This document shows positions 1 through 33,403 of a stretch of DNA of 33,403 bases, piece by piece. The stretch's first letter is position 1. Each line of letters opens with the position of its first letter. A program made the translations under genes and the position numbers. Origin of the DNA: Rhodospirillales bacterium (GTDB lineage Bacteria > Pseudomonadota > Alphaproteobacteria > CACIAM-22H2); assembly GCA_016794005.1 (NCBI GenBank), contig JAEUKY010000187.1:1-33403 (forward strand), in the 5' to 3' direction. The notes beneath the pieces are model-generated. The model saw only the letters and a list, made by a program, of their open reading frames with translations. It was not told the DNA's origin and ran no database searches.

Positions 1-891
1 GATCGCGTTCTCGCGCGTCGCGACGGCGAGCGAAACGGTCAGGAACATGCCGGGCTTGAGGCTGAAATCTGCATTGTCGAAGGTGCCGTTAAGGCGTGCC
101 GCACGCGTTGCCGGATCGATGCGCGTATCGATCGCCGTGACTTCGCCGTTGAACTCGCGGCCGAGGAAGGCTGGCGTCATCGCGACGACGGCGAGGCCGG
201 GGCGCAGCCTGCCGAGATACTGCTCGGGAACCGAGAACTCGACCTTGATTGTCCGCACGTCGTCGAGGGTGGTGATCGCGGTGCCGGGCTGCACGAGGGC
301 TCCGAGGCTGACCTGGCGCAGGCCGACGCGGCCCTCGAATGGGGCCGTGATGCGGAAATCGTCGAAACGCGCGTCGGCGGCACGCAGGCGCGATTCGTTC
401 TGACGGATGCGGCCCTCGGCCGCACGCAGCTGGCTTTCGAGCTGGTCGACGCGGGCTTCGGGCGCGTTGCCCGACGCGCGCAGCGCGCGCGTCCGGTCGA
501 GCTGCTGGCGGATCTCGTCGGCGACAGCGCGAGCCTGCTGGATCTCGGCACGGACGGCTTCGGTGTCGGCCGCTCGCTCCCGGCTTTCCAACTCGACGAG
601 GACGGCGCCGGCGCGGACGGTCTGGCCTTCCTGGAAATTTATCCGGGCGATGTTGCCGGTCTGCTTGGCCGCGACGACGACGGACTCGTTTGCGCGCGCC
701 GTGCCAACGGCTTCGACACGTTCGATCACGCGCATCGGGCGAGGGTTCGCGACTTCGACGACGGGAGCCGGTGCGGCCGGCCGTGCGGCATCGGCACTGC
801 CGGCGCCTGTCTTGGACTGGTAGAAATACCAACCGCCACCGCCGATGCCGACGAGTACCGCCATGACTGCAAGCTGACCGATCACGCGCAT
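1..891 (-). CDS. RND/HlyD-type efflux periplasmic adaptor subunit (3' part outside window)
   Basis: This is the N-terminal 297 codons of a membrane-fusion protein that links an inner-membrane RND pump to an outer-membrane channel. The frame stays open to base 1, so the C-terminus lies outside the window. Visible parts are an N-terminal membrane anchor or signal segment (residues about 4-24), an Ala/Pro-rich linker, a lipoyl-like half (about 65-105), a Gln/Arg/Glu-rich alpha-hairpin (about 105-165), and the returning lipoyl and beta-barrel region with ITAPFEGRVGLRQVSLG (about 180-196). The latter is typical of the MexH/AcrA-like branch. The ATG at 891 is preceded by GGAG about 11 nt upstream, and an in-frame TAA upstream excludes a longer start. 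The pump gene is expected just off the left edge. Substrate is unknown. The family call is strong. Confidence 0.9.
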   Translation of the reverse strand, partial: MRVIGQLAVMAVLVGIGGGGWYFYQSKTGAGSADAARPAAPAPVVEVANPRPMRVIERVEAVGTARANESVVVAAKQTGNIARINFQEGQTVRAGAVLVELESRERAADTEAVRAEIQQARAVADEIRQQLDRTRALRASGNAPEARVDQLESQLRAAEGRIRQNESRLRAADARFDDFRITAPFEGRVGLRQVSLGALVQPGTAITTLDDVRTIKVEFSVPEQYLGRLRPGLAVVAMTPAFLGREFNGEVTAIDTRIDPATRAARLNGTFDNADFSLKPGMFLTVSLAVATRENAI

Positions 892-973
892 CTGCGTTGA
901 AACTCCGCCTTCGCCGTCTGTTCCCCGGTCGACCTGGATTAGCAACATCCAAGCCAAGCCGTACCGTTTCGGC

Positions 974-1057
974 TTGTCGATAAGACAATCCGGTTAACCG
1001 GAGAATTTAGGGCCCGCATGCCCCCAAAGGAAGCACTTGATCTGTTACAGGCTGTAA
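974..1057. promoter_or_regulatory. Cluster of three inverted repeats between divergent genes
   Basis: The spacer between the efflux adaptor (start 891, minus) and the cNMP/EAL gene (start 1169, plus) holds three dyads. They are TTGTC-N5-GACAA at 974-988, the perfect 14-bp palindrome TCCGGTTAACCGGA directly next to it at 989-1002, and TTACAG-G-CTGTAA at 1045-1057. Sites of this size are usual for TetR- or MarR-type repressors of efflux genes, but no regulator gene lies beside them here. The assignment to a regulator is inference. I found no convincing -35/-10 pair. The rest of the 277-bp spacer shows nothing I can name. Confidence 0.45.
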
Positions 1058-1168
1058 TCTACCCCCATTTCCGACACTTGGGCACCGTTGCCCCGGGGGC
1101 TTCCAAGTCGGCGGCGATCATGGGAGAACTTGGTTTACGGCCCCGTTCCCACCCCGCGACGCTCCGAA

Positions 1169-2344
1169 ATGTCCGATTCCGTCTATCGACGACGCTTTCC
1201 GGCCGGGCGGCTGCTCTTCAACGAAGGGCACGCAGCGGACGCGGCATACATAATCGAGACCGGCGCCGTGGAGATCTTCGTTGAATTCGCCGGCGAGCGG
1301 ACCCGTCTCGCAGTCTTGGGGCCGGGCGAGATTTTCGGGGAGATGGCGCTCGTCGACGACGCACCCCGCTCGGCCTCCGCGTTCGTCCTCGAGGACTGCG
1401 AGGTTATTGTCGTGGAGCGTGGCCAGATCAAGCGCGAGCTCGATCAGGCCACGCCCATGATGCAGATCCTGCTGCGTACGCTGATCCATCGGCTGCGCGT
1501 CGCGACCTCGACCTTGCCGCAGATGCAGACGCCGATATCGACGGACGAGGCCGCCCGCGTGATCGCCCGCATCAAGAGCGAGCACGAGGTGCGCCGGGCG
1601 ATCGACGGAGGCGAACTCGTGCCGTTCCTCCAGCCGATCGTGCGCCTCGACGACGGCGTGACCGTCGGATTCGAGGCGCTGGTCCGCTGGCACCACCCGC
1701 AGCAAGGGCTGCTGGGACCGGAGGCGCTTCTGGGTTCGGCCGAGCGGGCCGGCCTTCTTGAGGCACTCGACCTGATGGTCATGCGCGAGTCCGCCCGCAT
1801 GCTTGCGGCGCTGAACCGGCGTCTGGCGCTGGCCGGGCGGCGGCCGGTGTTCCTGTCGGCGAATTTCGGCGCGGCGCACTTCGCCGACGACCGACTGGCC
1901 GACGTTCTCGCCGAGATTCTCGCCGATGCGAACCTTCCTGCCGAACGGCTGAAGGTCGAGATCACGGAAACCACGCTGATCGTCAATCGCGACGCGAACG
2001 CCGCGCTCGCGCGCATCAAGGCGATGGGCGCCTCGATCAGCCTCGACGATTTCGGAACCGGCTACTCCGGCCTTTCCTATCTTTCCCAGTTCCCGATCGA
2101 CTATCTCAAGATCGACAAGAGCTTCGTCGCCACGATGCTCGACGATCGCAAGACTGGCGAGATCATCCGTTCCGTCGTCCAACTCGCAGCCCAGCTCGAG
2201 ATCGACGCGATCGCCGAGGGCGTGGAAACGGCGGCCCAGGCCGAATTCCTGCGCAACGCCGGCTGCGTCTACGGCCAGGGTTTCCTTTATGGTACGGCCC
2301 AGCCTGCCGAGCAGGCCTGCGCCGCCCTGTTCGATCGAGCGTGA
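1169..2344 (+). CDS. Cyclic-nucleotide-binding domain fused to EAL phosphodiesterase
   Basis: The 391-residue protein has two domains. Residues about 5-115 are a cNMP-binding (Crp-type) beta-roll, with FPAGRLLFNEG and GPGEIFGEMALVDDAPRSA. Residues about 150-385 are an EAL domain that hydrolyses cyclic di-GMP. The EAL signature residues I can place are E169-A-L, the ITE segment, D293-D294 in DDFGTGYSGLSYL, K314 in LKIDKSF, E350 in AEGVET and Q370 in GQGFLYG, so catalysis looks possible. There is no helix-turn-helix, signal peptide or membrane segment, so it should be a soluble enzyme gated by a cyclic nucleotide. The ATG at 1169 fits the start of the beta-roll but lacks a clear Shine-Dalgarno. 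A longer frame from 1088 adds residues of no recognisable domain. The next gene begins 13 bp after the stop. Confidence 0.9.
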   Translation: MSDSVYRRRFPAGRLLFNEGHAADAAYIIETGAVEIFVEFAGERTRLAVLGPGEIFGEMALVDDAPRSASAFVLEDCEVIVVERGQIKRELDQATPMMQILLRTLIHRLRVATSTLPQMQTPISTDEAARVIARIKSEHEVRRAIDGGELVPFLQPIVRLDDGVTVGFEALVRWHHPQQGLLGPEALLGSAERAGLLEALDLMVMRESARMLAALNRRLALAGRRPVFLSANFGAAHFADDRLADVLAEILADANLPAERLKVEITETTLIVNRDANAALARIKAMGASISLDDFGTGYSGLSYLSQFPIDYLKIDKSFVATMLDDRKTGEIIRSVVQLAAQLEIDAIAEGVETAAQAEFLRNAGCVYGQGFLYGTAQPAEQACAALFDRA

Positions 2345-2357
2345 GCGACAGACCGAC

Positions 2358-3284
2358 ATGACGACACAGCTGATCACCCATCCGGCCTGCCTCGATCACG
2401 ATCCGGGCGCCTACCATCCGGAAAACCCGCGCCGGCTCGAGGCCGTGCTCGCCGGCCTCGCCGACGACAGGTTCAAGGGGCTCGAGCGCGTCGTGGCACC
2501 GCGTGCGTCGGACGACGCGCTTTGTCTTGTCCATCCGCGCGCCTATGTCGAGGCGGTGCTCGGCTCGATCCCGCCGATGGGCCGTCACCAGATCGATGGC
2601 GACACGATCGTGTCGCCCGGGTCGGAGGACGCCGCCCTGCGCGCGGCGGGTGCCGTCGTCGCCGGCGTGGACGCCGTTTGCGAGGGGCGCGCGCGCAACG
2701 CGTTCGCGGCCGTCCGGCCGCCGGGACACCACGCCGAGGCCGCGCAGGCAATGGGTTTCTGCATCTTCAACAACGTCGCGGTCGGGGCATTGCATGCGCG
2801 CGCGCGCCACGGGCTGCGCCGCATCGCCGTGATCGATTTCGACGTTCATCACGGCAACGGCACGCAGCACATGTTCGAGCGCGACCCGGATCTGTTCTAC
2901 GCGTCCTCCCACGAATGGCCGCTTTATCCCGGCACGGGGGCGGCGGGTGAACGCGGGATCGGCAACATCGTCAACGCGCCGCTCGCCGGCGGCTCGGACG
3001 GACACGCCTTCCGTGCCGCGTTCGAAGCGAAGATCCTGCCGGCCCTCGACGCGTTCGCGCCCGAGCTGATCCTGATCTCCGCCGGTTTCGACGCGCACGA
3101 ACTCGACCCGCTGGCGAGCCTGCGCCTCGACGAGACGGATTTCGCATGGGTCACCCGCGCGCTGATGGACGTCGCCCGTCGCCATTCGCGCGAGCGCATC
3201 GTATCGGCACTCGAGGGCGGCTACGACCTTGAAGCCCTGGCGGCATCCGCCGCCGCCCATGTCGCGGCTCTGACGGAACGCTAG
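2358..3284 (+). CDS. Histone deacetylase family (AcuC/HDAC-like) metallohydrolase
   Basis: This 308-residue Zn-dependent amide hydrolase of the arginase/deacetylase fold is a usual length for bacterial members. Bacterial members act on acetyl-lysine, acetylpolyamines or related amides, and the substrate here cannot be told. Visible active-site parts are the RPPGHHAE motif with the catalytic His pair (H124, H125), DFDVHHGNG with metal ligands D162 and H164, the third ligand D245 in SAGFDAH, and the catalytic Tyr Y289 in EGGYDL. All key residues are present. The ATG at 2358 is chosen because the conserved N-terminus (THPACLDHDPG, then HPENPRRLEAV) starts directly after it. It follows the cNMP/EAL gene by 13 bp and may share its transcript. 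In many alphaproteobacteria a gene of this family sits just before xseB-ispA-dxs-tlyA; here three genes separate them. Confidence 0.92.
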   Translation: MTTQLITHPACLDHDPGAYHPENPRRLEAVLAGLADDRFKGLERVVAPRASDDALCLVHPRAYVEAVLGSIPPMGRHQIDGDTIVSPGSEDAALRAAGAVVAGVDAVCEGRARNAFAAVRPPGHHAEAAQAMGFCIFNNVAVGALHARARHGLRRIAVIDFDVHHGNGTQHMFERDPDLFYASSHEWPLYPGTGAAGERGIGNIVNAPLAGGSDGHAFRAAFEAKILPALDAFAPELILISAGFDAHELDPLASLRLDETDFAWVTRALMDVARRHSRERIVSALEGGYDLEALAASAAAHVAALTER

Positions 3285-3305
3285 GAATCGAGCCGGATCA
3301 ACGAT

Positions 3306-3338
3306 TTGTGCAGACCCCGGCGCGCTCTCTGCTAGAGT
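3306..3338 (+). promoter_or_regulatory. Possible promoter of the patatin-CBS gene pair
   Basis: The 75-bp spacer before the patatin-like gene has TTGTGC (3306-3311) and a -10-like GCTAGAGT (3331-3338). The spacing is at the long end (about 19 bp), so the match is modest. It would place the start site about 15 bp before the ATG at 3360. Confidence 0.3.
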
Positions 3339-3359
3339 GGCCGGCGGAGAGTGGGGTCC

Positions 3360-4385
3360 ATGGCCGACGGTCGCAAGAACATCACGCTCGCCCTGCAGGG
3401 CGGCGGGGCGCATGGCGCCTTTACGTGGGGCGTGCTCGACCGCCTGCTCGAGGACGACCGTCTCGTCGTCGAAGGGATCTCGGGCACGTCGGCCGGCGCC
3501 ATGAACGGGGCCGTCGTCGTCGCTGGCATGGCTGAAGGCGGCGCACCCGCCGCGCGCGCGCTGCTGGCACGCTTCTGGGAGCACGTCGCCGAGACCGGCC
3601 GCTATTCGATCTTCCAGCCCTCGGTCTTCGACCGGATGTTCGGCAACTCGGCCAATCTCGACTTCTCGCCCTTCTACCAGGGCTTCGACATGATGACCCG
3701 TCTGCTGTCACCCTATCAGCTCAATCCGAGCGGCGACAATCCGCTGCGCAAGGCGCTTGTCGAGATGATCGACTTCGAGAAGGTGCGCGAAGGGGCAGGC
3801 GTCAAGCTTTTCGTCTCCACGACCAACGTACGTACGGGCAAGATCCGCGTCTTCCGCAACCACGAGCTCACGCCCGACGTGCTGCTCGCGTCGGCCTGCC
3901 TGCCGCAGCTCTTCCAGGCGGTCGAGGTCGACGGCGAGCATTACTGGGACGGCGGGTTCATGGGCAACCCGGCGATGTTCCCCCTTATCTACAACTGCCG
4001 CGCCTCCGACATCGTGCTGATCGAGATCAACCCGATCCGCATCGAAGAACTGCCGACGACGGCGCGCGGCATCGCCGACCGCATGAACTCGATCAGCTTC
4101 AACGCGACGATGATGCGCGAGATGCGCACGATCGCGTTCGTCACGCGCCTGCTTGACCGGCACAGGCTGACCGCCCGGTCGGGCCTGCGGCGCATGTTCT
4201 TCCATATGGTCCAGGCCGAAGAGGAGATGGCCGCTTTCGGCGTGTCGTCCAAATACAATCTGGACTGGGACTTCCTGTGTACCCTGCGCAAGCTCGGGCG
4301 CGAGAAGGCCGACGAGTGGCTGAAGGCCAATTTCGACATGCTCGGCCAGGACTCGTCCGTCGACCTCGAGAAACTGTTCTTCTGA
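3360..4385 (+). CDS. Patatin-like phospholipase family protein
   Basis: This is a 341-residue serine lipid acyl hydrolase of the patatin fold. The three catalytic elements are present: the glycine-rich oxyanion loop LQGGGAHGAF (about residues 12-21), the nucleophile elbow GTSAGA, and the dyad Asp in DGGFMGNPA. The C-terminal third (about 240-341) is helical-looking and ends with a charged tail. There is no signal peptide, so it is probably cytoplasmic or attached to the inner membrane. It may take part in phospholipid or polyhydroxyalkanoate turnover, but the substrate is not readable. The ATG at 3360 is preferred over the GTG at 3351 because GGAG at about 3345 is well placed for the ATG and too close for the GTG. 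Its TGA overlaps the ATG of the next gene (ATGA), so the two are translationally coupled. Confidence 0.9.
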   Translation: MADGRKNITLALQGGGAHGAFTWGVLDRLLEDDRLVVEGISGTSAGAMNGAVVVAGMAEGGAPAARALLARFWEHVAETGRYSIFQPSVFDRMFGNSANLDFSPFYQGFDMMTRLLSPYQLNPSGDNPLRKALVEMIDFEKVREGAGVKLFVSTTNVRTGKIRVFRNHELTPDVLLASACLPQLFQAVEVDGEHYWDGGFMGNPAMFPLIYNCRASDIVLIEINPIRIEELPTTARGIADRMNSISFNATMMREMRTIAFVTRLLDRHRLTARSGLRRMFFHMVQAEEEMAAFGVSSKYNLDWDFLCTLRKLGREKADEWLKANFDMLGQDSSVDLEKLFF

Positions 4386-4825
4386 TGATCCACACCGACC
4401 GCACCGTCGTCCCCCACGCCGTCAGCGAGCAGAGTCTCGCCACGCTGGAGCCGTCCGCAACCGTCGTCGAGGCGGCGCGCATGATGGCGTATCTGCGCAT
4501 CGGCGCGCTGATGGTGGTGGAAGGCGAGCGTCTTGTCGGCATCTTCTCGGAGCGCGACGCACTGACCCGCGTGGTCGCCAAGGAGAAGGACCCGGCGACC
4601 ACGCTGGTCTCGGAGGTGATGACGCCCGATCCCGTCACGATCGTGCCCGAGACGACCGTCCAGCGTGCGCTCGACATCATGGCCGAGAAGGGCTTCCGCC
4701 ACCTACCTGTGGTCGAAGAGGACAGGATCGTCGCCATCGTGTCGATCCGCGACCTTTACCGCTCGGTGAAGGACCAGATGGAAACCGATATCCTGCTGCT
4801 CGCCGAAACGCTGCTTCAGGGCTGA
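4385..4825 (+). CDS. CBS-domain protein
   Basis: This 146-residue protein is made of one pair of CBS domains (a Bateman module) and nothing else. The first repeat covers about residues 8-75 and includes LVGIFSERDALTRVV. The second covers about 80-140 and includes VSEVMTPDP, RHLPVVEEDRIVAIVSIRDLYR. Such modules bind adenosyl nucleotides and sense energy charge, or act as small regulators. No partner domain is attached. It overlaps the patatin-like gene by four bases and ends 20 bp before the transhydrogenase gene, so the three are probably on one transcript. The exact ligand cannot be told. Confidence 0.92.
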   Translation: MIHTDRTVVPHAVSEQSLATLEPSATVVEAARMMAYLRIGALMVVEGERLVGIFSERDALTRVVAKEKDPATTLVSEVMTPDPVTIVPETTVQRALDIMAEKGFRHLPVVEEDRIVAIVSIRDLYRSVKDQMETDILLLAETLLQG

Positions 4826-4845
4826 ACTCCGAACGGAGAAGACGG

Positions 4846-6261
4846 ATGTCCGAGAATTTGGAATACGACTACGACCTGCTGGTTCTGGGGTCCGGACCCG
4901 CCGGGCAGCGCGCCGCGATCCAGGGCGCCAAGCTCGGCAAGCGGGTCGCCGTCGTCGAGCACAAGGCGGTCGTCGGCGGGGCCTGCACCAACACCGGCAC
5001 GATCCCGTCCAAGACGCTGCGCGAGGCGGTGATGCATCTGTCGGGCTTCCGCGAGCGCAACGTCTACGGTGCTTCGTATCAGGTGAAGCAGAACATCACG
5101 ATGGAGGACCTTCTCCACCGCACGTCGGCCGTCATCCAGGCCGAACTCGACGTCGTACGCCACCAGATGCAGCGCAACGGCGTCGAACTGATCGTCGCCA
5201 ACGCGAAATTCACCGGACCGGAGACCGTCTCGCTCGCCGGCGTCGACGGCCGCAGCAAGCGCGACGTCCGCGCGCGGCGGATCGTCATCGCGACCGGAAC
5301 GGTCGCCACGCGGTCGGGCAAGATCCCGTTCGACGGCCAGAACATCATCATCAGCGACGACATCCTCGGCCTCAAGAAGCTGCCCAAGTCGCTGTGCGTG
5401 ATCGGGGCGGGCGTAATCGGCTGCGAATACGCGACGATCTTCTCGATCCTCGGCGTGCGCGTGACGGTGGTCGACAAGCGCGAGCGTCTGCTCGATTTCG
5501 TCGATCACGAGATCATCGACACGCTGGTCTACCAGATGCGCAAATACCGCGTGACGCTGCGCCTTGGCGAAGAGGTCGAAGGGCTAGAGTACACGGAGAA
5601 CGCCGAAACCGGCGCGCGTGTCCACGTCAAGCTCAAGTCGGGCAAGCATATCCACACCGAGAAGGCGCTCTATTCGATCGGCCGGACCGGGGCGACCGAT
5701 ACGCTCGACCTTGCTGCGGCCGGCCTTTCGGCCGACGACCGTGGCCGCATCACGGTCGACGAGCAGTATCGTACGTCGGTCCCGCACATCTTCGCGGCCG
5801 GCGACGTGATCGGATTTCCGTCGCTCGCGTCGACCTCGATGGAGCAGGGGCGAGTGGCCTCGTGCCACGCCTTCGGCGTCGAGGCGAAGGCGGTGCCGGA
5901 ACTGTTCCCCTACGGCATCTACACGATCCCCGAGATCTCGACCTGCGGCAAGTCCGAGGAGGAATTGACCCAGGCCGGCGTTCCCTACGAGGTCGGCAAG
6001 GCGCGCTACCAGGAGATCGCGCGAGGGGCCATCATCGGCGACAAGACCGGCCTGCTGAAGCTCCTGTTCCACGTCGATACGCGCAAGCTGCTCGGCGTGC
6101 ACATCATCGGCGAGGGGGCGACGGAGCTCATCCATATCGGCCAGGCGGTTCTCGCCTTCGAGGGCACGGTCGATTATTTCGTGCGCACCGTCTTCAACTA
6201 CCCGACGCTCGCCGAATGCTACAAGACGGCCGCGTTCGACGGGATCAACCGGCTGTCCTGA
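4846..6261 (+). CDS. sthA: Soluble pyridine nucleotide transhydrogenase (Si-specific)
   Basis: This is a 471-residue FAD flavoprotein that moves hydride between NADPH and NAD+. It has the dinucleotide-binding fold of the lipoamide-dehydrogenase family: an N-terminal FAD motif LGSGPAGQRAA (about 15-25), a second nucleotide motif VIGAGVIGCEYA (about 186-197), the FAD-contacting IFAAGDV (about 316-322) and a C-terminal dimer domain. In the segment around residues 44-55 the first Cys of the usual redox pair is present (C47), but the second is Thr (T52). This excludes a disulfide reductase and matches SthA/UdhA. The length is that of the family. A GGAG lies about 9 nt before the ATG. It follows the CBS gene by 20 bp. 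Confidence 0.92.
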   Translation: MSENLEYDYDLLVLGSGPAGQRAAIQGAKLGKRVAVVEHKAVVGGACTNTGTIPSKTLREAVMHLSGFRERNVYGASYQVKQNITMEDLLHRTSAVIQAELDVVRHQMQRNGVELIVANAKFTGPETVSLAGVDGRSKRDVRARRIVIATGTVATRSGKIPFDGQNIIISDDILGLKKLPKSLCVIGAGVIGCEYATIFSILGVRVTVVDKRERLLDFVDHEIIDTLVYQMRKYRVTLRLGEEVEGLEYTENAETGARVHVKLKSGKHIHTEKALYSIGRTGATDTLDLAAAGLSADDRGRITVDEQYRTSVPHIFAAGDVIGFPSLASTSMEQGRVASCHAFGVEAKAVPELFPYGIYTIPEISTCGKSEEELTQAGVPYEVGKARYQEIARGAIIGDKTGLLKLLFHVDTRKLLGVHIIGEGATELIHIGQAVLAFEGTVDYFVRTVFNYPTLAECYKTAAFDGINRLS

Positions 6262-6299
6262 TTGGATAATCCGGCCGACCCGGCGGCGCGGCGCGCGCG

Positions 6300-6328
6300 T
6301 TGCGAAGGGCGGGGCGGCGGCCTATAAC
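6300..6328 (+). promoter_or_regulatory. Sigma-70-like promoter of xseB-ispA-dxs-tlyA
   Basis: TTGCGA (6300-6305) and TATAAC (6323-6328) are separated by exactly 17 bp in the 99-bp spacer after sthA. The predicted start site is near 6335, giving a leader of about 25 nt before xseB. It is the best -35/-10 match I found in the window. Confidence 0.6.
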
Positions 6329-6360
6329 TCGGGGCGAACAGCCGCCGAGAGTTTCCGCCC

Positions 6361-6612
6361 ATGCCCAGCGCCCCGACGATCCCCGCCGACATCGCCAAGC
6401 TCTCGTTCGAGGACGCCCTCAAGGAACTCGAGGAGATCGTCCGCACGCTCGAACAGGGCAAGGGCAAGCTCGACGAATCCGTCACCGCCTACGAGCGCGG
6501 GGCGGCCCTCAAGAAGCACTGCGAAGCGAAGCTCGCCGAGGCCGCGAGCCGCATCGAGCGCATCCAGATCGCCGGCGGCGAGGCGCGCACGGCGCCCTTC
6601 GACGCGACCTGA
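6361..6612 (+). CDS. xseB: Exodeoxyribonuclease VII small subunit
   Basis: This 83-residue protein is the small subunit of exonuclease VII. Several copies bind the large subunit XseA, and the complex degrades single-stranded DNA from both ends. The family core is clear: LSFEDALKELEEIVRTLEQGKGKLDESVTAYERGAALKKHCEAKL, written here in two parts as LSFEDALKELEEIV and LDESVTAYERG (about residues 14-60). It forms the predicted helical hairpin. The length is normal. It is the first gene of the operon, 11 bp before ispA. The xseA gene is not in the window. The short Pro/Ala N-terminal extension is not conserved in the family. Confidence 0.95.
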   Translation: MPSAPTIPADIAKLSFEDALKELEEIVRTLEQGKGKLDESVTAYERGAALKKHCEAKLAEAASRIERIQIAGGEARTAPFDAT

Positions 6613-6623
6613 CGCGTGCCGGG

Positions 6624-7514
6624 ATGAACGAACCGATCGAAGCGGCGCTCGCGGCGAATGCCGCGCGGATCGAGACGGCCCTCGAAGCGCTGCTGCCCAA
6701 TGGTGAAGGCTACGAGGCCGGCCTTCACGAGGCGATGCGCTATGCGTGCCTCGGCGGCGGCAAGCGCGTGCGCCCGTTCCTGGTCATGGAGACGTCCGGC
6801 CTGTTCGGCGTCGACGAGGCTTGTGCGCTGCGCGTGGCCTGCGCGATCGAGCTCGTCCACTGCTACAGCCTCGTCCACGACGATCTGCCGGCGATGGATG
6901 ACGACGACATGCGCCGCGGCCGACTGACCGTCCACAAGGCGTTCGACGAGGCGACGGCGATCCTCGCGGGCGACGCGCTGCTGACCCGCGCCTTCGAGGT
7001 GCTGTCCCAGCCGCTCACGCACGGCGATGCCGGCGTGCGCGCCGATCTGGTGCTTGCGCTTGCGCTGGCCTCGGGCGCGGAAGGCATGTGCGGCGGCCAG
7101 ATGATGGATCTCGCCGCCGAGGGCGAACGGCTCGACATCGGCGCCATCACGCGCCTGCAGCGTCTGAAGACGGGTGCCATCATCGGCTTCGCCGCGCAGT
7201 CCGGCGCCATCCTCGGCAAGGCGCCCGCGCACATGCGCCACACGCTGGTCGCGTTCGCGCACGACCTGGGGCTCGCGTTCCAGATCGCCGACGACCTGAT
7301 CGACGTCGAGGGCAACGCCGCCGCCGCCGGCAAGGCGACCGGCAAGGACGAGGCGCGCGGCAAGGCGACGTTCGTGTCGATTCTCGGCGTCGACCGCGCG
7401 CGTGCGCAGGCCCAGCTGCTGGCCGATCAGGCCGCCCGCCATCTCGATCTTTTCGATGCCAAGGCCGACCGCCTGCGCGCGCTGACGCGCTGGGCCGTGC
7501 GGCGGCAGAGCTGA
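6624..7514 (+). CDS. ispA: Farnesyl (polyprenyl) diphosphate synthase
   Basis: This is a 296-residue trans-prenyltransferase that condenses isopentenyl diphosphate with allylic diphosphates. Both aspartate-rich metal sites are present: the first ([14 protein letters not shown], from D86) and the second (DDLID, from D223). The GGKRVRP substrate motif (about 50-56) and the KTGAII segment also match. The first site has the two-residue insertion typical of bacterial type-II farnesyl diphosphate synthases, so C15 is the likely product, though a C20 product cannot be excluded. The ATG at 6624 follows the xseB stop by 11 bp. The next gene, dxs, makes the first precursor of the same pathway. Confidence 0.93.
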
Positions 7515-7521
7515 CGACGCG

Positions 7522-9480
7522 ATGGGCACGACCGGCCACAATTCCGGCGCCACGCCGCATCTCGACCGTGCGGCCGATCTCGACGTGCTGCGCCGGATGG
7601 GAACCGAGGAGCTGCGCCGCGTGGCCGAAGAGCTGCGTCGCGAGACGATCGCGGCGGTGTCGGGAACGGGCGGACATCTCGGGGCTGGGCTGGGCGTGGT
7701 CGAACTCACGGTCGCCCTCCACCACGTGTTCCGCACGCCGCACGACCGACTGATCTGGGACGTCGGCCATCAGGCCTATCCGCACAAGATCCTGACCGGC
7801 CGGCGCGACCGCATCCGCACGCTGCGCCAGGGCGGCGGGCTTTCCGGCTTCACGCGCCGCAGCGAGAGCGAGTTCGACCCGTTCGGGGCCGCGCACTCGT
7901 CGACGTCGATTTCGGCGGCCCTCGGCATGGCGGTCGCGCGCGATCTCGCCGGCGAGCGTCGCCACGCCATCGCGGTGATCGGCGACGGCTCGATGTCGGC
8001 CGGCATGGCCTATGAAGCGATGAACAATGCGGGTGCGACGCGCACGCGCCTGATCGTCATCCTCAACGACAACGACATGTCGATCGCCCCGCCGACGGGC
8101 GCCATGAGCGCCTATCTCTCGCGCCTGATCTCGTCGAAGCCATATCTGGGCCTGCGCAGCCTCGCGCGCGAGGTGGCGAGCCACCTGCCGCGTCCGTTCT
8201 TCGAGGCGGCCGAGCGCGCCGAGGAATTCGCGCGCGGCATCGTCTCGGGCGGCACGCTGTTCGAGGAGATGGGATTCTACTATGTCGGTCCGATCGACGG
8301 GCACAATCTCGACCATCTGCTGCCGATCCTTCGCAACGTGCGCGATTCGCGCGACGAGCGGCCGGTGCTAGTCCATGTCGTCACGCAGAAGGGCCGGGGC
8401 CATCCGTTCGGTGCGGAAGCCGCCGATCGCTACCATGCGGTCAACACGTTCGACCTCGTCGTCAATCCGTCGGGTGCCCTGCAGGCCAAGCCCCGCAGCG
8501 CCAAGCCGGCCGCCCCCAGCTACACGAAGGTCTTCGCCGACGCGCTGATCGCGGAGGCCGAAGCCGATCCGAAGATCGTCGCCGTCACCGCCGCGATGCC
8601 GACCGGAACCGGCCTCGACGCGTTCGCCCGGCGTTTTCCCAAGCGCTGCTTCGACGTGGGCATTGCCGAACAGCACGCGGTGACGTTTGCGGCCGGCATG
8701 GCGGCTGAGGGGCTGAAGCCCTTCTGCGCGATCTATTCGACGTTCCTGCAGCGCGGCTACGACCAGATCGTTCACGACGTGATGCTGCAGAAGCTGCCGG
8801 TGCGTTTCGCCATCGACCGCGCGGGGCTGGTCGGTGCCGACGGCGCCACGCATGCCGGTGCCTACGACCTCGCCTATCTGGGTTGCCTGCCGGACATGGT
8901 GATCATGGCAGCGGCCGACGAGGCGGAGCTTGCCCACATGGTCGCGACCGCCGCCGCCTACGATGCCGGCCCGTCCGCCTTCCGCTATCCGCGCGGCGAA
9001 GGCGTGGGGGTGACGCTGCCCGTGCGCGGCACGCCGCTGTCGATCGGCAAGGGCCGGATCGTGCGCGAAGGAACGACGGTCGCCCTCGTAAGTCTCGGTA
9101 TGCGGCTTGGCGAATGCCGGAAGGCGGCCGACGAGCTTGCGGTGCGGGGTCTGTCCGCGACCATCGCCGACATGCGGTTCCTGAAGCCGCTCGATACCGA
9201 CCTGCTGCTGCGTCTTGCCCGTTCGCACGAGGTGATCGTCACGGTCGAGGAAGGCTCAATCGGCGGATTCGGTTCGCACGTGTTGCATGCACTGGCGCAT
9301 GCCGGCCTGCTCGATGGCGGGCTCAAGGTCCGACCGCTTGTCCTGCCCGACCGCCCCATCGACCACGATACGCAGGCCCGCCAATACGCCGACGCGGGGC
9401 TCGACGCCGCGGCCATCGTGGCGACGGTCCTTTCCGCCCTCGGGCGCGCCGAAGAAGCCGGCCGGCCGGCCTCGGCTTGA
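7522..9480 (+). CDS. dxs: 1-deoxy-D-xylulose-5-phosphate synthase
   Basis: This 652-residue thiamine-diphosphate enzyme condenses pyruvate with glyceraldehyde 3-phosphate, the first step of the methylerythritol phosphate pathway. Visible motifs are [15 protein letters not shown] (about 83-97), the ThDP/Mg motif [18 protein letters not shown] (about 154-171), the catalytic Glu in [14 protein letters not shown], the [15 protein letters not shown] segment, and a C-terminal transketolase domain with MRFLKPLD. The length is usual. An N-terminal stretch of about 15 residues is unconserved. The gene starts 7 bp after ispA and its TGA overlaps the TTG start of tlyA, so the four genes are tightly linked. 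Confidence 0.95.
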
Positions 9481-10211
9481 GCCGCCGGCGTCTCGACCAG
9501 CTGCTCGTCGATCGCGGCCTCGCCGAGAGCCGCGCCAAGGCGCAGGCCCTCGTGATCGCCGGGCTCGTCTATTCGGGCGAGAAACGGCTCGACAAGCCGG
9601 GCACGTCCTATCCCGAGGAAACGCCCATCGAGGTGCGCGGCCAACCGCATCCGTGGGTCAGCCGCGGCGGAGTCAAGCTGGCGCACGGGCTCGCCCATTT
9701 CGCGATCGATCCGGCGGGGGCGGTCGCGATCGACGTGGGATCGTCGACCGGCGGCTTCACCGACGTATTGCTGTCGCGCGGGGCGGCGAAGGTTTACGCC
9801 GTCGATGTCGGGCACGGACAACTCGCCTGGAAGCTGCGCAACGATCCGCGCGTCGTCGTCCTCGAGCGCACGAACGCGCGCCACCTAACGGCAGCCGAGA
9901 TTCCGGACGCCGCCGATATGGTCGTGTGCGACGCGAGCTTCATCGGCCTCGAAACCGTGCTGCCGGCAGCACTTGCACTTGCGAAGCCGGGGGCTTTCCT
10001 TGTGGCGCTGATCAAGCCGCAGTTCGAGGTCGGCCCCGCGCGCGTGGGCAAGGGCGGCGTGGTGCGCGATCCGGCCCTGCACGACGAGGTATGCGCGCGC
10101 ATCGCAGGATGGCTGCCGACGCTGGGCTGGACCGTGCTGGGCATCGAACCCAGCCCGATCCTGGGGCCGGAGGGCAACCGCGAGTTCCTCGTCGCGGCCC
10201 GCAGGACCTAG
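9477..10211 (+). CDS. tlyA: TlyA-family rRNA (cytidine-2'-O)-methyltransferase
   Basis: This 244-residue protein has an N-terminal S4 RNA-binding domain ([20 protein letters not shown], about residues 3-22). An FtsJ-like SAM methyltransferase domain follows, with the SAM motif [15 protein letters not shown] (about 82-96). The K-D-K-E tetrad can be read as [20 protein letters not shown] and NREFLV. TlyA proteins methylate ribose on 16S and/or 23S rRNA; relatives have also been described as hemolysins. The only start that keeps the whole S4 domain is the TTG at 9477, whose last two bases are in the dxs TGA (TTGA). Translation is probably coupled to dxs. Its TAG overlaps the stop of the convergent transporter gene. 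Confidence 0.9.
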
Positions 10212-11458
10212 GCGAGCACGCCCACCATGGCGCCCATGAAGCATGTCGCAAGCGTGCCGGCGACGAGCGAGCGCATGCCCAGATCGACGATCTCGCGCCG
10301 CCGGTCCGGCGCCATCGTGGCGAGCCCGCCGATCATGATGCCGAGCGAACCGAAATTCGCGAAGCCGCACAGCGCATAGACGAGGATCAGCCGCGAGCGG
10401 CCGGAGAGCGCGTCGTCCGGCAGGCTCGCGAGCTGGATATAGCCGATGAATTCGTTGAGCACGGTCTTGGCGCCCATCAGCGCGCCGGCCGTTGGCGCTT
10501 CGGCCCACGGGATGCCCATCAGCCAGCACACCGGCGCCATGACCCAGCCCAGCATGCGCTCAAGCGTGAGGGCGGCTCCGAAGATCGGCGGCAGCAGGCC
10601 GAGGGTCGCGTTGGCGAGGGCGACGAGTGCGATCAGCACGATCAGCAGTGCCACGATGTTGAGCAGCAGTTCGAGCCCGGCGACCGTGCCCTTGACGATC
10701 GCGTCCATCGTGCCCTGCGCCACCGGTTCGAGGGGGCCGAGTTCGCCCTGCGTGCGCGCGTCCGCCGCGTCGGGCACCATGATGCGCCCGATCAGGATCG
10801 TGACGGGGGCCGACAGCAGCGAGGCGATCAGGATGTGGCCGAACGCGTCGGGGACCGCGCGGCCGACCACGGTGGCATAGAGGATCATCATCGTGCCGGC
10901 GATCGACGCCATGCCGCCGACCATGACGACGAAAAGCTCGCCGCGGGTCAGCCGCGCGAGATAGGGACGGATGAACAGCGGCGCTTCGACCATGCCGACG
11001 AACACGTTGGCGGCCGTCGACAGGCCGACCGCACCGCCCACGCCCAGCGCGCGCTTCAGCACGGCCGAAATCGCGCGCACGACCAGCGGAAGCACGCCCC
11101 AGTGGAACAGCAGCGTGGTCAGCGCGCTCATCACCAGCACCAGCGGCAGGGCCTGCAGGGCCAGCACGAACGCGCCGCCGGGGCTGCGTTCTTCGAACGG
11201 CAGCGCGCCGCCGCCCAGATAGCCGAACACGAACGACGTGCCCGCGCGCGTCGCGTCGGCGATCGCTTGGACGGGCGCGTTGAGCAGGCCGAACGCGTCG
11301 GCGACATACGGCACCTTCAGGAACACGACCGCGCATGCGAAGCTCGCCGCGAATCCGGCTGCGGCGTGGCGCCACGATACCAGCCGGCGGTTCTCGGACA
11401 TGGCCCAGGCGATCGCCAGCAGGCCGAACATCCCGACGAAGGCCTGGAGCCGTTCCAT
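10208..11458 (-). CDS. NupC-family concentrative nucleoside transporter
   Basis: This 416-residue polytopic inner-membrane protein imports nucleosides with cation symport. It shows many hydrophobic segments and the CNT family sequences [23 protein letters not shown] (read as [12 protein letters not shown] then [12 protein letters not shown], about residues 131-155), [15 protein letters not shown] and [18 protein letters not shown] near the C-terminus. The family C-terminal domain ends close to the stop, so the gene is complete. The ATG at 11458 overlaps the TGA of the upstream small gene (ATGA). Its TAG shares the palindrome CTAG with the tlyA stop. It is the last gene of the run fabI-aroC-small protein-transporter. 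Substrate range is not readable. Confidence 0.92.
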
Positions 11459-11928
11459 CAGCCGCCCGGCGGCCAGTGGCGGCGCATCGCCGCGAAAATC
11501 GACTTCGTGGCGGTATCGAGCGCCGCGCCGTGGATCGAGAGGGCGGCGCGCGGACCCGCACGCCGGACGATCGGGTCGCCGAGCCAGCGCGTGCCCAGCT
11601 TCATGCGCGCGTAGGTCTCCAGGTCGACGACGATGTCGATCCGGCCGCCGCCGAGCGCGCGCAGGCCGGTCGTCGTCGCGATCTCCTCGATCCGCGTCCA
11701 TGCGACCGGCCCGTCGATCACGCCCGGCAGGGACAGGCCGGCGCGCTCGACGACCAGCTTGGGGCTGTCGTCGCGGAACTGCTGGCCGGCCTGCACGCCG
11801 TAGACCGCGACGAGAACGAGCAGGAACATCGGGCCGAGCAGGTCGCCGCCTTCCTTCCACGCGGCCCAGACCGACGCGACCGCCAGCCCGAAGCAGAGAG
11901 AGCCGAACAGGAGGTTGAGACCGGTCAT
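11458..11928 (-). CDS. Hypothetical two-helix membrane protein, PH-like tail
   Basis: This 156-residue protein belongs to no family I can name with certainty. It begins with two hydrophobic segments (about residues 3-20 and 27-45). A soluble part of about 105 residues follows, alternating strands and charged turns (KLVVERAGLSLPG, GPVAWTRIEEIATT). This resembles the small membrane-anchored, PH-like STM3941-type proteins; that comparison is from memory and weak. It overlaps the transporter gene by four bases and lies 116 bp downstream of aroC. The ATG at 11928 is chosen because the first helix starts there. In-frame GTG codons just past the aroC stop are possible alternatives. Confidence 0.7.
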   Translation of the reverse strand: MTGLNLLFGSLCFGLAVASVWAAWKEGGDLLGPMFLLVLVAVYGVQAGQQFRDDSPKLVVERAGLSLPGVIDGPVAWTRIEEIATTTGLRALGGGRIDIVVDLETYARMKLGTRWLGDPIVRRAGPRAALSIHGAALDTATKSIFAAMRRHWPPGG

Positions 11929-12044
11929 CCGCCGGCTGCGGCGGACGACGAGAAGCGGCAGCGCGGCGTCGCCCAGTGCGGCACTTGCCAGTGCGGCGGC
12001 ATCGCGCCTGTCGACGGGTGGGCGGGAACCGGCCACAGCCGGCT

Positions 12045-13115
12045 TCAGCCGCACTGCGCGCGGTGGCGCAGCATGTGGTCGGCCAGTACGCAGGCCATCA
12101 TCGCCTCGCCGACCGGAACGGCACGCAAGCCCACGCACGGATCGTGGCGGCCTTTGGTGACGATCTCGGCGTCCGCGCCGTCGATGTCGATCGTGCGGCG
12201 CGGCGACAGGATCGAGCTGGTCGGCTTGACCGCGAAACGCACGACCACGGGCTGGCCCGACGAGATCCCGCCGAGGATGCCGCCCGCATGGTTCGACAGG
12301 AAGGTCGGGCCGTCGTTGCCCGCACGCATCTCGTCGGCGTTCTGTTCGCCGGTCAACTCGGCCGCGGCGAAGCCGTCGCCGATTTCCACGCCCTTCACGG
12401 CGTTGATGCCCATCATCGCGGCGGCGAGGTCGGAATCGAGCTTGCCGTAGACGGGGGCGCCCCAGCCCGCCGGCACGCCTTCGGCGACGATCTCGACGAC
12501 GGCACCGATGGACGAGCCGGACTTGCGCGTGGCGTCGAGCAGCGTCTCCCATTCGCCCGCCGCGACCGGGTCGGGGCACCAGAACGGGTTTTCGCCGACC
12601 TGCGCCCAGTCCCAGCGCTTGCGGTCGATGCGGCTGGCGCCGATCTGCACGACCGCACCGCGGATCGTCACGCCGGCACCCAGGATCTTGCGCGCGACGG
12701 CCCCGGCGGCCACGCGGCTCGCGGTCTCGCGCGCCGAGGAGCGCCCGCCGCCGCGATAGTCGCGGATGCCGTACTTCGCCCAATAGGTATAGTCGGCATG
12801 TCCGGGACGGAACGTGCGCGCGATTTCCGAATAGTCCTTCGAGCGCTGGTCCTCGTTGCGGATCATCAGCGAAACGGGCGTGCCGGTCGTCAGCCCCTCG
12901 AAGGTGCCCGACAGGATCTCGACGCGGTCGGGTTCGCGGCGCTGGGTCACGAAGCGCGACTGGCCGGGCTTGCGCTTGTCGAGATGCGTCTGGATGTCGG
13001 CCTCGGCCAGCGCCAGGCGCGGCGGCACGCCGTCGACCACCACGCCGATGGCGGGTCCGTGGCTCTCCCCCCACGTCGTGAAGCGGAAGAGCGAACCGAA
13101 GGAGTTGGCGCTCAT
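12045..13115 (-). CDS. aroC: Chorismate synthase
   Basis: This 356-residue enzyme converts 5-enolpyruvylshikimate 3-phosphate to chorismate with reduced FMN, the last common step of aromatic amino-acid synthesis. Family signatures are [18 protein letters not shown] (about residues 6-23), the [20 protein letters not shown] region (about 108-127), [20 protein letters not shown] and the C-terminal FAVKPTSSI with [17 protein letters not shown]. The length is normal. Its ATG overlaps the fabI stop (ATGA), so it is coupled to fabI. The fabI-aroC order with pdxH nearby is common in alphaproteobacteria, which supports the call. Confidence 0.96.
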
Positions 13116-13954
13116 CCGCCCTTGTTCTTGAAGCCGGCGAGCAGTTCGGCGATCTCGCCCGCCGATTCGGTCGCCATCATGCCGACCACGTGGTAGCCGT
13201 TGTCGACATGCAGCGTCTCGCCCGTGACGCCGGCGCCCAGGTCCGACAGCAGGTAGAGGCCCGAATTGCCGACCTCGTCGATCGTGACCGAGCGGCGCAT
13301 CGGCGCGTTGAGCTCGTTCCACTTCAGGATATAGCGGAAGTCGCCGATGCCGGATGCCGCCAGCGTCTTGATCGGCCCGGCCGAGATCGCATTGACGCGC
13401 ACGTTCCTAGGGCCGAGATCGGACGCGAGATAGCGGACCGACGCCTCGAGGGCGGCCTTGGCCACGCCCATGACGTTGTAGTGCGGCGTCACGCGCTCGG
13501 CGCCGATATAGGTGAGCGTCAGCAACGAGCCGCCGTTCGGCATCAGCGGAATCGCGCGACGGCACACGTCGGTGAACGAGAAGCACGAGATGTCCATCGT
13601 GTTGAGGAAGTTCTCGCGCGTCGTGTCGACGTAGTGGCCCTTGAGCTGATCCTTGTCGGAATAGGCGATCGCGTGGACGACGAAATCGAGCGTGCCCCAT
13701 TCCTTCGCGATCTCGGCGAAGGCCGCGTCGAGCGAGGCGGCGTTCGTCACGTCGGCCGAGATGACCTTGGCGGCACCGAGCTGTTCGGCGAGCGGGCGCA
13801 CGCGCTTCTCGAGCGCCTCGCCCTGGTAGGTGAACGCGAGCTGTGCGCCCTGTGCGGCGACCGCCTTGGCGATACCCCAGGCGATCGAGCGGTCGTTGGC
13901 GACACCCATCACCAGCCCGCGCTTGCCCGCCATCAGACCATGCGATTGATTCAT
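13112..13954 (-). CDS. fabI: Enoyl-[acyl-carrier-protein] reductase (NADH)
   Basis: This 280-residue enzyme carries out the last reduction of each fatty-acid elongation cycle. It is a divergent short-chain dehydrogenase with the FabI cofactor motif [17 protein letters not shown] (about residues 17-33). The active-site pair Y159 and K166 sits in [19 protein letters not shown], with [14 protein letters not shown] further on. The C-terminus [17 protein letters not shown] is typical. The length is slightly above E. coli FabI because of a C-terminal extension. It is the first gene of its run, has its own promoter at 13994-14021, and overlaps aroC by four bases. Confidence 0.96.
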
Positions 13955-13993
13955 CTTGGGAAAGTCCGTGTGTGCGTTCGCGAAATCGCGGGC

Positions 13994-14021
13994 ATCCTAC
14001 ACGAACCGTCCGGACGTTCAA
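13994..14021 (-). promoter_or_regulatory. Promoter of fabI-aroC, with palindrome in the spacer
   Basis: On the minus strand TTGAAC (14021-14016) and TAGGAT (13999-13994) are 16 bp apart, about 40 bp before the fabI ATG. The spacer contains the perfect palindrome CGTCCGGACG (14007-14016). It could bind a repressor, but such palindromes also arise by chance in GC-rich DNA. Confidence 0.45.
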
Positions 14022-14061
14022 CGAAGAAGCCCCGCCACTCGGGGTTGACCGGGGGCGGGGC
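14020..14061 (-). terminator. Intrinsic terminator after the lipoprotein gene
   Basis: Read on the minus strand, arms GCCCCGCC (14061-14054) and GGCGGGGC (14036-14029) pair around a 17-nt loop and are followed by TTCTTCGTT. A shorter stem CCCCG/CGGGG inside the same region is an alternative. It lies 28 bp after the lipoprotein stop and just before the fabI promoter, which it insulates. Confidence 0.55.
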
Positions 14062-14088
14062 CGTGCCCTGAAAGCGGCTCAGGACCGA

Positions 14089-14556
14089 TTAGTTGACGAT
14101 TTTCCAGCTTCCGTCGGCCTGGCGGCAGGCGGTTCCGTAGGCTTCCTCAGTCTTTCCGCCAACATTTACGGTCGAACGGTATTCCCGGCAGGTACTGCCG
14201 GTCTGGTCGCGACCCTCGCGAGTCGGGGTCACGGTGCCGGAGTTGCCCGAGTCGGGGTTGCTCCAGGTGATCTGCTGGCCGATGGGGGCGGTCTCGGCGC
14301 GCTGGGTTGCGCGCTGGACCTGCGCCTGATCGGCCTTGTCGAGCGACTTGCCGACTTCGCGGCCGAGGAAGGCGCCCGCCAGCGTGCCGATCGCCGTGCC
14401 GACGAGCTGGCCGTTGCCGCCGCCGAACTGCGAACCGATCACGGCACCACCGATGCCGCCGAGCACGGTGCCGACATTTTCCTTCGCTCCGCCTTCCTGG
14501 CAGGCGGCCAGCGACAGCGCGAGGGCGCCGACGGTCAAAATCCTGAGAGCGCGCAT
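14089..14556 (-). CDS. Glycine-zipper surface lipoprotein (17-kDa antigen / RT0821 type)
   Basis: This 155-residue outer-membrane lipoprotein has a signal peptide (residues 1-18) ending in the lipobox LAAC, with the lipidated Cys at 19. A glycine-zipper segment follows (about 29-65: [28 protein letters not shown]). The C-terminal domain (about 90-155) has W, Y and two Cys residues and ends ADGSWKIVN. This matches the rickettsial 17-kDa antigen/RT0821 type; members are thought to be structural envelope proteins. The ATG at 14556 has GGGAG about 8 nt upstream and fits the signal peptide exactly. The longer in-frame ATG at 14616 would bury the signal peptide. It is divergent from pdxH. Confidence 0.88.
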
Positions 14557-14588
14557 CTTTTGACTCCCTGCAAGCGATTCGCACGGGC

Positions 14589-14606
14589 CGGACGGAAATC
14601 CGTCCG
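14589..14606. promoter_or_regulatory. 18-bp perfect dyad in the lipoprotein/pdxH spacer
   Basis: CGGACGGA-AA-TCCGTCCG is a perfect inverted repeat 33 bp before the lipoprotein start. It could be an operator, or a hairpin in the lipoprotein mRNA leader. The two cannot be told apart from sequence. Confidence 0.35.
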
Positions 14607-14651
14607 CCCGGAACACAACGTCCGTCCCGGCCGTCTATTCCACAAGGGGAC

Positions 14652-14680
14652 TTGGACCCGGCCCGTCCGCAGGTCTATCT
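14652..14680 (+). promoter_or_regulatory. Possible pdxH promoter giving a nearly leaderless mRNA
   Basis: TTGGAC (14652-14657) and CTATCT (14675-14680) are separated by 17 bp. The predicted start site falls at or next to the pdxH ATG at 14688, so the message may lack a leader. The -35 match is modest. Confidence 0.35.
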
Positions 14681-14687
14681 AGGACTC

Positions 14688-15302
14688 ATGAACGACGTTG
14701 CCAAGCCCGTCCCCGAACTCGATCCGTCCGTCGATCCGCTCGCCCGGTTCGGGGAGTGGCTGGCCGAGGCAACGGAAAGCGAGCCCAACGATCCCAACGC
14801 CGTGGCGCTTGCCAGCGTCGGTCCCGACGGCATGCCGTCGCTGCGCATGGTGCTGCTGAAGGGCTTCGATTCGCGCGGCTTCGTCTTCTACACGAATCTC
14901 GGCAGCCGCAAGGGAAGCGAGCTGCTCGCGCACCCGAAGGCGGCTTTGCTGTTCCACTGGAAATCGCTGCGCCGGCAGGTCCGCGTCCAGGGGCCGGTCG
15001 AGAGCGTGACCGACGCCGAAGCCGACGAGTACTTCGCCACGCGCCCGCGCGGCAGCCAGATCGGTGCCTGGGCTTCGATCCAGTCGCGCCCGCTTGCGGG
15101 CCGGTTCGAGCTGGAGAAGCGCGTGGCCGAGTTCGCGATCAGGTACGCGATCGGCGACGTGCCGCGCCCGCCGCACTGGTCGGGCTTCCGCGTCGTCCCG
15201 CAGAGGATCGAGTTCTGGCACGACCGGCCCTTCCGCCTGCACGAGCGGATCGTCCACGAGCGCGCCGACGCCGGCTGGTCGTCGACGCGCCTCTATCCCT
15301 GA
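14688..15302 (+). CDS. pdxH: Pyridoxamine/pyridoxine 5'-phosphate oxidase
   Basis: This 204-residue FMN enzyme makes pyridoxal 5'-phosphate, the active form of vitamin B6. Family motifs are [20 protein letters not shown] (about residues 40-59), [21 protein letters not shown] (read as [13 protein letters not shown]), [41 protein letters not shown] and the C-terminal WSSTRLYP. The length is that of a complete protein. The ATG at 14688 is chosen over the TTG at 14652, which falls inside the putative -35 and adds unconserved residues. Its stop is 7 bp before the metal efflux gene, so the two are probably co-transcribed. Confidence 0.95.
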
Positions 15303-15309
15303 GACGGAC

Positions 15310-16233
15310 ATGGCGAACGCCGAAATCCAGATCGATCCCGGTACTCGCGCACGTCTCCTGCGCGGGGCGACCTATGCGGCCGTCGCCGTGGCGATGGCGC
15401 TGATCTCGGCCAAGGTCGTCGCCTGGGCGCTGACCGACTCCGTCTCGGTGCTGTCGAGCCTGCTCGACTCGCTCCTCGACGTCGCGGCATCGATCGTCAA
15501 TCTCGTCGCGGTCCGCCACGCGCTCGTACCTGCCGACGACGAGCACCGCTTCGGCCACGGCAAGGCGGAGGCCATCGCCGGCCTTGTCCAGTCGGCCTTC
15601 ATCGCGGGCTCGGCGCTTCTGCTTTTTTCCGAAGCGGCCCATCGCCTCTGGAATCCGGTGCCGGTCGACAACGGCGGCATCGGCATCGCCGTCATGATCC
15701 TGTCGATGGCGCTGACGTTCGTGCTGGTCCAGTACCAGCGCCACGTCGTCCGACGGACCGGATCCGTCGCGGTCGGGGCCGACAGACTCCACTACATGTC
15801 GGATTTCCTCCTCAATGGCGGCGTGGCGCTATCGCTGGTCGCGTCGATCTGGTTCGACACGCGCATCGTCGATCCGGTCTGCGGCCTCGCCATCGGGGCA
15901 TGGATCCTGAGAGGGGCCTGGCGGATCGGCCGCGACTCGCTCGACCACCTGATGGACCGCGAACTGCCGGACGAGACGCGCGCGCGGATCGTCGCGATCG
16001 CGCGCGCGGTCCCCGACATCAAGGACGTCCACGACCTGCGCACGCGGGCGAACGGGTCGAGCATCCACGTGCAGCTCCATCTCGACATGGACGGCACGTT
16101 GACGCTGAACCGCGCGCACGCGGCCGCCGACGCGGTCGAGGCGGCGATCGAGGCCGCGTTCCCGGGAGCGGACGTGATCGTCCACATGGACCCGGAGAAC
16201 GTCGTCGAGCACGTCCGCGTGCCGCTGGCCTGA
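15310..16233 (+). CDS. Cation diffusion facilitator (FieF/YiiP-like) metal efflux protein
   Basis: This 307-residue inner-membrane exporter of divalent metals (Zn, Fe, possibly Mn or Cd) works by proton exchange. It has about six membrane segments in residues 15-205 and a cytoplasmic metal-sensing C-terminal domain (about 210-300). The transport site is readable as D53-xxx-D57 in DSLLD and H161-xxx-D165 in HYMSD. This DD-HD set and its spacing match the FieF/YiiP subgroup. The cytoplasmic HVQLHLDMDG and VIVHMDPE segments carry further His and Asp residues. Its TGA overlaps the start of the next gene (ATGA), so they are coupled. Confidence 0.93.
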   Translation: MANAEIQIDPGTRARLLRGATYAAVAVAMALISAKVVAWALTDSVSVLSSLLDSLLDVAASIVNLVAVRHALVPADDEHRFGHGKAEAIAGLVQSAFIAGSALLLFSEAAHRLWNPVPVDNGGIGIAVMILSMALTFVLVQYQRHVVRRTGSVAVGADRLHYMSDFLLNGGVALSLVASIWFDTRIVDPVCGLAIGAWILRGAWRIGRDSLDHLMDRELPDETRARIVAIARAVPDIKDVHDLRTRANGSSIHVQLHLDMDGTLTLNRAHAAADAVEAAIEAAFPGADVIVHMDPENVVEHVRVPLA

Positions 16234-17723
16234 TGGCGGACGATCAGGCCGAAACGCTGGCGTTCCTGTCGGACCCGGCCACCTACGGCAATCCGCCGGG
16301 CGGCGTGCGGCGCATCGACACGCACATATCGGCCGTCTTCCTGGCCGGCGACCGCGCCTACAAGCTGAAGCGCGCGGTCGCCTTCCCCTATCTCGACTTC
16401 TCCACGACCGCCCGACGGTGCGATGCGTGCGACGCCGAGCTTGCGGTCAACCGGCGCACGGCGCCCGATCTCTATCTGGAAACGCGTCCGATCGTCCGGC
16501 ATGCGGGACGCCTTGTCTTCGGGGCACCCGGCGAAGCGGGAATCGACCGTGTCGTCGTGATGCGCCGCTTCGCAGACGATGGCCTGTGGGACGCGCGTGT
16601 GGCCGCCGATCGCATCGGTCAGTCCGATGTGGTGAAGCTTGCCGACGCGATCGCCGCGTTCCACGAGGCGGCCGAGCCGGTGCCGGCCCATGGCGGCGTG
16701 GCCGACCTTAACTGGACGGCGGACGGGAACGCAGCCGATCTCGTCCGATTTTTTCCGCAGGCGGATGTCGAAACGCTCGACCGCGACACGCGGGCGGCGA
16801 TCGAGCGCAATGCCGGGCTCGTCGCGCGCCGCGCCGCCGGCGGGTCGGTCCGCCGATGCCACGGCGATCTGCATCTCAGGAACATCACCACCGTCGACGG
16901 CCTTCCGCTGCCGTTCGACGCGATCGAGTTCGACGACCGCATTTCGTGCATCGACACGCTGTTCGATCTCGCGTTCCTGCTCGTCGACTGGCTGCGCGTC
17001 GGCCGGGCGGATCTCGCTTGTCTGACGCTGTCGCGCTATCTGGGCCGGCGCTGCGACGAGACGGGGCTAGCACTGCTGCCGCTGTTCTTGAGCCTCCGCG
17101 CCGCGATCAAGGCGAAGACGCGCGCGGCCGCGGGTGCAGCGGGCGAAGCGGCCGCATGCTTCGCGATGGCCGACCGCTTCCTGCATCCGCCGCCGGCACG
17201 CCTGATCGCGATCGGCGGGCTGTCGGGTACGGGCAAGTCCGCCCTGTCGCTGGCGCTGGCGGTCGAAATCGGTGCGGCACCGGGCGCTGTGGTGCTGCGT
17301 TCCGACGTCGAGCGCAAACGCCTTGCGGGCCTTTCGCCGGAAACGCCGCTGCCGCGTTCGGCCTATACGAAGGAAGCAAGCCGCGAGGTCTATGCGAGCC
17401 TCCATGCGCGGGCGGGTGCCGCACTCGCCGCCGGGCACGCGGTGCTGCTCGACGCTGTCTACGCCGATCCGGCCGAGCGTGCGGCCGCCGCGCGCGTGGC
17501 GGCGGCGGGTATCGCGTTCGACGGTATCTGGCTCGACTGTCCGGAAGAAATCCGGCTTGCGCGTGTCGCCAAGCGTGTCGGCGACGCGTCCGACGCCGAT
17601 GGCGATATCGTGCGCGAACAGAGCGCCCGCGCCGGCATTGTGGTCGATTGGCAGGCAATCGACGCGAGCCGCATGCCAAGCGACACGCTAGATGCGGCGC
17701 GCGCATGGCTTTTCCGGGCTTGA
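16233..17723 (+). CDS. Fused phosphotransferase-like (APH) and P-loop kinase protein
   Basis: This 496-residue protein has two parts. Residues about 1-310 resemble aminoglycoside/choline-type phosphotransferases: the Brenner motif HGDLHLRN begins at H210, and the metal-binding acidic residue is in FDAIEFDD. Residues about 322-496 are a P-loop kinase of the zeta-toxin/gluconate-kinase type, with Walker A GLSGTGKS (329-336), RSDVERKRL and a lid-like segment near the C-terminus. Proteins with this two-kinase layout are widespread in Proteobacteria and usually annotated as AAA-family ATPases, but their substrate is unknown to me. It overlaps the metal exporter gene by one base, a hint of a shared transcript. 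Its TGA lies inside the FNR-type box that precedes the stress gene. Confidence 0.85.
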   Translation: MADDQAETLAFLSDPATYGNPPGGVRRIDTHISAVFLAGDRAYKLKRAVAFPYLDFSTTARRCDACDAELAVNRRTAPDLYLETRPIVRHAGRLVFGAPGEAGIDRVVVMRRFADDGLWDARVAADRIGQSDVVKLADAIAAFHEAAEPVPAHGGVADLNWTADGNAADLVRFFPQADVETLDRDTRAAIERNAGLVARRAAGGSVRRCHGDLHLRNITTVDGLPLPFDAIEFDDRISCIDTLFDLAFLLVDWLRVGRADLACLTLSRYLGRRCDETGLALLPLFLSLRAAIKAKTRAAAGAAGEAAACFAMADRFLHPPPARLIAIGGLSGTGKSALSLALAVEIGAAPGAVVLRSDVERKRLAGLSPETPLPRSAYTKEASREVYASLHARAGAALAAGHAVLLDAVYADPAERAAAARVAAAGIAFDGIWLDCPEEIRLARVAKRVGDASDADGDIVREQSARAGIVVDWQAIDASRMPSDTLDAARAWLFRA

Positions 17724-17761
17724 CCCAAGTCAAAGCGCGCGTTCGGCAATTGGCATAGAGT
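17720..17761 (+). promoter_or_regulatory. FNR/FixK-type box and promoter for the universal stress gene
   Basis: The perfect dyad TTGAC-CCAA-GTCAA (17720-17733) matches the TTGAY-N4-RTCAA pattern bound by FNR, FixK and Dnr-like regulators. A -10-like TAGAGT lies at 17756-17761. This puts the likely start near 17768, so the box is centred close to -41.5, the usual place for a directly activating regulator. The leader is then about 66 nt. No regulator gene of this type is in the window. Confidence 0.6.
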
Positions 17762-17833
17762 TTTTTCAGAAGTTCAATATCGTGGTTCTGTGCAGCGGCA
17801 AATTCGGCCGCGACGAATCGAACGGAGGTTGCG

Positions 17834-18661
17834 ATGAGCTACAAGGTCATGCTTGCCCCCCTGTCGGGCGCCCCCTCGGATCTGCGCACGCTTGCCGCCG
17901 CGACGGCCGTCGTTCGCAAGTTCGGCGGCCATGTCGAGGCGCTGCATGCGGCAGGCGACCCGCGCGATTCGATCCCGTTCGTCGGCGAAGGTGCTTCTGG
18001 GGCTCTCGTCGAGCAGATCGTCACCGCTGCCGAGAAGGATCTCAAGCGCCGGAGCGAGACCGCGCGCGCGCACTACCAGGAATGGGCGAAGGGGGCGGGC
18101 GTGGACAGCACGCTTGCCGAACCGGCCGGCTCGGAAGAGGACGCGATCGCCCGGCACGGGCGCTTCGCCGATCTCATCGTGCTGCCCCGGCCGGCCGACG
18201 ACGAGGCGATCGCCTCGACCGTCGCGTTCGAGACGGCATTGCTCGAGACCGGCCGTCCGGTCCTGATCGCACCGCCCTCCGGCGAGATCGGCTTCGACAA
18301 GCCGGTCGCTTTCGCCTGGAACGGCAGCCGCGAGGCGGCCCGGGCTCTTGCCGCGGGCCTGCCGTTCCTGAAGGGCGCGCCGCGCGTCGTTTGCATCGTC
18401 GCCGGCAAGAACGTCGCCGAGAACGACACGAAGCCGCTGGAAGCCTACATGGCCCGCCATGCCATCAAGATCGAGCTGGCGCGCGCCGACGTGCCGACGA
18501 TCCAGGCCGGCCCGCACGTGCTGGCCGAAGCGCGCCGCGTGGGCTGCGGCCTTCTGGTGATGGGTGCCTATACGCACAGCCGCCTTCGCCAGCTCGTGTT
18601 CGGCGGCGTGACCCGCTACATGCTGCAGAACGCCGACCTGCCGGTCCTGATGGCGCACTGA
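17834..18661 (+). CDS. Universal stress protein, two UspA domains
   Basis: This 275-residue cytoplasmic protein is built from two tandem UspA folds (about residues 1-145 and 150-275). The second ends with GAYTHSRLRQLVFGGVTRYML. This resembles the ATP-binding loop of the family, though the second Gly of the loop is Thr. The first domain lacks the loop and is degenerate. GGAGG sits 6 nt before the ATG. The FNR/FixK-type box upstream suggests induction under low oxygen, as known for usp genes in several Proteobacteria. Two small unknown genes follow and may belong to the same transcript. Confidence 0.92.
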   Translation: MSYKVMLAPLSGAPSDLRTLAAATAVVRKFGGHVEALHAAGDPRDSIPFVGEGASGALVEQIVTAAEKDLKRRSETARAHYQEWAKGAGVDSTLAEPAGSEEDAIARHGRFADLIVLPRPADDEAIASTVAFETALLETGRPVLIAPPSGEIGFDKPVAFAWNGSREAARALAAGLPFLKGAPRVVCIVAGKNVAENDTKPLEAYMARHAIKIELARADVPTIQAGPHVLAEARRVGCGLLVMGAYTHSRLRQLVFGGVTRYMLQNADLPVLMAH

Positions 18662-18693
18662 CGCCCGCAGCGCCGGCACCGGGGGAGGGTGCC

Positions 18694-18984
18694 GTGCTTA
18701 CATGGGTCGATTGCCTGTCGCTGTCGGAGCTGACGGCCGACGAGGTCCGCGCGATCGCCGAACACGAGCATATCGGCGAGATGGCGGCCCTCGAACTCGG
18801 CAACTGGCTGATCCGCCAGCCCGACGGCTGCCGGTTCCTGAAGCGCATCATCCTCGACGACATCGACCGCGCGCGGGCGCACGGCGACGTCGCCCGGGCC
18901 GCGAAGCTCAAGCTTGTCATGCAGCATTTCTGCAAGACGCACCCCGACAACCCCGACGCGGACGCGCCGGGGACGACACACTGA
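18694..18984 (+). CDS. Small conserved-looking hypothetical protein (GTG start)
   Basis: This 96-residue soluble, helical-looking protein is of unknown function. It reads SLSELTADEVRAIAEHEHIG at about 8-27, then ELGNWLIRQPDG, a basic-acidic helix with DDIDRARAHGDVARAAK, and a C-terminal CKTHPDNPDADAP. The GTG at 18694 is chosen because a strong GGGGGAGGG precedes it by about 6 nt. Codon use and frame match its neighbours. It follows the stress gene by 32 bp and precedes another small gene by 13 bp, so it may be in the low-oxygen transcript. I do not recognise a domain. Confidence 0.75.
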   Translation: MLTWVDCLSLSELTADEVRAIAEHEHIGEMAALELGNWLIRQPDGCRFLKRIILDDIDRARAHGDVARAAKLKLVMQHFCKTHPDNPDADAPGTTH

Positions 18985-18997
18985 GGAAGACAGCGAC

Positions 18998-19354
18998 ATG
19001 CCGCTCAAGCACATCCGTCTCGAACTCGCGCGCACGAAGGACCACCCGAACGGCGATCCGCGCTGCGGCTACGAATTCGCCGCCCCGCTCGACGCCACCG
19101 GCCATCTCGATGCCGAAGGCTGGAAAGCCGACAAGGCGCTGTGCAGCGTGCGCCGTTTCTGGCACGGAGCCGACGACGAAAAGGGCCTGCTCTTGCATTC
19201 GCGCGGCCGCTGGGTGTTCTCCTACGCCAAGGGCGACGTCGACGACGAGCCGATCTTCAAGTTCGACCGGCACGCCTTCGTGCCCGGCGAATACGTGACG
19301 ATCACCGAACACGACGGCCAGGCGCGGCCCTTCAAGGTCGTCTCGGTCCGCTAG
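18998..19354 (+). CDS. Small hypothetical protein
   Basis: This 118-residue soluble protein is rich in strands and charged residues. Motifs are HIRLELARTKDHPNGDPRCGY at the N-terminus (read as HIRLELARTKDHPNG), EGWKADKALCSVRRFWHG in the middle and FVPGEYVTITEHDG with RPFKVVSVR at the end. There is no signal peptide or membrane segment. GAGGA lies about 10 nt before the ATG at 18998, just after the TGA of the preceding small gene. I do not know its family; the ending looks like a small beta-barrel. Function unknown. Confidence 0.75.
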   Translation: MPLKHIRLELARTKDHPNGDPRCGYEFAAPLDATGHLDAEGWKADKALCSVRRFWHGADDEKGLLLHSRGRWVFSYAKGDVDDEPIFKFDRHAFVPGEYVTITEHDGQARPFKVVSVR

Positions 19355-19389
19355 CCTCGCCGCCGGCCGGGGGCTAGACTGCGCCCGGC

Positions 19390-20127
19390 ATGCAGACGCC
19401 ACGCACACTCGTCCTGACAGGCGCCTCGCGCGGCATCGGGCACGCGACGGTCAAGCGCTTCGCCGAACAGGGCTGGCGCCTCATCACCTGTTCGCGCGAA
19501 GACATCCCCAAGGAATGCCGCGTTGACCCGAACTGGGCGTTCCACATGCCGTGCGACCTGTCGGTTCCGGCCGAACGGGCCCGGTTCGTCGACGAGGTCA
19601 ACGCCCGGATCGGCGACGGACCGCTCGACGCCCTCGTCAACAACGCCGGCGTTTCGCCCAAGACGCCCTACAAGGAACGCCTTGGAATCCTGCATGGCGA
19701 GATCGACGGCTGGCATCGCGTTTTCGAGCTGAATTTCTACGCCCCGCTCGAACTGGCGCGCGGCTTCGCGGGCGCCCTCGCGCGCGCCAAGGGTGCCATC
19801 GTCAACGTCACGTCGATCGCCGGGCACCGCACGCATCCGTTCGCGGGCTCGGCCTATTCGACGTCGAAGGCGGCCCTTTCGGGCCTGACGCGGGAAATGG
19901 CGGTCGAGTTCGCGCCCCTCGGCGTGCGCGTCAACGCGGTCGCACCGGGCGAAATCGCGACCGAGATGATCTCGCCGGATTACGAGCCGCTGATCACGCG
20001 CATCCCGATGCACCGGATGGGCACGACGGCGGAGGTCGCCGCCGTGATCCACCGCCTGTGCGATCCGGATTTCGGCTACGTCACTGGCAGCGAGATCTTC
20101 GTCACCGGCGGGCAGCAGCTTCTATAG
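19390..20127 (+). CDS. Short-chain dehydrogenase/reductase (SDR)
   Basis: This 245-residue NAD(P)-dependent oxidoreductase is of the classical SDR type. Visible parts are the cofactor motif TGASRGIG (about residues 10-17), NNAG (about 87-90), the catalytic Ser in NVTSIAGH, the catalytic Tyr and Lys in YSTSK (about 157-161), and the conserved RVNAVAPGEIATEM. The C-terminus VTGSEIFVTGGQQLL is complete. The substrate cannot be deduced. A TAGACT 10 bp before the ATG could be a -10 of a leaderless message, but no -35 is clear. It converges with the PadR-like gene and the two stops overlap in CTATAG. Confidence 0.92.
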   Translation: MQTPRTLVLTGASRGIGHATVKRFAEQGWRLITCSREDIPKECRVDPNWAFHMPCDLSVPAERARFVDEVNARIGDGPLDALVNNAGVSPKTPYKERLGILHGEIDGWHRVFELNFYAPLELARGFAGALARAKGAIVNVTSIAGHRTHPFAGSAYSTSKAALSGLTREMAVEFAPLGVRVNAVAPGEIATEMISPDYEPLITRIPMHRMGTTAEVAAVIHRLCDPDFGYVTGSEIFVTGGQQLL

Positions 20128-20676
20128 GGATTCCAGTTTCGCGCGGTACCAGTCCCGCCAGCGTTCGGCCTCGGCGATGTCCTGGGCGAGCCAGTCGCCG
20201 AGCATGCCCTCGGTCCCGCGCGCGGCGAGGTCGGCGAGCCGGGCAAGCTCGGCTTCCGACATCTCCACGAGCTGTTCGAGCTGGGCGGCGCGGTCTTGGG
20301 CGTCGAGCAGGTCGAGGAAGCGCAGCTTCAGCGCCACGACCATCTTCGACAGGTCGGTCATCGGGGCTCGCACCGGGCTGCGCAGCAGGTCGACCAGCGT
20401 CTCGCGGCCCTTCGCCGTCAGCGCCAGTTCGGTGTCGGCGGTCAGGCTCTGGCCGGGGCCGGCGCGCCTGCCGCGCGGCTCGATCATGCCTTCGTAGCGC
20501 AGCTGTTCGATCGAAAGCCCCAGCACGTCGAGCGAGGGCCCCATCAGGCGCGACACGAAGCCGCGCACGGCGGCGGACAGCGCGCCGAGGCTCTTCTCGC
20601 CGCGCGCGAGCTCGCCCAGCGCCGTCAGGCGCACCGCCTCGGTCGGGATCAGCGACTGGTCGCGGAAGCGCGGCAT
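20122..20676 (-). CDS. PadR-like transcriptional regulator
   Basis: This 184-residue protein has an N-terminal winged-helix region (about residues 10-95). It includes LTALGELARGEKSLGAL, a GPSLDVLGLSIEQLRYEGMIEP recognition part (read as LGLSIEQLRYEGMIEP) and ALTAKGRETL. The C-terminal coiled coil (about 115-184) ends in GDWLAQDIAEAERWRDWYRAKL, as in Vir-type PadR proteins. The winged helix is divergent, so the family call is probable and not certain. It starts 1 bp after the creatininase-family gene stops, so the two form an operon, and it may control that gene or its own operon. Its TAG overlaps that of the SDR gene. Confidence 0.75.
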   Translation of the reverse strand: MPRFRDQSLIPTEAVRLTALGELARGEKSLGALSAAVRGFVSRLMGPSLDVLGLSIEQLRYEGMIEPRGRRAGPGQSLTADTELALTAKGRETLVDLLRSPVRAPMTDLSKMVVALKLRFLDLLDAQDRAAQLEQLVEMSEAELARLADLAARGTEGMLGDWLAQDIAEAERWRDWYRAKLESL

Positions 20677-20677
20677 C

Positions 20678-21481
20678 TCAGACGTAGTCTTTGAGCCGGT
20701 CCATGGGGAAGCGCGACACCTCGGCCAGCAGGTCGGCGAGGCGGCGTGCCGCGAAATCGACGACCTTGCGCCCGCGCTCGGCGTCCGAATCGCCAGCGTT
20801 GCCGACGGCACCCGACGGATGCAGGTCCTGCGTCTGCCAGGCAAGGGCGCTCTTGCCGGTGTAGGCAAGGAGCTTGAACTCCTTCGCGAGGTCGAGCTGG
20901 CCCGGCCGGAAATCGGCGATCTTGTCGCGGCGGACCTGGTCGGGGGCCAGATGCAGCATCATCGAGGTTTCCACGCCGCCAGCGTGGATGCCGAACTTCT
21001 CTTCCTGGGCGGGCCAAAGCCCCTCTGGCATCCCGTAGGCCCACCACGACGCGGCGACCGCGGCCATCTTCAGGCGCACGCGCAGGTCGCGCGTGACGAT
21101 GTCCATGATCTGCGGCTGCCCGCCGTGGCTGTTGAACAGCACGATCTTGCGGATGCCGGCACGATGGACGCATTCGCCGATCTCGGTCCACACGCGGATC
21201 AGCGTCTCGGCCGAGAAGGAGAGGGTGCCCGGGAAGGCGAGATGCTCGTTGGACTTGCCGATGTCGGTCTGCGGCAGGATCAGGACGGGCAGGTCGTCGG
21301 CGAACATCTCGCTCGCTCGCGCCACGATGCCGCGTGCGAGCGTGGCGTCGACCGCGACGGGCAGATGCGGCCCGTGCTGCTCGACCGCCGCGACCGGCAG
21401 CAGGGCGACCGTGCGCTCGGGGTCGAGCCCGCGGAAATCCTCGGTGGTCATGTCGAGCCACCGGCGCCAGGTTTTGGCCAT
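20678..21481 (-). CDS. Creatininase family amidohydrolase
   Basis: This is a 267-residue metal-dependent cyclic-amide hydrolase. Family motifs are LLPVAAVEQHGPHLPVAVDA (about residues 27-46, with Glu, His and Asp metal ligands), the LFNSHGGQ loop, and HAGGVETSMM (the Glu ligand). All ligands are present. Members include creatinine amidohydrolase and peptide-maturation proteins such as MftE, so the substrate stays open. The ATG at 21481 is chosen because the family N-terminus (RRWLDMTTEDF) starts there. The ATG at 21538 would add 19 unconserved residues and run into the spacer shared with the divergent RidA gene. Confidence 0.9.
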   Translation of the reverse strand: MAKTWRRWLDMTTEDFRGLDPERTVALLPVAAVEQHGPHLPVAVDATLARGIVARASEMFADDLPVLILPQTDIGKSNEHLAFPGTLSFSAETLIRVWTEIGECVHRAGIRKIVLFNSHGGQPQIMDIVTRDLRVRLKMAAVAASWWAYGMPEGLWPAQEEKFGIHAGGVETSMMLHLAPDQVRRDKIADFRPGQLDLAKEFKLLAYTGKSALAWQTQDLHPSGAVGNAGDSDAERGRKVVDFAARRLADLLAEVSRFPMDRLKDYV

Positions 21482-21513
21482 CGTCTCGTCGCTCCCGTCG
21501 TCACCCGATCCGG

Positions 21514-21520
21514 TTATATA
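21514..21520. promoter_or_regulatory. Possible -10 element in the creatininase/RidA divergent spacer
   Basis: TTATATA here is the only AT-rich stretch in the 71-bp spacer between the creatininase-family start (21481) and the RidA start (21553). It could serve either strand. No matching -35 hexamer is seen at normal spacing. Confidence 0.3.
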
Positions 21521-21552
21521 GTCGAGCCTTCGGCCCATTGCTAGGACGCCCC

Positions 21553-21948
21553 ATGAAACGCCATTTGCCGCCCGAACTTGCCGCCCCGCTCGCGCGCTAC
21601 GTCCATGCGGTCGAGATCGACACGCCGGGGCGCATGCTGTTCGCCTCGGGCCAGCTCGCCGTTGCGAAGGACGGGGGCGTGCCGGCGGGCATCGACGCGC
21701 AGTGCGACCTGATCTTCGCCAACCTCGACGCGATCCTTGCCGCCGGCGGCATGGACCGGGGCGACGTGGTGCGGGTCAACGCCTTCGTGATCGACCGCGC
21801 CGACCTGAAGCCCTACATGGCCGCGCGCGACAGGTGGTTCGCGGGATTCGAGCCGCCGGCATCGACGCTGATGCTGGTATCGGGCTTCACGCGGCCCGAA
21901 TTCAAGGTCGAGATCGAGATCGTCGCGGCGCGCGAGAAGGCGCGCTGA
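21553..21948 (+). CDS. RidA-family (YjgF/YER057c) protein
   Basis: This 131-residue protein of the RidA family forms trimers, with active sites between subunits. The best-known members hydrolyse reactive enamine/imine intermediates. Family parts are MLFASGQLAVAKDG (about 27-40), NLDAILAAGGMDRGDVVRVNAFV (read as LDAILAAGGMDRGDVV), and the C-terminal PASTLMLVSGFTRPEFKVEIE. The Arg that usually binds the carboxylate in archetypal RidA is not clearly in its normal place, so it may belong to another subgroup. It is divergent from the creatininase-family gene and ends 3 bp from the stop of the convergent 404-residue gene. It starts at an ATG close to the spacer's CTAGGAC. Confidence 0.88.
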   Translation: MKRHLPPELAAPLARYVHAVEIDTPGRMLFASGQLAVAKDGGVPAGIDAQCDLIFANLDAILAAGGMDRGDVVRVNAFVIDRADLKPYMAARDRWFAGFEPPASTLMLVSGFTRPEFKVEIEIVAAREKAR

Positions 21949-21951
21949 GCC

Positions 21952-23166
21952 TCAGAGGTTCTGGGCGTTCGCCTGGCTCGACAGCGAGGCGTCCATGCGC
22001 TTGAGCATCTCTTCGATCTGCTCGAACTGCAGGCGATTCTTGATCGCCTGCACCATGTAGCGCTCGTGGATGTTGACCGTGTGCAGCACGGCCATCGAGC
22101 AGTAGCCGAGAACCCAGTAGCGCCGGTAGACGCCGGCCAGGAAGTTGCGGAACGGTTTGGGATCGCCGCCGTTGAGGAACTTGCCGTGGCAGTCGGTGTA
22201 TTCGCCGAAGATGCCGTTCACGTTGGCGATCAGGTTGCGCAGCTTGCGCACGACCGCCTGGCGGAACATGTCCTGCTGTTCCTTGAAATGCTTGAACTCG
22301 CGGATGTCGAGCGGCGTGGCGTCCGGTCCGTTCAGCCAGCGCAGCACCGTTGCCACCGACTGGAGATTCTTGTTGAACGTGTGCTCGTAGAACGTGACGC
22401 CCTTCCAGCCCTCGAAGATCTGCTGAGCCTGGTCGCCGGAAATGCCGAAGGCCGACACGAACAGCTTGGCTTCCGGCATCGTGGGATCCCACAGGGCCTG
22501 CAGGAAGCGCTGCGAACGCTCGTTGACGTCGGCGGCACTCTTGAGGCCGAGGGCGCGCGCGACGATCGGGTTCACCTTCTCGGCGATCAGCGACTTGATG
22601 CCGTTTTCTTCCTCCTCCGAGATCGCGAAATAGGCCGGGTGGATCTCGGTCAGGTATTTCTGCAGCGCGCTCTTGAGCAGGAACGGATCGAGCGACGGGA
22701 TCGAATCGATCGTGCGCAGGATCTCGACGTCGCGCAGGAACGAGGCGTTGCCCTCCTCGAAATCGACGCCGACATGGTGCTTGAGCAGCTTCTCGAACTC
22801 GCGCTGGCGCAGATAGATGCCGTAGCCGCCCGCCGGGATCTCGTTGGCGTCGTGCGGCACGTAGATCGCGGTCTCGATGGGCCGTTCGGCCTTGGGTGGC
22901 TCGGCCGCGGGTGCGGCCGGTGCGGCCGGCTTGGCCGCGGCACCGGGCTTGCCGGCCGGGGCGGGCGGTGGTGCGTCGGCGATCTGCTGCTCGAAATTCG
23001 GGTACTTGAAGATGATCGTCTTGTTCAGGCTCGGCTGCTTGAACATCTGGCGATCCTTCGCCAGCGCCGACACCTTGATCAGATTGAGCGCTACCGCAGA
23101 GCCGCCATGGACGATCTGGTCCAAGATCGGCGAAAGGGATTTCTTCTTCTTTTGCTGCTCGCTCAA
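21952..23166 (-). CDS. Hypothetical protein, Lys-rich start and Pro/Ala linker
   Basis: I do not recognise this 404-residue protein. It starts with a Lys-rich SEQQKKKKSLS tail and a short helical segment (to about residue 60). A low-complexity Ala/Pro linker follows (about 65-95). A large helical domain (about 100-400) is rich in aromatic and charged residues, with DVEILRTIDSIPSLDPFLLK, an acidic SEEEENG, and HDANEIPAGGYGIYLRQREFE (read as ANEIPAGGYGIYLRQREFE). No transmembrane segment or signal peptide is seen. No ATG is near the beginning. TTG at 23166 has a GGA about 8 nt upstream, and TTG at 23184 is an alternative adding six residues. A 42-residue membrane ORF lies 82 bp upstream on the same strand. 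Confidence 0.75.
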   Translation of the reverse strand: MSEQQKKKKSLSPILDQIVHGGSAVALNLIKVSALAKDRQMFKQPSLNKTIIFKYPNFEQQIADAPPPAPAGKPGAAAKPAAPAAPAAEPPKAERPIETAIYVPHDANEIPAGGYGIYLRQREFEKLLKHHVGVDFEEGNASFLRDVEILRTIDSIPSLDPFLLKSALQKYLTEIHPAYFAISEEEENGIKSLIAEKVNPIVARALGLKSAADVNERSQRFLQALWDPTMPEAKLFVSAFGISGDQAQQIFEGWKGVTFYEHTFNKNLQSVATVLRWLNGPDATPLDIREFKHFKEQQDMFRQAVVRKLRNLIANVNGIFGEYTDCHGKFLNGGDPKPFRNFLAGVYRRYWVLGYCSMAVLHTVNIHERYMVQAIKNRLQFEQIEEMLKRMDASLSSQANAQNL

Positions 23167-23248
23167 AGGGATCGTCCGTCGCAAAATTGTAGGGCCAACC
23201 TATTGGACAGGGCCCGATTGTGCAACGGTGAGATTTCCGGTGGGAAAC

Positions 23249-23377
23249 TTAGCGGGAGCCCGCCGATTCGAGCGCGAACTGAGGTTCCCGAGTCGCATAC
23301 TGGGCGATGCCGATACCCGCAAGCATCAGCAGCAGCGCGATCGTCCAGACCAGCAACAATTCCTTCATTTCGTCCAT
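23249..23377 (-). CDS. Small single-pass membrane protein (42 residues)
   Basis: ATG at 23377 to TAA at 23249 gives 42 residues. A charged MDEMKE start leads into one hydrophobic segment (about residues 7-25, LLLVWTIALLLMLAGIGIA). A short soluble tail follows, ending ESAGSR. An AGGA lies 4 nt before the ATG, and the amino-acid pattern is that of a single-pass membrane peptide. It lies in the spacer between the 404-residue gene and the divergent epimerase gene and may be co-transcribed with the former. Function unknown. A protein this short is easily missed, and could also be a chance ORF. Confidence 0.55.
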   Translation of the reverse strand: MDEMKELLLVWTIALLLMLAGIGIAQYATREPQFALESAGSR

Positions 23378-23411
23378 CGATCCTCTATCGGACGGCGGTG
23401 GCCTCGCGCGC

Positions 23412-23427
23412 AGTGATGCCCGTCACA
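23412..23427. promoter_or_regulatory. CRP-like site near the epimerase gene
   Basis: AGTGA-TGCCCG-TCACA matches the CRP consensus TGTGA-N6-TCACA at 9 of 10 core positions. It lies 75 bp before the aldose epimerase start and 35 bp before the start of the divergent small membrane ORF. The fit to a catabolite-type regulator suits the carbohydrate genes to the right, but CRP-like sites in alphaproteobacteria can be read by other family members. Confidence 0.45.
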
Positions 23428-23501
23428 CCGCCGGACGCTTCGCGCGGCACCGAATCCGGCTATTGTCGGCGTCCCCGCGTCCTCGAATCGCCGGATTGCC
23501 C

Positions 23502-24452
23502 GTGCCGCAAAGCCTTTCGACCGTCGTGCCCCGACTCCTGACGCTCCGTGCGGGCCCCTTCGCGCTCGATCTGGCGCCGGAGATCGGCGGGGCGATCGTC
23601 GGTTTCAGAACGGACTGGTCGGGCGGCGTCGACCTGATGCGCCGCACGCCCGAAGCGGCCTTGGCCGCGCGCGACGTGCGGCTGGCGGGAAGCTACGCGC
23701 TGGTCCCGTACTCCAACCGCATGCGCGAGTGCACGCTGCAGTTCGCCGGCAGGCGCCACCGACTGGCGCCGAATTTCGGCAGCCATCCCCATTCGATCCA
23801 CGGCAACGGCTGGCAGCGCGCGTGGGAGGTCGAATCGGCCGACGCGGCGAACGCTTCCTTCGTGCTCGACCATACGGCGAAGGACATCCTGTCGTCCGAG
23901 TGGCCGTTCGCCTACCACGCGCGCCAGCGCTACGCGCTCGACGCGCGTGGCCTCACGGTCGGGCTCGAGATCGTCAATACCGGCGACGGGCCGATGCCGG
24001 CCGGCTTCGGCCTGCATCCTTTCTTCCCGCGCGCGGCCGGCACGCGGCTTACCGCGTCGACCGCTTCGGTCTGGCGCAACGACGAGGCGATGATGCCCGT
24101 CGCGCTCGATCCCGTTCCGCCGGCCTGGAACTTCGCCGAGGGACGGCTCGTCGCCCCGCTTGCGGTCGACAACTGCTTCGCCGGATGGAACGGTGCGGTC
24201 CAGATCGACTGGCCGGAATGGGGCATCCGGCTCGACATGACCGCCGATCCGGTCTTCGGCCATCTCGTCGTCTTCGTGCCGCCGGGGAAGAGCCATTTCT
24301 GCGTCGAGCCGGTCAGCAACTGCAACGACGGCATGAACCTGATGGCCAGGGGCAGGAGCGACACCGGCGTCGTCGTGCTCGAGCCGGGCGGCGCGCTTTC
24401 GGGGAGCGTCACGTTCGCCTTCTCGCGCGCCGAGACCGGCGGGGCGGAATGA
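23502..24452 (+). CDS. Aldose 1-epimerase (mutarotase)
   Basis: This 316-residue enzyme interconverts alpha and beta anomers of aldoses. Family residues are the Asn/Arg of SNRMRECTLQFAG (about residues 67-79), the His of HSIHGNGWQRAWEV (about 92-105), the His of PAGFGLHPFFPR, and the catalytic Glu of CVEPVSNCNDG (about 270-280). It covers the whole family fold. The start is GTG at 23502, with GGA 6 nt upstream. A longer frame upstream lacks homology, and the GTG at 23526 is a possible shorter start. It overlaps the next gene by four bases (ATGA), so the two form an operon, preceded by the CRP-like site. Confidence 0.9.
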   Translation: MPQSLSTVVPRLLTLRAGPFALDLAPEIGGAIVGFRTDWSGGVDLMRRTPEAALAARDVRLAGSYALVPYSNRMRECTLQFAGRRHRLAPNFGSHPHSIHGNGWQRAWEVESADAANASFVLDHTAKDILSSEWPFAYHARQRYALDARGLTVGLEIVNTGDGPMPAGFGLHPFFPRAAGTRLTASTASVWRNDEAMMPVALDPVPPAWNFAEGRLVAPLAVDNCFAGWNGAVQIDWPEWGIRLDMTADPVFGHLVVFVPPGKSHFCVEPVSNCNDGMNLMARGRSDTGVVVLEPGGALSGSVTFAFSRAETGGAE

Positions 24453-25219
24453 AGGGCTATTCCGGGCCGGTCTACGACGCGCACCTGCATATCGTCGATC
24501 CGCGCTTCCCGCTGGTCGCCAACGAAGGCTTCGTGCCGGGCGCCTATCTTTCGGGCGACTATCTGGCGGCGGCAAAGCCGCTGGGCATCGTCGGCGGTGC
24601 CGTCGTGTCGGGCTCGTTCCAGGCCTTCGACCAGGACTATCTGCTCGCGGCACTGGCCGAACTCGGGCCCGGCTATGTCGGCGTCACGCAGATCCCGGCC
24701 AGCACGCTCGACCACGAGATCCTGGCGCTGGACGCGGCGGGCGTGCGCGCGGTGCGCTTCAACGTCTATCGAGGCGGCTCGGAATCCTTCGCGTCGATCG
24801 CGAGCTTCGCAAGGCGCATCCACCGCCTGTGCGGCTGGCACGTGGAGCTCTACGCCGACATGGCGAAGCTGCGCCCCGAGGAGGTCGACACGCTTTCAAA
24901 GCTGCCCCAGCTCGTCGTCGATCATCTGGGGATGAGCGAGGGCGGCCTTGCGCGGCTCGTCGATCTCGCGCGCGCGGGTGCCAAGGTGAAGGCGACCGGC
25001 TTCGGGCGCGTGCTCGTCGATCCGGAGGACGCGATGGAGCGCATCGCCGCCGCCAATCCGGACTCGCTGATGTTCGGTTCCGACCTGCCGTCCACGCGCG
25101 CACGCCGCCCGTTCGAGCCGGCCGACATGGAACTGATCGCCGGCGTGCTCGGCCCCGAGCTGTCGCGCAAGGCGTTCCACGACAACGCGGTGAAACTCTA
25201 CCGGCCCCGCTCGCTCTGA
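24449..25219 (+). CDS. Amidohydrolase-2 family hydrolase (possible sugar lactonase)
   Basis: This 256-residue metal-dependent TIM-barrel hydrolase has the HxH motif in VYDAHLHIVDPRFPL (about residues 8-22), a barrel His in VVDHLG and the catalytic Asp in FGSDLPST. Relatives include lactonases such as those for L-rhamnono- or L-fucono-lactone, and other decarboxylases and hydrolases. The coupling to an aldose epimerase and the nearby dehydratase suggest a sugar-acid lactonase. That is inference from context. It shares ATGA with the epimerase gene. Its C-terminus overlaps the end of the convergent transporter by 22 bp. Confidence 0.85.
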   Translation: MKGYSGPVYDAHLHIVDPRFPLVANEGFVPGAYLSGDYLAAAKPLGIVGGAVVSGSFQAFDQDYLLAALAELGPGYVGVTQIPASTLDHEILALDAAGVRAVRFNVYRGGSESFASIASFARRIHRLCGWHVELYADMAKLRPEEVDTLSKLPQLVVDHLGMSEGGLARLVDLARAGAKVKATGFGRVLVDPEDAMERIAAANPDSLMFGSDLPSTRARRPFEPADMELIAGVLGPELSRKAFHDNAVKLYRPRSL

Positions 25220-26103
25220 GGGGCGGCGGGCCACGCGGCCGCCGTGGTGCCGACGATCGTCAGACCGACGCCGAGGATCACCGTCGCACCCGGCAATTCG
25301 CCCAGCAGGATCGCACCGCCCAGCGTCGACAGCACCGGCACCAGCGCCCCCGACAGGGCGGCGCGCCCGGCGCCCAGATGGCGGATCGCCAGCGTGAAGG
25401 TCCACGTGCCGCCGAGACCGGCAAGCATCCCCTGTGCTGCGAACTGCACAAGCCCGGCGGCGAGCGGCACGTCGGGCAGGCCGGTGCCGACGAGCCAGAT
25501 GCGGATCGGGATCGCCGCGACGAGCGAGGAAAGCGAGATGAGCGCTATCGAATGCCACGGGTCGAGCCCGCTGCGCCGGTAGGCGACGGTGTAGACCGAC
25601 CAGATCGCCGCGGCGGCGATGAACAGCAGGTCGCCGCGCCACGTCGCCGCCCCGATATCGGCCAGCGAATCGCCCGTGATCGCGAAGACGCCCGCGACGA
25701 TCGCCGCGAAACCCGCGATACGCCGGCGCGTCGGCCGTTCGCCCAGGAAGCAAGCCGCCATCGCGGCGGTGAAGATCGGCATGGTGCCGGGCAGAAGGGC
25801 ACCCATATGCGCGACCGGCGCGTAGCCGGCCCCGATCATCGCGACGAGACCGAAAGGAAGGCCTGCCCCCAGCACGATGGGGGCAGCCAGCCAGCCGGGT
25901 GCCTGCGTCGGCCACAGGCCGCGGCGCAGCAGCAGCGGCATCAGCAGCAGGCCCGGCACGCCGTAGCGCAGCAGGGCAAGGTCGATGGGGGCGAAGACCG
26001 CCGTCACGCCGAAGCGCGTGGCGACCTGCCAGCCGGCACCGATCGCGGCGGCAGCGAGGGCGGCGGCGATGCCGATCGCATAGGACTGTCGGAATTCGGG
26101 CAT
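25198..26103 (-). CDS. EamA/DMT-family transporter
   Basis: This 301-residue inner-membrane protein has ten hydrophobic segments in two repeated EamA halves (about residues 10-140 and 158-290). Motifs are LLRYGVPGLLLMPLLL (about 44-59), GTMPIFTAAMAACFLGERPT (about 106-125) and the second-half echo SGALVPVLSTLGGAILLGELP. This is the drug/metabolite transporter superfamily. Substrates range from amino acids to nucleotide sugars, and direction is usually export. It starts 3 bp after the GH31 gene stops and belongs to that transcript. Its job there could be export of a by-product. The last 22 bp overlap the amidohydrolase gene. Confidence 0.88.
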   Translation of the reverse strand: MPEFRQSYAIGIAAALAAAAIGAGWQVATRFGVTAVFAPIDLALLRYGVPGLLLMPLLLRRGLWPTQAPGWLAAPIVLGAGLPFGLVAMIGAGYAPVAHMGALLPGTMPIFTAAMAACFLGERPTRRRIAGFAAIVAGVFAITGDSLADIGAATWRGDLLFIAAAAIWSVYTVAYRRSGLDPWHSIALISLSSLVAAIPIRIWLVGTGLPDVPLAAGLVQFAAQGMLAGLGGTWTFTLAIRHLGAGRAALSGALVPVLSTLGGAILLGELPGATVILGVGLTIVGTTAAAWPAAPQSERGR

Positions 26104-26106
26104 GCT

Positions 26107-28335
26107 TCAGCGCTTGAAGACGATCCGCGCACCCTGCCGGGCGGCCGTGCAGCCATAGGCGCGGACGCTTGCGTCGGGGGCCCCGTCGAGCGCTCCGTCC
26201 TTCGCGAGCGACAGCACGCCGTCGCCGACGACGGGTGCCGTTGCCGGCAGGCCGTAGGCGACGATCTCGGCGACCGGGTTGCGCCGGTCGATCTCGCCGG
26301 TGTGCATGACGTTGCGTCCGAGCGCAATCACGTGGCCCGCGCGCACGTAGACCGGCAGCCGGTCGAGCGGCACGTTCGCCACGCGCAGCTGGCGGCCGCC
26401 GACGACGCGTTCGCCGGTCCAGAAATCGTGCCAGTCGCCGTCCGGCAGCCAGACGTCGACCGCACCGCCCGGTTTCAGGATCGGAGCGACGAGGATCGAG
26501 GGGCCGAACATATACTGGTCGCCGAAAGCGCGCGCCGCACGGTCCTTCGGGAAGGCGAGCGCCATCGCGCGCATCACCGGCAGGCCCGTGCGCGTCGCGA
26601 TCTCCACGCAGCCCCAAAGATAGGGGAGCAGCCGGTAGCGCAGGGCGAGCCACGCGCGCGCGTGGCGCGCCACGTCCTCGCCCAGGCTCCACGGTTCGCG
26701 GATGCCGATGCCGTGGAAACGGAAATGCGAGCAGAAGATGCCCGCCGCGACCCAGCGCAGATAGAGCTCGGGGTCGGGCTGGCGCGAGCCGTAGAAGCCG
26801 CCCACGTCGCTCGAATAATAGGGCACGCCCGACAGGCCCCACGAAAGGCCGCCGCGGATCGAAGCCGCGAGGCCTTCCCAGTCGGTCTGCGGATCGCCGC
26901 CCCACTGCACGGGAAAGCGCTGCGCGCCGATCCAGCCGTCGCGCCCCCACACGCAGGCGTTCTCCGCTCCCTTCGCCTTCGCCGTCGCCGCGTAGACCGC
27001 TTCGTTGTAGAGACGCGGATAGACGTTGTGCAGCCGTCGCCCGCTGTCGCCGTTGTGCGCGACGACATGGTCCATGACCTGTTCGCCGAAATCGGTCTTC
27101 ATCGTATCGACGCCGACGTTCCAAAGCCGGTCGTGGCGGGCCTTCCACCAATCGACCGCTTCGGGATTGGTGAAGTCGAGCACGCCCGAGGGCGGCAGCG
27201 GCGTCAGCACGTTGCCGAAGGGCGACGTCCCCGGGGCCGTGTCCCACTGGAACACGTGCGGCGACCCGTCGGGCTCGCGCAGGAACAGGCCGCGCTTCTC
27301 CAACTCCGCGTATTCCGCGTTGTGGATCGAGACGAGCGGGTACTCCCAGCAGCAGATGCGGAAATCGCGCGCCTTCAACTTGTCGATGGTCGCCTTCGGA
27401 TCGGGATAGCGCGACGGATCGAAGTCGAGCGTGGCGCGCGTGCGCACCTCCATCCATGCGCGCCCGTCGAAGGTGATGACGTCGGCGGGGAAGCCGGCCT
27501 CGCGGCATTCGCGCGCGGCGTCGAGGATCTCGTCCTCGGTGCGGTAGTAGGCGCGGCTCAGCCACACGCCCAGCGACCAGAAGGGCGGCAGGGCCGGTTT
27601 GCCGGTGATCTCGGCGCAGCGCGCGATCACGTGCGCGGGGTCGGGCCCGGCGAACAGGAACAGGTCGAAGGTCTCGTCCTCGCACAGGATCGCATAGCTG
27701 CGGTGCGACCACTGGCCGTAGCCGACGGCGTGATGGACGTGCGCCGGCGTGTTGACGAGCACGCCCCAGGCGCCGCCCGCTTCCTTCAGGCCCCAGGCGA
27801 ACGGGATCGACTTGTACGAAAGCTCGGTGTTGACGCCGAGCGCGTCCTCGATGCGATTGGTGACAAACTGGCCGCGCCGGTCGAGCGCGCCGAACTTCTC
27901 GCCGAGCCCGTAGACCGGCTCGCCGGAATCGAGGGCGAAGGACGCGATCCAGCCTTCCGGCCCGCGCCCGAAGGCGGGCAGGCGCGTCCAGCCGCGGAAA
28001 TGCTCGTCGGTCAGCGAGCCCAACGGATCGTCGAGCCACCCCTTGCGCCCGAAGCGCACGCGCAGCGGATCGCTTGCGAGTTCCAGCCACTCGGTGTCGT
28101 CGCCGAGGCGGAAGATCCCGGGCGCCGTCTCGCGGCAGGCGGGTCGGACGAAGCCGCCGGTCTCGACGAGGCCGTAGTCCGGCTTCGTCGCCGTGCCGAA
28201 GGTCAGGCGCCAGTCGCCGCCGCGCCTGGAGACGGCGAGGGAGCCGATCTCTGTCGAGAAGACGACTGCGGCTTTCGCGTCGGCGGCGCGCGCGAGCTTC
28301 TGCGCGCGGACGAATTTCGTGAAGTCGATCTGCAC
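26107..28335 (-). CDS. GH31 alpha-glycosidase (YicI-like alpha-xylosidase type)
   Basis: This 742-residue glycoside hydrolase of family 31 removes alpha-linked sugars with retention of configuration. The nucleophile Asp is D415 in the motif KTDFGE, and the acid/base Asp is D481 in QRFPVQWGGD. Both fall almost exactly where YicI of E. coli has D416 and D482. The N-terminal galactose-mutarotase-like domain (about 1-220) and C-terminal beta domains (about 600-742) are present. No signal peptide is seen, so it acts in the cytoplasm on imported sugar. Relatives include alpha-xylosidases and alpha-glucosidases, so the exact linkage is open. The start GTG at 28335 lies 10 bp after the upstream permease stop. 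Confidence 0.92.
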   Translation of the reverse strand: MQIDFTKFVRAQKLARAADAKAAVVFSTEIGSLAVSRRGGDWRLTFGTATKPDYGLVETGGFVRPACRETAPGIFRLGDDTEWLELASDPLRVRFGRKGWLDDPLGSLTDEHFRGWTRLPAFGRGPEGWIASFALDSGEPVYGLGEKFGALDRRGQFVTNRIEDALGVNTELSYKSIPFAWGLKEAGGAWGVLVNTPAHVHHAVGYGQWSHRSYAILCEDETFDLFLFAGPDPAHVIARCAEITGKPALPPFWSLGVWLSRAYYRTEDEILDAARECREAGFPADVITFDGRAWMEVRTRATLDFDPSRYPDPKATIDKLKARDFRICCWEYPLVSIHNAEYAELEKRGLFLREPDGSPHVFQWDTAPGTSPFGNVLTPLPPSGVLDFTNPEAVDWWKARHDRLWNVGVDTMKTDFGEQVMDHVVAHNGDSGRRLHNVYPRLYNEAVYAATAKAKGAENACVWGRDGWIGAQRFPVQWGGDPQTDWEGLAASIRGGLSWGLSGVPYYSSDVGGFYGSRQPDPELYLRWVAAGIFCSHFRFHGIGIREPWSLGEDVARHARAWLALRYRLLPYLWGCVEIATRTGLPVMRAMALAFPKDRAARAFGDQYMFGPSILVAPILKPGGAVDVWLPDGDWHDFWTGERVVGGRQLRVANVPLDRLPVYVRAGHVIALGRNVMHTGEIDRRNPVAEIVAYGLPATAPVVGDGVLSLAKDGALDGAPDASVRAYGCTAARQGARIVFKR

Positions 28336-28345
28336 GGGTATGTTC

Positions 28346-29176
28346 TCAGCCTTTGACGCCGCCCGCCGTGAGGCCGGAGACGACGCGTTCCTGGAAGACG
28401 GCGATCAGCAAGCACACGGGCACGATCGCCACGATAAGGGCGGCCGACATGATCGGCCACGGAAAAGCGAACTCCCCCTGATAGAGCGTGATTCCGACCG
28501 GAAGCGTGCGGCTGGTGACACGGCTCGACAGCGTCAGCGCCAGCAGGAACTCGTCCCACGCGTTGACGAAGGCGAGGATGGCGGCCGTGAACACGCCGGG
28601 TGCCGCGAGCGGGACCACGACGTGCCAGAGCGCCCCCAGCCGCGTGCAGCCGTCGATCATCGCCGCGTTCTCCAGGTCGTTCGGGATGTCCTGGAAGAAG
28701 CTCGCCATCACCAGCGTGCAGACCGGCATCGACAGCACGGCATAGGGAAAGACGAGGGCGGGGTAGGTGTTGAGCCAGCCCAGCGTGCGCATCGTCTGGA
28801 ACAGCGGCACCATCAGCGAGATCAGCGGGAACATCGAGACCGCGAGCAGCACCGACAGCACGATATTGCGTCCCGGGATGCGCAGCCGCACGATCGCATA
28901 GGCGGCGAGTGCCGAAACGAAAATGCACAGCACGGTCGACAGGCCCGCCACGACAAGGCTGTTCCACAGGAAGAGCAGGATCGGCTGATCGACGAACACG
29001 CGCACGTAGTTGAGCAGCGTGGGATCGTGCGGGACGATGGTGATCGGATGGCGCAGCAGCTCCGCCTCGGTCTTCAGCGACGTGAACAGGATCCACAGCG
29101 CAGGAAAGAACCCGTTGGCCGCGACGATCGCTGCGGCGAGCCAGACGGTCTTCCTCTTGCCGAGTTTCGCCAGCAT
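28346..29176 (-). CDS. Sugar ABC transporter permease, MalG-type
   Basis: This 276-residue inner-membrane permease has six predicted helices. The EAA-type coupling motif, which contacts the ATPase, is in NAAMIDGCTRLGALWHVVVPL (about residues 168-188). The N-terminal SLKTEAEL and PDPTLLNY-like stretches, and helices such as LLAVSMFPLISLMVPLF, match the second permease of carbohydrate-uptake-1 importers. The stop lies 10 bp before the GH31 gene and the start is 1 bp after the stop of the first permease. The pair forms the channel for the substrate bound by the periplasmic protein. Confidence 0.93.
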   Translation of the reverse strand: MLAKLGKRKTVWLAAAIVAANGFFPALWILFTSLKTEAELLRHPITIVPHDPTLLNYVRVFVDQPILLFLWNSLVVAGLSTVLCIFVSALAAYAIVRLRIPGRNIVLSVLLAVSMFPLISLMVPLFQTMRTLGWLNTYPALVFPYAVLSMPVCTLVMASFFQDIPNDLENAAMIDGCTRLGALWHVVVPLAAPGVFTAAILAFVNAWDEFLLALTLSSRVTSRTLPVGITLYQGEFAFPWPIMSAALIVAIVPVCLLIAVFQERVVSGLTAGGVKG

Positions 29177-29177
29177 G

Positions 29178-30086
29178 TCAGCCGCGCCCCGTATCGCGTT
29201 TCGTGTGGCGCAGATAGACCGACGTCGCGACGATCGAGATCAGGAACATCAGTGTGGCCAGCGCCGAGCCGTAGCCGAGATCGAGGAAGTCGATCGTCGT
29301 CTTGTGGATGTACATCGCCATCGTCTCGGTCGCCGTGCCCGGGCCGCCGTTCGTCATCGCATAGGGGATGTCGAAGGTCTGGATCGCCGTGATGGTGCGG
29401 AAGATCAGCGCCACGACGATGGCCGGCTTCAGCATCGGCAGCGTGATCTCGACGAACTGCTGGAAGCGCGAGGCGCCGTCGACCTCCGCCGCCTCGTAGA
29501 GCGACTTGGGGATCGTCTGCAGGCCGGCGAGCAGGATCAGCGCCATGAAGGACGAGGACTTCCAGACGATCGCAACGCACACGGCGGCGAAGGCAAGCTG
29601 CGGGTCCGACAGCCATTGCGGCGGGTCGAAGCCGGCCAGTTCGATCAGCCAGTTCACGAAACCCTGCCGGAAATCGAAGAACCAGCGGAAGATCAGGCCG
29701 GCGAAGACCAGCGGCAGCGCCCAGGGCAGCAGCAGGCCGAGGCGCACGGGCCATTTGACGCGGAAGGGCTGGTTGGCGAGCAGGGCGAGTCCCAGTCCGA
29801 CGAACAGCGCCCCCGGAACCGTGACGACGATGAAGATGACGGTGTTGAGGACGGAGTGAAGGAAGCGGTCGTCCTCGAACAGCGCGAAGGCGTAGTTCTC
29901 GAGGCCGATGAAGCGGTAGCCCGGCCGCGTCAGCCGGAAGGAATAGAACGAGTTGGCGAGCAGTTCGGCGATCGGATAGACGACGACCGCCAGCAGCAGC
30001 AGGGCGGCGGGTGCGAGCAGCGCGTAGCCGAGACGGCGTTCGTCCCGCTCGAGCTTGCTGAGCCTGTAGCGTTTCGCGGTCGCCAT
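29178..30086 (-). CDS. Sugar ABC transporter permease, MalF-type
   Basis: This 302-residue inner-membrane permease is typical of the first permease in carbohydrate-uptake-1 systems. A first helix (LGYALLAPAALLLLAVVVYPI) begins at about residue 19. A short periplasmic stretch with TRPGYRFIGLENY and five further helices follow. The EAA motif region is EAAEVDGASRFQQFVEITLPML (about 206-227), followed by the NGGPGTATETMAMYIHKT segment. The start ATG at 30086 follows the binding-protein stop by 46 bp. A perfect hairpin lies in that gap. It ends 1 bp before the next permease. Confidence 0.93.
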   Translation of the reverse strand: MATAKRYRLSKLERDERRLGYALLAPAALLLLAVVVYPIAELLANSFYSFRLTRPGYRFIGLENYAFALFEDDRFLHSVLNTVIFIVVTVPGALFVGLGLALLANQPFRVKWPVRLGLLLPWALPLVFAGLIFRWFFDFRQGFVNWLIELAGFDPPQWLSDPQLAFAAVCVAIVWKSSSFMALILLAGLQTIPKSLYEAAEVDGASRFQQFVEITLPMLKPAIVVALIFRTITAIQTFDIPYAMTNGGPGTATETMAMYIHKTTIDFLDLGYGSALATLMFLISIVATSVYLRHTKRDTGRG

Positions 30087-30097
30087 CGTGCGCGAGG

Positions 30098-30124
30098 CCG
30101 GCGCCGCCTTGGCGGCGGCGCCGG
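30098..30124 (-). promoter_or_regulatory. Perfect 11-bp-stem hairpin between binding protein and permease genes
   Basis: Arms CCGGCGCCGCC and GGCGGCGCCGG pair fully around a 5-nt loop. It follows the binding-protein stop by 8 bp and has no T-run. It therefore looks like an mRNA-protecting or partial-attenuation structure that leaves binding-protein message more abundant than the permease message. That role is inferred from similar layouts in maltose-type operons. Confidence 0.6.
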
Positions 30125-30132
30125 ATCCCGTC

Positions 30133-31404
30133 CTAGCGGTAGACGCGCGCGAGGCGCGAGTTCATGTCCGCGATCACCTGGTCGGCGGTGCGCGTGCCCG
30201 CGAGGAACGCGTTCATGTTCGTGCGGATGATCTCGCTGACCTCGGGATAGTCCGGGCTCACCGGGCGCGAGCGACCGGTGACGACCACGTTGCGCGCGAA
30301 CTGGAACCACGGATTGACCTTCAGCACGTCGGCGTCCTGGTAGACCTCGGCGAAGACCGGCAGGTGCGAGGCGAGGATCGCCTGCATCTTCGAGACTTCC
30401 GGCGAGGAGAGGTAGCGCAGCAGGCCGACCGCGGCCTGCTTGTTCCTCGAATAGGCCGAGACCGCGATCTGCCAGCCGCCGATGCAGGTGGCGGGCTGGT
30501 TGCCGGCGAAGCCGGGCAGCGGCACGACGTTCGTCTTGCCCTTGACCGTGCTGTCGGCGTCGTTCTGGAAGCGGTTCCAGGCGTAGCCCCACTGCATGGC
30601 GTAGAGCAGGTTGCCGGCCTGGAAGTCGACGCGGATGCGGTCGGTCACGACCTCGGCGAGGTTGGGCGGCGTGACGTTCGCGGCCTTCAGGTCCGTCCAC
30701 AGCTGCAGCGCGCGGCGCGCCTGCGCGGAATTCACGTCGGGCTTGCCCTGCGCGCCGAGGAATTGGCCGCCGGCACCCCACATCGGCACCAGGAAGGTGC
30801 ACACCGTCCCCTCGATGGGCGCGCCCGCCGTCGCGAAGCCGCGCAGGTTCGGGTTGTTCTCGCCCTGCATGACGGTGCGCGCGGTCGACGCGAGCTCTTC
30901 CCACGTCTTGGGCGGCTGGAGCTTGTACTTCTCCAGCAGGTCGGTGCGGTAGTAGAGGAACTGCGCGTCGGCGAAATAGGGGAGCGCGATGACCTTTCCG
31001 CCGACGATGTTGGCCTCGCGATAGGCGGGCAGGTAGCGCGCCATGATCGCGTCCTTCTCGGCACCCAGATAGGCATCGAGCGGTTCGGCCCAGCCGGCGG
31101 CGGCGAACTGCGCGGGGCGGATCACGTCGATCAGCATGACGTCGATCGCCGCGTCGCGGCTGGTCAGCACCGTGTTGAGGTACTGCTGCTGCTGGTCGGA
31201 GGTGGCGCCGCCGATCTCGATCTCGACGCGCGTGCCGGGATTGCGCTGCTGGTAGACGTCGAGGATCTGACGCATCACGTCGGGACGCTGCTGGCCGCCG
31301 ACGAAGATGCGCAAGGTCGTCTGCTGGGCGTCCGCCGGCGACGCGGCGAGTGCCAGCGGCAGGGCGAGGGCCGCAGAGGCGAAGAGGGCGCGATAGGTGC
31401 TCAT
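30133..31404 (-). CDS. Sugar ABC transporter substrate-binding protein
   Basis: This 423-residue periplasmic solute-binding protein belongs to extracellular binding-protein family 1. It has a signal peptide (residues about 1-26, LFASAALALPLALAASPADA then QQ). The mature protein shows a typical QTTLRIFVGGQQRPDVMRQ start, GKVIALPYFADAQFLYYRTDLL, and WEELASTARTVM. The second lobe has IGGWQIAVSAYSRNKQAA. The bound sugar is probably an alpha-linked oligosaccharide given the GH31 partner, but this is inference. The ATG at 31404 has GGAG about 8 nt upstream. It lies 41 bp after the ATPase frame ends. Confidence 0.93.
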   Translation of the reverse strand: MSTYRALFASAALALPLALAASPADAQQTTLRIFVGGQQRPDVMRQILDVYQQRNPGTRVEIEIGGATSDQQQQYLNTVLTSRDAAIDVMLIDVIRPAQFAAAGWAEPLDAYLGAEKDAIMARYLPAYREANIVGGKVIALPYFADAQFLYYRTDLLEKYKLQPPKTWEELASTARTVMQGENNPNLRGFATAGAPIEGTVCTFLVPMWGAGGQFLGAQGKPDVNSAQARRALQLWTDLKAANVTPPNLAEVVTDRIRVDFQAGNLLYAMQWGYAWNRFQNDADSTVKGKTNVVPLPGFAGNQPATCIGGWQIAVSAYSRNKQAAVGLLRYLSSPEVSKMQAILASHLPVFAEVYQDADVLKVNPWFQFARNVVVTGRSRPVSPDYPEVSEIIRTNMNAFLAGTRTADQVIADMNSRLARVYR

Positions 31405-31445
31405 GGACGTTCTCCCTTGGTTGGTTCTTGTCGTGGGTGCGGCGC

Positions 31446-32549
<1,104 letters not shown>

Positions 32550-32601
32550 GGGTTTTGCGACCGCTCCTCCCTATTTACGCGGGCGTTGATCCACCCTGCG
32601 T

Positions 32602-32686
32602 ATGTTGGTATCGCTAACATCTATCATGGAAATAAGTCTGTCAATAGCGATTTTGCTCTGGTATTTAGATTTGACAACGCTAACAT
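32602..32686. promoter_or_regulatory. Operator-like repeats between the divergent sugar operons
   Basis: The 165-bp spacer is much more AT-rich than its surroundings. It contains the dyad ATGTTGGTATCGCTAACAT (32602-32620; outer 7-mers match at 6 of 7) and a second copy of its right half, CGCTAACAT, at 32678-32686, 66 bp away. TTGACA hexamers occur on both strands (minus 32644-32639, plus 32671-32676) beside these half-sites. No good -10 is at standard distance, so the promoters remain tentative. The half-site resembles those of LacI/GalR-type sugar repressors, but no such gene is in the window. Confidence 0.5.
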
Positions 32687-32714
32687 GTGATTGAACGAAA
32701 AGCGGGGGGAACGA

Positions 32715-33403
32715 ATGAGCGAAGCAAATTCGCCGCGCCGGACGCGCGCAGACCTGCGCAGCGCCCGCTGGTATCTGGCCGAGGACATGCGCGCCTTCGC
32801 GCATCGCCAGCGCACCCAGCAGATGGGTTTCCGCCGCCAGGACTTCATGGGCCGACCGGTCATCGCGGTCGTCAATACCTGGAGCGAGCTCTCGCCCTGC
32901 CATATCCATCTTCGCGACCGCGCGGAGGCGGTCAAGCGCGGCGTGTGGCAGGCCGGCGGCTTTCCGGTCGAACTGCCCGCCCTGTCGCTGGGCGAGGTGA
33001 TCGTCAAGCCGACGACGATGATGTACCGCAACATGCTGGCGATGGAGGTCGAGGAGCTCCTGCGCTCGCATCCCGTCGACGGCGCCGTGCTGCTCGGCGG
33101 CTGCGACAAGACCACGCCCGGTCTCGTGATGGGTGCGCTGTCGATGAACCTGCCGGCGATCTACGTGCCGGCGGGGCCGATGTCCAATTCGCGCTGGCAC
33201 GGCCAGAAGGTGGGTGCGGGCACCCATACCCGCAAATACTGGGACGAGCTGCGCGCCGGCAAGATCACCCAGGAAGACTGGGTCGATCTCGAGGCGCGCA
33301 TCACGCGCTCGGTGGGTACCTGCAACACGATGGGCACCGCCTCGACGATGACCTCCGTCGTCGACGCGATGGGCCTGACGCTGCCTGGTGCTTCGTCGAT
33401 CCC
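32715..33403 (+). CDS. IlvD/Edd-family sugar-acid dehydratase (3' end outside window)
   Basis: The first 229 codons of a dehydratase that removes water from a sugar acid to give a 2-keto-3-deoxy acid (L-arabinonate/D-xylonate-type) are present. The three Cys ligands of the [2Fe-2S] cluster can be placed: C62 in ELSPCHIH, C130 in GGCDKT and C203 in GTCNTMGT, with spacing of 68 and 73 residues. VNTWSELSPC and FPVELPALSLGE match the sugar-acid branch more than the amino-acid enzyme IlvD. ATG at 32715 follows GGGGGA. It is divergent from the transporter operon and may share its regulator. Which acid it uses is open. Confidence 0.88.
   Translation, partial: MSEANSPRRTRADLRSARWYLAEDMRAFAHRQRTQQMGFRRQDFMGRPVIAVVNTWSELSPCHIHLRDRAEAVKRGVWQAGGFPVELPALSLGEVIVKPTTMMYRNMLAMEVEELLRSHPVDGAVLLGGCDKTTPGLVMGALSMNLPAIYVPAGPMSNSRWHGQKVGAGTHTRKYWDELRAGKITQEDWVDLEARITRSVGTCNTMGTASTMTSVVDAMGLTLPGASSI

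Follow-up and report, generated by a model that had tools for sequence, protein, structure and literature searches.

A predicted cyclic-nucleotide-gated c-di-GMP phosphodiesterase of the Bd1971 type in an uncharacterised alphaproteobacterial genus

Bd1971 of the predator Bdellovibrio bacteriovorus HD100 (PDB 6HQ2-6HQ5 and 6HQ7) couples cyclic nucleotide sensing directly to an EAL phosphodiesterase, and its turnover of c-di-GMP increases about 8-fold in the presence of cAMP or cGMP (PMC6717892). With a generic substrate, half-activation was reached at 54 uM cAMP and 26 uM cGMP, and the authors suggest that activation needs ligand in both sensors (PMC6717892). Within its pocket, Arg67 and Ser68 contact the phosphate, Glu58 the ribose and Met59 the adenine and ribose, with Arg108 and Leu109 capping the base and Asn113 placed at the adenine edge, a position at which homologues differ; a small residue at position 94 was proposed as a requirement for the domain-swapped hinge (PMC6717892). 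A140, L141 and I144 of the linker helix are wedged between the sensor body and the C-helix, and R182, R330 and Y385 are the residues that move most upon c-di-GMP binding (PMC6717892). A 2022 review names Bd1971 as the cNMP-sensing example and describes two further proteins, Lcd1 of Leptospira and Tlr0485 of Thermosynechococcus, that also couple cAMP to c-di-GMP turnover (PMC8846402). These sense cAMP through GAF domains, unlike the cNMP domain of the protein described below; Lcd1 makes c-di-GMP through a GGDEF domain and Tlr0485 is described as a GAF domain linked to HD-GYP (PMC8846402).

The window, by which we mean the whole 33,403-nucleotide stretch of DNA that was analysed, contains a gene of comparable design, with the following layout.

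1169..2344, + strand: cNMP-EAL gene, encoding a predicted cyclic-nucleotide-gated c-di-GMP phosphodiesterase of the Bd1971 type (391 amino acids plus stop)
1187..1444, + strand: cNMP_binding sensor domain, residues 7-92 (Pfam PF00027, E=5.9e-23)
1586..2293, + strand: EAL phosphodiesterase domain, residues 140-375, with a complete catalytic set (Pfam PF00563, E=7.2e-66)

The open reading frame is intact, running from an ATG at 1169 to a stop codon at 2342-2344 with no internal stops. An in-frame TTG at 1088 is a possible upstream start; however, alignment with eight same-genus orthologues begins at residue 1 of the protein read from 1169, and the ATG is therefore the likely start. A Pfam scan of the 391-residue protein at E<=0.1 returned no third family besides cNMP_binding and EAL, and the absence of any HTH family at this threshold means that the protein does not class as a CRP/FNR transcription regulator. 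Twenty-five NCBIfam families match it, all of them EAL-domain or CRP-like, partial and under their curated cut-offs, with the CRP-type matches, likewise under cut-offs, confined to residues 1-121. The first-pass annotation had read this gene as a cyclic-nucleotide sensor fused directly to an EAL domain, with no DNA-binding or membrane part, and an intact 391-residue frame holding just two Pfam domains confirms this. E. coli CRP has the same sensor fold, with Glu72, Arg82, Ser83 and Arg123 as the corresponding contacts (PMC6717892), but carries a DNA-binding domain where the window protein has an EAL output.

When the protein was searched against the PDB with phmmer, Bd1971 ranked first (6HQ5 and 6HQ4; residues 14-375, E=4.8e-65), and the next-ranked matches covered the EAL part alone. 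A profile built from the cNMP-EAL alignment (48 rows, 46 distinct) matched Bd1971 at E=7.4e-134 over positions 8-393 of 402. The two proteins are 32-33% identical by structural alignment, have the same domain order and are of about the same length; their residue numbers coincide from 14 up to where the C-helix ends, and they share the pocket residues, a hydrophobic wedge in the linker and the EAL catalytic set (PMC6717892). They differ in having T113 for N113, K317 for R330 and F372 for Y385 at the c-di-GMP site, and a linker of 29 rather than 38 residues. The likeness to Bd1971 that had been drawn in the first-pass annotation is thus upheld and can be tightened to nearly full-length homology with a conserved pocket and a complete catalytic site.

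Two elements of the sensor bear on ligand binding.

1334..1378, + strand: phosphate-binding cassette, residues 56-70 (FGEMALVDDAPRSAS), holding E58, M59, R67 and S68 (from the sequence; matches Bd1971 F56GEMALIDNQNRSA69)
1454..1507, + strand: C-helix, residues 96-113, with base-capping R108 and L109, and T113 (AlphaFold2 helix 96-113; alignment to 6HQ5)

Over residues 14-113 the window protein and Bd1971 align without a gap and with identical numbering, and E58, M59, R67, S68, A94, R108 and L109 are the same residue at the same number in both. The pocket therefore does not lack its nucleotide contacts. The adenine-edge Asn is the exception, as the window protein has T113 where Bd1971 has N113. 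Among 46 distinct cNMP-EAL proteins, the window protein included, E58 and R108 are invariant (46/46 each), R67 is present in 43, M59 in 40 and S68 in 35, and position 94 is A, G, S or T in 40. Position 113, on the other hand, is variable (T in 13, Q in 12, L in 7, S in 5), with Asn in a single row of the 46; because of this, and because homologues are also said to vary there (PMC6717892), N113 was not treated as a defining residue.

As a control, the same sensor model was used to align the remaining cNMP domains of the window genome. The genome gave 19 matches including the window protein; L174 and L176 proved to be one ORF and no row was obtained for L164 or L175, leaving 15 other distinct places with a full-domain row. 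Fourteen of these 15 keep E58 and 13 keep R67, but only four have an Arg at position 108 (L161, L169, L170 and L171), with another residue in seven and rows ending earlier in the remaining four. E58 and R67 are thus common to the cNMP fold, and the invariant R108 is more specific to the cNMP-EAL family. Overall, the pattern of conservation suggests a constraint on the cyclic-nucleotide pocket throughout the fusion family. The same counts bear on whether the enzyme could be a constitutive phosphodiesterase, its sensor acting solely as a dimerisation scaffold that exerts no control over activity. The CRP/FNR superfamily does include cNMP folds that have ceased to bind cyclic nucleotide, and nothing direct favours this for the window protein; a scaffold would not need pocket residues, yet E58, R108 and nearly always R67 have been kept, and we regard a constitutive enzyme as very improbable.

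In the same genome, two short open frames of 167 and 156 amino acids (L158, G000:C133:7513-7767; L159, G000:C185:2769-3023) have cNMP domains that are 42% and 41% identical to the window sensor, with Asn at the position of Arg108 and Met at that of Ser68.

The EAL domain has retained the signature residues that had been ascribed to it, namely E169-A170-L171, R173, N232, E264, E267, D293-D294, K314, E350, E353 and Q370. From RocR and other EAL work we take the catalytic set to be E169, N232, E264, D293, D294, K314, E350 and Q370 in the present numbering; this set is complete in the window protein and invariant in the cNMP-EAL alignment (46/46). By alignment, the counterparts of the mobile Bd1971 residues R182, R330 and Y385 are R173, K317 and F372. 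Not all EAL proteins are enzymes: FimX and LapD act as receptors, and by analogy the window protein could be a trigger that binds both c-di-GMP and a cyclic nucleotide and acts through a partner. In receptor-type EAL proteins, though, the catalytic residues are degenerate, and the full set found here, without variation in the family, makes a receptor role scarcely credible.

We propose that the window protein works like Bd1971, with an occupied sensor dimer switching on c-di-GMP hydrolysis, and consider this likely by analogy with the characterised enzyme. The protein would be a soluble homodimer in which the N-terminal CRP-like sensor of each chain binds cAMP, and probably also cGMP, through E58, R67 and S68 together with R108 and L109. 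Ligand at both sensors would rearrange the C-helices together with the hydrophobic side of the linker helix (V131, I132 and I135), allowing the EAL domains to form an active dimer; an activating rather than an inhibitory effect is what the Bd1971 precedent would predict. At high cyclic-nucleotide levels c-di-GMP would then be hydrolysed to pGpG. In short, the enzyme probably degrades c-di-GMP when cAMP or cGMP is bound. The first-pass annotation had cAMP or cGMP controlling c-di-GMP breakdown: the pocket and the catalytic site that this calls for are conserved, while the control itself is carried over by homology.

Coupling between the two domains would run through the linker.

1541..1606, + strand: linker helix, residues 125-146, in which V131/I132/I135 align with the Bd1971 wedge A140/L141/I144 (AlphaFold2 helix 125-146; alignment; conservation)

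The first wedge position holds A, V, I, L, M, F or C in 42 of the 46 rows, the second in 40 and the third in all 46. Between R108 and Glu138 lie 29 residues, compared with 38 between R108 and Glu147 in Bd1971; across the 46 cNMP-EAL rows this length varies between 23 and 44, with 29 occurring most often (9 rows). This shorter linker is the main structural difference from Bd1971, and with 29 residues instead of 38 there is little room for the glycine-rich segment and beta-extension of the latter. An AlphaFold2 model of the ligand-free monomer had a mean pLDDT of 86.5 and a pTM of 0.66, and its best six matches in the PDB were six Bd1971 chains (TM 0.65-0.67, rmsd 6.0-7.3 A). Single EAL domains superpose on the model at roughly 2-3 A, compared with which the whole-chain rmsd is high, so the modelled domains match those of Bd1971 without their relative placement being reproduced. 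The junction was modelled poorly, with block means of 52-57 pLDDT over residues 111-130 and values under 50 for 116-121. A tentative suggestion, made from the sequence, is that the shortened linker and T113 together give a coupling unlike that of Bd1971, for example a non-swapped dimer with an activation selective for cAMP where Bd1971 responds to both cAMP and cGMP; we think this possible but doubtful.

The class III cyclases of the genome were considered as a guide to the physiological ligand. In these enzymes, Lys at the first substrate-choosing position denotes an adenylate cyclase and Glu a guanylate cyclase. Nine class III cyclase domains were found in the window genome assembly (3.67 Mb in 402 contigs, 85% complete, 4.7% contamination), eight with Lys at the first position and one (L006) with Gln; at the second position six have Thr, two have Ser and L006 has Lys, and L006 is left unassigned. 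None of the nine domains in this 85% complete genome has Glu at the first position. Since eight of the nine carry Lys, these residues point to cAMP as the likelier natural ligand, as far as this general rule and an incomplete genome allow. cGMP was set aside in this role for want of a guanylate-type Glu in the nine domains, although a guanylate cyclase could have been missed at 85% completeness. At two similarly arranged places in the genome, a cNMP domain lies on the opposite strand from a class III cyclase domain and no more than about 1 kb away (G000:C396:2452-2997 with 3604-3858, and G000:C101:604-855 with 1462-2007).

Another possibility is that the architecture is the same and the sensor is tuned differently, either preferring another ligand or inhibiting the EAL domain when occupied. 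The replacement of N113 by T113, the variability of this position across the family and the linker of 29 rather than 38 residues could all be taken in this sense, and for Bd1971 itself cGMP is a somewhat more effective ligand than cAMP (PMC6717892). Ligand choice also seems able to shift within the family, as R67 and S68 have been lost in three relatives from one genus (L150:1492-2706:+, L152:1477-2691:- and L153:1468-2691:-, from G285, G189 and G063). The window protein, by contrast, retains the remaining contact residues as well as the wedge, and eight of the nine cyclase domains in its genome look adenylate-like by the rule given above. A differently tuned sensor is thus unlikely here, and control of the Bd1971 kind remains our preferred reading.

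In the three relatives E58 and R108 are retained, whereas His-Tyr is aligned with R67-S68 and M59 is replaced by Tyr, the motif starting FGEYG. Judged from these substitutions, their sensors may bind another ligand, and with R67 and S68 lost in three relatives, having the cNMP-EAL architecture is by itself no guarantee that the ligand is the same.

Full-length cNMP-EAL genes are present in 9 of 11 genomes of the genus, the window included, and one further copy is cut by a contig start. G009 (92% complete) is the sole genome of the 11 with no cNMP-EAL copy. In a sample of 385 alphaproteobacterial genomes, which includes the window genome and one other of the same genus, 30 gave a match at E<=1e-58; 28 of the matches reach the sensor (query start <=13) and two cover the EAL domain only, so that the number of carriers is at least 28, a lower bound set by the strict cut-off. 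L156 (G085) and L157 (G298) are EAL proteins 43% identical to the window EAL domain with no match to the window cNMP sensor. Among the 80 matches listed from the record-titled collection, at least 14 are full-length cNMP-EAL proteins and at least five of these are from Bdellovibrionota; other full-length carriers among the matches listed are Methylobacterium, a Kordiimonadales bacterium, Minwuia, Telmatospirillum and unclassified groups. Homologues have been reported from multiple proteobacteria and cyanobacteria and from selected spirochetes and actinobacteria, with Micavibrio, Methylobacterium and Magnetospirillum named in the text and Magnetospirillum magneticum Q2W2M8, Methylobacterium radiotolerans B1M546 and Micavibrio aeruginosavorus G2KM87 in the legend to Fig EV4 (PMC6717892). 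The three in the figure share architecture and bacterial class with the window protein and are likened to it by architecture alone; relatives from Methylobacterium and Rhodospirillaceae are present among the matches listed (L056 from Methylobacterium oxalidis, L061 and L065). The layout had been described as rare, which is not borne out by at least 28 carriers in 385 Alphaproteobacteria genomes and the homologues named in PMC6717892. A search of 72,556 plasmid records gave no matches at E<=1e-55.

An EAL tree of 94 rows, with Bd1971 absent, placed the window genus in a clade of its own (9 rows, support 100/100) and divided the 46 cNMP-EAL rows from 48 other EALs across one weakly supported branch (support 60/84, found in 62% of bootstrap trees). 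It was built from best-scoring domains, L122 being left out as too short, and the other EALs were L023-L039, every second locus of L066-L131 up to 30 loci, and L156-L157. This topology is compatible with a single origin of the cNMP-EAL fusion in a set gathered by similarity to the window protein, a procedure that would miss independent fusions with a distant EAL. As the pocket is apparently constrained over 46 aligned proteins, the Bd1971 mechanism looks general rather than specific to predators, an idea already stated in the Bd1971 paper in 2019 (PMC6717892). We regard the window protein as a fresh member of the Bd1971 type, its different linker and Thr113 being of modest interest; searches of an open-access library, judged by title, brought up no paper on an alphaproteobacterial cNMP-EAL member. 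If the analogy holds, direct cross-talk from cAMP to c-di-GMP would extend to an uncharacterised alphaproteobacterial genus.

In the window, a histone-deacetylase-family gene (2358-3284), its ATG 13 bases past the stop codon of the cNMP-EAL gene, is followed by a patatin-like gene, a gene whose product has two CBS stretches and one read as SthA-like; a divergent HlyD-like gene lies upstream. Promoter and tRNA scans gave nothing of use. The deacetylase-family gene is nearby in all nine genus loci and adjoins the cNMP-EAL gene in five, other genes being inserted after the latter in four (by eye, the inserts of L042 and L045 look PhyH-, PdxA- and PdxJ-like). BLASTP of seven neighbouring window genes against 15 loci outside the genus gave nothing at E<=1e-15, several of those loci being truncated by a contig end. 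With adjacency in only five of nine genus loci and neighbours unmatched in the 15 outside loci, operon context was rejected as a clue to function. The deacetylase-family protein is 80-88% identical in the nine genus loci, exceeding the conservation of the cNMP-EAL protein in each.
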